DNA from: an uncultured Actinomycetes bacterium
Lineage (GTDB): Bacteria > Actinomycetota > Acidimicrobiia > Acidimicrobiales > RAAP-2
Direction of reading: 5' to 3'
DNA length: 64,000 nt
Assembly: GCA_903893745.1 (NCBI GenBank)
Contig: CAITNF010000017.1
Coordinates: 62,001 to 126,000 of the forward strand
Shown here piece after piece: positions 1-64,000 of the stretch. A program made the position numbers and the translations under genes. Below the pieces are notes generated by a model, which was not told where the DNA came from, searched no databases, and worked only from the letters and a program-made list of their open reading frames with translations. The stretch's first letter is position 1; each line of letters starts with the position of its first letter.

Positions 1-1032
1 GAGGTGAGTGAGATCTTCAGCGAGCGAGGGAAGACCAAATGCGCACGGCCCGCACTGACGAGCACTCTCGTTGGCCATCCACTGCACAATGCGTTGCGTC
101 TCTACCAACCCACAGGCCGATCGAGGCAGCACGACCATGATGCCCGCGCCTACGGTTGCCCCTAACGGACGTAGGAACTCATTGGCGTAGGGGGTATCAA
201 CGTGTTGACCCGAAATCCAACTGCCGCCGTAACCGCCGAGCAACAGCGCCTGAGGGCGCGGGTCGGCGTTGGCTCGAGCGAGAATGGTGCTGATTGGCGT
301 TCCCAGAGGAACTTCCACGACGGCTTGGTTCGCGACGGCGCCAGTGAGCGAGACCAATGCCGTGCCCGGACTTTCGGCGGTGCCCAATTTGCGGAACCAG
401 TCAGCGCCAAAACGTGCGATGAGGCCGACGTTGGCGCAGGTTTCCGTGTTGTCCACCATGGCCGGATTGTGACTAATGCGCAGAACGTGGGGACGGTGCG
501 CGCGGTACTGGGGTAGCGATTCGTTGTCATCGAGCCAGTGAACGAGTGCCGACTCCTCGCCAGCAACGTAACGCCACGGGGGAGTATGCAGTTCCAGCTT
601 TGGTCCACGCAGACTTCGCCGCTCACGTTCGTGGACTGCGCGCTTGAGGTGATTGACAACGGTCGGATTATCGCGAGCCACGCAGATCGCAATATGTTTG
701 GCCCCGATCAGGGACGCCAAGATTTCGGCGCCGTCGAGTACCAGGTGGGGATTGGCGCTCAGTAGTGTTCGGTCCTTATGTGAACCGGGCTCGCCCTCCA
801 TGGCGTTTACCACCATGAACTTGTTGTGACCGCGCTGACCGGCAATGAACTCCGCTTTTCGCCAGGTAGGAAAGGCGGCACCACCGCGACCGGTAAGTCC
901 CGACGCCTGGAGCTCTGCGGCTATTGATTGCGCCGGCGTCTGTGAAACAAACAGAGCTTCGTGCTGCTCGAGGGTGAGGGGACGACCGCTGGGTCCGTGT
1001 AACAGACGCGGTAGTGCCGTGGCGTCAATCAT
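1..1032 (-). CDS. NuoF-like NADH dehydrogenase 51 kDa-type flavoprotein (partial, C-terminus outside window)
   Basis: Reading the complement from ATG at 1032 gives 344 codons open to the window edge. The N-terminal part carries the complex I 51-kDa signature (GRGGAAFPT, then EGEPGSHKDRTLL), which in NuoF binds FMN and NADH. A SLBB-like segment follows, and ESARQCGPCAFG lies about ten codons from the edge. In NuoF the equivalent motif is ESCGxCxPC and supplies three ligands of a 4Fe-4S cluster; here the first cysteine is alanine. The start ATGA overlaps the stop of the upstream heme membrane protein, so the two are translationally coupled. It probably passes NAD(P)H electrons to that partner rather than acting in complex I, since no other nuo genes are present. 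Confidence 0.85.
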   Translation of the reverse strand, partial: MIDATALPRLLHGPSGRPLTLEQHEALFVSQTPAQSIAAELQASGLTGRGGAAFPTWRKAEFIAGQRGHNKFMVVNAMEGEPGSHKDRTLLSANPHLVLDGAEILASLIGAKHIAICVARDNPTVVNHLKRAVHERERRSLRGPKLELHTPPWRYVAGEESALVHWLDDNESLPQYRAHRPHVLRISHNPAMVDNTETCANVGLIARFGADWFRKLGTAESPGTALVSLTGAVANQAVVEVPLGTPISTILARANADPRPQALLLGGYGGSWISGQHVDTPYANEFLRPLGATVGAGIMVVLPRSACGLVETQRIVQWMANESARQCGPCAFGLPSLAEDLTHL

Positions 1033-1724
1033 CGACGAGCTTTGGACTGTGGTGGGCGAGGGTTTCGGGGGAATGGACCAGACGACGTTGGAACGCCGGG
1101 ACGTCGAGGGCCGCTGGGCGTGAGTTTGGGGTTGAGCCGAGGGGCCGGAGCAGCGGCGAGTGGTGAGAGCGCCGTACGTCCGGCGGCTCGCGCCGGACGA
1201 CCAAGAAACCGCCACAGCGCAGCGCTTACGACGGCCAACGTGCAGAGTCCTACCAGGATGAGGCCAAATCCGTGACGCGCGTCAGAGCCGGTGAGGAATC
1301 CATGCACGAGTGACGTCGTCACCCCGAGCCAACTAAACCAGTGAATAAATCGCCAAGTCTGATTCTTGATTCGAAGTTTAAGCAGGCTCGACACCCAGAC
1401 CGCCAAAATTAGGTCGAACGCCACTGCGCCCAGGGCGACTGGCACGCGCTTATAACTCGACGTCATTGGAATGAAGGCGGAGATGAGCCCGGTTGAGACG
1501 TAACTGTCGACGACTGTAGTGAGGATGTGCAGTCCTAAAAAGACGATGGCCACGATCGAGAGCGATCGGTGCAGTTCGTTAATTTCAAAACGCCCCACGA
1601 TGGTGCCCCCAATACGATTGGCGACGAAAGTTCCCAAGGTGACGACCAAGGTGAAGAGAATCATGGCGACCATACCCGTCGCTCGCGACGTGTACCAGAG
1701 GTAAGGGGTCGTAATGGCTAACAC
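1029..1724 (-). CDS. ferric reductase-like (MsrQ/YedZ-type) heme membrane protein
   Basis: This 231-residue protein has about six hydrophobic segments in its first 170 residues. Histidines sit inside membrane segments (HRSLSIV, FLGLHILTT, RFIHWFSW, LVHGF), the pattern of the ferric-reductase transmembrane domain that ligates b-type heme. The last 55 residues form a Pro/Arg-rich cytoplasmic tail. Its gene overlaps apbE upstream by 7 bp and the NuoF-like gene downstream by 4 bp, so all are one transcription unit. It likely carries electrons through the membrane between a cytoplasmic flavoprotein and an extracytoplasmic acceptor. No MsrP-type molybdoprotein is adjacent, so methionine sulfoxide repair is not supported. 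Confidence 0.8.
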   Translation of the reverse strand: MLAITTPYLWYTSRATGMVAMILFTLVVTLGTFVANRIGGTIVGRFEINELHRSLSIVAIVFLGLHILTTVVDSYVSTGLISAFIPMTSSYKRVPVALGAVAFDLILAVWVSSLLKLRIKNQTWRFIHWFSWLGVTTSLVHGFLTGSDARHGFGLILVGLCTLAVVSAALWRFLGRPARAAGRTALSPLAAAPAPRLNPKLTPSGPRRPGVPTSSGPFPRNPRPPQSKARR

Positions 1725-2641
1725 GGTGCAACACCTTCTTCAGTGGGCCAGCCGCCGACGAATTCAATAGTGCCGTCGTGACGAACGAGACGTGCTGACC
1801 ATCCGGCTTGGGCAATGTGATAGCCCGCCGGTTCGCCCCAAAGCAGGGCCGCGGTGGCAAAGGCGTTCGCGGTGGCGCAACTATCGGCGGCCACGGTGGC
1901 CGTGGCGTACGGGCCCTGAGCAAACGTGCCACTGCGGGGGTCAATGATGTGATTGACCGTCTGGTGACCAACTTGCCACACCCTCGTGGTGCACGACGAG
2001 GTCGCGATGCCGCCACCTTGCACGTAGATGCGCGGTTCACGTCCAGTAAGTGTCAGACGGTCACTGATACCAATGACCCACTGACCATCCGGACTTTGCC
2101 CTCGCACCGCCACGTCACCACCGATTTCGACGACCACGCCACACTTGGTCGCGACGTCGTCGGCAATGAGATCCGCGGCCAAAGCCTTCGCACTCGCACC
2201 AAGGTCTAGTTGACAGCCCGGTGCCAGGGTCACTGTGTGAGTCATTGGATCCAGTGTGATGGCGCCCACGCCTGGCGTTGGAAATGAACAAATAGGCGCG
2301 GGGTGATCCTGATTGAGAAGTTGGGCGTAGTCGTCGCGATAACCAAGAGCGAGTAAAGCCGGCAGCACCGTCGGATCGCAGAGTCCCTCGGTGGCGTCGC
2401 TCGCACGAATTGCACTGGCCAGTGCGAGCTCAAAGACGGGGCTCACTGAAGCACTGCGCGTAGAACTGTTGTTGAGCTGGGAGATTTCGGAGTCGCCACG
2501 AAAGCGATTACAGGCACTATCGATTGCGTCGAGCCAGTGCCGAAGTCGACTCTCGGCGAACTCGAGCACGACCGGATCTTCGGTTGCCAGAGTGCCACTC
2601 ATCCCCCAAACTTCAAAAGTTTTGGAAGAATTTAGTAACAC
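1718..2641 (-). CDS. apbE: FAD:protein FMN transferase (ApbE family)
   Basis: About 307 residues with the ApbE layout: an N-terminal MSGTLATE segment equivalent to the family MGT motif, a central LDLGASAKALAADL motif (family DLGGIAKGYAVD) and a C-terminal HIIDPRSG motif. ApbE enzymes attach FMN covalently to threonine of exported redox proteins, using FAD and Mg2+. I chose GTG at 2641, which overlaps the upstream gene by 10 bp. A longer GTG start at 2671 would overlap by 40 bp and is also possible. Sitting between a membrane-anchored exported protein and a heme membrane protein, it probably matures an electron-transfer chain. No classical FMN-bind domain target is visible in the window. Confidence 0.88.
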   Translation of the reverse strand: MLLNSSKTFEVWGMSGTLATEDPVVLEFAESRLRHWLDAIDSACNRFRGDSEISQLNNSSTRSASVSPVFELALASAIRASDATEGLCDPTVLPALLALGYRDDYAQLLNQDHPAPICSFPTPGVGAITLDPMTHTVTLAPGCQLDLGASAKALAADLIADDVATKCGVVVEIGGDVAVRGQSPDGQWVIGISDRLTLTGREPRIYVQGGGIATSSCTTRVWQVGHQTVNHIIDPRSGTFAQGPYATATVAADSCATANAFATAALLWGEPAGYHIAQAGWSARLVRHDGTIEFVGGWPTEEGVAPC

Positions 2642-2943
2642 GTGACGGTGCCCGATGGCGTTGTCGTGCACACGGTCGTGGTGGTCACGGGTGCGGTGGT
2701 TGGTGGCGTGGTCGAAGGGGTGCCCTGCACCGTGGTGGGGGGAGTGGTGGCCGTGGTGGTCGGAGTGGTGCTGGGTGTCGTTGAAGTTGGTGTGGTGCCG
2801 CTCGCGGGCTTATAGGTACTGGAGAAATATCCAATGAGCGCGAGAGAGACCGCACTTGAACCGAGAAACACCGTGCGCGTTATGCGACGAACTCGGGCAA
2901 ATCGGCGATCGCGCTGCTGTGGGGTACGAGGAGAGTTAGTCAT
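2632..2943 (-). CDS. small Thr/Pro-rich membrane-anchored protein of the ApbE cluster
   Basis: The 103-residue product has a basic cytoplasmic start (residues 1-23), one membrane segment (about 24-45) and then a low-complexity extracytoplasmic stretch of Thr, Pro and Ser. It ends with two cysteines in the last dozen residues (VCTTTPSGTVTCY). Translation probably begins at ATG 2943 after a TAGGAG ribosome-binding site. It is the first gene of the redox operon. In comparable actinobacterial loci this position often holds an exported FMN-binding protein, but no FMN-binding domain is present here. It may be a reduced descendant or a tether. I do not recognise a function. Confidence 0.65.
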   Translation of the reverse strand: MTNSPRTPQQRDRRFARVRRITRTVFLGSSAVSLALIGYFSSTYKPASGTTPTSTTPSTTPTTTATTPPTTVQGTPSTTPPTTAPVTTTTVCTTTPSGTVTCY

Positions 2944-3031
2944 GGGCTCCTACCCAGTGTGACCTCTTTACGTAAGGGCACTACCTTGCCTAAATAAGAA
3001 ATTCCACAGAATTTCGCGCCTCGAATTCAAA

Positions 3032-4378
3032 TCAGTGCTCAACCAGGGTGGGCAGGGTCATGGTGAATCGTGCTCCACCGAGTTCGGGATCTTGGTCAAC
3101 CTTGACCGTTCCGCCAAGTTCACGCACGACCTGGTCGACGATAGAAAGTCCCAGGCCCGAGCCCGGTAGCGAGCGCGACGTTGGCGAGCGCCAGAAACGA
3201 TCAAATACGAAGGGTTGGTCGATGGTTGCGACACCGGGCCCGCTGTCGCTGACGGTAAGTATTCCGTCGTGAACGCGGACCAAAATCCTTCCACCAACGG
3301 GGGTGAACTTGACAGCGTTAGTCAGCAAATTGGATATTGCTCGAAGCAATCGGTCCCGGCGACCTTGGACGCTGCAGGGCGCTACGTCAACCTCGACAGT
3401 GATTTCTTTCACGCGAGCGTGGGTCCGCGCGGTATCGACGCACTCATCGACGCACTCATCAAGTCGCAAAGTCTCAATGGTTCCTTCACTTCGTTCGCCA
3501 CGGGCCAGCTCGCCGAGGTCTGTCACTAATGACGCCAACTCGTCGACTTGAGCCACCATGTCATCGGTTACTTGGCGAACGTCGTCAGCACTCAGCAAGT
3601 TGGCTCGAGAGAGAATCTGAGCGTTCGTGCGCAGTGACGTGAGCGGGGTACGAAGCTCGTGACTAGCGTCAAGTACAAGTTGACGTTGCAAGGTCTGACT
3701 ATTTAGAACGGTACGGAGTAGTCGATTGAAAACTCGTCGTAGCCGCCCCAATTCGTCAGCGCCACCCTCGTCCAATTGGTAGGTCATGTCGCTCGTTTCG
3801 GCGACTGTTTCAATTTCGTTGGTGACTCGTTCTAAGGGGTACAAGGCCATGCGTGCGAGTACCAGACCGAGTCCTAGGGCGAGGAGTAGTCCCGCAATTG
3901 CGACCAGCAAAAGGGTGCGGACCAAATTGCGCAGCTCGGTCACTTGGCCCGTGATGTTGACGACGAGTAGCTGGGCCGCCGGCGTGTTCAGTTGACAGAG
4001 TCCCGAAGTACACGCCACGAGCGTGCCACTTGGTAGCGGCACGATTAGTTCTCTGTAGGACTCGTTTCGAATTACGACCGACCGGATGAACTGTGGCGCC
4101 GTTCCCTGAGCCACGTTGCGAATGGCCTGATCAATTGGAACGCCAGTACTGGGGAAGGTCTGTCCATTGGCCAGGACTATCTCCGAAAAGGATCCGGTGA
4201 CCTTGGCGTCATCGCCGGGTTGGCGATCTTGGATTGTGTGAGCCGCTTGGAGCAGCGACTCGTCCACCGAACGAAGGAGCGCGCTGCGGGTGGTGAGAAA
4301 GGAAGCAAAGCACGCCAAAATTACTGCCGTCGCGGCCACACCGACGGTGGCGGTGATTACCCGTGAGCGAAACGTCAC
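3032..4378 (-). CDS. two-component sensor histidine kinase (MprB/PrrB-like)
   Basis: The 448-residue protein has a transmembrane segment near residues 10-30, an extracytoplasmic sensor of about 120 residues with a cysteine pair (LVACTSGLCQ), and a second membrane segment around 155-175. A HAMP linker, a HisKA box DASHELRTPLTSL with the phospho-accepting His near residue 240, and an ATPase domain with N box (NLLTNAVKF), G1 (DSGPGV), F (FDRFW) and G2 (GSGLGLSIV) follow. All catalytic boxes are intact. It overlaps the upstream response-regulator gene by 4 bp, so the two form a cognate pair. The signal is unknown. Confidence 0.93.
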   Translation of the reverse strand: MTFRSRVITATVGVAATAVILACFASFLTTRSALLRSVDESLLQAAHTIQDRQPGDDAKVTGSFSEIVLANGQTFPSTGVPIDQAIRNVAQGTAPQFIRSVVIRNESYRELIVPLPSGTLVACTSGLCQLNTPAAQLLVVNITGQVTELRNLVRTLLLVAIAGLLLALGLGLVLARMALYPLERVTNEIETVAETSDMTYQLDEGGADELGRLRRVFNRLLRTVLNSQTLQRQLVLDASHELRTPLTSLRTNAQILSRANLLSADDVRQVTDDMVAQVDELASLVTDLGELARGERSEGTIETLRLDECVDECVDTARTHARVKEITVEVDVAPCSVQGRRDRLLRAISNLLTNAVKFTPVGGRILVRVHDGILTVSDSGPGVATIDQPFVFDRFWRSPTSRSLPGSGLGLSIVDQVVRELGGTVKVDQDPELGGARFTMTLPTLVEH

Positions 4379-5076
4379 GACGAGCGAAGGGCGTAGCCAA
4401 CGCCACGCACCGTTTGGAGAAGGCGCTTCTCGTCGTTCTCTTCGAGTTTGCGGCGTAGGTAACCAATGTAGACGGCGAGTGAATTAGTTCCAGAATCGAA
4501 GTTATAACCCCACACCAAATCCAGAATTTGATCACGAGTTAGCACTTGGCGCGGATGTTGCAAAAAGAGTTCGAGCAGGTCGAATTCAATTTTTGTGAGG
4601 TTGATTAACCTCTCACCACGCTGGACCTCGCGCGTGCCCGGATTCATGGTTAAGTCTTCGAAACGCATCACGACGTTATCGATGTCACTCACACTGTGAC
4701 GACGTAACAGTGCGCGAAGTCGGGCCAAGAGTTCGGCCAGATCAAAAGGCTTGACCAGATAGTCATCGGCTCCAACATCGAGTCCCTCAACTCGATCGTT
4801 TACGGCGTCTCGAGCGGTCAACATTAAAATTGGCGTCTGGTCACCGGCCTGTCGAATTCGTCGACAGACTTCGAGCCCGTCAATATCGGGTAGCTGTAGA
4901 TCGAGCACGATTGCGTCGGGAGCGCGAAGCTGAATTGCCTTTAGTGCACTCAGGCCATCTTCAAAAAGGTCAACCTCGTAATTCTCCATACGCAGCGCCC
5001 GGCCCAGTGACGAGCGAATTGCCCCGTCATCGTCGACAATTGCGAGGTAGGAGTGGGGGGAGTTCGTCGAGGTCAA
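4375..5076 (-). CDS. OmpR/PhoB-family response regulator
   Basis: This 233-residue regulator has a receiver domain with the acidic triad DDD at 15-17, phospho-acceptor D59 (VLDLQLPD), T87 and K109 (LVKPFD). A winged-helix DNA-binding domain occupies residues 135-232 (recognition region RQVLTRDQILDLVWG, ending VRGVGYAL). The likely start is TTG 5076, preceded by GAAGGA five bases upstream. It is followed by its histidine kinase with a 4-bp overlap. It resembles mycobacterial MprA/PrrA-type regulators in architecture, but orthology cannot be fixed by eye. Confidence 0.93.
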   Translation of the reverse strand: MTSTNSPHSYLAIVDDDGAIRSSLGRALRMENYEVDLFEDGLSALKAIQLRAPDAIVLDLQLPDIDGLEVCRRIRQAGDQTPILMLTARDAVNDRVEGLDVGADDYLVKPFDLAELLARLRALLRRHSVSDIDNVVMRFEDLTMNPGTREVQRGERLINLTKIEFDLLELFLQHPRQVLTRDQILDLVWGYNFDSGTNSLAVYIGYLRRKLEENDEKRLLQTVRGVGYALRSS

Positions 5077-5182
5077 GGGCGTCCTTCGTTCAGTGGTGGG
5101 TCAGGCTCTAGTGTTGCTGTTTGGTATTAAGGGTCTTCACGGGTTCTCTAAGAATCTACGAAGATTGTCACGGAATTGATAG

Positions 5183-5255
5183 TGGCGGGTAGTTCAACCG
5201 GCAGAACAGCGGACTTTGAATCCGAAGGTTGGAGGTTCGAGCCCTCCCCCGCCAG
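5183..5255 (+). tRNA. tRNA-Gln (anticodon UUG)
   Basis: A cloverleaf folds with acceptor stem TGGCGGG/CCCGCCA, anticodon loop CTTTGAA (anticodon TTG), and T arm GGAGG-TTCGAGC-CCTCC. The discriminator is G and the 3' CCA is not encoded. The outermost anticodon-stem pair (27-43) is a G-A mismatch. The terminal T-A pair of the acceptor stem is weak, as usual for glutamine tRNAs. It lies alone on the plus strand between two minus-strand genes. Confidence 0.92.
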
Positions 5256-5267
5256 CCGCTGAGCGGC
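5255..5267 (+). terminator. possible hairpin just after tRNA-Gln
   Basis: GCCGCT-G-AGCGGC is a perfect inverted repeat beginning at the tRNA discriminator base. It could form a GC-rich stem and help end the tRNA transcript or protect it from transcription converging from the hydrolase gene. There is no T-run after it, so it is not a classical intrinsic terminator. Confidence 0.3.
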
Positions 5268-5281
5268 CGTCGCTCCTCGGT

Positions 5282-6178
5282 TCACTGCTGGGTAGGGCAG
5301 TAGTGATTGAGGAGCGCGGCCAGCTCGAGAGGTGCGTCACCTTGAATTGAGTGACCGGCGTTGGGCACCGCCACAATGGTGGCGTGGGGAAGTCGACGTT
5401 GCAGTTCTATCGCGTCATCGTCATCCACCACCGAACCCGCGGTTGTTCCTCGCACCAGAGTCACCGGCATAGTTAACGCACCGAGCACATCCCAGAGATC
5501 ACTCGTCGGTGGTGCGACCAATGCCGACTGAGGGTGTTGTTGATGACGCCATACCCACGATCCATCCGCGCGGCGGATTGCGTTATGAAGGATTCCGCGA
5601 CGAAGTGACGAGATTGAACGAGTGGGGTTGTGCGTAATTGTTCGTTGGAGAAGTTCGTCGAAGTCGTCAAAGGAAGCTGGTCCATTGACAAAGTCAGTGA
5701 TGTGGCGCGCCTTGCTCTCATTCACACCTGGGGTGATGTCAATCAGTATCAACGAGCTCACCAGTTCAGGGTGTTCGTACGCCACGAGGATTGCGGTGAG
5801 TCCTCCTAGCGACATGCCAATAAGTGGTCGAGGTCCATCGAGAAGTTGGGCCAGCGCTTGCGCGACGTCAGTTGCGTGACTCGTCACCGATGCCAGGCCG
5901 TGGGGCCCAGCGTCCGAGTGGCCGTGGCTCGGTAAATCAATCGCGACGAGCGGACGCTGCAGAGCCAGGGCGACGGTGTCGAAGGTGTGGGCATTTTGGG
6001 CACCACCGTGCAAGAGCGCCATGTCGGGAGAGCGGTCACCCCACATCAATGCGCTCACCTGGCGCAGACCGTCGACGACGACGTGACAGCGTCGGACTCG
6101 AGGGATTGGCACCTCCAGGTTCCATTCGGCCAAATTCTCGTGGAAGAGCGCAAACTCGTCGTAGGGGGATTGCTCCAT
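5282..6178 (-). CDS. alpha/beta-hydrolase fold protein
   Basis: About 298 residues. The nucleophile elbow GMSLGG follows the LLHGGAQNAHTF oxyanion strand, and a late catalytic His lies in VPNAGHSIQGDAP. An acid in the region DDDD or VVDD before the last strand completes a typical triad. The substrate is unknown; the family includes esterases, epoxide hydrolases and meta-cleavage hydrolases. ATG 6178 is preferred over ATG 6187 because a TACGAT -10 box ends exactly 7 nt upstream of it, which fits a leaderless transcript. It is divergent from glmU and converges on tRNA-Gln. Confidence 0.85.
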   Translation of the reverse strand: MEQSPYDEFALFHENLAEWNLEVPIPRVRRCHVVVDGLRQVSALMWGDRSPDMALLHGGAQNAHTFDTVALALQRPLVAIDLPSHGHSDAGPHGLASVTSHATDVAQALAQLLDGPRPLIGMSLGGLTAILVAYEHPELVSSLILIDITPGVNESKARHITDFVNGPASFDDFDELLQRTITHNPTRSISSLRRGILHNAIRRADGSWVWRHQQHPQSALVAPPTSDLWDVLGALTMPVTLVRGTTAGSVVDDDDAIELQRRLPHATIVAVPNAGHSIQGDAPLELAALLNHYCPTQQ

Positions 6179-6185
6179 GTTTTGC

Positions 6186-6191
6186 ATCGTA
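6186..6191 (-). promoter_or_regulatory. -10 box for leaderless hydrolase transcript
   Basis: TACGAT on the minus strand matches the TANNNT consensus and is separated by 7 nt from ATG 6178. Transcription would therefore begin at or beside the start codon. No clear -35 element is seen. Confidence 0.45.
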
Positions 6192-6216
6192 GAAGATGGC
6201 TGCTAGAGATGATGGC

Positions 6217-7308
6217 GTGACGAGACCAATTTGTGTGGTGGTGCTGGCGGCGGGCGAGGGAACTCGAATGCGCTCGGCACGCCCCAAGCCCTTGCACCAC
6301 CTCTGTGGCCGGCCCATGGTGCTCTACGTACTGGACGCGGCCGCCCAAGAGGACGTTCGAGCCACAGTGGTCGTAGTGGGCCACGGGGCGAGGTGGGTGG
6401 AAAAATCATTGACCGAGCGAGCCCGGGCTGACGTGCATCTGACGTTTGTTGAGCAAGATGAACAGCTGGGAACCGGACACGCCGTGTCGGTTGCGCTCCC
6501 CACCGTGACTGACGAAATTGGTGACCGCGGTGGTGACGTGTTGATTTTGCCCGGCGACGCGCCACTGCTGCGATCGAGCACCGTTAGCGCGCTACTGCGC
6601 CAACACGCGCAGAGCGAGGTCGCCATCACAATCCTGACGGCCAATGTGTCCAATCCCTCGGGCTATGGACGTATCGTGCGAGACAAAAACGGCTTTGTAC
6701 GAAAAATTGTTGAGGAACGTGAAGCGACTCCAGAGGAGCGGGCCATCACCGAAATCAATACCTCGATCATGGTGGTGCGTGAAAATCTTCTCGGCCCGGC
6801 ACTGCGCCGGGTGGGGCGCCAGAACTCCCAAGGTGAGTACTACTTGACCGACCTCGTGGCGGTACTTCGAGATGCTGGTCACCAGGCCCAGGCGATGGTG
6901 TTGGCGGACGCGAGTGAAGCAGCGGGTGTTAATGACCGCGCCCAGTTGGCCGCCGCCGAGGCGGTGATGCGGACCCGCATCAATGAACGTTGGATGCAGC
7001 GCGGCGTCACCATGTGGGATCCCGCCCACACCTACATCGATGCGGACGTAAATCTGGCCCCGGAGGTCTCGCTGCTTCCAGGAACGGTGTTGAAGGGTCA
7101 CTGCACAATTGAGCGAGGCGCTCAGATTGGCCCGAATGCCGTGCTGAGCGCCGTGCACGTTGGCGAGAATGCGGTTCTGGGGGCGGTGGAGGCGACACGC
7201 GCCCGTATTGGGGCCGATGCGCGAATCGGTTCGTTCGTGGTGCTCGAGCCGGGCAGCGAAGTAGCCCCGGGCGAAGTCGTCGCTCCTCACTCGCAACGCT
7301 CGCGCTGA
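6217..7308 (+). CDS. glmU: GlmU-type uridylyltransferase lacking the C-terminal acetyltransferase active site
   Basis: The protein (about 363 residues from GTG 6217; ATG 6196 is an alternative) starts with the nucleotidyltransferase signature VVVLAAGEGTRM and keeps EQDEQLGTGHA, PGDAPLL, GYGRIVR and NSQGEYYLTD. These are the UTP/GlcNAc-1-P uridylyltransferase landmarks. A short left-handed beta-helix of hexapeptide repeats follows from about residue 245 and stops after FVVLEPGSEV. Full GlmU is about 450-490 residues. The region equivalent to E. coli K351, H363 and Y366 is absent, and the Arg of the RPG turn is Glu. The next gene, prs, starts 27 bp later, so there is no room for a frameshifted remainder. 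The glmU-prs order is conserved in actinobacteria. Confidence 0.85.
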   Translation: MTRPICVVVLAAGEGTRMRSARPKPLHHLCGRPMVLYVLDAAAQEDVRATVVVVGHGARWVEKSLTERARADVHLTFVEQDEQLGTGHAVSVALPTVTDEIGDRGGDVLILPGDAPLLRSSTVSALLRQHAQSEVAITILTANVSNPSGYGRIVRDKNGFVRKIVEEREATPEERAITEINTSIMVVRENLLGPALRRVGRQNSQGEYYLTDLVAVLRDAGHQAQAMVLADASEAAGVNDRAQLAAAEAVMRTRINERWMQRGVTMWDPAHTYIDADVNLAPEVSLLPGTVLKGHCTIERGAQIGPNAVLSAVHVGENAVLGAVEATRARIGADARIGSFVVLEPGSEVAPGEVVAPHSQRSR

Positions 7309-7323
7309 CGCATCGTCCTTTAG

Positions 7324-7329
7324 TACGCT
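7324..7329 (+). promoter_or_regulatory. -10 box for leaderless prs transcript
   Basis: TACGCT ends 6 nt before GTG 7336 and there is no ribosome-binding site. This suggests prs has its own leaderless promoter in the 27-bp space after glmU. Confidence 0.4.
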
Positions 7330-7335
7330 CAAAGC

Positions 7336-8310
7336 GTGGAGTCTCTTGCCAAGCGTCGCCTGGTCATCGTCACGGGACGCTGTCATCCAACTTTGGCCGA
7401 AGACATTGCCGGCAAGTTAGGCGTCGAACTCACCGAGGCCAATGTTCGAGAGTTCGCCAATGGAGAGATTCACTGTCGCTTCGATGAATCGATTCGTGGA
7501 GCTCACGTCTTTATCGTGCAGACGCACTCTTCGCCGGTGAATGACGCGGTGATGGAGCAGTTAATCATGATTGATGCCGCGAAGCGGGCGTCGGCCAAGA
7601 GCATCACCGCGGTCATTCCAAGTTACGGATACGCCCGACAGGATCGAAAGTCAGCTGGCCGTGAACCAATAACGGCCAAACTTATTGCCGACATGCTGCA
7701 GACCGCCGGGGCCACTCGCGTGTTATCCGTCGACTTCCACTCGGGACAGATTCAAGGCTTCTTCGATATTCCAGTCGATCACTTAGTTGCGGCACCGGTA
7801 CTCGAGGACTACCTAAAAGCTCATACGAATCCCCACGAGCTCGTCGTCGTGGCCCCTGACGCTGGTCGCGTAAAAGTTGCCGAACGATACGCCCAGCACT
7901 TGGGATGCGACCTGGCACTGGTGCACAAGACTCGTCCGCGGGGCACGACCAACGTTGCCGAAGCGCGCCACATTGTTGGTGATGTCAACGGGCGACACTG
8001 CGTACTGATTGACGACATGATCGACACCGCGGGAACCATCGTGGCCGCGTGCGACCTATTGAAGGCACACGGGGCCGAGGAGATTTGGGTCATGGCGACC
8101 CACGCCGTCTTCTCGCCGCCAGCGGTGGATCGGCTCTTTAACGCACCGGTCAGCCGAGTAATCGTGACCGACACATTGCCCCTGGGTCCCGAACGGCGCT
8201 TTGAAAAACTCGAAGTTCTTTCTATTGCCTCAATCGTGGCCAACGCCATTGCCGCAATTTTTGAGGACGCGTCAGTCTCGGACATTTTCGGCGGAGAGAA
8301 CCTGCTTTAG
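7336..8310 (+). CDS. prs: ribose-phosphate pyrophosphokinase (PRPP synthetase)
   Basis: This 324-residue enzyme converts ribose 5-phosphate and ATP to PRPP for purine, pyrimidine, histidine and tryptophan synthesis. The landmarks are the flexible-loop region GYARQDRKS, the segment VDFHSGQIQGFF, the metal/PRPP segment APDAGRVKVAERYA, and the PRPP-binding loop VLIDDMIDTAGT. Length and motifs match class I enzymes. The start is GTG 7336. Its placement between glmU and rplY/pth matches the mycobacterial neighbourhood, as far as I recall it. Confidence 0.97.
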   Translation: MESLAKRRLVIVTGRCHPTLAEDIAGKLGVELTEANVREFANGEIHCRFDESIRGAHVFIVQTHSSPVNDAVMEQLIMIDAAKRASAKSITAVIPSYGYARQDRKSAGREPITAKLIADMLQTAGATRVLSVDFHSGQIQGFFDIPVDHLVAAPVLEDYLKAHTNPHELVVVAPDAGRVKVAERYAQHLGCDLALVHKTRPRGTTNVAEARHIVGDVNGRHCVLIDDMIDTAGTIVAACDLLKAHGAEEIWVMATHAVFSPPAVDRLFNAPVSRVIVTDTLPLGPERRFEKLEVLSIASIVANAIAAIFEDASVSDIFGGENLL

Positions 8311-8338
8311 GGAATTTTCTGCCTGACGGGCGACGGGC

Positions 8339-8344
8339 TAGACT
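8339..8344 (+). promoter_or_regulatory. probable -10 box of rplY
   Basis: TAGACT lies about 50 bp before ATG 8394, giving a short leader of roughly 43 nt. The strong AGAGGAG ribosome-binding site (about 8384-8390) sits just before the start codon. Confidence 0.35.
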
Positions 8345-8393
8345 TGTTTTCCTGGTTGCGCCTCGAGCGCCCACTGTCCGTTAGAGGAGATGT

Positions 8394-9002
8394 ATGTCAC
8401 AGGTCACGTTGCACGCGTCGACGAGTCGAGCGCAGGGATCGAGCAACTCGCGCCGTCTACGCCTCGCTGGTTCAATCCCCGCAGTTGTCTACGGCGAGGG
8501 TGTTGCTCCATTGCCCGTGTCGGTCGACGCGAAGTCGTTCCGTACAGCGGTGTCGGGCGAGCAAGGTCTTAACTCGCTCATTTCTCTCGATGCCGACGGC
8601 TCAACATTCTTGGTCATGGCGCGTGAGATTCAGCGCCACCCGGTGCGTGGCACGGTGGCGCACATTGACTTTCAGGTAGTCGACCCCAACAAACCTGTTA
8701 CCACCGAAGTCCCACTGCACGTCATTGGCGACGCCGTGGAAGTTCGTCACGCTGACTGGGAAGTGGACCAGCAGATGTTCTCGCTCGAGATCCGGGTCCG
8801 TCCCGATCAAATTCCGACCCACTTTGATGTCGACATCTCGGCGCTGAAGGCCGGTAACTCAATCCGCGTGTCGGACCTGGTATTACCTAAGGGTGTCGTT
8901 GCGGTTCCAGACGCTCACGCGTCGGTCGTGACCACCCACGCCGGTCGTGCTGCCGCTACCGCCAAGCCGGCGGAAGGCGCCGCTGCCCCGGTCGCGAGTT
9001 AA
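8394..9002 (+). CDS. rplY: 50S ribosomal protein L25 (CTC/general stress type, bL25)
   Basis: The 202-residue length and two-domain architecture identify the long CTC form. The N-terminal 5S rRNA-binding domain runs to about residue 90 (GSIPAVVYGEG near residue 24, then IDFQVVDPNKPV at its end). The C-terminal beta-rich TL5 domain has the typical DVDISALKAGNSIRVSDL segment, and the tail is Ala-rich. It binds 5S rRNA in the large subunit. An AGAGGAG ribosome-binding site precedes ATG 8394. The pth gene follows after 6 bp, and rplY-pth pairing is widespread in bacteria. Confidence 0.97.
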   Translation: MSQVTLHASTSRAQGSSNSRRLRLAGSIPAVVYGEGVAPLPVSVDAKSFRTAVSGEQGLNSLISLDADGSTFLVMAREIQRHPVRGTVAHIDFQVVDPNKPVTTEVPLHVIGDAVEVRHADWEVDQQMFSLEIRVRPDQIPTHFDVDISALKAGNSIRVSDLVLPKGVVAVPDAHASVVTTHAGRAAATAKPAEGAAAPVAS

Positions 9003-9008
9003 TCAGTC

Positions 9009-9632
9009 GTGGCGCTTCGGCGCTCACAAGATAGTGATCGGCGAGGCAGCGCCAGCACTTTAGTAATTGTCGGACTCGCAAATCCTGGAACTGAGTACGA
9101 GGGATCGCGCCACAATGTTGGCGGCGACGCCGTACGACTCGTAGCTCAGCGGCGCGGAGCGAAACTCTCTTTGGAGCGACGTCAGCGCGCAACCACCTGC
9201 ACTATTAGTACACCGCGTGGGCCAGTGACACTCGCGGTGCCGACGTCGTACATGAACGAATCTGGTGCGGCGTTGCCTCCTCTCCTCAAGCGCACTTCAC
9301 TCGGTGATCTAACCCATTTGATAATTGCGCACGATGAACTCGATCTCGAGCCCGGCCGGTTGCAGTTGAAACAAGGTGGTGGACTGGCTGGCCACAATGG
9401 ACTTCGCTCAATTGCCCAGACGCTTGCGACACAGGACTTTGCGCGGCTGCGGATTGGCATTGGTAAGCCCCCCTCCAAGGAGCAGGGGGCGGACTACGTC
9501 TTGCGACGCCCCACGGGGGCTAAGAAAATGCAACTAGCCCAGGACGTCGCCAGTGCCGCTGACGCCATTGAGGTACTCCTCGACTACGACTTCGAAGAGG
9601 CTCAGCGCCGCGTGAATATCGCTCGTGGCTGA
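9009..9632 (+). CDS. pth: peptidyl-tRNA hydrolase
   Basis: The 207-residue enzyme releases tRNA from prematurely dropped peptidyl-tRNA. GLANPGTEYEGSRHNVG contains the conserved Asn (residue 25) and catalytic His (residue 35). HDELDLEPGR supplies the conserved Asp, and GGGLAGHNGLRSI is the tRNA-contact loop. The N-terminus carries about 17 extra residues before the first strand. The start is GTG 9009. It overlaps mfd by 8 bp, so the two are translationally coupled. Confidence 0.97.
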   Translation: MALRRSQDSDRRGSASTLVIVGLANPGTEYEGSRHNVGGDAVRLVAQRRGAKLSLERRQRATTCTISTPRGPVTLAVPTSYMNESGAALPPLLKRTSLGDLTHLIIAHDELDLEPGRLQLKQGGGLAGHNGLRSIAQTLATQDFARLRIGIGKPPSKEQGADYVLRRPTGAKKMQLAQDVASAADAIEVLLDYDFEEAQRRVNIARG

Positions 9633-12600
9633 ATCGGTAGGACTGCGCCGCGTTCTTGAACGGGTCGCCCCGGCGATCCGAACCCAAGTCGCATCGGGCT
9701 CATTTATCCCCAGCGGTTACGCCACGCCACTGGCCGTGGCTTCCCTCGCGCTGGACGCTCCCTTCCTCGTAGTCGTCACCGCCACGACCACCGAGGCCGA
9801 GACACTCAGTAACGCGCTCAGCGCCCTCTTGCACGATGAGGTGGTGCTGTGGCCTGGATGGGATACACATCCCCTTGAACGAGTGAGCCCCGACACCGCG
9901 ACGATGGCCGTGCGCTCGCTTCTGCGTTGGCAGTTGACCAACAGTGAACGACCTCACGTGGTGGTGGCGTCAGCTCGATCGGTGGCCCAACTACTCCCGC
10001 CGGAGCCGGCGCGACCTCCACTGCGTGTTGCCAAGGGCGAAGTGGTCGATCGCGACGAACTCATCAGTGCGTTAGTGGCAATGGGTTATCGCCGAGAGGG
10101 ACTGGTCGAACATCGAGCAGAGTTTGCGGTGCGAGGTGGCATCGTCGATATATGGCCGGCGCAGGCCGAGCAGCCAGTTCGACTTGATTTCTTCGGTGAC
10201 GAAATTGAGCGTCTGACGGGTTTTGATATTGCGAACCAACGTTCGACGCACGACCTCATCAGCGTCACGCTGGCGCCGGCTCGAGAGTGGCTCTTGGGAC
10301 CCGACACCCTTCGTTGGGCTGAAGAGCGAAGTACCAGTGAGGCGTGGGGATCGAGCACTTTTGACCGACTGGCGACGGGTCAACTCTTCGACGGCATGGA
10401 GGGCTGGATGCCCTTGTTCGTTCGTGAGTCACGGACGTTGCTTGACGAGCTCGACGACGCCATGGTCGTCGTAGTCGAACCAGAGCGCGTCGAGAGCCGC
10501 TTGAACGATCTCCTCGAAGAGGAACGTGAGCTGACCAATGTGGTTGCCGCGACGTGGACAGCGCCCGATGAGGTTGCCCTCTTGCACACCCCATTTGACC
10601 AGGCAATTGCACGACACATCAACGTGGCGTTGGCGGCTTCGTCGACTCAAGTGGGTCACTTTGGGGTGACCTCACCTCCCGTGGTGCAAGGCGACCCCGC
10701 AAGAATTGCCACACACGTTCGTGACTGGTCGCCCCAACGTCGAGGAGTGGTTCTCACCTCAAATAGCGCGGCCGTTGAGCGAATTGCTGAACAACTTCGA
10801 GGTGAAGGGCTTGACGTCACGTCGGCCCCCGACAAGGTTCTTGATGTTCGTCTCAGCGTGCTCGAAAGCTCGCTGCCGGCCGGCTTTTATATTGACGATC
10901 CCGAGATTGTGGTGTGGAGTGAGAGCGACCTCACCGGTCGAAGGACGGTGCACCGTTCAGCGCGGGCGCGTTCGCGCAGTGTTGATGGTTTCTTTGACGA
11001 CTTAGCCATTGGTAGTTACGTGGTGCATCGACAACACGGCGTTGCACGATTCTCGGGCACGACGACTCGAGCAATCAACGGGACTGTTCGTGACTACTTG
11101 ATTCTTGAATTCAAAGATGGACGCAGTTACTGGCCCACTGAACAGATTGATGCTCTGACTCCCTACTCCGGAGGCGACGCGCCCGCCCTCTCACGAATGG
11201 GTGGTGCTGAATGGCAAAAGACTCGCGCCAAGGCTCGAGCTGCCGCCTTTCTCGTCGCCCAAGAACTCGTCGATCTCTACCGACAACGTTCAGTGGCCCA
11301 GGGTCACGCCTTCAGCCCCGACACGGCGTGGCAACGTGAGATGGAAGAGCTCTTTCCCTACACATTGACCGCGGACCAAGCGCAAGCTATTGAAGACGTG
11401 AAAGCTGACATGGAACTTCTTCGGCCGATGGACCGGCTGGTCTGTGCGGACGTGGGTTTTGGAAAGACGGAGATTGCAATTCGCGCAATTTTCAAGGCGG
11501 TCCAGGATAATAAGCAGGCTGCGATTTTGGTGCCAACGACGTTGCTCGCGAGTCAGCACTTTGCCACGATGACTGATCGGTTTGCTGGATTTCCGGTGAA
11601 GGTAGCTCTACTGAGTCGGTTCGTGGATGACGCTGAGGCGTCGGCAACGTTGCGCGGCCTCAGCGAGGGCACGGTGGACGTGGTGGTGGGCACGCACCGA
11701 TTGCTTTCGGAGACGGTGGCTTTTAAGAACCTCGGACTGCTGGTCGTTGACGAGGAACAACGATTCGGGGTGCAGCACAAAGAAGCCATAAAAATTCGTT
11801 CGGTGGGCGTTGACGTGCTGACCTTGAGCGCCAGTCCAATACCTCGAACGCTGGAGATGGCCTTTGCGGGCATCCGAGATCTCTCCATGGTGACCACGCC
11901 GCCGGCGGATCGTCGCCCAATCCTCACGCACGTCGGTGAATACAACGAGTCAGCCGTCATCGAAGCCATGCGTCGAGAACTACTTCGCGAGGGACAGGTC
12001 TTCTTTGTACACAATCGAGTTGCCGATATTGATCAGGTGGCAACTCGCCTCGGCCGATTGGTCCCCGACGCCAGAATTGCCGTCGCGCACGGCCAAATGG
12101 ATGAAGGAACGCTGGAAAAAGTAATGGTCGATTTTTGGGAGCGGCGACTCGACGTGCTCGTCTGCACGACGATTGTTGAATCGGGAATTGATCTTCCATC
12201 AGTGAATACCTTGATAGTTGATCGCGCGGAGCGTCTCGGGCTCGGTCAACTTCACCAACTACGAGGGCGCGTCGGGCGCAGCGGTCAACGCGCCTACGCC
12301 TACCTCTTTCACCCGGCGGATCAAGTGTTGTCCGAGACCGCGTACGAACGCCTTCGAACCATTGGTGACAACACTGCGCTCGGCAGCGGCTTCAAGATTG
12401 CCATGCGTGACCTCGAGATACGTGGGGCGGGCAATCTATTGGGTCACGATCAGTCGGGTCCGGTTGCGGCAGTGGGCTACGACCTGTACATGCAGCTCGT
12501 GGCGGAGGCCGTGGCGGACGCGAAGGGCGTAGTCGTGCCCGACGTGGCAACCGTCAACCTTGACGTTCCCGGTGAGGCGCACCTACCCAAGGACTACGTC

Positions 12601-13008
12601 GAAGCTGACGATGCCCGACTCGAGGCCTACCGGCGACTCGCCTCGGTGTCGACCACGGCCGAGCTCGACGACCTGCGCGTTGAGTGGCTGGACCGTTACG
12701 GCTCACTACCGAGTGCCGCCGAGGGCCTCTTGCAGTTAGGTGCGTTACGTCTCGCTTGCCTCGAACTGGGCATCGAGACTATAAAAGTCTTGCCCGCCAA
12801 GGTCGGTGTGCGCTCTCGGCCAGTAGTGAAAGTCAGTCCGCTCGACCTCACGTTGAGTCAGCAGATGCGACTTCGCCGCCAGCACGGCTCGCGGGCGTAC
12901 ACGGAGGACACGAAAGAACTTCACGTAGAACTTGCCGTAGGCGGCGCGTCACCTATTGAGGTGCTGGCCCTACTTCATGAAACCATCGAACTTTCATCGA
13001 GTGAGTAG
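9625..13008 (+). CDS. mfd: transcription-repair coupling factor Mfd
   Basis: The 1127-residue protein has all Mfd modules: UvrB-like N-terminal domains (residues 1 to about 330), the RNA-polymerase-interacting CarD-like domain near 457-520 (IGSYVVHRQHGVARF), a superfamily 2 translocase with ADVGFGKTEIAIRA (Walker A, about 607) and VVDEEQRFGV (DEEQ box, about 703), and the TRCF C-terminal domain. It displaces stalled RNA polymerase and recruits UvrA to lesions. The start is GTG 9625, inside the end of pth. The following cluster (PpiC-like, mazG, eno) is typical for actinobacterial mfd. Confidence 0.98.
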   Translation: MAESVGLRRVLERVAPAIRTQVASGSFIPSGYATPLAVASLALDAPFLVVVTATTTEAETLSNALSALLHDEVVLWPGWDTHPLERVSPDTATMAVRSLLRWQLTNSERPHVVVASARSVAQLLPPEPARPPLRVAKGEVVDRDELISALVAMGYRREGLVEHRAEFAVRGGIVDIWPAQAEQPVRLDFFGDEIERLTGFDIANQRSTHDLISVTLAPAREWLLGPDTLRWAEERSTSEAWGSSTFDRLATGQLFDGMEGWMPLFVRESRTLLDELDDAMVVVVEPERVESRLNDLLEEERELTNVVAATWTAPDEVALLHTPFDQAIARHINVALAASSTQVGHFGVTSPPVVQGDPARIATHVRDWSPQRRGVVLTSNSAAVERIAEQLRGEGLDVTSAPDKVLDVRLSVLESSLPAGFYIDDPEIVVWSESDLTGRRTVHRSARARSRSVDGFFDDLAIGSYVVHRQHGVARFSGTTTRAINGTVRDYLILEFKDGRSYWPTEQIDALTPYSGGDAPALSRMGGAEWQKTRAKARAAAFLVAQELVDLYRQRSVAQGHAFSPDTAWQREMEELFPYTLTADQAQAIEDVKADMELLRPMDRLVCADVGFGKTEIAIRAIFKAVQDNKQAAILVPTTLLASQHFATMTDRFAGFPVKVALLSRFVDDAEASATLRGLSEGTVDVVVGTHRLLSETVAFKNLGLLVVDEEQRFGVQHKEAIKIRSVGVDVLTLSASPIPRTLEMAFAGIRDLSMVTTPPADRRPILTHVGEYNESAVIEAMRRELLREGQVFFVHNRVADIDQVATRLGRLVPDARIAVAHGQMDEGTLEKVMVDFWERRLDVLVCTTIVESGIDLPSVNTLIVDRAERLGLGQLHQLRGRVGRSGQRAYAYLFHPADQVLSETAYERLRTIGDNTALGSGFKIAMRDLEIRGAGNLLGHDQSGPVAAVGYDLYMQLVAEAVADAKGVVVPDVATVNLDVPGEAHLPKDYVEADDARLEAYRRLASVSTTAELDDLRVEWLDRYGSLPSAAEGLLQLGALRLACLELGIETIKVLPAKVGVRSRPVVKVSPLDLTLSQQMRLRRQHGSRAYTEDTKELHVELAVGGASPIEVLALLHETIELSSSE

Positions 13009-13018
13009 TTACATTCGG

Positions 13019-13024
13019 TAGGAT
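13019..13024 (+). promoter_or_regulatory. -10 box for leaderless PpiC-like gene
   Basis: TAGGAT is followed by exactly 6 nt and GTG 13031. No ribosome-binding site is present, so a leaderless transcript is likely. Confidence 0.4.
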
Positions 13025-13030
13025 AGAGAA

Positions 13031-14112
13031 GTGCGTCGCCTCGTCGTTCTCTTCCTCGTAGCCCTCGCGGGCGCTTCAGTGTTTGGGCTCAGCGGACGTT
13101 CTTCGGGCATCACCGTCAGTGGCGCGTCGGTTTCGACCGCCGCCATGAATCGTGAGTTAGACGCAATTCGATCTTCGCAGGTGTTGCAGTGCTACCTGAG
13201 TGTCTCGTACCGGGCCGATATTCAGGCGGGCGCGGGTGTGACCTTAAAGGCTGCGGGGGCTGCCGCGTGGTCAAATATTCGCGTTGAAGGTCTGGCTATT
13301 GAGCAGTACGTTCGTCAACACTTTGGTTTTACGCCAACGGCCGCGTCGCGGGCTCAAGCGCTGTCGACGCTCGAGGGCGAGTTCACGCAAGCAGCTGCTG
13401 TGGCGCAGGTCACCTGCCCCGGAACGTCAGCGCAAGCAGTGGCGGCAATGACTGACGAGATGCGAAACGCACAACTCGACGCGCAGTCGGCCTCGCTGGT
13501 ACTTCTAAATAGGCTGAACTCCACCATTCCACTTACGACCTCGTCAATTGAGCAGTACTACAGCGCACACAAGTCGTCGTACGATCTCATTTGCATCAGC
13601 ATCGCGCTCGTGAAGCCCTCGATGGTGTCCGCCTTCAGTAGTGCGGCCGCATCGGGAATGTCGGTGGCCAACCTGGCAAAGAAGTTCTCCGTGGACGCGC
13701 AATCGGCTGCCAAGGGTGGGGTCTACGGTTGCTACGGGCCAACGTCGCCTTCCTACACGAGTGTGCGCGCGGACATCGGTGGTACTCCGCTAGGCCGCTA
13801 CACGACCCAACCTCGTTCGGTTTCACTGAGTGGCGTAACCTACGGTCTGTTTATTGCGCCCACGAAGCGCACGACGTCGCCGTTAGCTGACGCGACGCCG
13901 CTAGTTCTCAATGACCTCAAAACCCTCAACGCGAGCGGGGCTGATTCAGTAAAGCAGCAGATTCTCTATCGGGCGGCGGTGGCGCTAGACCCCGCGTTCG
14001 GTCGTTGGGGACTCGCCAGTACTGGACCTCAGGTTTTTGCCGCCGCGCTACCCGACGCGAGTAACGTCACTTCACCGTCCACGTTGACGACGGCGAGCAG
14101 TCCGACCTATAA

Positions 14113-14116
<4 letters not shown>
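13031..14116 (+). CDS. exported SurA/PrsA-like foldase with parvulin-like domain
   Basis: The 361-residue product has a signal sequence (MRRLVVLFLVALAGASVFG) and a helical chaperone-like region. Residues about 185-240 resemble a parvulin core (SVANLAKKFSVDAQSAAKGGVYG, comparable with FaxLAKxxSxDxxSaxxGGxLG in PpiC). The C-terminus is Ser/Thr-rich. Such proteins assist folding of secreted proteins. No lipobox cysteine is evident at the cleavage site, so it may be secreted or membrane-anchored. Its place between mfd and mazG parallels a lipoprotein gene in mycobacteria. The stop overlaps mazG by 4 bp. Confidence 0.72.
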
Positions 14117-17288
<3,172 letters not shown>

Positions 17289-17292
<4 letters not shown>

Positions 17293-17774
17293 GCACCTTT
17301 CACGATGCGTCGCCTGACGACCTCGCTGTACTAGAACAGTTACTCGGCCGACCACTGTCGGGTCGCTGCGCCGTGGTGGTGCGACGCAGTGATGGAACGC
17401 CCGTGGTGATTGAAAACGAACCACATCTACGAGACGGAACGCCAATGCCCACTCTGTATTGGTTGGTCGACCCCGAACTGCACGATGCGGTGAGCCGTCT
17501 CGAAAGTGAAGGTGGGGTCCATCGATTTGAAGAGATGGTGGACGCCTACGAGCTCGCGGCCGCCCATACTGAGTACGCCGAGCGCCGATCCGCCGTCACC
17601 GTCCAGGTTGACCGCGTCCAGGCCCAGGGGGGAGTGGGTGGAACACGCGTTGGCATCAAGTGTCTGCACGCTCATCTGGCTAATTTCCTCGTCGGATCAC
17701 CCGACCCCGTGGGGAAGTTGGTCGCCACGACGATAGGTCTACCCGCGCTCAACGTGCTTTCAGTCCGTGACTAG
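17289..17774 (+). CDS. DUF501 family protein
   Basis: The 161-residue protein has the DUF501 hallmark GIKCLHAHLANFLVGSPDPVG (residues about 122-142) with conserved Cys and two His, suggesting metal binding. The N-terminal part (LEQLLGRPLSGRCAVVVRR, then PTLYWLVDP) matches the family pattern. The function is unknown, but the gene almost always lies between ftsB/divIC and ppx in actinobacteria. It starts at TTG 17289, overlapping ftsB by 4 bp, and overlaps ppx by 8 bp. Confidence 0.88.
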
Positions 17775-18699
17775 TCGGGTCGCGGCGCTGGACTGTGGGA
17801 GTAATTCAACCCGGCTTTTGATTGCTGATGAACGGGGCAAAAGTCTTCTTCGCACAATGCGTATTACCCGTCTGAGCGAGGGGGTGGACACGGCGGGCAC
17901 GTTGACTAGCGTCGCGATGAAGAGATGCTTCGCCGTCTTAAATGAATTTCGTGAACTGATGGATGAAGCCGGTATAACGAGTGGACTGCTCGTGGCGACT
18001 TCGGCGGTACGCGACGCGAGCAACGGGAATGAATTTTTGGCCGAAGCGCAGCGAATTACTGGTGTTACGACGAGTATCTTGAGCGGCGATCAGGAGGCGG
18101 CGTTTTCTTACGCTGGCGCGACGAACGGACTTGGTGCGACTGACGTGGTGCCGATGATTGTTGATATTGGCGGTGGTTCAACGGAACTGGCAGTTCGACT
18201 AGGCACCACCCTTTCGAGTGTGTCAATGCAATTGGGCTGTGTTCGCGTAACGGAACGAACTCTGGGCCGTGGCGTGGTCGGCGAGCCCTCGCGGAGCAAC
18301 ACCATTGCGATGATCGAAAGTGAGTTAGACCGAGCCTTTGCGCGCGTACCAATTTTTGCGGAGCTCGTAGGTAACGTGCAACTCATTGGACTCGCGGGCA
18401 CCGTCGCCACACTCGCCCAGCTCCAATCAGGACTCGTGCACTATGAACGTGACGCCGTGCACCACCAACGACTGACCCGTCAAACTGTCCAGCACTGGCG
18501 TGACGTGCTCGGAGCTGAACCGCCGGAGGTGCGCCTGTCTCGCCCCGGGATGGTTGCGGGACGCGAAGATGTCCTCGTTGCCGGACTGTACATTCTCGAC
18601 GCCATTATGGGCCGTTTTGGGGTGAACGAGCTACTCACCTCGGAAGACGACATCCTCGACGGCATTATCACTTCACTACTCGCCACCAGGTCGCTCTAA
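17767..18699 (+). CDS. ppx: Ppx/GppA family exopolyphosphatase
   Basis: This 310-residue ASKHA-fold phosphatase begins with ALDCGSNSTRLLI (phosphate-1 loop). It contains VATSAVRDASN, the catalytic-glutamate region LSGDQEAAFSYAGA, and MIVDIGGGSTELAVR (phosphate-2 loop). It lacks the C-terminal HD domain of E. coli Ppx and GppA, as is normal for the short actinobacterial form. It would remove phosphate from polyphosphate or pppGpp. The start is GTG 17767. A PPK2 gene lies at 45.8 kb, so polyphosphate turnover is doubly represented in the window. Confidence 0.93.
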   Translation: MTSRVAALDCGSNSTRLLIADERGKSLLRTMRITRLSEGVDTAGTLTSVAMKRCFAVLNEFRELMDEAGITSGLLVATSAVRDASNGNEFLAEAQRITGVTTSILSGDQEAAFSYAGATNGLGATDVVPMIVDIGGGSTELAVRLGTTLSSVSMQLGCVRVTERTLGRGVVGEPSRSNTIAMIESELDRAFARVPIFAELVGNVQLIGLAGTVATLAQLQSGLVHYERDAVHHQRLTRQTVQHWRDVLGAEPPEVRLSRPGMVAGREDVLVAGLYILDAIMGRFGVNELLTSEDDILDGIITSLLATRSL

Positions 18700-18740
18700 G
18701 GTGCCCATACCTGTCACGATAGGCATGTGAGAATTGACTC

Positions 18741-19370
18741 ATGGTAAGTACGCGTAGCCCCATCTATTCGCCGATGTCCTTGCACGGGCGGCGAATTATT
18801 TTGCGTACGTTGAGCGAGCACGACTGGTCAAGCTGGCACGAGGTTCGCCTTCGTTGTCGTGACTGGTTAGTGAAGTGGGAGCCTCGCACGGCGCACTCAA
18901 CGCACCTCGCGGAGGACCAGCGGAGTTTTGCCAGTCGTTGTGGCGTGCGTGAGCGCGAGCGCCAGTTGGGGACCGGATTCGGTTTTGGAATATTTCTGCG
19001 TGGTCAGTTCGCTGGCGAAATCACGCTGTCGGGTATTCAGCGTGGACCTCTCCAGTCGGCCTTTATTGGCTACTGGATTGACGAACAAGTGGCGGGTCAG
19101 GGCCTAATGCCCGAGGCGGTGGTCGTGATCTTGCAATACGCCTTCGAGTCATTGCATCTGCACCGAGTTGAGATCAACATCATTCCGCGAAATGCCTCAT
19201 CGCGACGGGTCGTCGAAAAGTTGGGGATTCGTTTTGAAGGAATTGCGGAACGGTATCTCGAGATTGACGGTACGTGGGAAGACCACGCTCGCTACGCGGT
19301 CACGACTGAGGAGTGGAACGACCGGGCACCCGAACTCGTGGCCACGTGGCTCTTGCCCCGTGACTCCTAA
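18741..19370 (+). CDS. GNAT N-acetyltransferase (RimJ/RimL-like)
   Basis: The 209-residue protein has the GNAT fold: GRRIILRTLSEHDWSSW at the start, acetyl-CoA loop motif YWIDEQVAGQGLMPEA (Q/RxxGxG/A-like) near residue 116, and NIIPRNASSRRVVEKLGIRFEG near residue 150. The last motif is typical of the ribosomal-protein-alanine acetyltransferase subgroup. The target is unknown. Its stop overlaps the convergent glycosyltransferase stop by 4 bp. Confidence 0.9.
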   Translation: MVSTRSPIYSPMSLHGRRIILRTLSEHDWSSWHEVRLRCRDWLVKWEPRTAHSTHLAEDQRSFASRCGVRERERQLGTGFGFGIFLRGQFAGEITLSGIQRGPLQSAFIGYWIDEQVAGQGLMPEAVVVILQYAFESLHLHRVEINIIPRNASSRRVVEKLGIRFEGIAERYLEIDGTWEDHARYAVTTEEWNDRAPELVATWLLPRDS

Positions 19371-20299
19371 ACTGCATCGAGCGTTCGTCCACGAAATTCG
19401 TTGAGTTGGGCAACTCGAAGGGTTCCCTTGAGCGAAGCGGCGATTCCCAGACCGCCGAGCGAACCATCACGCGGGAGTACCACGAGTGCGTCGAGCGGTC
19501 CTCGAGCAATAACGAGCCCCTGTACCCGCGCCGATTGCGCCGCCTCGGCGACTTCTTGTACCGAAATGTTGGGATGTAACTGCACAACTGGATTTTCGTA
19601 TCGAGTGCGGGGGAGTTGGCGAAGGTCACGAAGCATGTGCAAGGAATCGCGGCCCACACGGACCGATGAGCCCACCACATCGGTCCAGGTAACCGGCTGC
19701 GGCTTGACGGTCAGATCGAGCTGCTGGGCCAGATAGAACATCTCGGCGTCAAAGGCGAAGCCATCAATGAGACCCAGCAGACCGAGAAGTCGAGCGGCCC
19801 CTCGCTGAAATGCCTTGCAGCCACATTGGGTGTCACGCATCGTGGTTCCGGTGTAGTGACGCACGAGATAGTTAAAGGCTCCGCCGGCCCACGTGCGCAG
19901 TGCCGAGTCGTAACGAATTGTCCCCTTAATAGTCCGCGAGCCAGGAGACATATTCGCGTCTCGGAGCGATGTCACCATTGCGGCAAAGTGCTCCGGATTG
20001 ATTGCCATGTCCGCGTCGGCGGTAATGATCGACTCACCCTGGGCGAGAGCAATACCGAGGCGCACCGCAGCCCCCTTGCCGAGGTTTTGGGGCTGCTGAA
20101 CGAAGCGAGCATGAGGAAGATGACCGTATACCTCGTGAGCGACCCGCAAGGTTTCATCGGTGGACCCATCATCGATGACGATTACTTCAGTCTGATTGCT
20201 ATCGAGCTCGTCCAGCGTGGGTGCCAAGCGCACGTACCCGGCGGCGAGGCGCTCGGCTTCGTTATGAGCGGGAATGATTAACGAGATTTTGAGCGACAC
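19367..20299 (-). CDS. GT2 dolichyl/polyprenyl-phosphate glycosyltransferase with C-terminal extension
   Basis: About 310 residues from GTG 20299, just 7 bp after the upstream stop; a start at 20353 would overlap the upstream gene by 47 bp. The GT-A core shows LIIPAHNEAERL, VIVIDDGSTDET, NLGKGAAVRLGI and TADADM (metal-binding DxD). DTQCGCKAFQRG and the acceptor region GFAFDAEMF match the ALG5/DPM1 family, which charges polyprenyl phosphate with glucose or mannose. No membrane anchor is present. About 70 extra residues follow the core (from VQLHPNIS) and look like a small separate alpha/beta domain of unknown role. Confidence 0.87.
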   Translation of the reverse strand: MSLKISLIIPAHNEAERLAAGYVRLAPTLDELDSNQTEVIVIDDGSTDETLRVAHEVYGHLPHARFVQQPQNLGKGAAVRLGIALAQGESIITADADMAINPEHFAAMVTSLRDANMSPGSRTIKGTIRYDSALRTWAGGAFNYLVRHYTGTTMRDTQCGCKAFQRGAARLLGLLGLIDGFAFDAEMFYLAQQLDLTVKPQPVTWTDVVGSSVRVGRDSLHMLRDLRQLPRTRYENPVVQLHPNISVQEVAEAAQSARVQGLVIARGPLDALVVLPRDGSLGGLGIAASLKGTLRVAQLNEFRGRTLDAV

Positions 20300-20306
20300 G
20301 AGAGCC

Positions 20307-21476
20307 CTATGGACGCGCCGCGCCAATAAGGCCAAAGGTGAAGATTGGCGCAAGGCTGACGTTGGTACCCGTGTGGGCGGCCGCGATGATCGTGCTGGTG
20401 CCCCAAGGCCCGCTACCGGCGTACATCACGACGTGATCGACCTGATGATCTCCGTCGAGGTTGTAATAGAAGAGCAGATCGCCGGGCTGAAGTGCGGTCA
20501 AAGGGACGTGGCGCATTGCGGGCCATTGGGATTGTGTCGTGCGGGGAATCTTGAAGCCCGCTTTAGCCCAAGCCCATTGCACGAGTCCCGAGCAGTCAAA
20601 ACCATGTCCAGGTGATTCGCCACCCCATACGTACGGAACACCAATTTGAGATTTGGCGGCTCGCAGGGCGGCCATCCCCTGGGCCGAGCCAGCCGCAGAG
20701 CCCGAGAAGGTAGTGGGAGTCGCTCGACGGATGGCGGCCAAAACGAGGTTTGCGGCCGCTTGGCCTCCTACTGCTGACGCCGCGGCTACCGCCTGTTGTT
20801 CGAGAGCAATGTTGTGTTTCTTTGCCGCTGCGACACCAACTTGAATTTCGTAGGCAATAATTTGGGCGCGTAATTCACGAGTAACGACAGTGAGCGTGGC
20901 TCGAGTGGCGTTTTCATTTCTGATATTTTGCGCGAGCAGCGCCCTCATCTTGATGGTCTGTTGTTGGGCTTTCGCTCGTTGTGCGGCCACTGCAGTAATA
21001 GTGACGTCGAGCGATTGCTTCTGTTGTTCGTAAGTATTTCTTAAGTGTGTCAAGTTCCCGATCACTTGATTCTCGTACACCTTGCGCGCGTCGCTCGTGG
21101 TTACGTGCTGATTGAAGAGCGCGAGAATCTGCGCAACTGCGGCCCCCAGTACGTACGCCTTGACGTCGGCAATGGCTAACGACTTAGAGGTGGACTTAAT
21201 AGCGGCGCGCTTGACCAATTCTTGGTGCTGCAGTTTTATAATTCTGGCGTTGGCTGAAGCGAGTTCAACTTTGGCGGCGTCATATTGATTCGCGGTGATT
21301 TCGCTGATCTTGGATTGTTGGGAGAGGGTTGCAGAAAGTTTGGCGATAAGCGCCTTGGTTTGCGTAATCGTTCGGGCCTCGGCGGTGACCGGCGCCAGAA
21401 GTCCCAGCATCGTGACCACGCTCAAAATCACGAGGGGGGCGATGTGAGTCGTAGCCCGACGACGCACGCGTCTCAT
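20307..21476 (-). CDS. secreted NlpC/P60 peptidoglycan endopeptidase with coiled-coil N-terminus
   Basis: The 389-residue protein has a basic signal peptide (to about residue 35) and a long Ala/Gln/Lys-rich coiled coil (about 36-250). A C-terminal NlpC/P60 domain carries catalytic Cys in GHGFDCSGLVQWAW, His in VDHVVMYAG and a third polar His in AAAHTG. This is the RipA/RipC layout, in which the coiled coil restrains a D,L-endopeptidase that splits daughter cells. Start ATG 21476 follows a TAGGCT box by 6 nt, consistent with a leaderless transcript. The downstream GT2 gene begins 7 bp after its stop. Confidence 0.92.
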   Translation of the reverse strand: MRRVRRRATTHIAPLVILSVVTMLGLLAPVTAEARTITQTKALIAKLSATLSQQSKISEITANQYDAAKVELASANARIIKLQHQELVKRAAIKSTSKSLAIADVKAYVLGAAVAQILALFNQHVTTSDARKVYENQVIGNLTHLRNTYEQQKQSLDVTITAVAAQRAKAQQQTIKMRALLAQNIRNENATRATLTVVTRELRAQIIAYEIQVGVAAAKKHNIALEQQAVAAASAVGGQAAANLVLAAIRRATPTTFSGSAAGSAQGMAALRAAKSQIGVPYVWGGESPGHGFDCSGLVQWAWAKAGFKIPRTTQSQWPAMRHVPLTALQPGDLLFYYNLDGDHQVDHVVMYAGSGPWGTSTIIAAAHTGTNVSLAPIFTFGLIGAARP

Positions 21477-21482
21477 GGCTCA

Positions 21483-21488
21483 AGCCTA
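21483..21488 (-). promoter_or_regulatory. -10 box for leaderless NlpC/P60 transcript
   Basis: TAGGCT on the minus strand is followed by 6 nt (TGAGCC) and ATG 21476. No ribosome-binding site is visible. Confidence 0.45.
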
Positions 21489-21555
21489 GTTAGCCAGCGC
21501 AAGAATTAGGGCAAAACCCGGGGTATCGGGCGATGCGTTACGGTTACGTCGCACC

Positions 21556-21650
21556 ATTCACCGCGTGGGGGCGTAGCCCAATTGGCAGAGGCAGGGCGCT
21601 TAAACCGCCTCCAGTGAGGGTTCGAGTCCCTCCGCCCCTACGCGGTGAAT
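21556..21650 (+). repeat. 11-bp perfect inverted repeat flanking the UAA tRNA
   Basis: ATTCACCGCGT at 21556-21566 is the exact reverse complement of ACGCGGTGAAT at 21640-21650. The arms abut the tRNA acceptor stem, and the right arm begins with the discriminator base. The precursor could therefore fold into one continuous 18-bp helix (11 flanking pairs plus 7 acceptor pairs). Confidence 0.85.
21567..21640 (+). tRNA. tRNA with anticodon UAA (leucine codon UUA) but short variable arm
   Basis: The cloverleaf has acceptor GGGGGCG/CGCCCCT (outer G-U pair), D stem GCC/GGC, anticodon stem GGGCG/CGCCT with loop CTTAAAC, a 5-nt variable region (CCAGT), and T arm GAGGG-TTCGAGT-CCCTC. The discriminator is A and no CCA is encoded. 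Anticodon TAA would read UUA (Leu), yet bacterial leucine tRNAs normally have a long class II variable arm. Identity as leucine is therefore uncertain. It may be a class I leucine-like tRNA of actinobacteria or a tRNA-like element with another role. Confidence 0.8.
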
Positions 21651-21669
21651 TGCGTGTCCAATTCTTTAG

Positions 21670-21675
21670 TAGCGT
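21670..21675 (+). promoter_or_regulatory. -10 box for leaderless gene at 21683
   Basis: TAGCGT is followed by 7 nt and GTG 21683. This sets the likely start of the downstream membrane protein, whose open frame otherwise extends back through the tRNA. Confidence 0.4.
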
Positions 21676-21682
21676 TGCTCGC

Positions 21683-22516
21683 GTGGCTAACAGCACTTCA
21701 GGTAAATGGGTTAGTAGGGTCGGCGCGTCGGGAGGCGGCAAGGCCTACAAGAAGGCGCGTCCCGGGAACTACTACGGCGTGCTTGCCGTAATCGTGGTGT
21801 TGGGGCTCTTCGCTGCCGTCTACTCGCGTTATGAATATCAGCACCCGAGTAAGGGCGCTGCTGGTGTGCCACCAACGGTTGGTACTACTTGGTACGCATC
21901 GCTTGCTATTGAAAACTGTGGAGTGCAATTACCCGCTCTGACCCCCGACCCCTCCTACAAGGGTGGATTCACGGTGCAGGCACCAAACGTAATCAAGGTC
22001 AGTCCCGTGACTGCAGCCGACTCCGGTGTGCACGCGACGCTTTCGCAGTTCGCCGCCGAGTTCCCAGGTTTGATTGTAAGTTCGACTGAGTTGGCCGTGC
22101 CGAACTCGACCGGTACGGCTAATCAGACCACCACCTTCAAGAACGGTCAGGTGTGCGGGACTTCAACGAAGTACGCGGGCCAAGCTGGTCACGTGTCATT
22201 TGCCTACTGGACGAGTTTTGCTCAGAAGAAGCCAATTGTGACAACTGATCCGACCAAGATCAAGTTCGCGCAGTATCTGCGCGTCACCATGGCCTTTGAC
22301 CCTACGGGGGTCACGCCAGCGCCTCCGTCACAGTTAACCGTTAACGCGATGGTGAAGGCTGGTTCTGCGCCAGCGACGACGACGACGCTCACTCCGGTGA
22401 CGTTGCCGATCACCAGCACGTCAATCACGGTCAACACCGTGCCGACGCCAACGACGGCCCCCGCTACGACGCCAACGACGGCCCCAATCACCACAACGAC
22501 GGCAGCCAAGGGCTGA
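21683..22516 (+). CDS. single-pass membrane protein with extracytoplasmic domain, function unknown
   Basis: About 277 residues from GTG 21683. A short Gly/Lys-rich cytoplasmic start precedes one membrane segment (YYGVLAVIVVLGLFAAVY, residues about 28-46). A globular extracytoplasmic domain of about 150 residues follows with two cysteines (ENCGVQ, QVCGTS). The last 45 residues are a Thr/Pro/Ala tail made of repeated PTT and TTA units. The open frame extends upstream through the tRNA, but that part is not coding. It is followed 2 bp later by the GDP-mannose pyrophosphorylase gene. I do not recognise the family. Confidence 0.75.
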   Translation: MANSTSGKWVSRVGASGGGKAYKKARPGNYYGVLAVIVVLGLFAAVYSRYEYQHPSKGAAGVPPTVGTTWYASLAIENCGVQLPALTPDPSYKGGFTVQAPNVIKVSPVTAADSGVHATLSQFAAEFPGLIVSSTELAVPNSTGTANQTTTFKNGQVCGTSTKYAGQAGHVSFAYWTSFAQKKPIVTTDPTKIKFAQYLRVTMAFDPTGVTPAPPSQLTVNAMVKAGSAPATTTTLTPVTLPITSTSITVNTVPTPTTAPATTPTTAPITTTTAAKG

Positions 22517-22518
22517 GC

Positions 22519-23541
22519 TTGAAGTCGATCATTCTGGTCGGCGGCGAAGGAACTCGCTTACGACCGTTGACGTACGCGACACCTAAGCAGATGTTGCCGT
22601 TGGTTGGCGTGCCCATGATTGAGTGCGTATTCAAGACTTTGGCCAGTCACGGGGTTACCGATGCCGTCCTTTCATTGGGCTACCTCCCTGATCGCTTTAT
22701 TCAGGCCTATCCGGATAACCAGATCGCCGGAGTATCGGTGACGTACGCCGTCGAGCCCGAACCACTGGATACCGCCGGCGCCATTCGATTCGCGGCAACG
22801 TTTGCGGGGATCGACGAGACGTTCATCGTGGTTAATGGTGACGTCTTGACCGACCTCAACGTCACCAAGTTGCTCGCGTTTCACCGCAGCCACGAGGCCG
22901 AGGCGACGATTGCTCTGCACGCGGTCGAGGACCCGTCACGGTTTGGAGTGGTCCCCACGACAGCCAATGGCCAGGTCCTGGCTTTCGTCGAGAAACCGCC
23001 GCGCGACGAGGCGCCAACCAATCTAATTAATGCGGGAACTTACGTGCTGGAACCGAGCGTGCTCGATCTCATTGCCCCGACCGGCCGGGTCAGCATCGAG
23101 CGGGCAACGTTTCCGGCGCTGGCCGCCAAAAAAAGCCTCTTCGCGATGGCCGATGACGCCTACTGGCTCGACACTGGAACCCCTCAGACCTATCTCCAGG
23201 CGAATTTTGACATCCTCGAAGGACGAGACGGGAAACACGACCAAGTGCTCACCGATGGTTCATGGCGACACGAACGAAGTCAGATTGACGCCTCGGCCAC
23301 GTTGCATCACGCGGTCGTGGACCGCGACTGCATAGTTGGGGCAAACGTGGTGCTTGAAAATGTAGTCCTGCTGCCGGGTGCAGTGGTTGAAGATGGGGCG
23401 CAAGTCCGATCGTCAATTATCGGACCCGAAGCGGTCGTAGGTAGTTACTCGATTCTTGGCCCCACGTGCGTGGTCGGCGCCAAAGTGCACGTGGAGCCCG
23501 AGTCCATTCTTTCTGGTGACGTTCGACTTGGTGGCGTGTAG
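22519..23541 (+). CDS. mannose-1-phosphate guanylyltransferase (GDP-mannose pyrophosphorylase)
   Basis: The 340-residue nucleotidyltransferase starts LVGGEGTRLRPLT and keeps TPKQMLPL, EPEPLDTAGAI, VVNGDVLTD and the FVEKP signature. A C-terminal left-handed beta-helix follows (from about residue 255). This is the eukaryotic-type GDP-mannose pyrophosphorylase layout found in actinobacteria (mycobacterial ManB). A glucose-1-phosphate thymidylyltransferase cannot be excluded by motif alone, but the phosphomannomutase at 40.0 kb and the reductase at 29.2 kb favour mannose. Translation appears to start at TTG 22519. Confidence 0.85.
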   Translation: MKSIILVGGEGTRLRPLTYATPKQMLPLVGVPMIECVFKTLASHGVTDAVLSLGYLPDRFIQAYPDNQIAGVSVTYAVEPEPLDTAGAIRFAATFAGIDETFIVVNGDVLTDLNVTKLLAFHRSHEAEATIALHAVEDPSRFGVVPTTANGQVLAFVEKPPRDEAPTNLINAGTYVLEPSVLDLIAPTGRVSIERATFPALAAKKSLFAMADDAYWLDTGTPQTYLQANFDILEGRDGKHDQVLTDGSWRHERSQIDASATLHHAVVDRDCIVGANVVLENVVLLPGAVVEDGAQVRSSIIGPEAVVGSYSILGPTCVVGAKVHVEPESILSGDVRLGGV

Positions 23542-24252
23542 CTAACGAAAGAGATCGTCGTTCGCTGAACGTACGATATTTTCTCGAACCGATCCTTCGC
23601 CAAAAAATGACTGGTCGAGACCTCGAACTACGGCGAAGGGGGTGCCTAGTGCTTTACCGAGCACCAAATTGGCGGCGCCAGCAATCTCGTCGGCAATTGC
23701 GACTTCCGTAGCCTCCAGTAGACGACCATTGGCGTCGTGCGTGCCTCGTAGGTCCAGAATCGGTCGAATGCCCGCTGAACCAATCGCGACGTCAGTGACC
23801 CCTTCGCGCCAGACTCGACCGAACGTGTCGGTCACTATGACCGCAACGTCAACGTTTCGCACTCGGCGCAGGTCAGCGCGGAACCGGCGCGCGGACCGAT
23901 CGGGGTCAGTGGGAAGCAGCACGGCAGTACCGTCACTGGTGTTGGAAAGATCCACGCCCGCGTTGGCGTTGATGAAACCGTGAGGTGTTTCCGTGATGCG
24001 TAGTGATCCACGGCGACGCAGGACCCTTACTGACTCTTGCTCGATGAGGTCCAACTTATGTGCTTCTGATCCATCGAAAGATACGACTCGTCCCTCAGAC
24101 TTGGCCACCACCTTGCTGGTCACCACTACAAGATCATTGGCGAGTACTTTTTCACCCTGCTCTTCGAGGGCCTTTAAAAAGAGCTCAACGAGATCGTCAC
24201 CTTGTTGCACGGGGCCCACCCCAACAACCGCGAATATGTGCAGCCCGTTCAC
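23542..24252 (-). CDS. cofE: coenzyme F420 gamma-glutamyl ligase, stand-alone domain
   Basis: The 236-residue protein adds glutamate to F420-0 (GTP-dependent). VVVTSKVVAKSEGRVV, the basic VRVLRRR segment and VIVTDTFGRVWREGVTDVAIG match the CofE/FbiB N-terminal domain. Mycobacterial FbiB carries an extra nitroreductase-like C-terminal domain that reduces dehydro-F420; that domain is absent here. The gene overlaps cofD by 4 bp and shares its transcript. Its stop abuts the stop of the convergent GDP-mannose gene with no gap. Confidence 0.93.
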   Translation of the reverse strand: MNGLHIFAVVGVGPVQQGDDLVELFLKALEEQGEKVLANDLVVVTSKVVAKSEGRVVSFDGSEAHKLDLIEQESVRVLRRRGSLRITETPHGFINANAGVDLSNTSDGTAVLLPTDPDRSARRFRADLRRVRNVDVAVIVTDTFGRVWREGVTDVAIGSAGIRPILDLRGTHDANGRLLEATEVAIADEIAGAANLVLGKALGTPFAVVRGLDQSFFGEGSVRENIVRSANDDLFR

Positions 24253-25163
24253 CTCAAGACCTCGAGGGCGAGACGATGAGCGTCTAACGGGTCGGCCATG
24301 ATGGTGGTCGTCACGCGAACCTCGAGACCACGCTGTTCGAGGTCTCTCGTGTGTTGCCCATCGACTTCGTCAATCACGAATGTCCCAATCAGGTCACGAT
24401 AGATATCGGCAACTCCCACGCACGAGACAACGTGGCCGAGTTCATCGAGCAGGCGGTCGGCTGGCCCCTTCAGCGCGGCTCCATTGATAATTGGTGAAAT
24501 CGCTAGAACATCGTTTCGTCGTTCCTGCAGTATTTCTCGAATACCAGGAACCTGAAGTATTGGTTCGATGGAGATGAGCGGGTTCGAAGGGGCAATCACG
24601 ATTCGCGTTGCGCGGCGCAACGCATCGACCACTTCAGGTGTTGGTTGGGCACTTTGCGCACCTTCAAACGTAATGTCGTGAACGCGAACTTGATGATGAT
24701 GACGAACGAAGTACTCCTGGAAATTAAGACGACCAACTTCAGTATCAAAGACGGTAGCGACGTCGTCATTAGTAACGGGTAGTAGTTGAGTAGATATTCC
24801 CCAGTGGCGGGCGAGTTCTCGAGCCACGTCAGACTTTGTGGCCCCCTCACGGAGTCGTTGGGTGCGATACAAGTGGGTGGCCAAATCGCGGTCGCCTAAG
24901 CGAAACCAGGCTTCACCACCGAGCGAGGCCAGCTCTTCCATCACTCGCCAGCTCTCACCCTTGATACCCCAACCAAGCTCGTCATTGTTCTGTTGAGCGA
25001 GGGTGTACGTGATGGTGTCGAGATCGGGGCAGATAGTGAGACCGTGCAAGACAATGTCATCACCCACGTTGACCACCGCGGTCAACTCACTTGGGTCCAT
25101 CACTTCGCCTAATGCACGCAGTAGTCGTGCGGCACCCACTCCGCCGCTCAAAACAGTAATCAC
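24249..25163 (-). CDS. cofD: 2-phospho-L-lactate (or phosphoenolpyruvate) transferase of F420 synthesis
   Basis: The 304-residue CofD/FbiA protein transfers the phospholactyl-type moiety to FO. Landmarks are ITVLSGGVGAARLLRAL at the start, NVGDDIVLHGLTICPDLDTITYTLA, and APSNPLISIEPILQ. Start GTG 25163 lies 7 nt after a TAGTGT -10 box, so the cofD-cofE transcript is probably leaderless. Together with the LLM-type oxidoreductase at 44.8 kb it shows an F420-using organism. FO synthase genes are outside the window. Confidence 0.95.
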   Translation of the reverse strand: MITVLSGGVGAARLLRALGEVMDPSELTAVVNVGDDIVLHGLTICPDLDTITYTLAQQNNDELGWGIKGESWRVMEELASLGGEAWFRLGDRDLATHLYRTQRLREGATKSDVARELARHWGISTQLLPVTNDDVATVFDTEVGRLNFQEYFVRHHHQVRVHDITFEGAQSAQPTPEVVDALRRATRIVIAPSNPLISIEPILQVPGIREILQERRNDVLAISPIINGAALKGPADRLLDELGHVVSCVGVADIYRDLIGTFVIDEVDGQHTRDLEQRGLEVRVTTTIMADPLDAHRLALEVLR

Positions 25164-25170
25164 CTTCGAA

Positions 25171-25194
25171 ACACTAGGGGCGCTTGGGTAACAT
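25171..25194. promoter_or_regulatory. interleaved divergent leaderless promoters (cofD and serine hydrolase)
   Basis: On the minus strand TAGTGT (25176-25171) is 7 nt from cofD GTG 25163. On the plus strand TAACAT (25189-25194) is 6 nt from GTG 25201. The two -10 boxes are 12 bp apart, so each polymerase would cover the other's start site. Confidence 0.45.
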
Positions 25195-25200
25195 CATGGA

Positions 25201-26013
25201 GTGGGCAAAACCTCGGTGGTGGAAGGCTGGCCAGGATTGCCTAGTTTTGTGGTGCTCTTGCGAAGCGGAAACGACGTCACACGGGTCAATGAGGCCGGTG
25301 ACCTCGATACCGTTCGGCCATGGGCTTCAGTGTCCAAAATGGCCGTGGCTCTGGCTGCAGCGAAGATGGTTGATCGTGGCGACGCCAATTATGGCGACCC
25401 CATGGGCCCTTTGGGCGCCTCGCTGGCCCACCTGCTGTCACATAGTGCCGGGCTCGGTTTTGAAGTGGGTGATCCGGTGAGCCCCGTGGGCGTGAAACGC
25501 CTCTACTCAAATTACGGAATTGATATTGCGGTCCAAGCGCTGGCGGGGGACCATTCGGCTGAAGCGTGGCTCAACCGGGAAGTTTTAGGCCCCCTCTCGA
25601 TGAGTTCGACGCACCTGGTGGGGCGAGCGTCTGCGGGTCTTCAAGGTTCAACTAACGACCTCGCCGCGCTGGCGAGGGGCTGGCTGACTGGTGATCAACT
25701 CAGTGCCGCGACTCGCGACGTAGCAACCAGCGTCTTTCTTCCAGACCTTGCGGGCATCGTGCCAGGTTTTGGACGCTTCTCACCGTGTCCGTGGTCGCTC
25801 GGTCCCGAAGTACGCGGAGATAAACAGCACTGGATGGGGGACTGGCCGAGTGACAGTGTGGGCCACTTTGGTCAGAGTGGGGCATTGATGCTGTTGAACA
25901 TTCGTGAAGGCATAGGTCTGGTGGCCACCAGTACCGAATCATTTGGATCGTGGGCCGTTCAGATCTGGCCAACTTGGACGAGTTCGTTGCGCTCGCGGGC
26001 ACTCTCACTATGA
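25201..26013 (+). CDS. serine beta-lactamase-like hydrolase
   Basis: The 270-residue protein has the three active-site motifs of the beta-lactamase/penicillin-binding-protein fold: SVSK (residues 43-46, SxxK), YSN (about 101-103, YxN), and GHFGQSG near residue 222 in the place of the KTG/HxG box. It is shorter than class C enzymes (about 360) and has no obvious signal peptide, so it may be a cytoplasmic esterase of the EstB type. Start GTG 25201 is leaderless by its -10 spacing. The stop overlaps the first GT4 gene (ATGA). Confidence 0.83.
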   Translation: MGKTSVVEGWPGLPSFVVLLRSGNDVTRVNEAGDLDTVRPWASVSKMAVALAAAKMVDRGDANYGDPMGPLGASLAHLLSHSAGLGFEVGDPVSPVGVKRLYSNYGIDIAVQALAGDHSAEAWLNREVLGPLSMSSTHLVGRASAGLQGSTNDLAALARGWLTGDQLSAATRDVATSVFLPDLAGIVPGFGRFSPCPWSLGPEVRGDKQHWMGDWPSDSVGHFGQSGALMLLNIREGIGLVATSTESFGSWAVQIWPTWTSSLRSRALSL

Positions 26014-27017
26014 ATCCCGCGGCATCGCTGAAAGTCGGATTCGATCTCGATGGATCACTCGAGTCATTGGGTAATTCAATGGTTGAACTAGGTGACGCGC
26101 TCGAGGCAACGGGCGAGTGCACACTGGTCAGATTTCGTACTCGACAAGCGGCCCAACAATCCGGAGAGGTTCGACTACCGCAGCGAAGTCTCTGGCTACC
26201 GCTTTGGCGCCGTAGTCTTGGTCGTTCGCTCGACGGTCTCTTGCCACCAGTTGACGTAGTGCATCTAGCCGGACTCGCCACCCCTCCCAGCAAGGTCATC
26301 CCACTCGTCATATCGGTCGATGACCTGCGACCACTGCGCGGTGAAACTCGACTGCACCAACGAGCCCATCAATTGAAACGGGCGGTCGAGCACGGGGCAC
26401 GAATTGTTGCCTCGACTCGCACCGCAAGTCACGAAGTGCAAGAGGTACTGGGGATTGAGCGTAGTCAGATCACCGTGGTCTCACCCGTCGTTCCGAAGGT
26501 GCACACTACTGTCGACGGCCGAAACCTCGTCGTTAACGTCACTGGTCTGACTGATCGATTTCTTACTTTGGCCCCTGAACTGGTGCGCTTCGCGTCATCA
26601 AAAGATGCTCGCGTCATTGTCGTAGCCAGCGCAAAATCATCTCAGCAGATTCGATCTCGTGGACTCGACATTGTGACGTTGCCTCGAGAGAGGGCCCGCG
26701 AAGCACTGGGTGAGGGCTGGGTAGTACTGCACATTTCCGATGGCGCACGATTTCCATCGTTCGCTATTGCCGCGCTGGCCGCTGGTGTCCCAACGTTGGC
26801 TCGTTCAACCTCAATTAATCGCGAACTACTCGGAGGAGCAGCTGCGCTGGTTGAAAGTGATCACGACACTATGGCCACGCTGTCCGAGGTCTGGGAAAAC
26901 CAGTCATATCGGGCAGTTCTTCAAGCCGCGGGCCAGATTCGAGCGACTGATTTTGACGCGACGACGGTTGCTCGGGCCTACGTCGCGCTCTACCGTGACG
27001 TCGTGCGAGGCTGGTAG
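26010..27017 (+). CDS. GT4-like glycosyltransferase
   Basis: About 335 residues from ATG 26010, which overlaps the previous stop by 4 bp. A VDVVHLAGLATPP segment, a basic RTASHEVQEVLGIERSQITVVSP segment and a late ARFPSFAIAALAAGVPTLARS segment resemble the GT-B fold, the last equivalent to the E-x7-E donor site of GT4 enzymes. The first acid of that site is replaced by Pro/Ser, so the donor site is degenerate. It is the first of three consecutive GT-B genes and probably works on the same surface glycan. Confidence 0.7.
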   Translation: MNPAASLKVGFDLDGSLESLGNSMVELGDALEATGECTLVRFRTRQAAQQSGEVRLPQRSLWLPLWRRSLGRSLDGLLPPVDVVHLAGLATPPSKVIPLVISVDDLRPLRGETRLHQRAHQLKRAVEHGARIVASTRTASHEVQEVLGIERSQITVVSPVVPKVHTTVDGRNLVVNVTGLTDRFLTLAPELVRFASSKDARVIVVASAKSSQQIRSRGLDIVTLPRERAREALGEGWVVLHISDGARFPSFAIAALAAGVPTLARSTSINRELLGGAAALVESDHDTMATLSEVWENQSYRAVLQAAGQIRATDFDATTVARAYVALYRDVVRGW

Positions 27018-27019
27018 TT

Positions 27020-28102
27020 ATGAAGCGCGAAGTTGTTCTCAGCGTGGCTCAGCTGTACCGCGGCCAACCCGGAGGGATTGCGACGTATCTTCGCGGTCTC
27101 GTGGGGGGACTGGCGCTACTAAATGATGCTGAGTTAGATCTGGTCGGACTCGCTCCTCGAGGCCCAATTCCCGACGAAGTCTCACAACTCGCGGTACGTT
27201 TAGCGTTTGCACCACTGCCCAATGTTTTGTTGACACGGACGTGGTCAAAGTGGCCACTGGGTGTGCCGCGAAATGCTTCGGTGGTGCACGCTCCTTCACT
27301 GGCGGGCCCCTTTAGTGGTGGGCGCACCACGGCGGTGCACTCGGTAGCGCTGCACGACATGTTGTGGCGCGACGAACCTTCCTCGTCGACTAGCACCGGT
27401 ATCCGCTTCCACGAGCGGCGCCTAGAGCTCGTACGCCAACGCGAAGACGTTCGCGTTCTCACGACGTCGCCGGGACTTAAGGAGCGACTGGTCGCCGAGG
27501 GTTTTACGCCTGATCGAGTACATCAAGTCCGACTGGGTGCCAACGATGACCGAGGTGAACGCGCCAGTGTGGAGCACGTTCGAGCGCTACTGGCCAAACA
27601 CAACGTGGTCGGCCCGTTTACGTTCTACGCGGGAACCATTGAACCGCGAAAGAATCTGCCTCGGTTGGTCGCCGCGCACCGATTGGCGCGTCAGTCGCAC
27701 CCGGAACTCGGACAATTAGTGCTCGCCGGGCCTAGTGGTTGGGGTAATGAAGACACGGGAGATGCAGTACGCCTGGGTCTGGTCGAACGTGAAGTGTTGA
27801 GGGGTCTGTTGCGCGATGCCACCGTTGTGGCGTACGTGCCGCTCGCCGAAGGTTGGGGACTGCCGCCAATCGAGGCGCTCCATGCCGGCTCGCGCGTCGT
27901 GGCGAGTGCCACCACACCCAGCGTGCAGGCCAACAAAGAAGTGGAGCTCGTCAATCCGCTCTCGGTGGAATCGATTGCTAACGGACTCGAGTTAGCGCTT
28001 GATCGAAAAGTCGATGACGCGGCGCGTAGTCGCCGGTCTGATTCCGTCGCGGAGTTCACTTGGCGCCACTCGGCGCTCGATCACGTGGCGGCCTGGCAAT
28101 GA
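27020..28102 (+). CDS. GT4 family glycosyltransferase
   Basis: The 360-residue GT-B protein has an acceptor-side glycine loop PGGIATYLRGL near residue 19 and the donor-side motif YAGTIEPRKNLPRLVAA. Its PLAEGWGLPPIEALHAG segment is the E-x7-E signature of retaining GT4 enzymes using GDP-mannose or UDP-sugars. It starts 2 bp after the previous gene and overlaps the next by 4 bp. Its substrate is likely a nucleotide sugar made in this region, possibly GDP-mannose or GDP-deoxymannose. Confidence 0.9.
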   Translation: MKREVVLSVAQLYRGQPGGIATYLRGLVGGLALLNDAELDLVGLAPRGPIPDEVSQLAVRLAFAPLPNVLLTRTWSKWPLGVPRNASVVHAPSLAGPFSGGRTTAVHSVALHDMLWRDEPSSSTSTGIRFHERRLELVRQREDVRVLTTSPGLKERLVAEGFTPDRVHQVRLGANDDRGERASVEHVRALLAKHNVVGPFTFYAGTIEPRKNLPRLVAAHRLARQSHPELGQLVLAGPSGWGNEDTGDAVRLGLVEREVLRGLLRDATVVAYVPLAEGWGLPPIEALHAGSRVVASATTPSVQANKEVELVNPLSVESIANGLELALDRKVDDAARSRRSDSVAEFTWRHSALDHVAAWQ

Positions 28103-29217
28103 AAGTCGCTCTCGACGTGTCGGCGGTGCCGGCCCAATTGGCCGGAGCCGGCCGCTACGTTGCCGAACTGGCTCGCCTACTTCCACCGCGAGTCTCGACA
28201 ACATTGGTGACTCGGCGTGACGACGACGAGCGGTGGCGGACCTGGTCGCCCGACAGTGAGATCGCGGCGATTGTGCCGACGAGCCGGGTGGGTCGATTGC
28301 TGTACGAAGTGGCGGCCCTCGGTACGAGTACCGCTGCTCGAGAAGCTGACGTGTGGCACGCGCCGCACTACACCATGCCGCGTCGCGGTTTGACTCCGAC
28401 GGTGGTGACCGTCCACGACCTGACATTCTTTACTAACCCTGAGTGGCACGAACCAGCAAAAGTGACATTTTTTCGTCGAGCCATTGCTTACTCAGCTCGT
28501 CACGCCAACGTCATAATCAGCGTGAGTGACTTTACGGCTCGCCAGATTGACGAATATCTTCCAAGGCACGCACCCGTGGTGGTCGCCCCCCACGGTGTTG
28601 ATCTCGAGCGCTTTAACCTCGATACTTCTCGTGACGAAGCGTTACTTCGTCACTACGGAATTGCGAGTGACGTACCCTACATCTTCTTCCTAGGTACGGT
28701 CGAACCGCGCAAGGGACTCGATACGCTACTCGCGGCTTTCGCGCGAGTAGCCCGTGAAAATCCGACGATAGAACTGTGGCTCGCCGGGCAGTCGGGATGG
28801 GGTCTACGCGAGTTTGAAGAATCACTGGCGGTGCATTCGGCAAGCAGCCGAATTCGTCGTCTTGGTTTCGTCGACGAAGAGATTCTGCCCACACTGCTCC
28901 GTCGGTCACGTGTAGTCGCGTATCCATCACGCGGTGAAGGATTTGGCCTCCCCGTTCTCGAAGCGATGGCCTGTGGCGCCGCCGTCATTACTTCAGCCAA
29001 TACAGTTATGGCGGAAGTTGCCGGGGACTGTGCGACACTGATCCCCATCGATGATGTCGAAGCTTTAGCTCACGCGGTGACCAAGAAGTTGACTGAGTCG
29101 GCGGACAGCCGTTACCTCGCTGCTCAAATCTCTCGCGCTCGAGCTGAACAGTTCACGTGGGGGTATTCCCTCGACCAACATCTCCTCGCGTATTCAATGG
29201 CGCGCCAGGCGCATTAA
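28099..29217 (+). CDS. GT4 family glycosyltransferase
   Basis: About 372 residues from ATG 28099, in ATGA overlap with the preceding stop. GAGRYVAELARLLP is the N-terminal glycine loop. VVTVHDLTFFTNPEW, FLGTVEPRKGLDTLLAA and PSRGEGFGLPVLEAMACGAAV match mannosyl- and rhamnosyl-transferases of the GT4 family, with both glutamates of the E-x7-E motif. It is closely related in layout to its upstream neighbour, suggesting an old tandem duplication. The reductase gene follows with no gap. Confidence 0.92.
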   Translation: MKVALDVSAVPAQLAGAGRYVAELARLLPPRVSTTLVTRRDDDERWRTWSPDSEIAAIVPTSRVGRLLYEVAALGTSTAAREADVWHAPHYTMPRRGLTPTVVTVHDLTFFTNPEWHEPAKVTFFRRAIAYSARHANVIISVSDFTARQIDEYLPRHAPVVVAPHGVDLERFNLDTSRDEALLRHYGIASDVPYIFFLGTVEPRKGLDTLLAAFARVARENPTIELWLAGQSGWGLREFEESLAVHSASSRIRRLGFVDEEILPTLLRRSRVVAYPSRGEGFGLPVLEAMACGAAVITSANTVMAEVAGDCATLIPIDDVEALAHAVTKKLTESADSRYLAAQISRARAEQFTWGYSLDQHLLAYSMARQAH

Positions 29218-30147
29218 ATGCGCACACTCGTCACCGGAGCCCAAGGATTTGTGGGACTCCACCTCGTTGCGTACTTTCGGAACTGCGGCGACGAAGTTAC
29301 GGCAATCGACCGCGATGTTGACGTCACCAAGCTTGACCAGATTCGTGAGGCGATTGGCACCTGTAGGCCAGAAGTAATTATTCATCTGGCAGCTTGGGCC
29401 GACGTTGGTGGTTCGTGGACGAACAGCGCCGAATGCATGCGAGTGAACGTAGGTGGTACGGCCAACGTTCTAGCAGCCGCTCGGGAACTTGCTCCAGAGT
29501 CCACCACGCTGGTCGTGAGTTCATCTGACGTCTACGGGGTAGTGAGCGAAGACAATTTACCTCTTCATGAAACATGGCCCCCGGTACCAGTTAGCCCGTA
29601 CGCCCAGTCAAAACTTGAAGCTGAACGTATCGCCCTTGATGATTGGCGCAGCACTGGTCAGCGGATCGTGATTGCCCGTCCGTTTAATCATCTGGGTCCC
29701 GGCCAGTCAACTTCGTTCGTGGCGCCGGCGCTGGCGAGTCGGTTGATTGAAGCTCGAAGTAGCGGGCAAAAAGAAATTGCTGTTGGTGACTTGACGACAC
29801 GGAGAGATTTTTGTGACGTACGTGACGTCGTGCGGGCCTATCGATTACTCGCCGAGTATGGACGGGCTGGTCAGACCTATCACGTTGCATCGGGACAAGA
29901 TGTGGCTCTCAGCGATGTTGCAAAACAGTTGGTCGAACTTATAGCTCCGCAAATGATGTTGCGACTAGATCAGGCGCTGGTGCGCCCAGTCGAGGTTCCA
30001 GTTTTGCGGGGAAGCTTTGCCAAACTTCACGACGAGACGGGCTGGGAGCCCTCACTACCACTCGCACTGAGCCTGGCCGACGTAGCAGCTGACGCCGAAC
30101 AGCGATTTCGTAATGGCCACGAAAACCCTTCAGAACATAGGAAATAA
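29218..30147 (+). CDS. NAD(P)-dependent sugar-nucleotide reductase/epimerase (GDP-4-keto-6-deoxymannose reductase-like)
   Basis: The 309-residue extended SDR has the nucleotide-binding TGAQGFVG loop (residues 6-13), SSSDVYG and the catalytic YxxxK in PYAQSKLEAE (about residues 127-131). RPFNHLGPGQ is typical of GDP-mannose 4,6-dehydratase and RMD-type reductases. The short length fits RMD, which makes GDP-D-rhamnose. The dehydratase partner is not in the window, so a different nucleotide sugar is possible. ATG immediately follows the stop of the GT4 gene (TAA-ATG), so it belongs to that operon. Confidence 0.85.
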   Translation: MRTLVTGAQGFVGLHLVAYFRNCGDEVTAIDRDVDVTKLDQIREAIGTCRPEVIIHLAAWADVGGSWTNSAECMRVNVGGTANVLAAARELAPESTTLVVSSSDVYGVVSEDNLPLHETWPPVPVSPYAQSKLEAERIALDDWRSTGQRIVIARPFNHLGPGQSTSFVAPALASRLIEARSSGQKEIAVGDLTTRRDFCDVRDVVRAYRLLAEYGRAGQTYHVASGQDVALSDVAKQLVELIAPQMMLRLDQALVRPVEVPVLRGSFAKLHDETGWEPSLPLALSLADVAADAEQRFRNGHENPSEHRK

Positions 30148-30196
30148 CCCGCCGGGGCTGAAACTGGGGGGCCGCGCGAACTAGCCTTAGAGGACG

Positions 30197-33100
30197 ATGG
30201 AATCTCGTGCTCCGGCCGTTGTCGCCGTCGTCGTTACCACCGGTGCTGGGCCTGGCCTGGAAGTCACGTTGGCTTCCCTGGTAGCCCAGGACTACGGGGA
30301 ACTCAGCCTGCTCGTAATTGCGAACGGGGAGTACAGCGACGTCGCGACACGAGTCGCTCAAGTAGCGCCCAGCGCATTCGTCAGATCACTCGACGATAAT
30401 CGCGGGTTCGGCCCGGCTTGCAACGAAGCTGGAACTTCAGTCGAAGGGTCAGTCTTTTTGCTCCTTTGTCACGATGATGTTCGACTTGACCCTGACGCCG
30501 TTCAGCAGTTGGTTGAGGTGGCATTTCGTACGAACGCTGGAATTGTGACACCGAAAGTTGTGGCCTACGACGATCCTTTGGTGTTGCTTCACGTTGGCCA
30601 GACCTGCGACCGATTTGGTGTAGTACAAGAACGAGTTGACCCGGGCGAGATTGACCACGGGCAACAAGATCTCGAGCGCGACGTCTTCGTCGCCCCCGGT
30701 GGTGTCACCCTCGTGCGGACTGACCTTTTTACAACTCTTCGCGGATTTGATCCGATGATTCCCGCGCTCGGTGAGGACCTCGATTTGTGCTGGCGAGCGC
30801 AGATGGCGGGGGCTCGAGTCGTCGTTGCCCCCTCGGCTCGCGTTGCGCATCGTGAAACAATTGCCACGGGCGAACGACCGATTTCTGCATTGCGCACGCG
30901 CAAATCGAGTCGTCAAGACTTACAACGTCGCCATCAGCTCTTAGTAGTGGCGACGGGTTGGAGTTTGCCAAATACCATCGCAACACTTTCACTCCTCTTG
31001 GTGATGGATTTGATGGAGTTTATACTTGCGCTGTTGGGGGCTGACACCGATCGAGCCGGGGCAATTCTTGGCTCGTGGCAGTGGTTGTTGCATAATTATC
31101 GGCACGCCTTTGACCGGCGTCGCCAGCGACGGGCGATTCTGGTACTTTCCGATCACGATTTGCGTCGACTACAGGTCGGTGGGGCACAGCGATTAAAGCG
31201 GTTTTTCTTCACTCTGCTTCGACACGGCCTGGACCGGGCGCGAGGAATTATTCCCGTTGACACGGATGAAGATCTTGAGGAACGATCAGATGCGGGTGTT
31301 GGATTCGGCGCAGTTTTTGCCGAGAGTGATGAATTCGACGAGATTCCACTGAACAGTTCGCGCGAGCTTCGTCATCGGCCAAGTCGATTCTTGGCGGGGT
31401 TTCGCTCACAAGCACTAGCGCTCGCGGTGATCATCGTGCTGTGGTTTATTGGTTCGCGCAACATGGTCGCGACCCACCTACCGTTGGTGGGGCGCTTAGC
31501 CCCCCTTGATTCATGGGCAGTGACGTGGCGGCACTTCTTCGCCACGTGGTCGTCTAATGGCGTCGGGACAGTGACTCCTGGAATGCCGGGCTATGGACTG
31601 CTGGGTCTTGCGGGAACGTTTGTCGGCGGGCGCATGGGCATTCTTCCTCGACTGGTATTACTGGGTGCGGCACCGCTCGGAGCCTTCGGTGTCGCTCGCT
31701 TACTTCACGGCAAAGTCTCCAACCGAGCTCGCATTGTTTCGGCCTTCTCCTATCTCGCTGCGCCGCTCGCCTTGAACTTGGTCGGTCAAGGACGAATTGA
31801 TGTTTTGATTGTTGTTGCGGGACTACCGTTCCTCGCTCGTCGAATCTTCGAGCACCTTGCTGTTCCTAGTTTCCGTGATAACGACTATCCCGAAGCAGTG
31901 CCGTTTGGGCGTCAAGGTTGGCGAGTCACCCAGTCGGGCCAGTGGATGATGACCGTCATGATCATGGCCACCATGGGCGCCCTGGCACCCGCCACGTTGG
32001 TCGTGGTGGCCCTACTTGTTGCCGGCGTGGTAATCGCGAGGTTTTTCGAACCGGACCGCGATAGTCCAAAGGGTCGCCCGTGGAGGTTTTTCGCAGCGAT
32101 AACGATTGGGGGCGCAATATTTCTAGCCCCCCTGACGCTGGACGTCGTTTTTTCCGGGACGCGTGCCCTCGAAGTCTTTGGTCTGAGTCGAGGACCTTGG
32201 TCGGCACCCTCGTTCTTCCAGCTTCTGCGAGGAGTCGATGGACATTTCGGTAGTGGTTGGTCGGGGTATCTCTTGCCGGCGGCTGCAATGTTTGGCTTCG
32301 TGTTGTGTCAAGGAGTACGACGGGCCGTGGCATCCAAGGTTTTTGCGGTTGCCATCATTACCGTAATTCTTGAGACATTTTCCGTTCGAAATCTCTTGGG
32401 TCCCTTTGCTCCAGATCTTGACGTGCTCATAACTCTGTACACGCTGATGCTCGTAATTTTGGTTGGTTTAGGGATTAGTGCCATTGAACTCGATGTACGC
32501 GCATCAGGTTTTGGCTGGCGCCAGTTGGCGACGATCCTCACCGTTGGCACGCTCGCGGTAACCACGGTTCCGTTTTTTGCGAGTCTTAGCAGCGGTCGAT
32601 TTGATTTACCGACTACGAGCGTGGCCGAATCGCTCAGCGCGTTGGCCCCAACTACTACGGGGGGCTACCGCGTTTTGTGGTTAGGCGATCCGTCAGTACT
32701 GCCCGCCGCGGGTTGGTCAATCGCACCTGGCCTGGCGGCAGTGACGTCGATGAACGGCCTACCCGGTGGAAGTGATCTTTTCGTCGCTCCCAACCCTGGC
32801 ACGAGTGACGTACTGCTGGCTTCGGTGAAGCTGGCTCTGGAAGGTCGCACCGTGCGACTTGGCCAGTTGTTAGCGCCGGCGGGTATTTCAACGATTGTGG
32901 TCATGAACACCTCCGCGCCAGAACTATCGGGCGTTCAGTCCGCCCCACTTCGTCCGGTGCCCGAGGGACTATCAACTGCGCTGGGACGTCAGACTGATCT
33001 GGCGCTCGAGCTGTCAACATCGGCAGTTGAGGTTTTTGGCAACTCTCTCTTCCACGGAATCTTGGCCCAGGCAAATCCCACCACCTCTGCCCAATCTGGG

Positions 33101-33463
33101 TTGAGTCCCGTTCTCAATGGCACGTTTTCTTCCGGTGCCCTGGCTGGTGGTCAACCCGTACTCTCGGGTTTTGCACCTTCTGACGCCTTCACCCTCAAAG
33201 TAAACGGGCGATCATTGCCTCGACAGGCCAGCGCCGGCTGGGCTTCGTCGTATCTTGTGCCAGAGTCCGCGACACCGCTACAGGGACAGCTCGTGCTTCA
33301 TCGATTCCCCTTTAATGGAATTCTGGCGTTGCTGACGCTGCTGCTGTGGTCAGTGGTGTGGTTGGGATTTGGCTGGGTGCAGCGACTCGAGTGGATCTTT
33401 ACCTGGCGTATGCGTCGCGCCACCAAATCAGCGCGCCACGTTCGAAAGAGTGACGATGGATAG
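30197..33463 (+). CDS. large GT2 glycosyltransferase fused to a multi-pass membrane region
   Basis: In this 1088-residue protein residues 1-260 form a GT2 domain (VAVVVTTGAGPGLEVTLAS, DDNRGFGPACNE, CHDDVRLDPDAV with the DxD-like site, PALGEDLDLCWRAQMAG). A long region with about 10-13 membrane segments follows (about 250-280 and 395-800). An extracytoplasmic beta-rich portion and a final membrane segment (ILALLTLLLWSVVWLGFGW) with a basic tail complete it. Similar giant proteins are common in actinobacteria beside DUF5719 genes and are thought to act in cell-envelope glycan synthesis. An AGAGGACG ribosome-binding site precedes ATG 30197. Confidence 0.85.
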   Translation: MESRAPAVVAVVVTTGAGPGLEVTLASLVAQDYGELSLLVIANGEYSDVATRVAQVAPSAFVRSLDDNRGFGPACNEAGTSVEGSVFLLLCHDDVRLDPDAVQQLVEVAFRTNAGIVTPKVVAYDDPLVLLHVGQTCDRFGVVQERVDPGEIDHGQQDLERDVFVAPGGVTLVRTDLFTTLRGFDPMIPALGEDLDLCWRAQMAGARVVVAPSARVAHRETIATGERPISALRTRKSSRQDLQRRHQLLVVATGWSLPNTIATLSLLLVMDLMEFILALLGADTDRAGAILGSWQWLLHNYRHAFDRRRQRRAILVLSDHDLRRLQVGGAQRLKRFFFTLLRHGLDRARGIIPVDTDEDLEERSDAGVGFGAVFAESDEFDEIPLNSSRELRHRPSRFLAGFRSQALALAVIIVLWFIGSRNMVATHLPLVGRLAPLDSWAVTWRHFFATWSSNGVGTVTPGMPGYGLLGLAGTFVGGRMGILPRLVLLGAAPLGAFGVARLLHGKVSNRARIVSAFSYLAAPLALNLVGQGRIDVLIVVAGLPFLARRIFEHLAVPSFRDNDYPEAVPFGRQGWRVTQSGQWMMTVMIMATMGALAPATLVVVALLVAGVVIARFFEPDRDSPKGRPWRFFAAITIGGAIFLAPLTLDVVFSGTRALEVFGLSRGPWSAPSFFQLLRGVDGHFGSGWSGYLLPAAAMFGFVLCQGVRRAVASKVFAVAIITVILETFSVRNLLGPFAPDLDVLITLYTLMLVILVGLGISAIELDVRASGFGWRQLATILTVGTLAVTTVPFFASLSSGRFDLPTTSVAESLSALAPTTTGGYRVLWLGDPSVLPAAGWSIAPGLAAVTSMNGLPGGSDLFVAPNPGTSDVLLASVKLALEGRTVRLGQLLAPAGISTIVVMNTSAPELSGVQSAPLRPVPEGLSTALGRQTDLALELSTSAVEVFGNSLFHGILAQANPTTSAQSGLSPVLNGTFSSGALAGGQPVLSGFAPSDAFTLKVNGRSLPRQASAGWASSYLVPESATPLQGQLVLHRFPFNGILALLTLLLWSVVWLGFGWVQRLEWIFTWRMRRATKSARHVRKSDDG

Positions 33464-34814
33464 GTTTCGTCGACTCTCGCTGGTGGTGGTTCTTCTCGGA
33501 GGATTAGTCGCAACTGGCTTCGCTACGACTCTCGTGAAGGCTTCAAATCCTTCGTCACTGCCATCGGGACTGCTGCTCACCACGAACGCCGAATCGACTG
33601 CGCTCTATTGCACCGGACTTTCCTCAACGGGTGGGCTTACGGGGCACGTTACGTTTTCTAATACTTCTTCGAACACTCGTAACATCACCGTCCAAGTCGC
33701 ATCCGATACCGGTAAACGGGCGACTCAGAACATCTCACTCAATGCGTACGCCAGTGCGTCACTGGAACCGTCGCAGCTCGTTACGGGAAACAGCTTCGGA
33801 CTCGCCGCTGCAGTCGATGGCGCTGGGGTAGTTGGCGAAGAGGTTTCGAACGATTCGAAGGCCCAAGTTCCATGCGTGAGCGCGGGTGTGACTGATTGGT
33901 ATGCGGGGGGATTTGATACCAGAGTTGGTTCGAGCGCACTCATAAGCGTGTTCAATCCCACCGCCACGCCGGCGGTTATCAACGTCACCCTCTTCTCGGG
34001 CGCCGGCTACTCGGCGCCGGGTCCACTCCAGGGGCGCTCAATTGGAGCCCACGCTCAAGTTGAATTGAATCTGGGTCAAGTGGCGGTCAATATTCAGAAT
34101 GTGGGCGTCCACATTGCGGCACTGCGTGGCTCAATTGTGGTCGTTGGCGTAGAACATTCCGGCAAGGTGTCCTCGCTGAACCCCGGTTCTACGACACTCG
34201 CTGCTTCGGCAGTTCTTCCTCGAGTGACTACCGTCAACGGGGCGGCAGCAACGATATTTGTGGCCAACCCTTCGGCTCAAGTGGCAAAGGTCACGCTGCA
34301 GGTTGTCCTAAGCGAGTCGCAATACACCGTGGCACCACTCACGTTAACGGTGGCGCCGTTCCGGAGTGGCCAGTTGGTGATTACGCCGAATCCCGCAATC
34401 GCAGCCTCGGGTTACGCCACGATTAACTTTGCATCAACCGAGCCGGTGATCGTGACGTTGGCCACCGGTACTCCACTCGGCGTGTCCCTGTCCCCGCCGG
34501 TCACTGCTGGTCGAGAGTTTCTATTGAGTGACTTCACTGGTAAGGGCTTTGGGAGTGCCACCGTGACGAATGAGGGCAGTTCGCCAATCGAAGTGACACT
34601 GTCTGTGGTGTCCAACGCCACGGGCGCACCGCAACGATCGTCGGTTCAAATCCCCAAGGGAGTCACCAGTAATATCGTCGGTCTCTTCAGCATTGGCACC
34701 CTTACCGGGGCAACACTGCTCATAACTGCGTCGCGACCAACGTTGGTCGTGAGTGCCACGCTCGTGACCAACCCGCTCGGGGCGACTATCGCTCTTCCGT
34801 TAAACGGCGGGTAA
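33456..34814 (+). CDS. exported DUF5719-type protein
   Basis: About 452 residues from ATG 33456, overlapping the GT2/membrane gene by 8 bp. A signal peptide or anchor (LSLVVVLLGGLVATGFATTL) is followed by Ser/Thr/Ala/Val-rich beta repeats. These resemble repeated units such as FNPTATPAVINVTLFSGAG and ANPSAQVAKVTLQVVLS, suggesting stacked immunoglobulin-like domains outside the cell. Position directly after the giant GT2 is the usual home of DUF5719. The role is unknown, perhaps an envelope partner of the GT2 protein. Its 3' end overlaps convergent ftsH by 15 bp. Confidence 0.75.
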   Translation: MDRFRRLSLVVVLLGGLVATGFATTLVKASNPSSLPSGLLLTTNAESTALYCTGLSSTGGLTGHVTFSNTSSNTRNITVQVASDTGKRATQNISLNAYASASLEPSQLVTGNSFGLAAAVDGAGVVGEEVSNDSKAQVPCVSAGVTDWYAGGFDTRVGSSALISVFNPTATPAVINVTLFSGAGYSAPGPLQGRSIGAHAQVELNLGQVAVNIQNVGVHIAALRGSIVVVGVEHSGKVSSLNPGSTTLAASAVLPRVTTVNGAAATIFVANPSAQVAKVTLQVVLSESQYTVAPLTLTVAPFRSGQLVITPNPAIAASGYATINFASTEPVIVTLATGTPLGVSLSPPVTAGREFLLSDFTGKGFGSATVTNEGSSPIEVTLSVVSNATGAPQRSSVQIPKGVTSNIVGLFSIGTLTGATLLITASRPTLVVSATLVTNPLGATIALPLNGG

Positions 34815-36788
34815 CGTCGGCGAGGGCCAGGCTGGCACAGGTGCCGACTCTGCGGCATTGCCGCTAGCGGCCCGACTTACTCCGGCTAGTGCACTCACGG
34901 TCTTGGTCGCACGATCGTGCACCGGCTCGCCGTGCGCCTCATCAATGAGCTGGGCTGCAGTTTCCCCGTCGACCGTCTCGTGCTCCAAGAGAGCTCGCGT
35001 TAACGACTCGAGACCTCGCCGGTGCAAGGTCAGAACTTCAATGGCCCGTGATTCTTGCTCACGCAAAATGCGCTCGACTTCGTCATCGATCATCTGCGAC
35101 GTGTGGTCCGAGTAGTCGCGCGTGTGCATGAGGCCTTCACCCAGGAAGACTTGATTATTGGAGCCCCAGGCCATCGGTCCAATTTCCTTGGACATACCCC
35201 ACTCACGAACCATCCGTCGCGCCAGGTCCGTATTTCGTTGCAGATCATCCGAGGCGCCAGTTGAAAGGTCGTTGTAGATGAGCAGTTCCGCAACCCGACC
35301 GCCCATACGCATGCAGAGGGAGTCCTCGAGGTGCTGGCGCGACATGATGTGACGGTCCTCTTCGGGCAGCGTCATCGTCACCCCGAGGGCCATACCACGA
35401 GGAATAATCGTAATTTTGTGGAGTGGATCGGTCTTCTCAAGTACGTAGGCGAGCAAGGCGTGTCCACTCTCGTGGTAGGCAATCCGCTCGCGTTCGTCAT
35501 CTTGCAGGACCATGGTGCCACGCTCTTGGCCCATAAGAACTCGATCGCGAGCTGACTCGAAGTCTTCCATTCCAATGGTGCTCGAATGACGACGGACCGC
35601 ATGGAGGGCCGCTTCGTTCACGAGGTTGGCTAAGTCGGCTCCACTCATTCCCGGCGTACCGCGCGCGACCATCATTAAGTCAATGGACGCGTCAAGGGGC
35701 TTTTCCTTAGCGTGGACTTGGAGAATGGGAAGGCGCTCTTCGAGGTCGGGGAGGGGCACGACGATCTGGCGGTCGAATCGACCAGGGCGCAGTAAAGCGG
35801 GGTCCAGCACGTCGGGTCGGTTCGTGGCGGCGATGACGACCACACCTTCGGACGGATCAAATCCATCCATCTCGCTCAGCATCTGATTGAGCGTCTGTTC
35901 ACGCTCATCGTGTCCACCACCAACGCCGGCACCGCGCTTGCGACCAATCGAGTCAATCTCGTCAATGAAGACAATTGCGGGAGCCTGCTTACGAGCCGTG
36001 TTGAAGAGGTCACGAACCCTGCTCGCTCCAACACCTACGAACATCTCCATGAAGTCAGAGCCGGACACCGAAAAGAACGGCACACCAGCTTCGCCAGCCA
36101 CGGCTCGCGCAAGCATGGTCTTACCGGTGCCGGGCGGGCCCACTAAGAGAAGACCTTTCGGAATCAGTGCACCAATTTCTTTGTAACGGCCCGGATTCTT
36201 TAGGAACTCGACCACTTCACTGATTTCTTGCTTCACGCCCAAATATCCAGCGACGTCAGCGAAGGTGGTCGTAGGTCGATCTTGGTTGAACTGCTTGGCT
36301 CGTGAGCGACCGACCGACATCATCCCGTTCATCTGTCCTCGAGCCTGACGGCTGGCGAACGCCATGAAACCAACAAAGATCAAGATCCAGATCAAGTACG
36401 GGAGAAAAGTCGACGCAAAACTCGATGGGTTCGCAAAGGTGACGTTGACATTATTAGTGCGAAGGGTGTTGACTTCGTCGGCAATCGCCGGAACTGGACC
36501 ATTGGTGCTGTAGTTGGTGCCGTTGGTGAGTTGCCCCGTAATAATGCCATTGCTGTTATTGATGCTGGCCGAAATCACGCCATTGGTTCGAGCGAGGTGA
36601 ATCAGTGACGAATACGAGATGGTTTTAACAGTTTTGTTCGAAAAGAGCGAGGGGATGAAGAGCACGCCCAGCACGAAGGCCACAATCACGATGGTGATGA
36701 GGCGGCGGCGTCGCTCAGGGGAAACTGGGCTTTCGCCGCCCGGCAGGAATTTCTTGAATCCGGACTTCTTTGGAGGTGGCATTGTCAC
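34800..36788 (-). CDS. ftsH: ATP-dependent zinc metalloprotease FtsH
   Basis: The 662-residue membrane protease has two membrane segments (about 30-50 and 133-152) flanking an extracytoplasmic domain. The AAA+ module has [10 protein letters not shown] (about 218), [15 protein letters not shown] and the SRH region [17 protein letters not shown]. The zinc site is HESGH (about 437) with the downstream acidic ligand region STGASDDL. It degrades misassembled membrane proteins and short-lived regulators. GTG 36788 is supported by a TAGTCT box 6 nt upstream; ATG 36782 is the alternative. The C-terminus is Ala-rich and short. Confidence 0.97.
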
Positions 36789-36794
36789 CTGTCC

Positions 36795-36800
36795 AGACTA
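36795..36800 (-). promoter_or_regulatory. -10 box for leaderless ftsH transcript
   Basis: TAGTCT on the minus strand is 6 nt from GTG 36788 with no ribosome-binding site between. Confidence 0.4.
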
Positions 36801-36851
36801 GAGGGCGGGGCCTTCACGCCAACCTCGCCCCCTCCCAAAACCCCCACTTGT

Positions 36852-36857
36852 TAGCGT
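36852..36857 (+). promoter_or_regulatory. -10 box upstream of CPBP protease gene
   Basis: TAGCGT lies 8 nt before GTG 36866. TAGGGG between them could also act as a weak ribosome-binding site. Confidence 0.35.
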
Positions 36858-36865
36858 TAGGGGCC

Positions 36866-37615
36866 GTGAGCGCTCTTGAGACTGCCAATGTGCATGATGA
36901 GGTCCGTGCGGGCCCAATTGTGTTGGCGTGCGTCAGTGGATTCCTGGCCGGGCAGATCATCGCGGCACTTTTGGTGGCGCTGGTAGTGAGCCTCACGCAT
37001 TTCACCGGAGGGCTCGCTTCGCTGACGAAGTTAGGTTCGCCACCGTGGTGGTCAAATGGCTTGAGCCTTATGGGCCTTTGGATTGGCTTTGGCTTGGCCA
37101 TTGTGTACGCACGGAAGTCGGGAAATCTTAAAGATTGGCCGGGGCAGTGGCGTTTTTACCCTCGTGACGTGTTGTACATCGTGCTGGGTGTTGCCCTGCA
37201 GGGTCTCGTTGGACTCGCGTATCGACCCTTTCACCTACGCAATCTCAATCGACCCGTACACCATCTCTTTGGCTCGGCGCACGGACCAACTTTTTTGCTG
37301 TTGGCGGTGATGACCTCGTTGGGTGCGCCAATCATTGAGGAGTGGTTTTTTCGCGGAGTTCTCTTTCGCGCTCTCCAGTCGGGCTTCAAGGTCCGGTGGG
37401 CGCGCAGCTCCACTTGGGCCGCGGTGCTGGTGAGCGCGAGCCTCTTTGGCGCGGCCCACGGCGAACCCCTGCAGTTCGCCGGTCTTGCATTCTTGGGTGT
37501 GGTCGTAGCCATCGTGACGGATCGAACTAAGCGACTCATACCAAGCATGTTGACGCACGCGTCGTTTAACGCAGTGGCGATGGTCTCACTCATCTTGCAG
37601 CGGTCGTCCCACTAA
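36866..37615 (+). CDS. CPBP family intramembrane metalloprotease
   Basis: About 249 residues from GTG 36866, with five to six membrane segments. The CPBP (Abi/CAAX protease) motifs are intact: EEWFFRGVLFRAL with the catalytic EExxxR near residue 156, FGAAHG supplying the second-site His, and HASFNAVAM supplying the third motif. Such enzymes cut substrates within or near the membrane. In actinobacteria specific substrates are largely unknown. The stop TAA shares one base with the ATG of the next membrane protein, so the two are translated together. Confidence 0.9.
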   Translation: MSALETANVHDEVRAGPIVLACVSGFLAGQIIAALLVALVVSLTHFTGGLASLTKLGSPPWWSNGLSLMGLWIGFGLAIVYARKSGNLKDWPGQWRFYPRDVLYIVLGVALQGLVGLAYRPFHLRNLNRPVHHLFGSAHGPTFLLLAVMTSLGAPIIEEWFFRGVLFRALQSGFKVRWARSSTWAAVLVSASLFGAAHGEPLQFAGLAFLGVVVAIVTDRTKRLIPSMLTHASFNAVAMVSLILQRSSH

Positions 37616-40029
37616 TGCTTCGTCGCCTACGCACCGCAGTAACACCGTTGGGTGTTCTCGATGCCGTGATCGTGCTGGCGGTGATCTACGTCACCATATG
37701 GGAACTTCACCCCTCACTACTGGTGCAGTCGAGTCTGTTGACGGGAGGCGATACTGGCTCGCATCTCGCCCTACCGGCGTATCTCAAGACGCAGGGCAAC
37801 CTCTTTAATTTGACACCTTGGTATCCCGGTTGGTTTGCCGGTATGCCGGCGTACACCTACTACTTCGTTCTGCCAGATTTCTTTGCGACCTTGGCCAGCT
37901 ATGTCATTAGTTTTGCCGTGGCGTTCAAGCTGGCGACGATTCTCGGCTCGGTGCTGATGCCCATAACCGCCTACGCAATGGCACGTCTGTTCCGGGCCCC
38001 CCGTCCGGTGCCCGTCGCCCTTGCGGTGGCCACCCTGCCATTTCTCTTTGACGCTTCGTTCACGATCGACGGTGGGAATCTTTTTTCCACAATGGCGGGG
38101 GAGTACGCCTTCTCACTTTCGCTCGCGCTATCGCTGTTGACGCTGGGATTTTTCGCCAAAGGTGTTCGAACGGGCCGCGGGTACTGGTTGAGCGCGCTCG
38201 CGCTGTCGTTGACGTTGGCGTCACACGTGCTGCCGTGGTTCTTTGCTATCGCCGGAGTTGGAGTACTCGTAGTTTTTGAACTACTTGCGCGACGAGGAAT
38301 TGGCACTCCTGGCGAGGAACTTATTCGCGGTGATTACGCCAGACCCGTGCGATTTGCGATTGGAGCGGGGCTGCTGTCTCTAGGACTTTCCGCGTGGTGG
38401 CTCCTTCCCTTCGCGACGTCGCAGAATTTCACGAATTCAATGGGCTACACGAACGACTCCGTGAGCTCACTGCACGCGATCTTCCGGACGCTTGGTTGGT
38501 ACAACAGTTCCGGAGGCGCCGCGGGTGATCGTTGGGTGATCGTGCTGGCTGGCGTCGCGATAATGGCGGCCTTCTTCGTTCGTGACCGACTCGGTATGGT
38601 GCTCGCGACGTTGACCATCCTGTCGCTTGGTGCATTCGTCTTTGATCCCCAAGGAGTCATCTGGAACGAACGATTAATTCCGTTTTGGTTTCTCTCCATA
38701 CACCTCAGTGCGGGATGGCTGTTTGGCTACCCCTTGGCTCAATGGGCACTTCGCCAGAAGAAGGTCGAAATTGACTCTGAAATTTTCGATCACGAGGAAG
38801 ACGAGTTGCACGTCACCTCCGGTCTTGATGGTGGAACACCTGCACCTGACTCAACAGATGACAATGTGTTCGATGAAGCGCAGTTCGATGTTGAGTTGGC
38901 GGCTGACGATAGTGATCAACGACGTATCCGTCGCGCTATTCGCGCCACCGTAATCGTGGCAATTCTTGGGATTGGTTCAGTGGTGCCGGGTCTGGTCTCG
39001 CCCGTTGCTTCCGCCCTGCATCTTTCCACTTCCGGAAATCAGGTCACCAGTTGGGCGGCGTGGAACTATTCGGGCTACCAAAACAAATCGGCTTGGCCCG
39101 AATATTCCGACGTGATGACAACCATGGCCAAGGTGGCAAAAAAATATGGTTGTGGTCGGGCGATGTGGGAGTACAGCGCTGACGAAAATCGATTCGGTAC
39201 CCCCATGGCCCTGATGTTGTTGCCCTATTGGACTAACAACTGCGTGGATTCCATGGAGGGGCTCTTCTTTGAGTCGTCCGCCACTACGCCGTACCATTTT
39301 CTCAATCAAGCTGAATTGAGCGCGGCACCCAGTAATCCACAAGTGGGTCTTTCGTACGGAACGCTTAATGTGCGTGAAGGGGTGCGCCACCTCCAGTTGC
39401 TGGGCGTGAGGTACTACATTGCGTTTTCTCACTCCGCAATACGCCAAGCCCACGCTGATCCCGAGCTGCATTACGTAGCCTCGACCAAGCATTGGCCCAC
39501 TCCCGGGGTGACGTGGCAGGTCTTTCTCATCCGTCACAGCCCAATCGTGCAACCCTTGTCAGCGTTACCAAACGTTGTGCAGGGACTAACGAGTCGCACG
39601 TCGTGGCTGACGGCGAATACCTGGTGGTGGCTACACACTTCAGCGTGGGGAACGCTCGCGGCGAATGACGGACCCACTAACTGGCCCCGGGCCTCGTCAA
39701 TTCAATCGATGCGACGTCCGTCAACACTTCCGGCAACTTCCATAAGCCATTTAGTCGTTGGCACGCAGTCAGTTAGCTTTACGGTCAGTCGCGTAGGAGT
39801 TCCCGTGCTGGTAAAAATCTCTTACTACCCACGATGGCACGTCACGGGAGCGACCGGTCCTTATCGGGTGAGCCCCAATTTGATGGTGGTCGTGCCCAGC
39901 GAGCATCACGTGCAGTTGACCTACGCGAGTACGCCAGCGTTGAGTTGGGGCAACACCATTAGCGATGTCGTGACGCTGACTGGTTTGTGTGCATTCTGGT
40001 TTACCCGACGCCGACGACGTCACCGGTAG
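37615..40029 (+). CDS. multi-pass GT-C-like membrane protein (PTPS-related domain type)
   Basis: The 804-residue protein has about 11 membrane segments in residues 18-375, a soluble acidic insertion (about 385-440), one more membrane segment (about 445-470), a globular extracytoplasmic domain and a last membrane segment near the end (VVTLTGLCAFWFT). The N-terminal DTGSHLALPAYLKTQ and YPGWFAGMPAYTYYF segments resemble the '6-pyruvoyl-tetrahydropterin synthase-related' membrane family, whose members look like GT-C glycosyltransferases using lipid-linked sugars. It overlaps the CPBP gene by 1 bp, and phosphomannomutase follows. A role in mannose-containing envelope glycans is inference. Confidence 0.72.
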   Translation: MLRRLRTAVTPLGVLDAVIVLAVIYVTIWELHPSLLVQSSLLTGGDTGSHLALPAYLKTQGNLFNLTPWYPGWFAGMPAYTYYFVLPDFFATLASYVISFAVAFKLATILGSVLMPITAYAMARLFRAPRPVPVALAVATLPFLFDASFTIDGGNLFSTMAGEYAFSLSLALSLLTLGFFAKGVRTGRGYWLSALALSLTLASHVLPWFFAIAGVGVLVVFELLARRGIGTPGEELIRGDYARPVRFAIGAGLLSLGLSAWWLLPFATSQNFTNSMGYTNDSVSSLHAIFRTLGWYNSSGGAAGDRWVIVLAGVAIMAAFFVRDRLGMVLATLTILSLGAFVFDPQGVIWNERLIPFWFLSIHLSAGWLFGYPLAQWALRQKKVEIDSEIFDHEEDELHVTSGLDGGTPAPDSTDDNVFDEAQFDVELAADDSDQRRIRRAIRATVIVAILGIGSVVPGLVSPVASALHLSTSGNQVTSWAAWNYSGYQNKSAWPEYSDVMTTMAKVAKKYGCGRAMWEYSADENRFGTPMALMLLPYWTNNCVDSMEGLFFESSATTPYHFLNQAELSAAPSNPQVGLSYGTLNVREGVRHLQLLGVRYYIAFSHSAIRQAHADPELHYVASTKHWPTPGVTWQVFLIRHSPIVQPLSALPNVVQGLTSRTSWLTANTWWWLHTSAWGTLAANDGPTNWPRASSIQSMRRPSTLPATSISHLVVGTQSVSFTVSRVGVPVLVKISYYPRWHVTGATGPYRVSPNLMVVVPSEHHVQLTYASTPALSWGNTISDVVTLTGLCAFWFTRRRRRHR

Positions 40030-40032
40030 AGT
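40027..40032 (+). promoter_or_regulatory. -10 box for leaderless phosphomannomutase transcript
   Basis: TAGAGT starts inside the last codons of the preceding gene and ends 6 nt before GTG 40039. Confidence 0.4.
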
Positions 40033-40038
40033 GAGTTC

Positions 40039-41391
40039 GTGGAGCCCCTCGACATCTTTAAGGCCTACGACATTCGAGGAACCTATCCCGATCAACTCGA
40101 TGAGCGAGTCGCTCGAGCTATTGGCTCAGCGTTTGCTCAATTTGCCAGCGCGCCGCGCATTGTTATCGCCCGTGATATGCGCCCTTCGGGGGTCTCCTTA
40201 GTCCGGGCGTTTGCTGAAGGAATCCGGGCGCTAGGTGTTGAAGTCCTCGACGCGGGGCTTTCGTCAACTGACTTTCTCTACTTCGCGGCCGGTCGACTTG
40301 ACGCCCCCGGTGCCATGTTCACGGCATCGCACAATCCAGCCCAGTACAACGGAATCAAACTCTGCCGTTCTGGGGCTCGACCTATTGGCGCTGGCTCTGG
40401 TCTCGAGGAGATTAAGGCGATGACGGCGACGTACTTCGATCATCCCGCCACTGGGGAATTGGCTCCAGTTTCGAACGTTGACCTCATGGGCGAATGGGTG
40501 ACGCACGTCCATTCTTTCGTGGATACGTCGAAGTTGCGTCCACTGCGCATTGTCGCTGATACCGCTAACGGCATGGGCGGTTTCGTTGTGCCACGAGTCT
40601 TTGCCGGCTTACCCTTTGAAGTGGAAATCATGTACGAGGAGCTTGACGGAACTTTCCCCAATCATCCCGCTGACCCGCTTAACCCCGAAAACCTCAAAGA
40701 CTTGCAACGGCGCGTCCTCGAGACGCGAGCCGATATTGGAATGGCCTTTGACGGTGATGCCGACCGCGTCTTCTTGCTGGACGAGAAGGCCCAGCCAATT
40801 AGCGGCTCGACGACCACCGCGATGGTGGCCGCCACTTTGCTAGAGCGAAATCCCGGAGCGACAATTCTTTACAATCTGATCTGTTCAAAGTCAGTGCCAG
40901 AGATCATCACTGAACGCGGCGGAACTGCTCTTCGAACGAGAGTTGGCCATAGTTTCATTAAGCAGGTGATGGCCGAGACCGATGCGCTCTTTGGGGGTGA
41001 GCACTCTGGTCATTACTACTATCGTCAAAACTACTGCGCCGATTCGGGAATTATCACCGCGTTGATCGTGCTGGAACTCTTGAGTCGTGCATCGCAGCCA
41101 ATGTCCGAACTGGTTGCGCCCTTTGAACGATACGTTGGTTCGGGCGAAATCAATACGGAGGTGTCGAGTCCGGGGCAGACCGTGAGCACCATTGCTCATC
41201 GGCTGGCGGGCGAGGACGCCAAACTTGATTTGACCGATGGTCTGACAGCTGACTTCGACTCGTGGTGGTTCAATCTGCGTCCATCAAATACTGAACCGCT
41301 GTTGCGTTTAAACGTTGAAGCCAGCGATCAGGCGCAGTGCGCGCAGCGCGTTACCGAGGTACTGACCATGATTAGAGAGGCGCAGAAGTAA
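40039..41391 (+). CDS. manB: phosphomannomutase/phosphoglucomutase
   Basis: The 450-residue alpha-D-phosphohexomutase carries all four active-site loops: phosphoserine loop FTASHNP with S97, metal loop DGDADR (about 237-242), sugar-binding GGEHSGHYYY and phosphate-binding RPSNTEPLLRLN. It converts mannose 6-phosphate to mannose 1-phosphate, feeding the guanylyltransferase at 22.5 kb. The start is GTG 40039. The Trm112-like gene overlaps its stop by 1 bp, an arrangement also seen in other actinobacteria. Confidence 0.95.
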   Translation: MEPLDIFKAYDIRGTYPDQLDERVARAIGSAFAQFASAPRIVIARDMRPSGVSLVRAFAEGIRALGVEVLDAGLSSTDFLYFAAGRLDAPGAMFTASHNPAQYNGIKLCRSGARPIGAGSGLEEIKAMTATYFDHPATGELAPVSNVDLMGEWVTHVHSFVDTSKLRPLRIVADTANGMGGFVVPRVFAGLPFEVEIMYEELDGTFPNHPADPLNPENLKDLQRRVLETRADIGMAFDGDADRVFLLDEKAQPISGSTTTAMVAATLLERNPGATILYNLICSKSVPEIITERGGTALRTRVGHSFIKQVMAETDALFGGEHSGHYYYRQNYCADSGIITALIVLELLSRASQPMSELVAPFERYVGSGEINTEVSSPGQTVSTIAHRLAGEDAKLDLTDGLTADFDSWWFNLRPSNTEPLLRLNVEASDQAQCAQRVTEVLTMIREAQK

Positions 41392-41621
41392 TGCTCGATC
41401 CATTCCTACTCAATTTGCTCGAAGACCCAGTGGACCACGGTCCCTTGCTGTATCTGGCGAATCGCGAAATGCTCTACAACCCCCGTCGACGGGTTGCCTA
41501 CGAAGTTCGCGAGTCCATTCCCGTGCTGTTGCCCAATGAGGCGCGAGCCGTGGATGAAGACGAGCACCTCACCCTGACGAGTGATCCAACGGCATCATCC
41601 ACAGGGTTGAGCTCGAACTAG
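41391..41621 (+). CDS. Trm112-like small protein
   Basis: The 76-residue peptide begins LDPFLLNLLEDPVDHGPLLY, followed by an RRRVAYEVRESIPVLLPNEAR segment. This is the bacterial Trm112p-like (UPF0434/YcaR-type) fold with the IPVLLxxEAR signature. The usual zinc-binding cysteines of the family are missing (CP replaced by DP, no second CxxC), so it is a metal-free version. It follows phosphomannomutase with TAATG overlap. Family members can act as partners of methyltransferases; the role here is unknown. Confidence 0.85.
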   Translation: MLDPFLLNLLEDPVDHGPLLYLANREMLYNPRRRVAYEVRESIPVLLPNEARAVDEDEHLTLTSDPTASSTGLSSN

Positions 41622-41624
41622 GAA

Positions 41625-42833
41625 TTAATTCAATCGCTCGATGATCATGGCCATACCCTGGCCACCGCCGACGCACATTGTCTCCATCCCAAAGCGCTTG
41701 TCCTCATCCTCGAGGGCGTTCAAGAGCGTCGTCATAATTCGTGCACCGGTCATCCCGAAGGGGTGGCCGAGAGCAATCGCGCCACCCTTCACGTTTAACT
41801 TGTCCCAACTAATACCTAGGTGCTTGGCGCTCGGAATGACTTGGGCGGCGAAGGCCTCATTAATTTCCACGAGGTCGATGTCATCAATGGTCATATTTGC
41901 TCGACGTAGTGCTTGACGACAAGCTTCGATCGGCCCGAGGCCCATGATTTCTGGATTGAGGCCGCTTACTCCGCTAGAAATTATGCGGGCCAATGGCTTG
42001 ATTCCCAATTCCTTCGCACGAACGTCGCTCATGACGATCACTGCTGCGGCCCCATCGTTCAGGGGGCAGGCATTACCGGCGGTAATGGTGCCACCTTCGC
42101 GAAAGACTGGTTGGAGCGATGAGAGTTTTTCCAAAGTGGTGCCCGCTCGCGGTCCATCATCGGTGGTGACAATTGATCCGTCAGGCAAAGTGACCGGAAT
42201 AATTTCACGCTCAAAGAACCCGTTAGCTTGATTCTTAACCGATAGCTCTTGACTGCGTAGAGCGAATTCATCCATTTCGCTGCGGGCGACATTCTCGTAT
42301 TCCGCGACGTTCTCAGCGGTTTGGCCCATTGCGATGTAGATGTCGGGCAGGCCGCTTGGTGGGGTCCACGGGGTGGTGACTTTGCTCGAGCGAGCAGCAC
42401 TACGTTCGATGGCGGCGCTAAAGCGTGGATTGATGGCCGAACCAACATCGGAGGCTCCCGAGCCAAATCGTGACACCGTTTCGACTCCGGCGGCGATAAA
42501 GACGTCACCTTCGCCGGCGCGAATTGCGTGAGCGGCCATGCGAATAGTCTGAAGCGACGATGAGCAGTAACGATTGACCGTCACGCCCGGTACGTCGTCG
42601 AGTCCCGCGAGTACGGCCGCGACCCGAGCCACATTAAAACCGGCTTCGCCGGCCGGCTGCCCACAGCCCACCATCAAGTCCTCAACCATGTGGGGATCTA
42701 ATTGAGGGACTCGATTGAGAACTTCGCGAACGATGTGAGCGGTGAGGTCATCGGGGCGAACGTCGACGAGTGAGCCCTTGAAGGCTCGTCCAATCGGACT
42801 GCGACCAGCGGCAACTATGACGGCTTCGGGCAT
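41625..42833 (-). CDS. acetyl-CoA acyltransferase (thiolase)
   Basis: The 402-residue thiolase has the nucleophile C90 in NRYCSSSLQ, the central EINEAFAAQVIPSAKHLG segment, the GGAIALGHPFGMTGAR motif with catalytic His, and CVGGGQGMA with the second active-site Cys. It would either cleave 3-ketoacyl-CoA in beta-oxidation or condense acetyl-CoA. The SSS and FGMTG variants resemble FadA/FadI-type degradative thiolases. The AGGAGGATCCC site before ATG 42833 is a strong ribosome-binding site. It lies 71 bp downstream of the riboflavin synthase gene on the same strand. Confidence 0.94.
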   Translation of the reverse strand: MPEAVIVAAGRSPIGRAFKGSLVDVRPDDLTAHIVREVLNRVPQLDPHMVEDLMVGCGQPAGEAGFNVARVAAVLAGLDDVPGVTVNRYCSSSLQTIRMAAHAIRAGEGDVFIAAGVETVSRFGSGASDVGSAINPRFSAAIERSAARSSKVTTPWTPPSGLPDIYIAMGQTAENVAEYENVARSEMDEFALRSQELSVKNQANGFFEREIIPVTLPDGSIVTTDDGPRAGTTLEKLSSLQPVFREGGTITAGNACPLNDGAAAVIVMSDVRAKELGIKPLARIISSGVSGLNPEIMGLGPIEACRQALRRANMTIDDIDLVEINEAFAAQVIPSAKHLGISWDKLNVKGGAIALGHPFGMTGARIMTTLLNALEDEDKRFGMETMCVGGGQGMAMIIERLN

Positions 42834-42904
42834 GGGATCCTCCTAGTTGTTACTGCTTGGTAACTCTGGCGAGCATAGTGAATGAGACGCACCAAGTGGT
42901 GAAA

Positions 42905-43408
42905 CTACGAAGTCAGAGGGCCCGCGTCAGCGAAGCCCTGACGAATTCCTTGGCCGGCTCGTTCGCGTAACTGCTCGGGCTCAAAGATCATCCAATAGGC
43001 GTTCCGCGCGTGGCTTCGCGAGCGATTTTCAAAGACCGTCGCGAGCACGTTGGGGTCGTCAGACTCGTCTTCGTGCACAAAAACTTCCAGAATTGGTGTC
43101 GAAGTGATGAGCTGGGCTTGCATAATGCCCAGCGCGGCTTCGTGAGCGCACTGCTTATCAATTGGCGCTTTGCCGGGCATGCCGAGGGCGACGACAATTG
43201 CGCAGTGGTCTCGTTCAATGAGGATCTTCGCGGCGACGGCGAGATCTTTAAAGCCGGGGACGGTTTTAGTGACTACCTTAAAACTGGTCCCGTAGCCGGG
43301 ACAGTTGGCGAGTTCATCGAGAGCTGCTGCACCCATGTTGTACCGAGCGAACATGGTGTCGACTACACCGATTTTAACTACCTTGTCCCTGTTGGTTTTT
43401 TTGGACAT
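42905..43408 (-). CDS. ribC: archaeal-type riboflavin synthase (RibC, lumazine-synthase-like fold)
   Basis: The 167-residue protein follows the archaeal riboflavin synthase pattern along its whole length. It has VKIGVVDTMFARYNMGAAA at the start, KTVPGFKDLAVAAK, VVALGMPGKAPIDKQCAHEA, LEVFVHEDESDD and the ending AGQGIRQGFADAGPL. Methanogen RibC proteins share these blocks nearly in order, as I remember them. The enzyme dismutates two 6,7-dimethyl-8-ribityllumazines to riboflavin. Bacteria normally use an unrelated two-barrel RibE. TTGGAGTGAG precedes ATG 43408. Standard ribE, ribH and ribBA are not in the window. Confidence 0.88.
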   Translation of the reverse strand: MSKKTNRDKVVKIGVVDTMFARYNMGAAALDELANCPGYGTSFKVVTKTVPGFKDLAVAAKILIERDHCAIVVALGMPGKAPIDKQCAHEAALGIMQAQLITSTPILEVFVHEDESDDPNVLATVFENRSRSHARNAYWMIFEPEQLRERAGQGIRQGFADAGPLTS

Positions 43409-43480
43409 CTCACTCCAATCACTTCAATATCAGTCTAGAGATGATGCGCCGGACGTATTTCGCCTGAGTAATTGGGGGCC

Positions 43481-43486
43481 TAGAGT
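43481..43486 (+). promoter_or_regulatory. probable -10 box of acyl-CoA dehydrogenase gene
   Basis: TAGAGT lies 23 bp before ATG 43510. The ribosome-binding site AGAGGTGA follows it, giving a short leader. Confidence 0.35.
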
Positions 43487-43509
43487 GGGTGAAACAGAAG
43501 AGGTGACAC

Positions 43510-44814
43510 ATGGCTTGGGATTTTTCGACTGATCCAGTTTTCGAAGAGAAACTCGCGTGGATGCGCACGTTTGTGCGAGAAGAGATCTTCCCCCTGGAAG
43601 TCCTTAATCTTTCACACGAACACCTGCGTCACGTCATTAAGCCGCTACAAGAAGAAGTGCGCCAGCGCGGCCTATGGGCGGCGCATCTGCCCCCCGATCT
43701 GGGTGGTATGGGTTTTGGCCAAGTGCAACTTGGTCTCATGCACGAGATCTTGGGTCAGACTCCCTACGGACCGGTCGTCTTTGGTAACAATGCGCCCGAC
43801 AGCGGTAATGCCGAGCTGCTCGCTGCCGGTATGGAAATGACGGGTCGTCACGATATTCGCGAGCGTTGGCTTCAACCTCTGCTCGACGGCACAATGCGGT
43901 CAGGCTTCTCCATGACCGAACCCGCGACGGCCGGAAGTGATCCGCGGTTACTGCAGAGTCGTGCCGTGCGCGACGGTGACGAGTGGGTTATCAACGGTCG
44001 AAAGTGGTACACAACCAATGGATCAGTGGCCAACATTTTGATTGTGATGGCCGTGACTAATCCCGACGTGCACCCCTACCAAGGTTCGTCAATGTTCGTA
44101 GTTGAAGTTGACACACCCGGAGTCACCATCGTGCGCGACGTTGGCTCGATGGATGATCCCGAAGTGACCTATGGGCGATTTGGTAATCACGCCGAAATTC
44201 TCTACGAAGATGTGCGAGTACCGGCCGACCACTTGATTGGTCCCGAAGGGTCCGGATTCCTTTTGGCTCAAACCAGGCTTGGTCCCGGACGTATTCACCA
44301 CTGCATGCGTTGGTTGGGTCAAAGTCAGCGAGCGTTCGACATGATGTGTGAACGCGCGCTCAGTCGCTTCACGCACGGATCGTTGCTGGCGGAGAAACAG
44401 ACAGTGCAGAACTGGATTTCGGAGTCGCGTGCCGAGATGCACGCGGCTCGCTTGATGACGTTACACGCAGCGTGGAAGATGGACCAAGTCGGAGCATCGG
44501 CGTCGCGCGATGAAATCGCCATGATTAAGTACTACGGGGCCACGGTGTTACACAACGTGATTGACCGGGCTATCCAGACCTACGGGGCTCTGGGCTACTC
44601 GGCCGATATGCCCCTAGAAGCTATGTACCGATGGGCCCGGGCCGCACGTATCTACGATGGTCCTGACGAAGTGCATCGCCAGACGGTGGCGCGCCACGCG
44701 CTAAAGAATTACACCGCCAGCGAAGTGCCGACGGACTTTGTTCCAACGAGGACCATTGCGGCTCGCGAAAAGTATGCCGCCGTTCTGGAGTTTCTAGAAG
44801 CGGAGAACGTTTAA
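43510..44814 (+). CDS. acyl-CoA dehydrogenase (ACAD10/11-like)
   Basis: The 434-residue flavoenzyme oxidises acyl-CoA to enoyl-CoA. FSMTEPATAGSDP is the FAD/substrate signature. DEWVINGRKWYTTNG, the second signature YGALGYSADMPLEAMYRWARA and ARIYDGPDEVHRQTVAR follow; the Glu of the last is the position of the catalytic base in many family members. Similarity is greatest to the ACAD10/11 subgroup by motif style. A strong ribosome-binding site precedes the ATG. It converges on the F420-type oxidoreductase with stops sharing TTAA. Confidence 0.94.
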   Translation: MAWDFSTDPVFEEKLAWMRTFVREEIFPLEVLNLSHEHLRHVIKPLQEEVRQRGLWAAHLPPDLGGMGFGQVQLGLMHEILGQTPYGPVVFGNNAPDSGNAELLAAGMEMTGRHDIRERWLQPLLDGTMRSGFSMTEPATAGSDPRLLQSRAVRDGDEWVINGRKWYTTNGSVANILIVMAVTNPDVHPYQGSSMFVVEVDTPGVTIVRDVGSMDDPEVTYGRFGNHAEILYEDVRVPADHLIGPEGSGFLLAQTRLGPGRIHHCMRWLGQSQRAFDMMCERALSRFTHGSLLAEKQTVQNWISESRAEMHAARLMTLHAAWKMDQVGASASRDEIAMIKYYGATVLHNVIDRAIQTYGALGYSADMPLEAMYRWARAARIYDGPDEVHRQTVARHALKNYTASEVPTDFVPTRTIAAREKYAAVLEFLEAENV

Positions 44815-45764
44815 CGCGGTGCGAGTCCTTCGACCGCTTCACGCAGGTCGAGGCCAAAAGGCACGATAGCGATAGTCGGAACTTGGACTCCCGCGTCCAT
44901 GTACCGAGCAACGTGTTCACGACACTCTTCGTATGAACCATGAATAATTAAGTCATCAACCACGCTATCTGGGATGACTTCGTTCGCGCGTTTTCGATCA
45001 CCCTCGGCCCACGCCTCCCACATCGGTGTGAGCTGATCACCTCGTCCGAGCCAGCGGTGGAATTCGGCGTAGGCCGGAACGGTTAGGTACGACGAGATCA
45101 TTCGTCGACCGATAAAACGAGCGGTATCACTATCGGTCGTGGGCACCACAAAGAGTCGAGCCGCAATCATTTTGTCGAGACCAACTTCGGCCCGGCATTG
45201 ATGTACGTCACCAACACTCAGCCAGTTCAAGATTGCGCCATCGGCCTGACTCCCCGCTAGGCGAAGCATTCCAGGTCGTAGCGCCCCGAGAAGGATGGTG
45301 GGCCGTTCGACCACGGGACGCGAGATTTTGAATCCGTGAACTTCAAATGTTTCATAAACGTGATCAATTTTCTCACCATCGAGGGCTCGCTTGACGAAAT
45401 CGAGAACATCTCGAGTGCGGGCGTAGGGTTTCTCGTACGAAATACCATTCCAACGCTCGACGACGGGAGCGCTGGAAGCACCCAGGCCCACCGTGAAGCG
45501 CCCTCCCGCCACTTCGGCGAGTGCGGCAATGCTCATCGCCAGAAGCCCGGCACCTCGAGTAAACACTGGGGCAACCGCGATTCCTAAGTTGAGACGAGGT
45601 TCCCAGGCGGCGGCCAAGGTCAGCGGAGTGAATCCGTCGGCGCCATCCACTTCGGCGCTCCACACGTCGGTGTAACCGAGATCAGCCAGCTGGTTGAACC
45701 ATTCGCGATGATCGCGTAGGTTCACACCGTCAAACGGAATGGTGATGCCGTAACGGGTCGTCAT
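44811..45764 (-). CDS. LLM-class F420-dependent oxidoreductase
   Basis: The 317-residue (beta/alpha)8 protein resembles bacterial luciferase-like F420 enzymes. It has GITIPFDGVNLRDHREWFNQLADLGYTDV at the start (quoted in parts: the helix EWFNQLADLGYTD is typical), FTPLTLAAAWEPRLNLGIAV, and GRFTVGLGASS followed by VERWNGISYEKP. LLGALRPGMLRLAGSQADG is the late cofactor loop. The substrate is unknown; mycobacterial relatives act on lipids and xenobiotics. The cofD-cofE pair in this window shows the cofactor is made. Its stop overlaps the acyl-CoA dehydrogenase stop. Confidence 0.9.
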   Translation of the reverse strand: MTTRYGITIPFDGVNLRDHREWFNQLADLGYTDVWSAEVDGADGFTPLTLAAAWEPRLNLGIAVAPVFTRGAGLLAMSIAALAEVAGGRFTVGLGASSAPVVERWNGISYEKPYARTRDVLDFVKRALDGEKIDHVYETFEVHGFKISRPVVERPTILLGALRPGMLRLAGSQADGAILNWLSVGDVHQCRAEVGLDKMIAARLFVVPTTDSDTARFIGRRMISSYLTVPAYAEFHRWLGRGDQLTPMWEAWAEGDRKRANEVIPDSVVDDLIIHGSYEECREHVARYMDAGVQVPTIAIVPFGLDLREAVEGLAPR

Positions 45765-45798
45765 GTTGGCTGCATCTTTCGCTAGAGGTCTGGCGTAA

Positions 45799-46581
45799 CT
45801 ACTTTAGATAGTCATCGTCGTGTGATTCCGGGATTGGAATTTCCCGGCGCTTGAGATCGTGTTCCCACCGCTCAATCAGTGTTTCCAGCACGCTGACTCG
45901 CGCAAAGTGCTTATCCTCGGCGGCGATTACGTCCCAATGGGCGTGACCGTGATCAGTGGTTTCGAACATGAAGTCCAGGGCCTCCAAGTAGTCCGCACGT
46001 TTCTCACGATTTCGCCAGTCATCGGCCGTAAGCTTCCATTGTTTGGTGGGACTATTGGCTCGGTCGTGAAATCGTTTGAGTTGCTCCTCGTCCGAGATGT
46101 GCAACCAGAACTTGACAATGGTCGCTCCGTCGTTGACGAGTGATTGCTCGAATTCAACTATTTCGTCAGCGGAGCGCTTCACGGTTGCTTGGTCAATCAA
46201 CTGCTCAACTCGTTCAACGAGAAGGCGTCCGTACCACGAGCGGTCGAATACGGTCATTTCGCCGTGGCCCGGAATTGACGGCTGAAATCGCCAGAGAAAA
46301 TGGTGCCGTTTTTCGAGCGGAGTTGGTTCGCTGACCGAGCTGACGCGAACGTGACGAGGATCGAGTCCGCTGGTGAGACGTCGAATAGCCCCACCTTTTC
46401 CCGAGGCGTCAAATCCCTCGAAGAGGACGATGAGCCCGGGCCCGAGCTCTTTTCGATCTAAAAGGCCTGCCGTGTAAAGGCGGAGGTGGACAAGCCGCCG
46501 ACTAGCTGCCGCCAGTCGCTCTTCGGATTCTTCGCGTGTAAGTGTGGCGGTGAGGTCCAGGTCGCGAATTCGACTGTTCAC
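45799..46581 (-). CDS. ppk2: polyphosphate kinase 2 family protein
   Basis: The 260-residue P-loop kinase has Walker A GFDASGKGG (56-64), lid/base-binding segment PTPLEKRHHFLWRFQ, and Walker B-like FDRSWYGRLLVERVE (112-126). These match PPK2, which phosphorylates nucleoside mono- or diphosphates with polyphosphate. The single-domain length fits class I or III; the residues that separate them cannot be judged by eye. GTG 46581 has an AAGGGG ribosome-binding site. Together with Ppx at 17.8 kb it supports polyphosphate use. Confidence 0.93.
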   Translation of the reverse strand: MNSRIRDLDLTATLTREESEERLAAASRRLVHLRLYTAGLLDRKELGPGLIVLFEGFDASGKGGAIRRLTSGLDPRHVRVSSVSEPTPLEKRHHFLWRFQPSIPGHGEMTVFDRSWYGRLLVERVEQLIDQATVKRSADEIVEFEQSLVNDGATIVKFWLHISDEEQLKRFHDRANSPTKQWKLTADDWRNREKRADYLEALDFMFETTDHGHAHWDVIAAEDKHFARVSVLETLIERWEHDLKRREIPIPESHDDDYLK

Positions 46582-46729
46582 AGAAAACCCCTTCTCACTG
46601 TTGCAGAAGTCACGAACTGAGGTCGTGGCCCGTTAGGCGTTCACCTCACCGTATCGCACCCGCCAGTGGTGAAGTGAGAGATATCCACAACTGCCGTAGG
46701 CTGGTAGGGACAATCGTTGAGAGTGAGTT

Positions 46730-47650
46730 ATGCGCAGAATTGGACCAACCCTCGCTCTGGCGTGCGTGGCAGCGATGGTGCTCATTGGAAGCGTCCAGTC
46801 GGCTCCCGCCAGCACTTCGTCGCCTGCTCCGATTTGTGGTCAGGTAAAAAAAGGCTGTTCTCTTTGGGCCGTGCGTGATAAGTGGGCGATCACGCCTTCC
46901 ATCTACACCGCTACTTTCATTCCTAAAGCTCAGAGTTCAAGTATTCACGTGTACGCGGCATGGATTCGAACCACGGCGACTGACTTGGCGCTGTACCCGG
47001 GTTACAAGGGTCCGGGTCCGTCATCCCTGTCTCGTGGTCCAGAGATGGTGCCCGTGACCGCACGAAAGCGGCTCCTCGCGACTTTCAATTCCGGATTTTA
47101 CGAAGCCGACAACGCCGCGGGGTTTTACGCACACTCCACGCTCTACTACCCAATGGTTCGAGGACTGGCCACGGTGGTGCGTTATCGAGATGGAACTGTT
47201 GATGTTCTGGCCTGGACTGGAGGATCTAAGCCGGGTCCAGACGTGGTTATGGCGCGCCAGAATCTGACGCTGCTGGTCAGCCGCTCGGCACCAACCACTC
47301 GATCGTTGACGAACAGTTTGTGGGGCTCTACCTTAAATGGCGTTCCCGCGGTATGGCGAACTGCGTTGGGTATTGACGCTACGGGGAACTTGATTTACGC
47401 AGCCGCGCCAGCTCAAACTTCGGCATCGATGGCCAAAGTAATGGTGGCCCTGCACTGTGTGCGTGCAATGCAGCTCGATATCAACCCAGCGTGGCCAATT
47501 TTTGTTACGTACCAAGCGCCAAATGCTCAAGGGCCATCACTGTTTGTACCGAATTCCAATCAAATTGCTGGTCGTTTTCTCTATCCAAGTACTAAGGATT
47601 TCTTCGCCGTGTACCAGACCGTTGTCCCGGGTGAGCAGCAACCATGGTGA
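46730..47650 (+). CDS. exported phosphodiester glycosidase-like (NAGPA/DUF2233) protein
   Basis: The 306-residue protein has a signal peptide (cleavage near residue 27). KRLLATFNSGFYEADNAAG is the metal/catalytic region, and VWRTALGIDATGNLIYAA together with HCVRAMQLDINPAWPIFVTY matches the NAGPA fold (GxDxxGxLxxA, AMxLDGG-type loop). In this family the LDGG glycine pair is often conserved; here it is LDINP, so catalysis may differ. Relatives act on exopolysaccharides or teichoic acid sugars. ATG 46730 has GAGAGTGAG upstream. The stop overlaps the longest possible start of the CapA gene. Confidence 0.83.
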   Translation: MRRIGPTLALACVAAMVLIGSVQSAPASTSSPAPICGQVKKGCSLWAVRDKWAITPSIYTATFIPKAQSSSIHVYAAWIRTTATDLALYPGYKGPGPSSLSRGPEMVPVTARKRLLATFNSGFYEADNAAGFYAHSTLYYPMVRGLATVVRYRDGTVDVLAWTGGSKPGPDVVMARQNLTLLVSRSAPTTRSLTNSLWGSTLNGVPAVWRTALGIDATGNLIYAAAPAQTSASMAKVMVALHCVRAMQLDINPAWPIFVTYQAPNAQGPSLFVPNSNQIAGRFLYPSTKDFFAVYQTVVPGEQQPW

Positions 47651-47673
47651 GTACATTGAGGGGCCACCAACCC

Positions 47674-48732
47674 ATGAATCGAGTGATGAAGTTCTTGGTG
47701 TTACTGGGTTTTAGTGTGGTGGCTACTGGCTCGGCCAGTTTTGCCGACTCCACGACCACGTCGACACCGTCGGCGACGCAGCTACCCAACGTCAGTATTG
47801 CCATGGTTGGTGACATGGAATTGGGCAATTCTCCACAAGTGCCCTCGAGCCCACTCAGTTATTTTTCACCAATCAAGCAAGCGCTGGCCGCACCGATCGT
47901 GTTCGGAAATCTTGAAGGAACAATCACGAATTCGACGACGTCGAAGTGTGGCGCCACGTCGACCAACTGCTACGCGTTTAAGGTTCCACCGTCTTTTGCC
48001 AAGGTCTATCGAGCTGCTGGCTTTACTGTGTTGAATAGTGCCAATAATCACTCGTCGGACTTCGGGGCAGTAGGTGTGGCGACGACGTCGCAATTGCTCA
48101 AGGAGATTGGAATCGCGCAAGCCGGACTTCCTGGTCAAATAGCCGTCGTTCGTGAGGGAACGTCTCGAGTCGCGTTTGTTGATTTCGCGCCATACTCCAC
48201 TACTAATAGTCTGCTCAATCTCACCACCGCTAAGGCACTAATACTTCGCGCGAGGAAACTGGCCAATGTGGTGGTGGTGTACATGCACGCCGGCGCGGAA
48301 GGTTCCACGATGGATCACGTGACGAGGACAACGGAGTACTACGTCGGAGAGAACCGAGGCAATCCCTTCGCCTTTGCGCACGCCGCAATCAATGACGGAG
48401 CTGACTTGGTCGTCGGCAGTGGGCCACACGTGCTTCGAGGGATGGAGTGGTACCGCGGGCATTTGATTGCGTACAGTCTCGGAAACTTTGCGAACTACTT
48501 CAATTTTTCGTCGTCGGGGACCATGAGTTTGTCTGGAATTCTTCACATCACGCTGTCATCGACTGGTGCATTCGTTGAGGGCCACTTCGTATCAGTCCTC
48601 TTGCAACCAACCGGACGAGCGGTCATCGACCCGACGAGAGCTTCCGCAAGATTGGTCACTCAACTTTCCCGACAAGACTTTGGTTCGCATGGCGCGGTGC
48701 TTACGCAGGCCGGCAACCTGCGAAGTCCTTAA
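47674..48732 (+). CDS. exported CapA family metallophosphatase-like protein
   Basis: About 352 residues from ATG 47674, which has GAGGGG nine bases upstream; ATG 47644 is an alternative. After a signal peptide the PGA_cap fold shows AMVGDMELG, IVFGNLEGTITN, LNSANNHSSDFG, VVVVYMHAGAE and VGSGPHVLRGMEWYRGHLI ending in YSLGNFANYF. These are the calcineurin-like metal and substrate loops of CapA, named after poly-gamma-glutamate export. In actinobacteria such proteins probably act on envelope polymers. The gene overlaps or abuts the NAGPA-type gene and shares a TTAA stop overlap with the convergent gene. Confidence 0.9.
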   Translation: MNRVMKFLVLLGFSVVATGSASFADSTTTSTPSATQLPNVSIAMVGDMELGNSPQVPSSPLSYFSPIKQALAAPIVFGNLEGTITNSTTSKCGATSTNCYAFKVPPSFAKVYRAAGFTVLNSANNHSSDFGAVGVATTSQLLKEIGIAQAGLPGQIAVVREGTSRVAFVDFAPYSTTNSLLNLTTAKALILRARKLANVVVVYMHAGAEGSTMDHVTRTTEYYVGENRGNPFAFAHAAINDGADLVVGSGPHVLRGMEWYRGHLIAYSLGNFANYFNFSSSGTMSLSGILHITLSSTGAFVEGHFVSVLLQPTGRAVIDPTRASARLVTQLSRQDFGSHGAVLTQAGNLRSP

Positions 48733-49358
48733 CAGCCGCCTGGTGGCGGTGCAGAGCCGTATCCGCGAATTAGTCCGTCAACGGTGCCGATGTTGATGGG
48801 GCGCGGGTTTGGACCGAGGTGCACCACGAACCAGACACCGTGCCAAGATATGAGCGACGCAACGATAAATGACTCAACGTGCCCCTGATGGCGAAAGGCC
48901 AAGCGAACTCCGGGAAGATGCCAGTAGCCGATCTTGTTTTCGCATGCTCCGGGCGAAATCCATCGCGCTGAATTTAGATTGGCAATGACTCGAAGAAGGA
49001 CGGCGTGGCTTCCGGTTACTGCGTGATACGCGGGAAGATCGAGGTTGAAAAATGCCAGCAAACGGTGATCGAAGTCACCTTGGGGATCGCCAATCATTCC
49101 GGTTTTCATGTCTACGTAGGCGGATTTTGGGAAAAATACTTGCGCACCAAGGTTCGGCGAGTTGGTGACAATGGCGCGCCAGAGTCGTCGCATCTGAGTA
49201 TTGAGGGAGCTTGCTGGCGGTCGGGCACTGGTCTGGCTATTTGGCGTCGCTGCCACCACTGTTTGGACTGGGCTCGACAATGTGATCAGCGTTGTCAAAA
49301 GTATCGCGGCAAACGTCATGACCGTGAAGCGGTAAGTGAACCGTCGAGCGACCGTCAA
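48729..49358 (-). CDS. exported hypothetical protein
   Basis: About 209 residues if translation begins at TTG 49358, one base after the stop of the upstream GT2 gene; ATG 49319 is the alternative. A basic start (ARRFTYRF) and hydrophobic stretch (TFAAILLTTLITL) form a signal peptide. The mature part contains LWRAIVTNSPNLGAQVFFPKSAYVDMKTG and a GxWHLPGVRLAF segment (the first is quoted here only as the core NLGAQVFFPKSAYVDMKTG). It ends in a Gly/Pro-rich tail with a final Cys. I recognise no catalytic motif. It may be an envelope protein co-expressed with the GT2. Confidence 0.65.
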   Translation of the reverse strand: MTVARRFTYRFTVMTFAAILLTTLITLSSPVQTVVAATPNSQTSARPPASSLNTQMRRLWRAIVTNSPNLGAQVFFPKSAYVDMKTGMIGDPQGDFDHRLLAFFNLDLPAYHAVTGSHAVLLRVIANLNSARWISPGACENKIGYWHLPGVRLAFRHQGHVESFIVASLISWHGVWFVVHLGPNPRPINIGTVDGLIRGYGSAPPPGGC

Positions 49359-49359
49359 A

Positions 49360-51060
49360 TCATTCCTGGATCTGGTGACGAGGCCGAAAGTAAGTAGAAG
49401 ATCCCAGTATTTGCAATGACTCGGAGAAGTACGGATCTTGAAAATCACCAAAAATGTCCCAACGTCGCACGAATCTATTGCGGTCTTCAATTGGGTCGAG
49501 TTGACCTCGCGAGGAACTCGCGTGGTGGTACAGCTTGACGAAGGGAGTGAACACGACAAAACGATTATTGAGCTGGGCTCGAAGACATAAATCAACGTCA
49601 TTCATCACAACTCGAAGAGATTCATCCATCCCATCGAGCTCTTCCCACACCGATCGACGAATCATTTGCACTGCTCCAGTTACGGCAACAACGTTACGAA
49701 TAGAGTGAGCGACTTCAACGCTAGGTAGATAGTTACGTCCAAATTGAAGATGTTGTGGATACGGGGCAATGACAATTCCGTCATGTTCGTGTTGATCGAA
49801 CTCATCGAGCAAGGCAACTCCTACGACGCCAACATCGCTGAGCGAAGCGAGCCCCACCAACTGCTCCAGCCAATCTGGTGTGAAGACGATGGTGTCGTTG
49901 TTCAACGTCATCACAAAATCCGCACTCGACGAAGAAACGCCCTTATTCATGATTTTGGCGTAGTTGAAAGGGCCGGGACACGGCACAACTCGATAGTTCG
50001 AATTTTTGAGGTAGGCAACGGTCGCTGGGTCGCGTGAGTCGTTATCAAGGATGATGATGTTGAAATTTCGATAGGTCGTCGAAGACTCAATGGAGGTGAT
50101 GCAGCGCTCTAAGAGATCGCGACGATCGCGGGTAGGAATAATGATGTCGACAGACGGTAATGGTGCCGTGATGAGCGGTGTCCACCGAATCGAGGCGCCC
50201 ATCGGCTCAATGGCCACTGATGCAGGAATCGCACGTCGCGTAAATGCCGCGCGAACCACACCCAGCGTGTCGGTGGTCAATTGTTGATCTGAGAACGACG
50301 ACGCGGGTCGCCCAGCCGATGAAACGTGCGCAACGTGGTGGAAGATTTTTGCAGATTCGTACATTCGTAAATACAGGTCGTGTTCAAATGCTCGTCCCGC
50401 CTCAAGCGAGAATCCACCCAGGTCTTGGACCGTCGCGCATCGCAGAAGTGCTGGCCGGCCAATTGTGTTGTAGCTGAGGAGCGTGTGCGGTCCGACTACG
50501 GGGCTTTTAAAAATTGGTTGCGAAGGATTAGAACCAGATTCATCAGCGAAGACCACGTCATCGCCGTCATGAGCGTGAGCAAGGAGAATGGCCAGCGTTG
50601 CGAGGTAGTCACTCTTGGCGAGGGTGGAGTCCACGAGAAAGAGCCATGGGGCGTGAGCCGTTTTGACGGTCTCGTTGAGCAACGCAATAGTTGTGGAAAT
50701 CGTAGAGTCCATTTGGTCGATGATGACGAGCACAACACCTTCGAGGAGATGAGTCTCGTCAAGCGGGGTAATCTCTTGAGGGAATGTCGGGCTGAGATAG
50801 CCAACTGGAAAGACGCTGGCTGATGCTCTTTGATGCGACTCGGTTTGTAGACCTCTTCGATTTCCTCGCAACTTTTGTAGCGAACTCGCCACTGCTCGCG
50901 CAGCGTGGAAACGACGAGTTTCGTGGCCCAGCAGTGAGTAAATGAGTTGCTGGCCGGGGCGACTAGATAGTTGGTACTGAGCGTTGTGAAAGGTCTGCCA
51001 TCGGCGCGTTAACTCTTGGTCGCTCAAGAGGGGAGCGCCATCAAGATCGATTCGCTGCAT
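49360..51060 (-). CDS. GT2 family glycosyltransferase with long N-terminal region
   Basis: About 566 residues from ATG 51060; a TTG at 51078 is possible. Residues 1-280 are an extra domain that looks like a degraded first GT2 module (VVLVIIDQMDSTISTTIAL, FVDSTLAKSDYLATL, VVFADESGS). The second half is an intact GT2 catalytic domain with VDIIIPTRDRRDLLERCI, ILDNDSRD, MTLNNDTIVFTPDWL (DxD-like), VTGAVQMIRRSVWEEL and VMNDVDLCLRAQ. This resembles rhamnosyl/galactosyl GT2 enzymes of O-antigen or galactan synthesis. The neighbours (exported NAGPA- and CapA-type proteins) support an envelope polymer role. Confidence 0.88.
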   Translation of the reverse strand: MQRIDLDGAPLLSDQELTRRWQTFHNAQYQLSSRPGQQLIYSLLGHETRRFHAARAVASSLQKLRGNRRGLQTESHQRASASVFPVGYLSPTFPQEITPLDETHLLEGVVLVIIDQMDSTISTTIALLNETVKTAHAPWLFLVDSTLAKSDYLATLAILLAHAHDGDDVVFADESGSNPSQPIFKSPVVGPHTLLSYNTIGRPALLRCATVQDLGGFSLEAGRAFEHDLYLRMYESAKIFHHVAHVSSAGRPASSFSDQQLTTDTLGVVRAAFTRRAIPASVAIEPMGASIRWTPLITAPLPSVDIIIPTRDRRDLLERCITSIESSTTYRNFNIIILDNDSRDPATVAYLKNSNYRVVPCPGPFNYAKIMNKGVSSSSADFVMTLNNDTIVFTPDWLEQLVGLASLSDVGVVGVALLDEFDQHEHDGIVIAPYPQHLQFGRNYLPSVEVAHSIRNVVAVTGAVQMIRRSVWEELDGMDESLRVVMNDVDLCLRAQLNNRFVVFTPFVKLYHHASSSRGQLDPIEDRNRFVRRWDIFGDFQDPYFSESLQILGSSTYFRPRHQIQE

Positions 51061-51098
51061 AGATGACACGACGTTCAAGTTCTTTCACTGGCTGGTCC

Positions 51099-51109
51099 AC
51101 CGTCACGGT
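51099..51109. promoter_or_regulatory. perfect short palindrome in a divergent intergenic region
   Basis: ACCGT-C-ACGGT lies in the 228-bp space between the divergent GT2 and APC permease genes. It could be a regulator site, but it is short enough to occur by chance. Confidence 0.2.
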
Positions 51110-51288
51110 AGACGCCCTCTTTACTGTAGTAACGATAAGGTCCACATTTTTGGTTGGATATTGCTCGCGTGGTTGAAATTGCGCTAATTTCCTTCACTAC
51201 TCCCTAAACGAAGCCTGTGGAACGAAGCGTTTCAGTGTAGGTTTTAATTAGTGGAGTCGCTATTACAACGGCTTTAATGGGGGTAGCG

Positions 51289-52761
51289 ATGTCAAGTCCA
51301 GAGCAGGAAAACCGATTGAATAACGAGGAGCACAAACTCCGAGGAAATGTGTTGGGATTATTCGACTCGGCAATTATGGGAATCGCCGGGTCCGCTCCGG
51401 CCTACTCAATCGCCGCGACTACGACCGCACTTTTTGGAGCCGTGCTCTACGGGGGCCCGGCCGCGCTGCTCTACTGCGGGTTTTTCATGTTCGGCATCGT
51501 CTTCGCCTTCAGTTACCTGAGCCGAACCGACTCTCACGCCGGGGCGGCCTATTCGTGGGTGCGAAGGGCTCTTCACCCAGTATTGGGTTTTCTCTCTGGC
51601 TGGGCAGTTGTGGTTTCCGCACTGATTTTCATGGTGATAGCCACCTTTCCCGCCGGTTCGAGTGTCCTCAGTCTCTTTTCAAATTCTGCGGCATCGAATA
51701 AGGGTTTGGTAGTTCTTTTCGGAACTATCTTTTTTCTCCTGATGGTCGCCGCCGTAGCGGCGGGTGTTACCGTCACGGTCAGCGTACAGATTGTCATGTC
51801 GTGTATCGAAATCGCACTGCTGATTGTGTTTGCGGTTTTAGCGATCTTTCACGCGCATCACGTGACGACGTTTTCTTGGCACTGGTTTTCTCCCTCCGTG
51901 TTCCACGACAAGGGTTCAAGGGGTTTTGTCGCCGGGGCATTACTGGCAACTTTTTATTTTTGGGGCTGGGACGTCACCGCGAATCTCAATGAAGAGACGA
52001 AGAATGCGAGAAAGACGACGGGACAAGGTGGATTAATTGGTGCCGTTGTTGTCTTCTTGCTCTTTGAAGTCTTTACGGTCGCCACTAACTTGGTCTTGAC
52101 GCCGGCGCAATTGCAGAATTCCAACAATGCGGCGGACATCTTGCAGGTATTGGGTCAGGCGGTGTGGCGTGGGACCGGGGGCAAACTCATTGTGGTCGCG
52201 GTCCTCCTGTCGACGGTGGCGACCCTGGAAACCACGCTCATTCAGGTGACTCGCACAATGTTCACCATGGGACGGGACCGTACTTTGCCGACTGCACTGG
52301 GCCACGTCCACAAAGTTCGTAAGACCCCCGTCGTGGCCACGTTTGTCGTCGCCGCGCTGTCAGTTGCGCTCTTCGTTGGCAGTAACTACGTAGGCTCAAT
52401 TTCCACGATTCTGACAGATGGTTACAACGCCATTGGACTGCAAATCTGCATCTACTACGGACTGGCTGCTCTTTCAGTAGTGATTCTTTATCGACGACAG
52501 TTGTTTAAGTCAGTGGGGAACTTCATCTTTATGGGTCTTTGGCCGCTGTTAGGCGCCCTGTTCATGGGTTACATCTTCGTAAAGGTAATCCCGGGCCTGA
52601 ACACCACGACGCTCGTCGTAGGTTTAGGCGCCATGGGGATTGGTCTTATTCCACTGGGGTACGCCTGGGCGAAAGGTAATCCCTACTTCAAGATGCCTAC
52701 CGCCAAGGAGCGACACGCCTCACTGGAAGAAGAACTCCAGGAGCTGGAAGTTAATCTCTAA
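51289..52761 (+). CDS. APC-superfamily amino acid permease
   Basis: About 490 residues from ATG 51289, which has GGGGGTAGCG directly upstream (ATG 51277 is less likely). There are about 12 membrane segments. The first broken helix IMGIAGSAPAYSIAATTTAL has the Gly-rich substrate-binding GxG/A pattern. FYFWGWDVTANLNEET and RTMFTMGRDRTLPTALGHVH are typical of APC amino-acid and polyamine carriers. The substrate cannot be told from sequence. The gene stands alone with a long upstream region of about 228 bp. Confidence 0.92.
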   Translation: MSSPEQENRLNNEEHKLRGNVLGLFDSAIMGIAGSAPAYSIAATTTALFGAVLYGGPAALLYCGFFMFGIVFAFSYLSRTDSHAGAAYSWVRRALHPVLGFLSGWAVVVSALIFMVIATFPAGSSVLSLFSNSAASNKGLVVLFGTIFFLLMVAAVAAGVTVTVSVQIVMSCIEIALLIVFAVLAIFHAHHVTTFSWHWFSPSVFHDKGSRGFVAGALLATFYFWGWDVTANLNEETKNARKTTGQGGLIGAVVVFLLFEVFTVATNLVLTPAQLQNSNNAADILQVLGQAVWRGTGGKLIVVAVLLSTVATLETTLIQVTRTMFTMGRDRTLPTALGHVHKVRKTPVVATFVVAALSVALFVGSNYVGSISTILTDGYNAIGLQICIYYGLAALSVVILYRRQLFKSVGNFIFMGLWPLLGALFMGYIFVKVIPGLNTTTLVVGLGAMGIGLIPLGYAWAKGNPYFKMPTAKERHASLEEELQELEVNL

Positions 52762-52814
52762 AATTAATTGCCCTTACGGTCCAGCGACCAGAAGTTACGC
52801 GACCGCTGCTCTTG

Positions 52815-53504
52815 TTAAAAGGTCAGGCGTAATACCGAAGCGCTTGATATGGAGCCATCTTTGGCTGATCTCGTCGTTAGGACGAGCGATCCGTAGTGGC
52901 TATTTGGGGCAGGGAACATAACTGTTCGAGAAAACGGACCCATAGTCCCGTTAGCCCCCCCTAGCGTCGTGAATGCAGCGAGCACTTTGCCTCCTCGATC
53001 CTCTCGAAGAGTTCCGTTGAGGACCGCCTCGAAAGCGGTGCTGGATCCGCTGACGTGGAGTGGCGAATTAATAAGAGAAAGTGCCTGAGGTGACTGGATG
53101 ACAATGTCAGCAGTTGCGGCACCAAGTACCCACCATGATTCATCTGAGGTGAGTTGTCGCACCATCACTGTGGTGATGGGTCCGTTGGGGGTGGTCTGGA
53201 CGGGGACTTCTCCAGAGCGCCCATCCCCGGATTGATATTTTCCCACGAGCAGTGATTTCATTTGCAAAAAAGTTTTGCAGAAGTCTCGAGTCGCGGCGGT
53301 TGGCGATTTAAAGCGAACCGCGCTGGTGGTACTGGGCCAGACTGCGGTCCATGTTGATGAGGGTACCGTGCTCAGCGCTGTTGTAGTCGAAGTGCCTGTT
53401 GGAATTGGATCGGGGCGAAGGGTTAAGTAGGTTCCGCCGGCGGCTACGAATGCGACGATGCCGACGCCAACAACGAGATGCTTGAGTCTCAGTTTTTTTC
53501 CCAT
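52815..53504 (-). CDS. exported Gmad2 immunoglobulin-like domain protein
   Basis: About 229 residues from ATG 53504 (AGGA seven bases upstream; ATG 53510 also possible). An N-terminal signal anchor (VVGVGIVAFVAAGGTYL) precedes a Ser/Thr-rich linker and a middle domain. The C-terminal 95 residues match the Gmad2 pattern: IVIQSPQALSLINSPLHVSG, FEAVLNGTLREDRGGKVLA, MGPFSRTVMFPAP and LTTRSAKDGSISSASVLRL. Gmad2 domains occur in spore-germination and cell-surface proteins; function is unknown. It converges on the permease gene and diverges from a methyltransferase. Confidence 0.75.
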   Translation of the reverse strand: MGKKLRLKHLVVGVGIVAFVAAGGTYLTLRPDPIPTGTSTTTALSTVPSSTWTAVWPSTTSAVRFKSPTAATRDFCKTFLQMKSLLVGKYQSGDGRSGEVPVQTTPNGPITTVMVRQLTSDESWWVLGAATADIVIQSPQALSLINSPLHVSGSSTAFEAVLNGTLREDRGGKVLAAFTTLGGANGTMGPFSRTVMFPAPNSHYGSLVLTTRSAKDGSISSASVLRLTF

Positions 53505-53580
53505 ACTCATTCCTACACCCGTCGGCGCAAGATTGCAGATCGAGAGGTGGCTGGCCTCCCAAATAGAGCAAACTGGAGGA

Positions 53581-54399
53581 GTGGATAACTACGTTGCCGT
53601 AAACAAAGCCAATTGGGATAGTCGGGTCCCACACCACATTGGCCAGTACCAGTTCGATGAATTTCGTGCGAACAAGGATTTCTTGTCCGACGTTGTTCGG
53701 TTTGATCTTCCTCGCTTAGGCGAGATAGTGGGCCTCGACGTCGTCCACCTACAGTGTCACCTCGGTACCGATACGCTCTCACTCGCCCGACTCGGAGCGG
53801 CCAGTACCACCGGACTGGATTTTTCACCGCCGGCTCTGGCTGCAGCTCGAGACCTGGCTCTTGAATGTGGCGCCTCTATTAACTACGTAGAGAGTGAGCT
53901 CTATGACGCAGTCGCGGTACTCGGAGCCGCACAGTTTGATCTCGTCTATACCGGAATTGGGGCCCTCTGTTGGCTTCCGGACATTCGTCGTTGGGCTCAA
54001 GTCATCGCTGACTTACTTCGTCCTGGAGGTCGTCTCTTTCTTCGAGAGGGTCATCCAGTTTTATGGTCACTCGGTGACCCACGGGAGGATGGACTCCTGA
54101 CAATTACCTATCCCTACTTCGAAACCGAAGGAATTCATTTCTCGGAGTCACAGAGCTACGTAAGTCACGATGAACCACTGGCTTCACCCGACAACATCTC
54201 GTTTAACCACGGATTGGGTCAAATTGTCAGCGCTCTCTTGGCGGCTGGCATGCAGATTTCGGCCTTAGAAGAACACGATAGCGCTCCCTATAACGCACTT
54301 GGCGACTACGTGAGCGAAATAGGGGGAGGCGAATTCCGACTTCGAGAGGATCCGCTTCGTTTACCAATGACGTACACGTTGCAAGCAACAAAAAGTTAG
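53581..54399 (+). CDS. class I SAM-dependent methyltransferase
   Basis: About 272 residues from GTG 53581, with GGAGGA directly upstream. The spacing is short, but homologues of this type begin at a similar DNYVxxNxxxWD segment. The Rossmann core shows VHLQCHLGTDTLSLARLG (motif I variant with HLQCHxGxDTL), TGLDFSPPALAAARDLA and FDLVYTGIGALCWL. LLRPGGRLFLREGHPVLWSL is the late beta strand region. This subfamily is common in actinobacteria with no fixed substrate. It converges on arsR, with 6 bp between stops. Confidence 0.88.
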   Translation: MDNYVAVNKANWDSRVPHHIGQYQFDEFRANKDFLSDVVRFDLPRLGEIVGLDVVHLQCHLGTDTLSLARLGAASTTGLDFSPPALAAARDLALECGASINYVESELYDAVAVLGAAQFDLVYTGIGALCWLPDIRRWAQVIADLLRPGGRLFLREGHPVLWSLGDPREDGLLTITYPYFETEGIHFSESQSYVSHDEPLASPDNISFNHGLGQIVSALLAAGMQISALEEHDSAPYNALGDYVSEIGGGEFRLREDPLRLPMTYTLQATKS

Positions 54400-54405
54400 A
54401 ATCGC

Positions 54406-54771
54406 TTAGTGGATACTTCCCTCAAATTCGTGAGTCAGCACGCGAGCTGCTTCGCGTAACTGTTCGGGAACTACTCGCCACCACATCCATCGACCCCGTC
54501 GCTCGCCAACGATGAGTCCCGCTTCGGCCAGAATGCGAGTGTGGTGCGAAATAGTCGACTGACTCTTTCCGAGTGGCTCTTCGAGGGCACAGCTACACAT
54601 TTCCGGGGCTGCCGCAATGAGCGAAAGAATGCGAAGTCTGGCCGGATCGCTGAGTGCACTAAAGAGCTGCGCAACGTTTGCTGCCTCACCCTCGCTGAGA
54701 ACGCTGTCGCCAATGGGGCTGCAGCACGTCAAGATTTCGCTCTCAATTTCAATTGATTTATGCGATCCCAT
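54406..54771 (-). CDS. arsR: ArsR-family metalloregulator (arsenic-type)
   Basis: The 121-residue winged-helix repressor has cysteines C16-C17 (ILTCCSPI) near its start and C59/C61 (EMCSCAL) in the helix where ArsR proteins bind As(III). The recognition helix is KSQSTISHHTRIL. ATG 54771 is supported by a TATACT -10 box 6 nt upstream. It diverges from the aquaporin-arsC pair and would repress both through the AT-rich palindrome at 54785-54802. Another thiophilic metalloid is possible, but the arsC partner favours arsenic. Confidence 0.93.
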   Translation of the reverse strand: MGSHKSIEIESEILTCCSPIGDSVLSEGEAANVAQLFSALSDPARLRILSLIAAAPEMCSCALEEPLGKSQSTISHHTRILAEAGLIVGERRGRWMWWRVVPEQLREAARVLTHEFEGSIH

Positions 54772-54777
54772 GGTTAC

Positions 54778-54783
54778 AGTATA
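54778..54783 (-). promoter_or_regulatory. -10 box for leaderless arsR transcript
   Basis: TATACT on the minus strand is followed by 6 nt and ATG 54771. It touches the operator-like palindrome, so bound ArsR would block it. Confidence 0.5.
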
Positions 54784-54784
54784 A

Positions 54785-54802
54785 TATCGATGATTATCAA
54801 TA
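54785..54802. promoter_or_regulatory. ArsR/SmtB-type operator candidate
   Basis: TATCGATGATTATCAATA is an AT-rich imperfect palindrome; 14 of 18 positions match its own reverse complement. It lies in the divergent arsR/aquaporin region, next to the arsR -10 box. Confidence 0.5.
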
Positions 54803-54893
54803 AGTAACGATTGGGTAAATAGATGGGAAATTTGGTGAGCACCAACGCTGCGAGCGCGACGTGGGCAAGAGTGCAAGGGTCCCGGAGGACAGT

Positions 54894-55607
54894 GTGACCA
54901 AACCGATAAGCGTGCATCTCGGACGACGCCTTCTCGCAGAATTCGTCGGAAGTCTCTTTCTGGCGGCGGTGGTGGTGGGCTCGGGCATTGCGGCGCAAAA
55001 TCTTTCCCCTCACAACATTGGTATCGAGCTTCTTGAAAATGCTGCCGCTACCGCAGTCGCCCTTTACGCGCTTATCGCCGCGCTTGGGCCAGTATCGGGT
55101 GCGTACTTCAACCCAATCGTGTCAATAATCGACGCGGGTTTCGGCCGACTGCTGTGGCGTGATGTTCCCTGGTACGTGATTACTCAGGTGATTGGTTGTT
55201 CGAGTGGCGCGGTGCTCGCAAATCTAATGTTTTCGACAAGTGCCATTACGCTGTCCACGCATAATCGAGCCTCGGGGGCACATCTCCTCGCTGAAGTTGT
55301 GGCGACTGCGGGCCTCGTGTTGATTATTTTCTCGTTGACCCAGTCACGTCGTGCTGATCTTTGCGCTGCTGCCGTGGGTTCGTATATCGGTGCTGCCTAT
55401 TTCTTCACCAGCTCCACAAGTTTTGCGAATCCAGCTATTACGGTCGGACGAATGTTGACTAATAGCTTTGCCGGTATTGCGCCATCGTCAGTTTTGGGCT
55501 TTATCGCCGCCCAACTGCTCGGCGCGGTTCTTGGAGGACTCATCGTGCTGGCGCTCTATCCGCGCAAAGATAACAACGCGAATTTTTCAACGGAGGTATC
55601 GCCTTGA
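54894..55607 (+). CDS. aquaporin-family channel of the arsenic cassette (AqpS-like)
   Basis: About 237 residues from GTG 54894, with GGAGGA upstream. Six membrane segments and two half-helix motifs of the MIP fold are present: GAYFNPIVS (NPI replacing NPA, residues 73-75) and FANPAITVGR (NPA 179-181, with the selectivity-filter Arg 186). In Sinorhizobium an AqpS channel in an arsR-aqpS-arsC operon lets arsenite leave the cell after reduction. The same order here supports that role. It overlaps arsC by 4 bp. Confidence 0.88.
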   Translation: MTKPISVHLGRRLLAEFVGSLFLAAVVVGSGIAAQNLSPHNIGIELLENAAATAVALYALIAALGPVSGAYFNPIVSIIDAGFGRLLWRDVPWYVITQVIGCSSGAVLANLMFSTSAITLSTHNRASGAHLLAEVVATAGLVLIIFSLTQSRRADLCAAAVGSYIGAAYFFTSSTSFANPAITVGRMLTNSFAGIAPSSVLGFIAAQLLGAVLGGLIVLALYPRKDNNANFSTEVSP

Positions 55608-56020
55608 CGCCGATCCAATCAAAACCAAGCATTCTGTTTTTGTGTGTGCACAACGCCGGACGATCACAGATGGCGGCGGCGTTTGCTCGTTATCTGGCTG
55701 GCGACCGAGTGGTGGTGTACTCGGCTGGTACGCAACCGGGCGAACGGTTAAATCCTGCAGTGGTCGAAGCGATGCTTGAGCGGGGCATCGATATTTCAAA
55801 CGAGTCTCCCCAAGCATTAACTACCGCGATGGGGTTAGATTCAGATGTGATTATCACTATGGGATGCGGTGATGCGTGCCCGGTCTACCCCGGTAAGCGG
55901 TATCTCGATTGGGCGCTGAGCGACCCCGCTAATAAATCGTTGAACGAAGTACGAGCAATTCGCGACGAAATTGAGCAACGCGTCAGCACTATTTTAAGCG
56001 ATCTCCTCGGGACTCAGTAA
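55604..56020 (+). CDS. arsC: arsenate reductase, low-molecular-weight phosphatase type
   Basis: The 138-residue enzyme has the P-loop CVHNAGRS (C14-x5-R20), a second cysteine pair in TMGCGDACP (C88, C92) and a WALSDP segment with the general-acid Asp. This is the layout of actinobacterial ArsC, which reduces arsenate with mycothiol/mycoredoxin or thioredoxin; the sequence alone does not decide which. Translation appears to start at TTG 55604, overlapping the channel gene. With no arsenite pump adjacent, the aquaporin is the likely exit route. Confidence 0.93.
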   Translation: MTPIQSKPSILFLCVHNAGRSQMAAAFARYLAGDRVVVYSAGTQPGERLNPAVVEAMLERGIDISNESPQALTTAMGLDSDVIITMGCGDACPVYPGKRYLDWALSDPANKSLNEVRAIRDEIEQRVSTILSDLLGTQ

Positions 56021-56129
56021 TAGAAGTCGCTAGATTTTGGCCCAACAGCACCCGTTCGGCACGGTAACTCAAGGTAGAAGTTAGGCATAGAAGTTCTGAC
56101 AAACCCCCCATCACCACTGTCGAAACTTG

Positions 56130-56135
56130 TACCAT
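56130..56135 (+). promoter_or_regulatory. -10 box for leaderless gene at 56143
   Basis: TACCAT is followed by 7 nt and ATG 56143, with no ribosome-binding site. Confidence 0.45.
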
Positions 56136-56142
56136 TATCCCC

Positions 56143-56781
56143 ATGACCCAGACCCTACAAAATGTGGCCCACGAAGTACTCGAAAAGCAGCGACTGCTTA
56201 ATCACCCCTTCTACCAGCGCTGGGAGCGCGGTGAGTTGGCTTCGCATGAGATGACGAGCTACGCCGAACAGTATCGATACTTCGAAAAGATGCTGCCAGA
56301 CTTTTTGCACGAATTGGCTGATCAACTGCCCACGGGAAGCGCTCGTTCGGCGGTGGAAAGTAATCTGCACGATGAAGTTTCAACGCCGAGTCACGTGGAA
56401 CTCTTCGAAAAGTTTGCTGCGCACTACGGTGCAACCAATGCCGATATTTCACCGGCAATGCGAAACCTGCTCCAGGCCTACCGCGACGTCCTTGATCGGG
56501 GACCAGTTTCTGGATTAGCGGGTTTGCTCGCGTACGAACTTCAGGGGGCGGAAATCGCCAACTCGAAGGCCAATGGTCTCGCACGTCACTTTGCAGCAAC
56601 TGACGAAGCACTGGAATTCTGGAAGTGTCACGGATCGCTTGAGGCAGACCACGCTCAGTGGACGCTTGACGCACTTGATTCGCTGGACTTCGAAGTGAGT
56701 GACGTAACTGACGGTATGGACCGTGTCGCTTCAGCCTGGTGGTTGTTTCTCGACGAGCGAGAGTTGCTGAAAGTCGCGTAA
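56143..56781 (+). CDS. TenA/PqqC/heme-oxygenase-like-fold protein, possible diiron enzyme
   Basis: The 212-residue all-helical protein resembles the TenA/CADD superfamily. It has HPFYQRWERGELASHEMTSY at the start, LHDEVSTPSHVELFE (E78, H84), a YELQGAEIANSKANGL helix (E132) and HGSLEADHAQWTLDAL (H163, E167, H170). These acidic and His residues are placed like the metal ligands of heme-oxygenase-like diiron oxygenases, though the spacing of the last triad (3 and 2) differs from CADD. The substrate is unknown. It stands alone between arsC and a convergent LysE gene, with its own leaderless promoter. Confidence 0.8.
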   Translation: MTQTLQNVAHEVLEKQRLLNHPFYQRWERGELASHEMTSYAEQYRYFEKMLPDFLHELADQLPTGSARSAVESNLHDEVSTPSHVELFEKFAAHYGATNADISPAMRNLLQAYRDVLDRGPVSGLAGLLAYELQGAEIANSKANGLARHFAATDEALEFWKCHGSLEADHAQWTLDALDSLDFEVSDVTDGMDRVASAWWLFLDERELLKVA

Positions 56782-56830
56782 CTTTTGCGGCTTTCGCAGG
56801 CAGCGCAATTTGGTAGCTAGGTTTTCCTGG

Positions 56831-57439
56831 TTAATTCGAAATACTGGTTGCGGCCAACTTAAGAGCAACGAGAAGCATCACTACTCCGATCACGGAGTCG
56901 AGCACGCGCCACGTGAGGGGGCGAGCCATAAGCCGCGAAGCGAAGCGCGCCCCATGTCCGAGACTGGAAAACCAGGCGAGTGAACCCAATGATGCCCCAA
57001 TCGCGAAGAGCCATCGAGCGTGACCGTACTGATTGCCAATAGTTCCGAGTAACAAGACGGTGTCGAGGTAAACGTGAGGATTCAAGAAAGTGAGTGCCAA
57101 GGTCGTCGACACAACGGCCAGAGTTGTTGGGCGCTGAGCTTCGGAGGGGTGTAGAACTTCGGCGCGACCTGCTTTCCAAAATGAGCGGAGTGCGAAGAGT
57201 ACTAAATAGCCAACACCTATCCAGCGAAGGAGTTGGAGGGCTGTCGGAGCTAAGCGCAGCACACCGCCGATACCCGCGACACCAGCAAAAATAAGAACAA
57301 TGTCCGATAGTGCGCAGATGCCGACAATCAGATTTACGTGATGACGCGTCAGTCCCATCCGCAAGACGTAGGCATTTTGCGCCCCTATCGCGACGATTAG
57401 CGAGAGTCCAGTGACAAAACCAGCGAGAATGGCGTTCAT
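56831..57439 (-). CDS. LysE/ArgO family amino acid exporter
   Basis: About 202 residues from ATG 57439; the frame extends to a TTG at 57466. Six membrane segments with the family signature GLSLIVAIGAQNAYVLRMGL at the start and TFLNPHVYLDTVLLLG (NPH/NPxxxLD) around residue 115 identify the LysE/ArgO group, which exports basic amino acids. It has no adjacent LysG-type regulator, the usual partner. It converges on the TenA-like gene. Confidence 0.93.
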   Translation of the reverse strand: MNAILAGFVTGLSLIVAIGAQNAYVLRMGLTRHHVNLIVGICALSDIVLIFAGVAGIGGVLRLAPTALQLLRWIGVGYLVLFALRSFWKAGRAEVLHPSEAQRPTTLAVVSTTLALTFLNPHVYLDTVLLLGTIGNQYGHARWLFAIGASLGSLAWFSSLGHGARFASRLMARPLTWRVLDSVIGVVMLLVALKLAATSISN

Positions 57440-57544
57440 AGATGCCACGTGCTGCCAACACTCCAACTGAGTTGAAGCAAATCAACTTGATGGAGCGATA
57501 TTTTTCTACACGATGAGGCAAACATTCCCGCTTGCTTCATCACG

Positions 57545-58339
57545 TTAAAGATTCCTATCCCACCAGATGCAAACGAGCTGGCGAGTGAGCGGTGGACTTT
57601 GCGTCGCTAAAAATTCGTAGACCTCAGGTTCACGCTCCGGAACCAAACAAAGACGAATTCGCATGAAATGAGCGGCCTGAGCGAGATTCTGCTCAGTTCG
57701 CATTGTGCCATTCCAACTCTCCATGTTCGGCGAAACGCCCATTTCTTTCAAGACGGCTACGAGATCGGTGGGCGAGGGACCACTGGGACGCTCTAGTTGC
57801 CAGAAGTGTTCCCAAGCACTCGACATTGTGGAGAGCGGATGTTGAGCGGGTAGCTCCAGGACTATTCGATGTCGAGCTCGGTCAATCATCGCCGTGAGAA
57901 ATGGAACGATGTCAGCGACGTTGTACGCGACGTGATGGGCAGCTACCACGTCACAGATGGGTGCTTCGCTGGCGACCGTTGGCCAGAAACCCTCAATGGT
58001 TTTTACCTCAACCCCGAGACGCTTTCCGTTCGCCTCGAACATCCTGAGCATCTCTGGTTGGTGGTCAACTCCAACTGCCCGTCGGACTCTAGGTACGAGA
58101 GCATACGTTGCAATTCCACCTCCACAGCCGATATCGAGCACACTCGCCTCAGCGCCCAATGCTTCGAGAGCGCGCTCGTGCGATGGTGATGTAGCGATAA
58201 CTTCGGGAATCTCAAAGAGTTCGGGTGGATGAATCCACGGACTTTCGACAGCTTGATCAAGAATGGTCTGGGGGATGGCCCACGCGTTGAGCGCATCACC
58301 CCAACTGCTTGAAGCCGTGGAGTGAGGTTTATCGACCAC
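57545..58339 (-). CDS. class I SAM-dependent methyltransferase
   Basis: About 264 residues from GTG 58339, which overlaps the upstream cysteine-rich peptide gene by 11 bp; an open frame reaches back to 58402. The SAM-binding motif is SVLDIGCGGGIATY, then VGVDHQPEMLRMFEA and IVLELPAQHPLS. The N-terminal 70 residues (ALNAWAIPQTILDQA) and the WW-rich end form substrate parts. The substrate is unknown. Coupling with the small zinc-ribbon-like peptide is conserved enough here to suggest co-expression. Confidence 0.85.
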   Translation of the reverse strand: MVDKPHSTASSSWGDALNAWAIPQTILDQAVESPWIHPPELFEIPEVIATSPSHERALEALGAEASVLDIGCGGGIATYALVPRVRRAVGVDHQPEMLRMFEANGKRLGVEVKTIEGFWPTVASEAPICDVVAAHHVAYNVADIVPFLTAMIDRARHRIVLELPAQHPLSTMSSAWEHFWQLERPSGPSPTDLVAVLKEMGVSPNMESWNGTMRTEQNLAQAAHFMRIRLCLVPEREPEVYEFLATQSPPLTRQLVCIWWDRNL

Positions 58340-58505
58340 GAAGTTTCGCGAAAAATCGGCTCGCACTGCTACGCGGAGTGTACGTTCCGATTGAGCATGC
58401 ACAGCGTTGATCGAGAGGGACGTCGGCTAACGCCTCTTCGATATGTTTCCCGCAGCCACTCCACGTGGGCTTTTCACAATTGGGGCACGTTACTTTATGG
58501 CACAT
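58329..58505 (-). CDS. 58-residue cysteine-rich (zinc-ribbon-like) protein
   Basis: Reading the complement from ATG 58505 to TAA 58331-58329 gives a 58-residue peptide beginning MCHKVTCPNCEKPTWSGCGK. Cysteines fall at 2, 7, 10, 18, 35 and 37, with His at 3 and 21. CxxC (7,10) and CxC (35,37) could hold one zinc. The tail is basic. I recall short conserved proteins of this MCxxVTCxxCxKxTWxGCGxH type in many actinobacteria; function is unknown. AAAGG lies eight bases before the ATG. It overlaps the downstream methyltransferase start by 11 bp. Confidence 0.75.
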   Translation of the reverse strand: MCHKVTCPNCEKPTWSGCGKHIEEALADVPLDQRCACSIGTYTPRSSASRFFAKLRGR

Positions 58506-58681
58506 CGTTCATACCTTTGTTTAATTGGGTGGTAATGCTCGGGGGAGAAACATCGCTTCACTGACTACGAGGTTAAACCGGTGCTGGACCGGAAGAAGGC
58601 AATTTCGAGAAATATCTATCGGGACTTTTCGCAGTGCGGGTCTGATTTGGTCGGTTCTAGACAGACTTCTCACGAATCAGG

Positions 58682-58687
58682 TATTTT
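58682..58687 (+). promoter_or_regulatory. -10 box for leaderless DUF1801 gene
   Basis: TATTTT is followed by 7 nt and ATG 58695, which fixes that ATG over longer in-frame starts. Confidence 0.4.
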
Positions 58688-58694
58688 TAGTGCG

Positions 58695-59081
58695 ATGAAG
58701 AAGTCACCGCTTAGCGAAACTAGTTCACCCTCGAGATTGATTGATGCTCGAATAGCGGAATTAGCTGATTGGCGTGGTGCGACTTTGGCACAAATCCGCC
58801 AACTGATTCTCAAGGCGGATCCGGGAGTTGTTGAAGAGTGGAAGTGGAATATTCCGGTGTGGTCGCATGGGGGAATCATTTGTACTGGTGAGGTCTACAA
58901 GAAGACTGTAAAAATGACTTTTGCGAAGGGAGCATCTCTTCCAGATCCTAAAGAGCTCTTCAATTCAAGTCTGGAAGGAAAAGTACGTCGGGCGATTGAC
59001 ATTCACGAGGGTGAGACAATTAATCAGGCCGCGCTTAAATCCCTTGTTCGGGCGGCCGTCAAGTTGAACACGTCAAAGTGA
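58695..59081 (+). CDS. DUF1801 (YdhG/YdeI-like) protein
   Basis: About 128 residues from ATG 58695. RIAELADWRGATLAQIRQLI, EEWKWNIPVWSHGGIICTG and YKKTVKMTFAKGASL match the DUF1801 fold: helical start, then beta strands with conserved W-x-x-P-x-W. The final HEGETINQAALKSLVRAAV helix is typical. Family members such as Bacillus FrataxinLike YdhG act as iron chaperones, but most are unassigned. The open frame continues upstream to 58581 without a better start. Confidence 0.85.
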   Translation: MKKSPLSETSSPSRLIDARIAELADWRGATLAQIRQLILKADPGVVEEWKWNIPVWSHGGIICTGEVYKKTVKMTFAKGASLPDPKELFNSSLEGKVRRAIDIHEGETINQAALKSLVRAAVKLNTSK

Positions 59082-59174
59082 ACACGACGCGTCGTGCGTA
59101 GCGAGAAATACTAAGAACTCGTAGCGCACCCCACCGCACAGTGGCGTGATGAACCACATTTGACTGCGGACAAT

Positions 59175-59180
59175 TACGCT
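59175..59180 (+). promoter_or_regulatory. -10 box for leaderless SDR/DUF2867 gene
   Basis: TACGCT is followed by 6 nt and ATG 59187. Confidence 0.4.
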
Positions 59181-59186
59181 GGCACC

Positions 59187-60629
59187 ATGAGTCCCGATAA
59201 AATTCTGGTAACTGGCGCCTCTGGCTACGTGGGCGGACGGGTTGTTCCCGCACTGCTCAAGCGCAATCTTGCAGTGCGATGTTTGGCACGAACGCCGGCC
59301 AAGTTACGAGCTGCACCGTGGTTTGGTGAGGTTGAAATTGCCGAAGGCGCGGTTGAGGATGACCTAAGTGCGGCAATGGCTGGCATCACCGTTGCGATCT
59401 ATATGGTGCACGCGATAGGCGAAGGCGATGATTGGGTTGAGCGAGAGCTACGTCAGGCAAATAATTTTGCCACGGCCGCTGCCGCTGCGGGCGTTCATCG
59501 CATTGTGTACCTTGGTGGACTTGGTGACGACCGTGAGAAATTAAGCAAACATCTCACCAGTCGTCAAGATGTTGGCGCGGCACTAGCCGGTAGTGGTGTT
59601 CCGGTAATTGAGTTACGCGCGGGTGTCATCATCGGATCTGGATCAGCGAGTTTTGAGATGCTGCGTTACCTTGTTGATCTATTGCCAGTCATGGTGACAC
59701 CGAAATGGGTTAGCACCAAGTGTCAGCCAATCTCCATTGCGGACGCCGTTGCACTTGTGGTGGAAGCAGTAACGACCACGCAACCCATAGCTGGAGTTCT
59801 AGAAGTGGGTGGTGCCGACGTGGTGACGTACGCCCAGATGATGGAGACGTACTCCCGATGTGCCGGACTGCCGAAGAGATTCTTGATTCCGGTGCCTTTT
59901 CTTACTCCGCGACTATCCTCGCACTGGATTGGGCTGGTCACCCCGGTACCGGTGCCACTGGCTCAAGAATTGGTGCAGTCGCTGGTCAATGAAGTCATCG
60001 TAAAGAACCGATCGGCGTGTGATGAGCTTGGAGTAGTTCCGCTCTCGCTGGAAGAGGCAATTAACCGTGCCCTTCAGGTAACTCGCGGCTCGGGCGCTCC
60101 AACCAGATTTTCTGATGCAGATTTGATTTACTTCCAACCTAATGAACTCGATCCCGACTGGGCCGGCGGGACCTTGTTCACCGACCGTCGAGTGGTCACA
60201 ACTACCGCCTCAATGGAGCAGTGTTTTTCAGAGTTAAGCACCATTGGTGGAGAAAAGGGTTGGTACGGAAGTCAGTTTCTCTGGAAAATTCGAGGCGTAA
60301 TTGATCAACTCATTGGCGGACCTGGGCTTCGACGAGGTCGCCGGACTGAACTGCGAGTTGGCGACGCACTAGATTTCTGGAGAATTGAGGAAGTAACGTT
60401 TCCTACGCATCTTCGACTACGAGCTGAAATGCGCATGCCGGGATCGGCATGGCTGACGTGGAATATTGAAGCTGCTGATCAGGGTTCAAAGATTATCCAA
60501 ACTGCTACGTTTCGTCCGCGCGGTCTTTTCGGGCGGCTCTACTGGTTCGCAGTCTTGCCGTTTCATCAATTCATTTTCCCCACGATGTTGCAGAAGATTG
60601 TTGCTAAGGCAACATCAATTCCTGGCTAA
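59187..60629 (+). CDS. NAD(P)-binding SDR protein fused to DUF2867
   Basis: About 480 residues from ATG 59187. Residues 1-300 are an atypical SDR (TGASGYVGGRVVPALL nucleotide loop; YLGGLGDDREKLSKHLTSR; VIELRAGVIIGSGS) with the catalytic Tyr region replaced, as in the YbjT/NmrA-like group. Residues 310-480 are a DUF2867 domain (GWYGSQFLWKIRGVIDQLIG; DALDFWRIEEV; WLTWNIEA; FRPRGLFGRLYWFAVLPFH), which resembles the SRPBCC lipid-binding fold. This fusion is common in actinobacteria; the reaction is unknown. It may reduce or bind a lipid. Confidence 0.9.
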   Translation: MSPDKILVTGASGYVGGRVVPALLKRNLAVRCLARTPAKLRAAPWFGEVEIAEGAVEDDLSAAMAGITVAIYMVHAIGEGDDWVERELRQANNFATAAAAAGVHRIVYLGGLGDDREKLSKHLTSRQDVGAALAGSGVPVIELRAGVIIGSGSASFEMLRYLVDLLPVMVTPKWVSTKCQPISIADAVALVVEAVTTTQPIAGVLEVGGADVVTYAQMMETYSRCAGLPKRFLIPVPFLTPRLSSHWIGLVTPVPVPLAQELVQSLVNEVIVKNRSACDELGVVPLSLEEAINRALQVTRGSGAPTRFSDADLIYFQPNELDPDWAGGTLFTDRRVVTTTASMEQCFSELSTIGGEKGWYGSQFLWKIRGVIDQLIGGPGLRRGRRTELRVGDALDFWRIEEVTFPTHLRLRAEMRMPGSAWLTWNIEAADQGSKIIQTATFRPRGLFGRLYWFAVLPFHQFIFPTMLQKIVAKATSIPG

Positions 60630-60814
60630 GAGTTACCCGAATTGAAGTAAGCGTTACCACGTCAGAATTAATCGCAAGAGTTCCTCAAAATCAGTCTCAT
60701 GCACTCAATGCATTAATTGCCGCTATTAAGAGGTGGACTGATTGAAGGGGTCACGACAGCCGCGCCTACCGTTTGAATCACAACAGTGCGCGCTCTTTGG
60801 TCTTGATTTCTCGA

Positions 60815-60820
60815 TACCCT
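60815..60820 (+). promoter_or_regulatory. -10 box for leaderless VOC gene
   Basis: TACCCT is followed by 7 nt and GTG 60828. The rest of the 198-bp space from 60630 shows no gene or clear structure. Confidence 0.35.
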
Positions 60821-60827
60821 ATGAGGT

Positions 60828-61214
60828 GTGCTGTCACTAGTTATTTTTTCAGTTGATGTGGACCGCCTCGCCGATTTCTATTCGACTCTTCTTGGGGCGA
60901 ATCTGACTAGTGAAGAACATGGCGTGGTACGTGTGCACTGCGGCGAAACGATACTCCGAATCCTCAGTATTCCTGATGAAATCGCCCACGACATTGTGAT
61001 TACCACGCCACCACAGGGGCGCGACGACGTAGCCGTAAAGCCAATTTTCGAGGTTGAGAACTTAGCGCTGTCCTTACAATCGATAAGCGCGCTGGGTGGC
61101 GTCGATACCGGACGATCATTTAGCGATTCTGATTTCGACTATCACGACGTGCTCGATCCCGAAGGAAACGTAATCCAACTGAGCTGGCGAACTCCCACTA
61201 ACTTAAAGATATGA
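60828..61214 (+). CDS. VOC (glyoxalase/bleomycin-resistance) superfamily protein
   Basis: The 128-residue single-module protein begins VIFSVDVDRLADFYSTLLGA, with the family's first strand and F/YYxxLG helix. It ends DVLDPEGNVIQLSW (DPxGNxxxL). The usual metal His at the start of strand 1 is absent; Glu and His in YHDVLDPEGN could contribute. The function is unknown; it may bind or isomerise a small molecule. GTG 60828 is the start. It overlaps the following SDR gene by 4 bp, so the two likely share a pathway. Confidence 0.85.
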   Translation: MLSLVIFSVDVDRLADFYSTLLGANLTSEEHGVVRVHCGETILRILSIPDEIAHDIVITTPPQGRDDVAVKPIFEVENLALSLQSISALGGVDTGRSFSDSDFDYHDVLDPEGNVIQLSWRTPTNLKI

Positions 61215-61999
61215 AAATACTTGTCACAGCAGCGGGAAGAGCCATTGGCGCTGAAATTTGTCGAACTCTTACCAATGAAGGCCATGAAGTAATTGCCACT
61301 GCCCGAGACGTCCGCCTGCTCGAGGATCTAAACGTTGCAGAGAGGATGGAGCTCGACGTTACAAATGAAGCTTCAATTGACAAAGTCGTCGAGCACGTAG
61401 GTCGCATCGACGTACTCGTGAATAACGCAGCACTTGGCGGCAGTGGGCCCCTTGAAACATTTCCCTTTGACCATCTTCGGGCGATGTTCGAGACCAACAC
61501 TCTGGGTGCCTTAAAGTTGATCCAAAAATTTATTCCCTCATGGCGCGAACAACGCTCAGGGGTGATTATCAATATCAGTTCCGTCCAAGGCAGAGTGTCA
61601 TCTCCACTTAGTGGTGCCTACGCGGCGACTAAATACGCACTCGAAGCATTGTCGGAGGCGTTACATTACGAGCTAGGGCATTTCGGCATTCGTACCGTTT
61701 TGATTGAGCCTGGATTTACGGCACCTGGAATGAAGCCAGTTGAAGGAATTCCACAACCCGCTGCTTACGCTGAGTTGTATGAGCAGTGGGAGGGTAACGA
61801 TGATCGACTCACCGGAGAAAATGGCCGCCCTGGGCCAGAAATTGTTGCCCAAGCTGTCGCAAAAGCAATCACTGATCCAAAAACGCCTTTACGTGTGCCA
61901 GTTGGCGATGACGCAAATCTGATTCTTTCGGTTCGCTCACAAATGAACGATGAAGACTTTGAAAGCACCATGAGAGCTACGCTCGGTCTTACTTGGTGA
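61211..61999 (+). CDS. classical SDR dehydrogenase with altered nucleotide loop
   Basis: The 262-residue protein keeps the SDR core NNAALGG (NNAG variant), INISSVQGRVSSP, and YAATKYALEALSEAL with catalytic YxxxK (about residues 137-141). The cofactor loop reads TAAGRAIG instead of TGxxxGxG, so the first two glycines are alanines. EPGFTAPGM is the post-catalytic loop. Similarity is to oxidoreductases of the ketoreductase type. It overlaps the VOC gene by 4 bp. The substrate is unknown. Confidence 0.88.
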   Translation: MKILVTAAGRAIGAEICRTLTNEGHEVIATARDVRLLEDLNVAERMELDVTNEASIDKVVEHVGRIDVLVNNAALGGSGPLETFPFDHLRAMFETNTLGALKLIQKFIPSWREQRSGVIINISSVQGRVSSPLSGAYAATKYALEALSEALHYELGHFGIRTVLIEPGFTAPGMKPVEGIPQPAAYAELYEQWEGNDDRLTGENGRPGPEIVAQAVAKAITDPKTPLRVPVGDDANLILSVRSQMNDEDFESTMRATLGLTW

Positions 62000-62127
62000 A
62001 ACTTTTACGATGAGGTCGACGAGTGACGAGCAATTCGGAGCCTTCAACCGCGATGCGAACTACCCGAACGAGATTTCGCGACATTGACTGATTTACCGCT
62101 CACTTGGCTACTCTCGGAACGTGTGCG

Positions 62128-63129
62128 CTACTCGGTTGTCCAGTTCTCGCCAGGCATGGTCGGCTCGTTGCCGCAAGTTTCACTAACCCAGGCCCAGAGC
62201 CGGCGGCGGCGGTCCGGCGTCTCAGCATCCTTCGTTCTGCGGAGCTTGTGGGTGCTGCGAGGTCGTCGGTCGTGCCAGAAGCCGCCGTTGGATTGCAGCG
62301 CAAGATTGTCGGCCGCGAGCCACACCAACGTATCGGCTCCTTGACTGGGCGAGCGCAAGAGCGGCCCCATGATCTTCGAGAACGTTGGCAATGACGCGTC
62401 GACGCCGGGAGTGGAGACCCATCCGGGGTGCATCGCGTGGAAGTGGATCCCGAGACTTGCGAATCGTTCAGCCCACATCTCGTTAAGCACGACCTGGGCT
62501 CGCTTCGCGCGCGCGTACTGCTCGGTGCCGCGATATGCCGCTTCGGACATCTGGAGCCCGGATACGGTCAGACCGGCCGAATACATTCCACCCGACGACA
62601 TCGTGAGTACCCGAGACGGTCTTGACGCCGCGAGCCGCTCGAGGAGCAGACTCGTCAACAAGAAGGGGCCAACCACTTGACTCGCGACCGTGGCCTCAGT
62701 ACCGTCAGGTGCGGTGCGTCTATCTGCCGTCAGGGCGCCGGCATTGTGGATCAGCACGTCGAGTCGATTGTGCTCGGTCAGCACTCGACTGGCCAGTTCC
62801 TTTACTTGCTCGTAATCGCCCATGTTGGCCGCGACTTGGCTCACATTGGGATTGCGAGACGAATCGATGATCTCGGTGACGGTCTGGTCATTGCGATTGG
62901 CGTCGCGCCCCACAAGGACGAGCGTGGCTCCACACTCGGCGAGTTGCATCGCGGCAACCTTTCCGATTCCGGAGGTCGCACCGGTGAGGACCATCACCCG
63001 ACCCGCGAGGTCGTACCCTCCAAGTGGTTGCCAATCATAGAGGCGAGCTCGGACCGCGTAACCGATCCGCGTAAAGCTCGTGACGACCGGCACTTCGATG
63101 AGCGCGTCAACGATGTCACGACCAATCAC
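62128..63129 (-). CDS. SDR dehydrogenase (DHRS12-like)
   Basis: The 333-residue protein has about 40 residues before the Rossmann fold (TRIGYAVRARLYDW, a possible membrane-associated helix). Then LTGATSGIGKVAAMQLA, DVLIHNAGAL, LTMSSGGMYS and the catalytic YARAK follow. AMHPGWVSTPGV is the typical PG loop. The pattern with HNAG and SSGGMY fits the DHRS12 subgroup. A 4-bp overlap with the SRPBCC gene upstream suggests a lipid-binding partner. Local GC is clearly higher (about 62-63% in two sampled 60-bp lines of this and the next gene) than in the flanking DNA. Confidence 0.9.
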   Translation of the reverse strand: MIGRDIVDALIEVPVVTSFTRIGYAVRARLYDWQPLGGYDLAGRVMVLTGATSGIGKVAAMQLAECGATLVLVGRDANRNDQTVTEIIDSSRNPNVSQVAANMGDYEQVKELASRVLTEHNRLDVLIHNAGALTADRRTAPDGTEATVASQVVGPFLLTSLLLERLAASRPSRVLTMSSGGMYSAGLTVSGLQMSEAAYRGTEQYARAKRAQVVLNEMWAERFASLGIHFHAMHPGWVSTPGVDASLPTFSKIMGPLLRSPSQGADTLVWLAADNLALQSNGGFWHDRRPRSTHKLRRTKDAETPDRRRRLWAWVSETCGNEPTMPGENWTTE

Positions 63130-63575
63130 GGGGATCGGTCCGGGATTCGTTCGCCGTCGAGAACTCGGATTAGTCCCGCGGCTGCTCGATCTCCGATGCG
63201 CCCGAATGTGACGCGAAGAATCGGATCGGCGAGACCGAGCGGGCCGTTGAGCGTTAGTTCGGCGTCGTAGGTAACTATCGACTCCGCGCCATCACTCTCG
63301 ACCGTAATCGTGTCGAGCGAAGTGAGGAATCGGCTCTTGGCGCACGCGACAATCGAGTTCGGGGGTTCAAACCGAGTTGTGCAATATCGAAGCGGCGTAC
63401 GGAGTCCCTTTACCGTGACGTCGTAGACCGCATTCGGCCCCGGACCTTCGCCCTCCGACTGCTCGACCCGGATAACGCCCGGATCCCATTGGGCAAAGTT
63501 AGCGAGGTTCGCCATATAGGCAAAAGCCTCGGCTCGCGACTTCGTTGAACGGACACGAACTAGATAGCGAGCCAT
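63126..63575 (-). CDS. SRPBCC (START-like) family protein
   Basis: The 149-residue protein begins with a beta strand RYLVRVRSTKSRAEAFAYMA, followed by NLANFAQWDPGVIRVEQ and a helix-grip body. It ends in a long helix (ADPILRVTFGRIGDRAAAGL). This is the polyketide cyclase/START-like fold, binding a hydrophobic ligand. It precedes the DHRS12-like gene with 4-bp overlap; such pairs are found in other actinobacteria. GC is high compared with the neighbours on both sides. Confidence 0.86.
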   Translation of the reverse strand: MARYLVRVRSTKSRAEAFAYMANLANFAQWDPGVIRVEQSEGEGPGPNAVYDVTVKGLRTPLRYCTTRFEPPNSIVACAKSRFLTSLDTITVESDGAESIVTYDAELTLNGPLGLADPILRVTFGRIGDRAAAGLIRVLDGERIPDRSP

Positions 63576-63655
63576 ACAGCATGTCTACACCATGTCGCTC
63601 GAAGAATTCGATGCGGATGTCGACTACAAGCCGGATTGTTCATTCATGACGAACC

Positions 63656-64000
63656 TCACTTCAACCTTTGTTGGGCAGAATTAAGCGTGCCAGTTACAGC
63701 TTGTAAATTTCCCACTTTCCCAAAACCAAAAGCTGGCATATTTACGTAAATATTTTCGAATTTGCCAGGTTCAATCACATAAGTTTCATGCCAAATCCCA
63801 ACCGCTGGAGATTTTGCCGCTCGGTTGAAGGCTCTCCACGCAGGTAGGTGGCCTGAATCTTTTGCTTTTGCATATGACATTAGTTTTTCGTCACTTTCCC
63901 AATATTGAAGCAAAATCAGAGTACGAGAAAACCACATTTGATACGACAAAAAACCCAAGTTTCGATTTACGTGCAGTTCCTTTAGCATTCTTGGCATTGC
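63656..64000 (-). CDS. DUF4188 family protein (partial, N-terminus outside window)
   Basis: The open frame has 114 codons to the window edge. MPRMLKELHVNRNLGFLSYQ, QYWESDEKLMSYAKAKDSGH, LPAWRAFNRA and GIWHETYVIEPGKFENIYVN match DUF4188, a ferredoxin-like family related to monooxygenase and phenylacetaldoxime dehydratase-type proteins. The MPRMLKEL stretch is internal in relatives, so about 35-45 residues are missing. The gene is AT-rich: five sampled 60-bp lines range from 33 to 53% GC. It may be recently acquired. Confidence 0.82.
   Translation of the reverse strand, partial: AMPRMLKELHVNRNLGFLSYQMWFSRTLILLQYWESDEKLMSYAKAKDSGHLPAWRAFNRAAKSPAVGIWHETYVIEPGKFENIYVNMPAFGFGKVGNLQAVTGTLNSAQQRLK

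Follow-up and report, generated by a model that had tools for sequence, protein, structure and literature searches.

Leucine tRNAs belong to class II and carry a long variable arm. In the part of a review considered here, a long variable arm is ascribed to tRNA-Leu everywhere except in animal mitochondria, and variants of E. coli tRNA-Leu without anticodon arm and long variable arm are described as still being charged (PMC9976931). A second feature of tRNA biogenesis that is relevant here is the pairing of precursor ends. As excerpted, recent work describes pre-tRNAs with extended acceptor stems as frequent in E. coli, with an effect that can be small (PMC10731613), while pairing between the 5′ leader and the RCCA sequence inhibits RNase P (PMC9433436, PMC10731613), and two such pairs already lower the kcat/Km of the E. 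coli reaction (PMC9433436). Since extended stems are frequent in E. coli, pairing between positions -1 and 73 alone is not extraordinary. In the open-licence literature searched, no description was recognised of a class I tRNA-Leu in bacteria or of covarying leader/trailer pairs. Here, both features are described for a single gene, tRNA-Leu(UAA), located in the window, i.e. the whole stretch of 64,000 nucleotides of bacterial DNA that was analysed.

A short tRNA-Leu(UAA) with complementary flanks

ARAGORN predicted a tRNA-Leu with the anticodon taa at positions 21567-21641, the last base of which (C 21641) lies beyond the discriminator A 21640, and the Rfam tRNA model matched positions 21567-21640 with 54.4 bits (gathering threshold 29). 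Besides tRNA, a low-threshold Rfam search at the locus returned sub-threshold matches only. CCA is not encoded, as A73 is directly followed by cgc. The variable loop of 5 nt does not reach the 10 or more nt by which the long variable arm of class II is defined, and with 74 nt the molecule is shorter than the genome's remaining Leu tRNAs (CAG, GAG, CAA and UAG; 83-87 nt). The leucine identity elements described for E. coli, A73, A15-U48, G18G19 and A20a, are all present (own numbering; set taken from the excerpted part of PMC9976931), and the genome contains one gene above the cut-off for the bacterial LeuRS family.

The short form was traced with sequence patterns at three taxonomic levels. 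Within the genus, a pattern admitting both shapes found a Leu(UAA) tRNA in 94 of 99 genomes, and it was short in all matches listed, one of them being lengthened by an N gap. The pattern-match length was 42 nt in the genus versus about 50-55 nt (once 65 nt) among the listed long forms of the order. In the order, matches were obtained for 225 of 298 genomes; among the matches listed, short and long forms occurred mostly in different families, with one family (f14) having both. Of 396 genomes sampled in the phylum, 85 had a match to the short-form pattern, although a few may be other tRNAs or chance hits. Among 87 contigs with a genus-type tRNA, the 80 listed are nearly all marked as metagenome-assembled, and most bear the titles Acidimicrobiaceae, Acidimicrobiales, Actinomycetes or uncultured actinobacterium. 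Six loci with a genus-type tRNA (L292, L306, L314, L319, L343 and L355) stand under the titles Candidatus Saccharibacteria or Acidobacteria/Acidobacteriota, which may misname the organism. A further family of the order (G042) has short UAG and CAA tRNA-Leu (L049 500-574 (-) and L050 495-568 (-)) and a long UAA tRNA.

A survey of the tRNA genes found no other UAA tRNA in the genome. In 55 ORFs of the window that were chosen mechanically, TTA accounts for 129 of the 2096 Leu codons; it is present in 51 of these ORFs, including one at 15552-16847 that is enolase-like by the reading of its translation. The tRNA body is near-invariant in 55 aligned genus loci, in which the flanks are divergent. The sole UAA tRNA found, the widespread use of TTA and the near-invariant body suggest that tRNA-Leu(UAA) is very probably a working tRNA in steady use and not a decoy. 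The same observations speak against the idea, put forward in the first-pass annotation, that the RNA serves as a folded tRNA-like element in place of a tRNA.

That annotation had also drawn attention to a helix of 18 bp formed by the tRNA ends together with perfect flanking repeats. The 11 nt preceding the tRNA are indeed the exact reverse complement of the 11 nt that begin with the discriminator base (Table 1), and the pairing continues without a break into the 7-bp acceptor stem, resulting in 18 consecutive pairs. The helix is not Watson-Crick throughout, as 17 pairs are of this type and one, G1.U72, is a wobble. With the leader paired to the 3′ side beyond position 72, the sequence and its predicted fold correspond to an extended acceptor stem. 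The minimum free energy structure calculated by RNA folding for positions 21552-21655 is the full helix (-57.6 kcal/mol), and 0 of 200 shuffled sequences were as stable. When the 15-nt segments on either side of each of the genome's 46 tRNA genes were paired with each other, the flanks of tRNA-Leu(UAA) had the strongest pairing (-16.8 kcal/mol), which was equalled in 0 of 90 swaps; for the 46 tRNAs taken together flank pairing was not significant (p = 0.06). By simple arithmetic, a given exact match of 11 nt has a chance of about 4^-11. The earlier statement that the match is improbable by chance thus holds, all the more as pairing is conserved in the genus with altered letters (see below). 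The terminator-like match at 21640-21657 is weak and has a stem of 5 bp; the helix is not considered to be a terminator.

Table 1. Features at and around the tRNA-Leu(UAA) locus (positions within the window).
Feature	Position	Strand	Basis or remark
NlpC/P60 gene, divergent	20307..21476	-	upstream of the tRNA in 36/36 genus loci examined
-10-like hexamer TACGGT (TANNNT type)	21539..21544	+	consensus only
Leader arm attcaccgcgt	21556..21566	+	reverse complement of 21640-21650; complementarity to trailer kept in genus
tRNA-Leu(UAA), class I shape, 5-nt variable loop CCAGT, G1.U72, A73, no encoded CCA	21567..21640	+	ARAGORN, Rfam, sequence; body nearly invariant in 55 genus loci
Trailer arm acgcggtgaat, first base is discriminator A73	21640..21650	+	sequence, folding, genus alignment
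-10-like TAGCGT, 7 nt before GTG start of next gene	21670..21675	+	sequence; genus recurrence
Downstream gene, GTG start	21683..22516	+	downstream in 31/36 genus loci; no Pfam match

A sigma-70 scan of positions 21400-21800 found no promoter. Upstream of the leader arm, TANNRT motifs start between positions -29 and -18 in 59 of the 64 distinct genus loci, versus 1 match over all 64 in the interval -60..-35. Transcription is predicted from these sequences to start near 21551, giving a leader of about 16 nt that would lie nearly entirely within the pairing region. On the other side of the tRNA, 42 of the 64 genus loci contain the motif TTTAGTA(G/A/T)C no more than 60 nt downstream, and in 41 of the 64 GTGG comes 5-14 nt after it, which suggests that the downstream gene has its own leaderless transcript. 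Due to this intervening -10-like box with GTGG, a role of the tRNA as 5′-UTR element of the downstream gene was discarded. A longer ORF from 21533 that reads through the tRNA is probably spurious. Beyond the window, about 14 kb separate a partial copy of tRNA-Arg(CCU), 48 bp in length, from the intact gene (G000:C17:8501-8548 and 22520-22592), and partial copies of this tRNA exist in many of 41 genus genomes searched, which suggests a recurrent integration site.

Complementarity of leader and trailer in the genus

For the comparative analysis 99 genomes of the genus were searched; the genome of the window is an 18-contig assembly of 1.66 Mb. The enlarged Leu(UAA) set comprised 134 rows, corresponding to 64 distinct loci, and 12 loci were missed owing to contig ends, N or the pattern. 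From a smaller genus set, 6 of 39 loci were removed as flank near-duplicates. In a swap test, the pairing energy of each locus's leader with its own trailer was compared with that of the same leader with the trailers of other loci. Own partners reached a mean of -12.28 kcal/mol versus -9.29 kcal/mol for swapped partners in the 64 distinct loci (z = -9.3), and -12.67 versus -9.32 kcal/mol in 30 distinct loci (36 given, 36 usable; z = -6.8). After strict de-duplication z was -7.3 for 36 loci, after a stricter one -4.4 for 23 loci, and for the distal arm parts alone it was -5.4. Five control segments of the same loci, shifted upstream or downstream, gave nothing comparable (z from -2.2 to +0.6), the segment with z = -2.2 (p = 0.016) counting against the signal, and a control with reversed leaders gave z = -1.7.

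Covariation was analysed in an ungapped alignment of 55 of the 64 loci, restricted to those with a 74-nt tRNA. In a fixed register of 11 pairs, 58.8% of the cells were paired versus 52.7 ± 1.4 in shuffles, 84 cells were changed on both sides versus 56.2 ± 6.3, and the covariation score was 0.234 versus 0.154 ± 0.017. None of 500 shuffles reached any of these three values, and slides from -3 to +3 were all lower. The number of pairs with change on both sides and that of further pair types showed no excess: 407 and 120 of the 500 shuffles, respectively, gave values at least equal to them, and some slides gave higher values than the fixed register. In addition, the leader/trailer helix is absent from the RNAalifold prediction for the 55-sequence alignment, and 41% of the cells are unpaired in the fixed register.

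Across the loci, the proximal clamp shares a consensus, with G-2:C74 in 51 and C-3:G75 in 44 of 64 loci, and the distal part covaries, all six pair types being found at, for example, positions -7 and -8, with shifts and bulges present. The loci listed have 7-14 predicted leader/trailer pairs; in many relatives the helix is bulged, mismatched or shifted, and some loci with U72 (for example L033 and L344) have scant pairing near the tRNA ends. With a forced acceptor stem, swapped genus flanks likewise had high pair counts, as the loci have the proximal GCG/CGC in common; the swap and covariation tests were therefore relied upon. The element is a tendency with a shifting register and not a fixed helix; register and length vary and the -1:73 pair is unconserved. 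Pairing of the discriminator with position -1, emphasized in the first-pass annotation, exists in this genome and is not general, position -1 being U in 35, C in 17, A in 6 and G in 6 of the 64 loci.

The swap test was also applied to other tRNAs of the genus. At k = 15, z was +0.9 for Leu(CAA), +0.7 for Trp, -0.3 for Arg(CCT) and +0.7 for Arg(TCG), and at k = 10 the same four tRNAs gave z between -0.8 and +1.1 (loci given/usable/distinct: Leu(CAA) 30/28/18, Trp 30/30/26, Arg(CCT) 30/28/28, Arg(TCG) 30/29/28). For 40 short Leu(UAA) loci drawn from 16 further families of the order, the test gave z = -0.4. In three loci that belong to the family of the genus but to other genera, the terminal pair is G1:C72 and the flank pairing does not stand out (ranks 18, 77 and 26 among 80 swaps). 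Judged by these comparisons of sequences, paired precursor ends are specific to Leu(UAA) among the five tRNAs tested in the genus. The better pairing of own than of swapped partners and the flat controls argue that the complementarity of leader and trailer in the genus is selected at the RNA level, as an isoacceptor-specific structure of the precursor. The arms thus covary in close relatives, which the first-pass annotation had proposed as a check: according to the swap and covariation tests complementarity is kept with changed letters, and the lack of conservation that would have spoken against the helix was not what the relatives displayed.

Acceptor stem stability, precursor maturation and rival explanations

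Base 72 is U in 36 and C in 2 (L043 and L051) of 38 genus loci that had been chosen irrespective of this base; the set of 87 contigs (80 of them listed) was found with a pattern requiring U72 and carries no weight in this respect. The short Leu(UAA) tRNAs of the outer families have G1:C72 in 40 of 40 cases. Thermodynamic folding, which models unmodified RNA and mispredicted the anticodon arm, gave genus bodies a mean acceptor-stem probability of 0.55 with foreign flanks and 0.93 with native flanks. With C72 restored in silico the genus bodies reached 0.70-0.80, and introduction of U72 into outer-family bodies with outer flanks lowered the probability from 0.78 to 0.58. Swapped genus flanks already gave genus bodies 0.81, and the 46 tRNAs of the genome in general had 0.82 with native versus 0.68 with swapped flanks; the folding benefit is therefore not unique to true partners. 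Of the native genus precursors, 4 of 64 were below 0.8, one of them near zero. Based on the lower acceptor probability with U72, its rescue by C72 or native flanks, and the occurrence of U72 in the genus versus C72 outside, it is proposed that the paired ends may compensate for a weak acceptor end. A strict link between U72 and the helix was ruled out, since L043 has C72 yet retains the helix and two tRNA-Glu genes have G1.U72 without notable flank pairing. A tRNA-Met(CAU) outside the window (G000:C2:15667-15740; L059 2768-2841) also has G1.U72. In its genus rows the leader is CGCCA in 10/10 and the trailer starts with CCAGGC in 9/10 distinct loci (10 distinct of 29 usable of 30 loci). It was not retained as a parallel case, because the leader CGCCA is the spacer after a tRNA-Thr and the near-uniform trailers leave too little variation for covariation to show.

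The explanation preferred here, held tentatively, is that the paired ends secure the register of the acceptor stem and offset the weak G1.U72 pair until they are resolved by RNase P and then by RNase Z or exonucleases, maturation being probably slower but productive. In the primary tRNA-Leu(UAA) transcript, the flanking repeats would make up the 5′ leader, with a predicted length of about 16 nt, and the 3′ trailer. During and after transcription, the helix would clamp the acceptor stem, preserve the 7-bp register of a tRNA with a weak terminal pair, and protect the G/C-rich body against invasion by leader or trailer. RNase P, which would need to unwind the helix, and after it RNase Z or exonucleases would then remove the paired ends, and CCA addition would come next. 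Maturation would probably be slower than average, because E. coli RNase P is slowed once two or more leader:RCCA pairs adjoin its cleavage site; by this analogy, slowed 5′ maturation of the tRNA-Leu(UAA) precursor is plausible. The product would be a normal, required UUA decoder.

Two rival explanations concern processing as well. In the main one, the extended helix could be the processing site of RNase III or another double-strand RNase, whose cut would yield a shortened precursor on which RNase P and RNase Z could act. Together with the T stem on which they stack, the 18 pairs would form a continuous helix of about 23 bp, uninterrupted in this genome and about the size of an RNase III substrate, and processing by a 3′ endonuclease path is expected where no CCA is encoded. 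However, the bulged, mismatched or shifted helices in many relatives fit a clamp better than a measured cleavage site, and we consider a cleavage site rather unlikely. Alternatively, the helix could be a regulatory brake on RNase P and RNase Z, by which mature tRNA-Leu(UAA) and the translation of UUA would depend on the growth state, similar to the bldA control of UUA genes in Streptomyces (cf. PMC12772374). The slowing of RNase P by leader:RCCA pairing, as excerpted from PMC9433436 and PMC10731613, and the restriction of the helix to the UUA isoacceptor among the five genus tRNAs tested would agree with this. Against it, the codon counts given above, with TTA also in the enolase-like ORF, indicate that UUA use extends beyond any special set of genes, and a strong brake would slow growth generally; such regulation appears unlikely.

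Two further explanations do without a precursor structure. The inverted repeat is intergenic and lies between divergent genes, as might be expected if it acted as DNA, e.g. as operator, attachment site or cruciform, but complementarity is kept across a 74-bp tRNA while the letters change, which a sequence-specific DNA site would not need; we regard this as exceedingly improbable. Chance complementarity without function, inherited by related genomes, would draw on the fact that kinship can push sequences above column shuffles without any structure. Strict de-duplication, the shifted segments, the reversed leader and the four control tRNAs of the same genus make this highly improbable.

The clamp proposed above can be placed in a wider scenario, which we put forward as doubtful. 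In a lineage of Actinomycetota, UUA would be decoded only by a class-I-shaped tRNA-Leu, and one genus would have evolved a dedicated, covarying leader/trailer clamp that folds the precursor and times its maturation, compensating for an acceptor end weakened by a G1.U72 pair, which would be kept for some function of the mature tRNA.

Comparison with described tRNAs and precursors

The genus would offer a natural, phylogenetically traceable case of a tRNA leader and trailer selected as a pair, and its dozens of natural variants would make the effect of precursor structure on tRNA folding and on the order of processing testable. The short tRNA-Leu(UAA), the sole UUA decoder found in the genus, departs from the review statement on the long variable arm, as excerpted from PMC9976931.

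The closest described precursors are the E. coli pre-tRNAs with an extended acceptor stem (PMC9433436, PMC10731613, as excerpted), in which the leader likewise pairs, from positions -1 and -2 onwards, with the 3′ side by the RNase P site and so lengthens the acceptor stem. In these, N(-1) to N(-3) pair with the molecule's own RCCA, whereas 7-14 pairs into a non-CCA trailer are predicted for tRNA-Leu(UAA) here; moreover, the helix described here covaries across a genus and is present in one isoacceptor of five tested. With the bacterial class II tRNA-Leu(UAA), including bldA of Streptomyces, the tRNA shares the anticodon UAA, A73, a D loop of the AATTGGCAGA type with A15, G18G19 and A20a, and U48 (own numbering), but it has 74 nt and a 5-nt variable loop in place of the long variable arm. 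The class I shape is shared with animal mitochondrial tRNA-Leu without a long variable arm, as excerpted from PMC9976931; the tRNA here is bacterial and scores as an ordinary tRNA. A tRNA-like fold inside a longer RNA is finally also known from the non-coding RNAs YrlA and mascRNA. The locus scores 14.1 with the Rfam model of YrlA (gathering threshold 69) and 14.3 with that of mascRNA (42.5), in contrast to its tRNA score, which lies well above the respective threshold.
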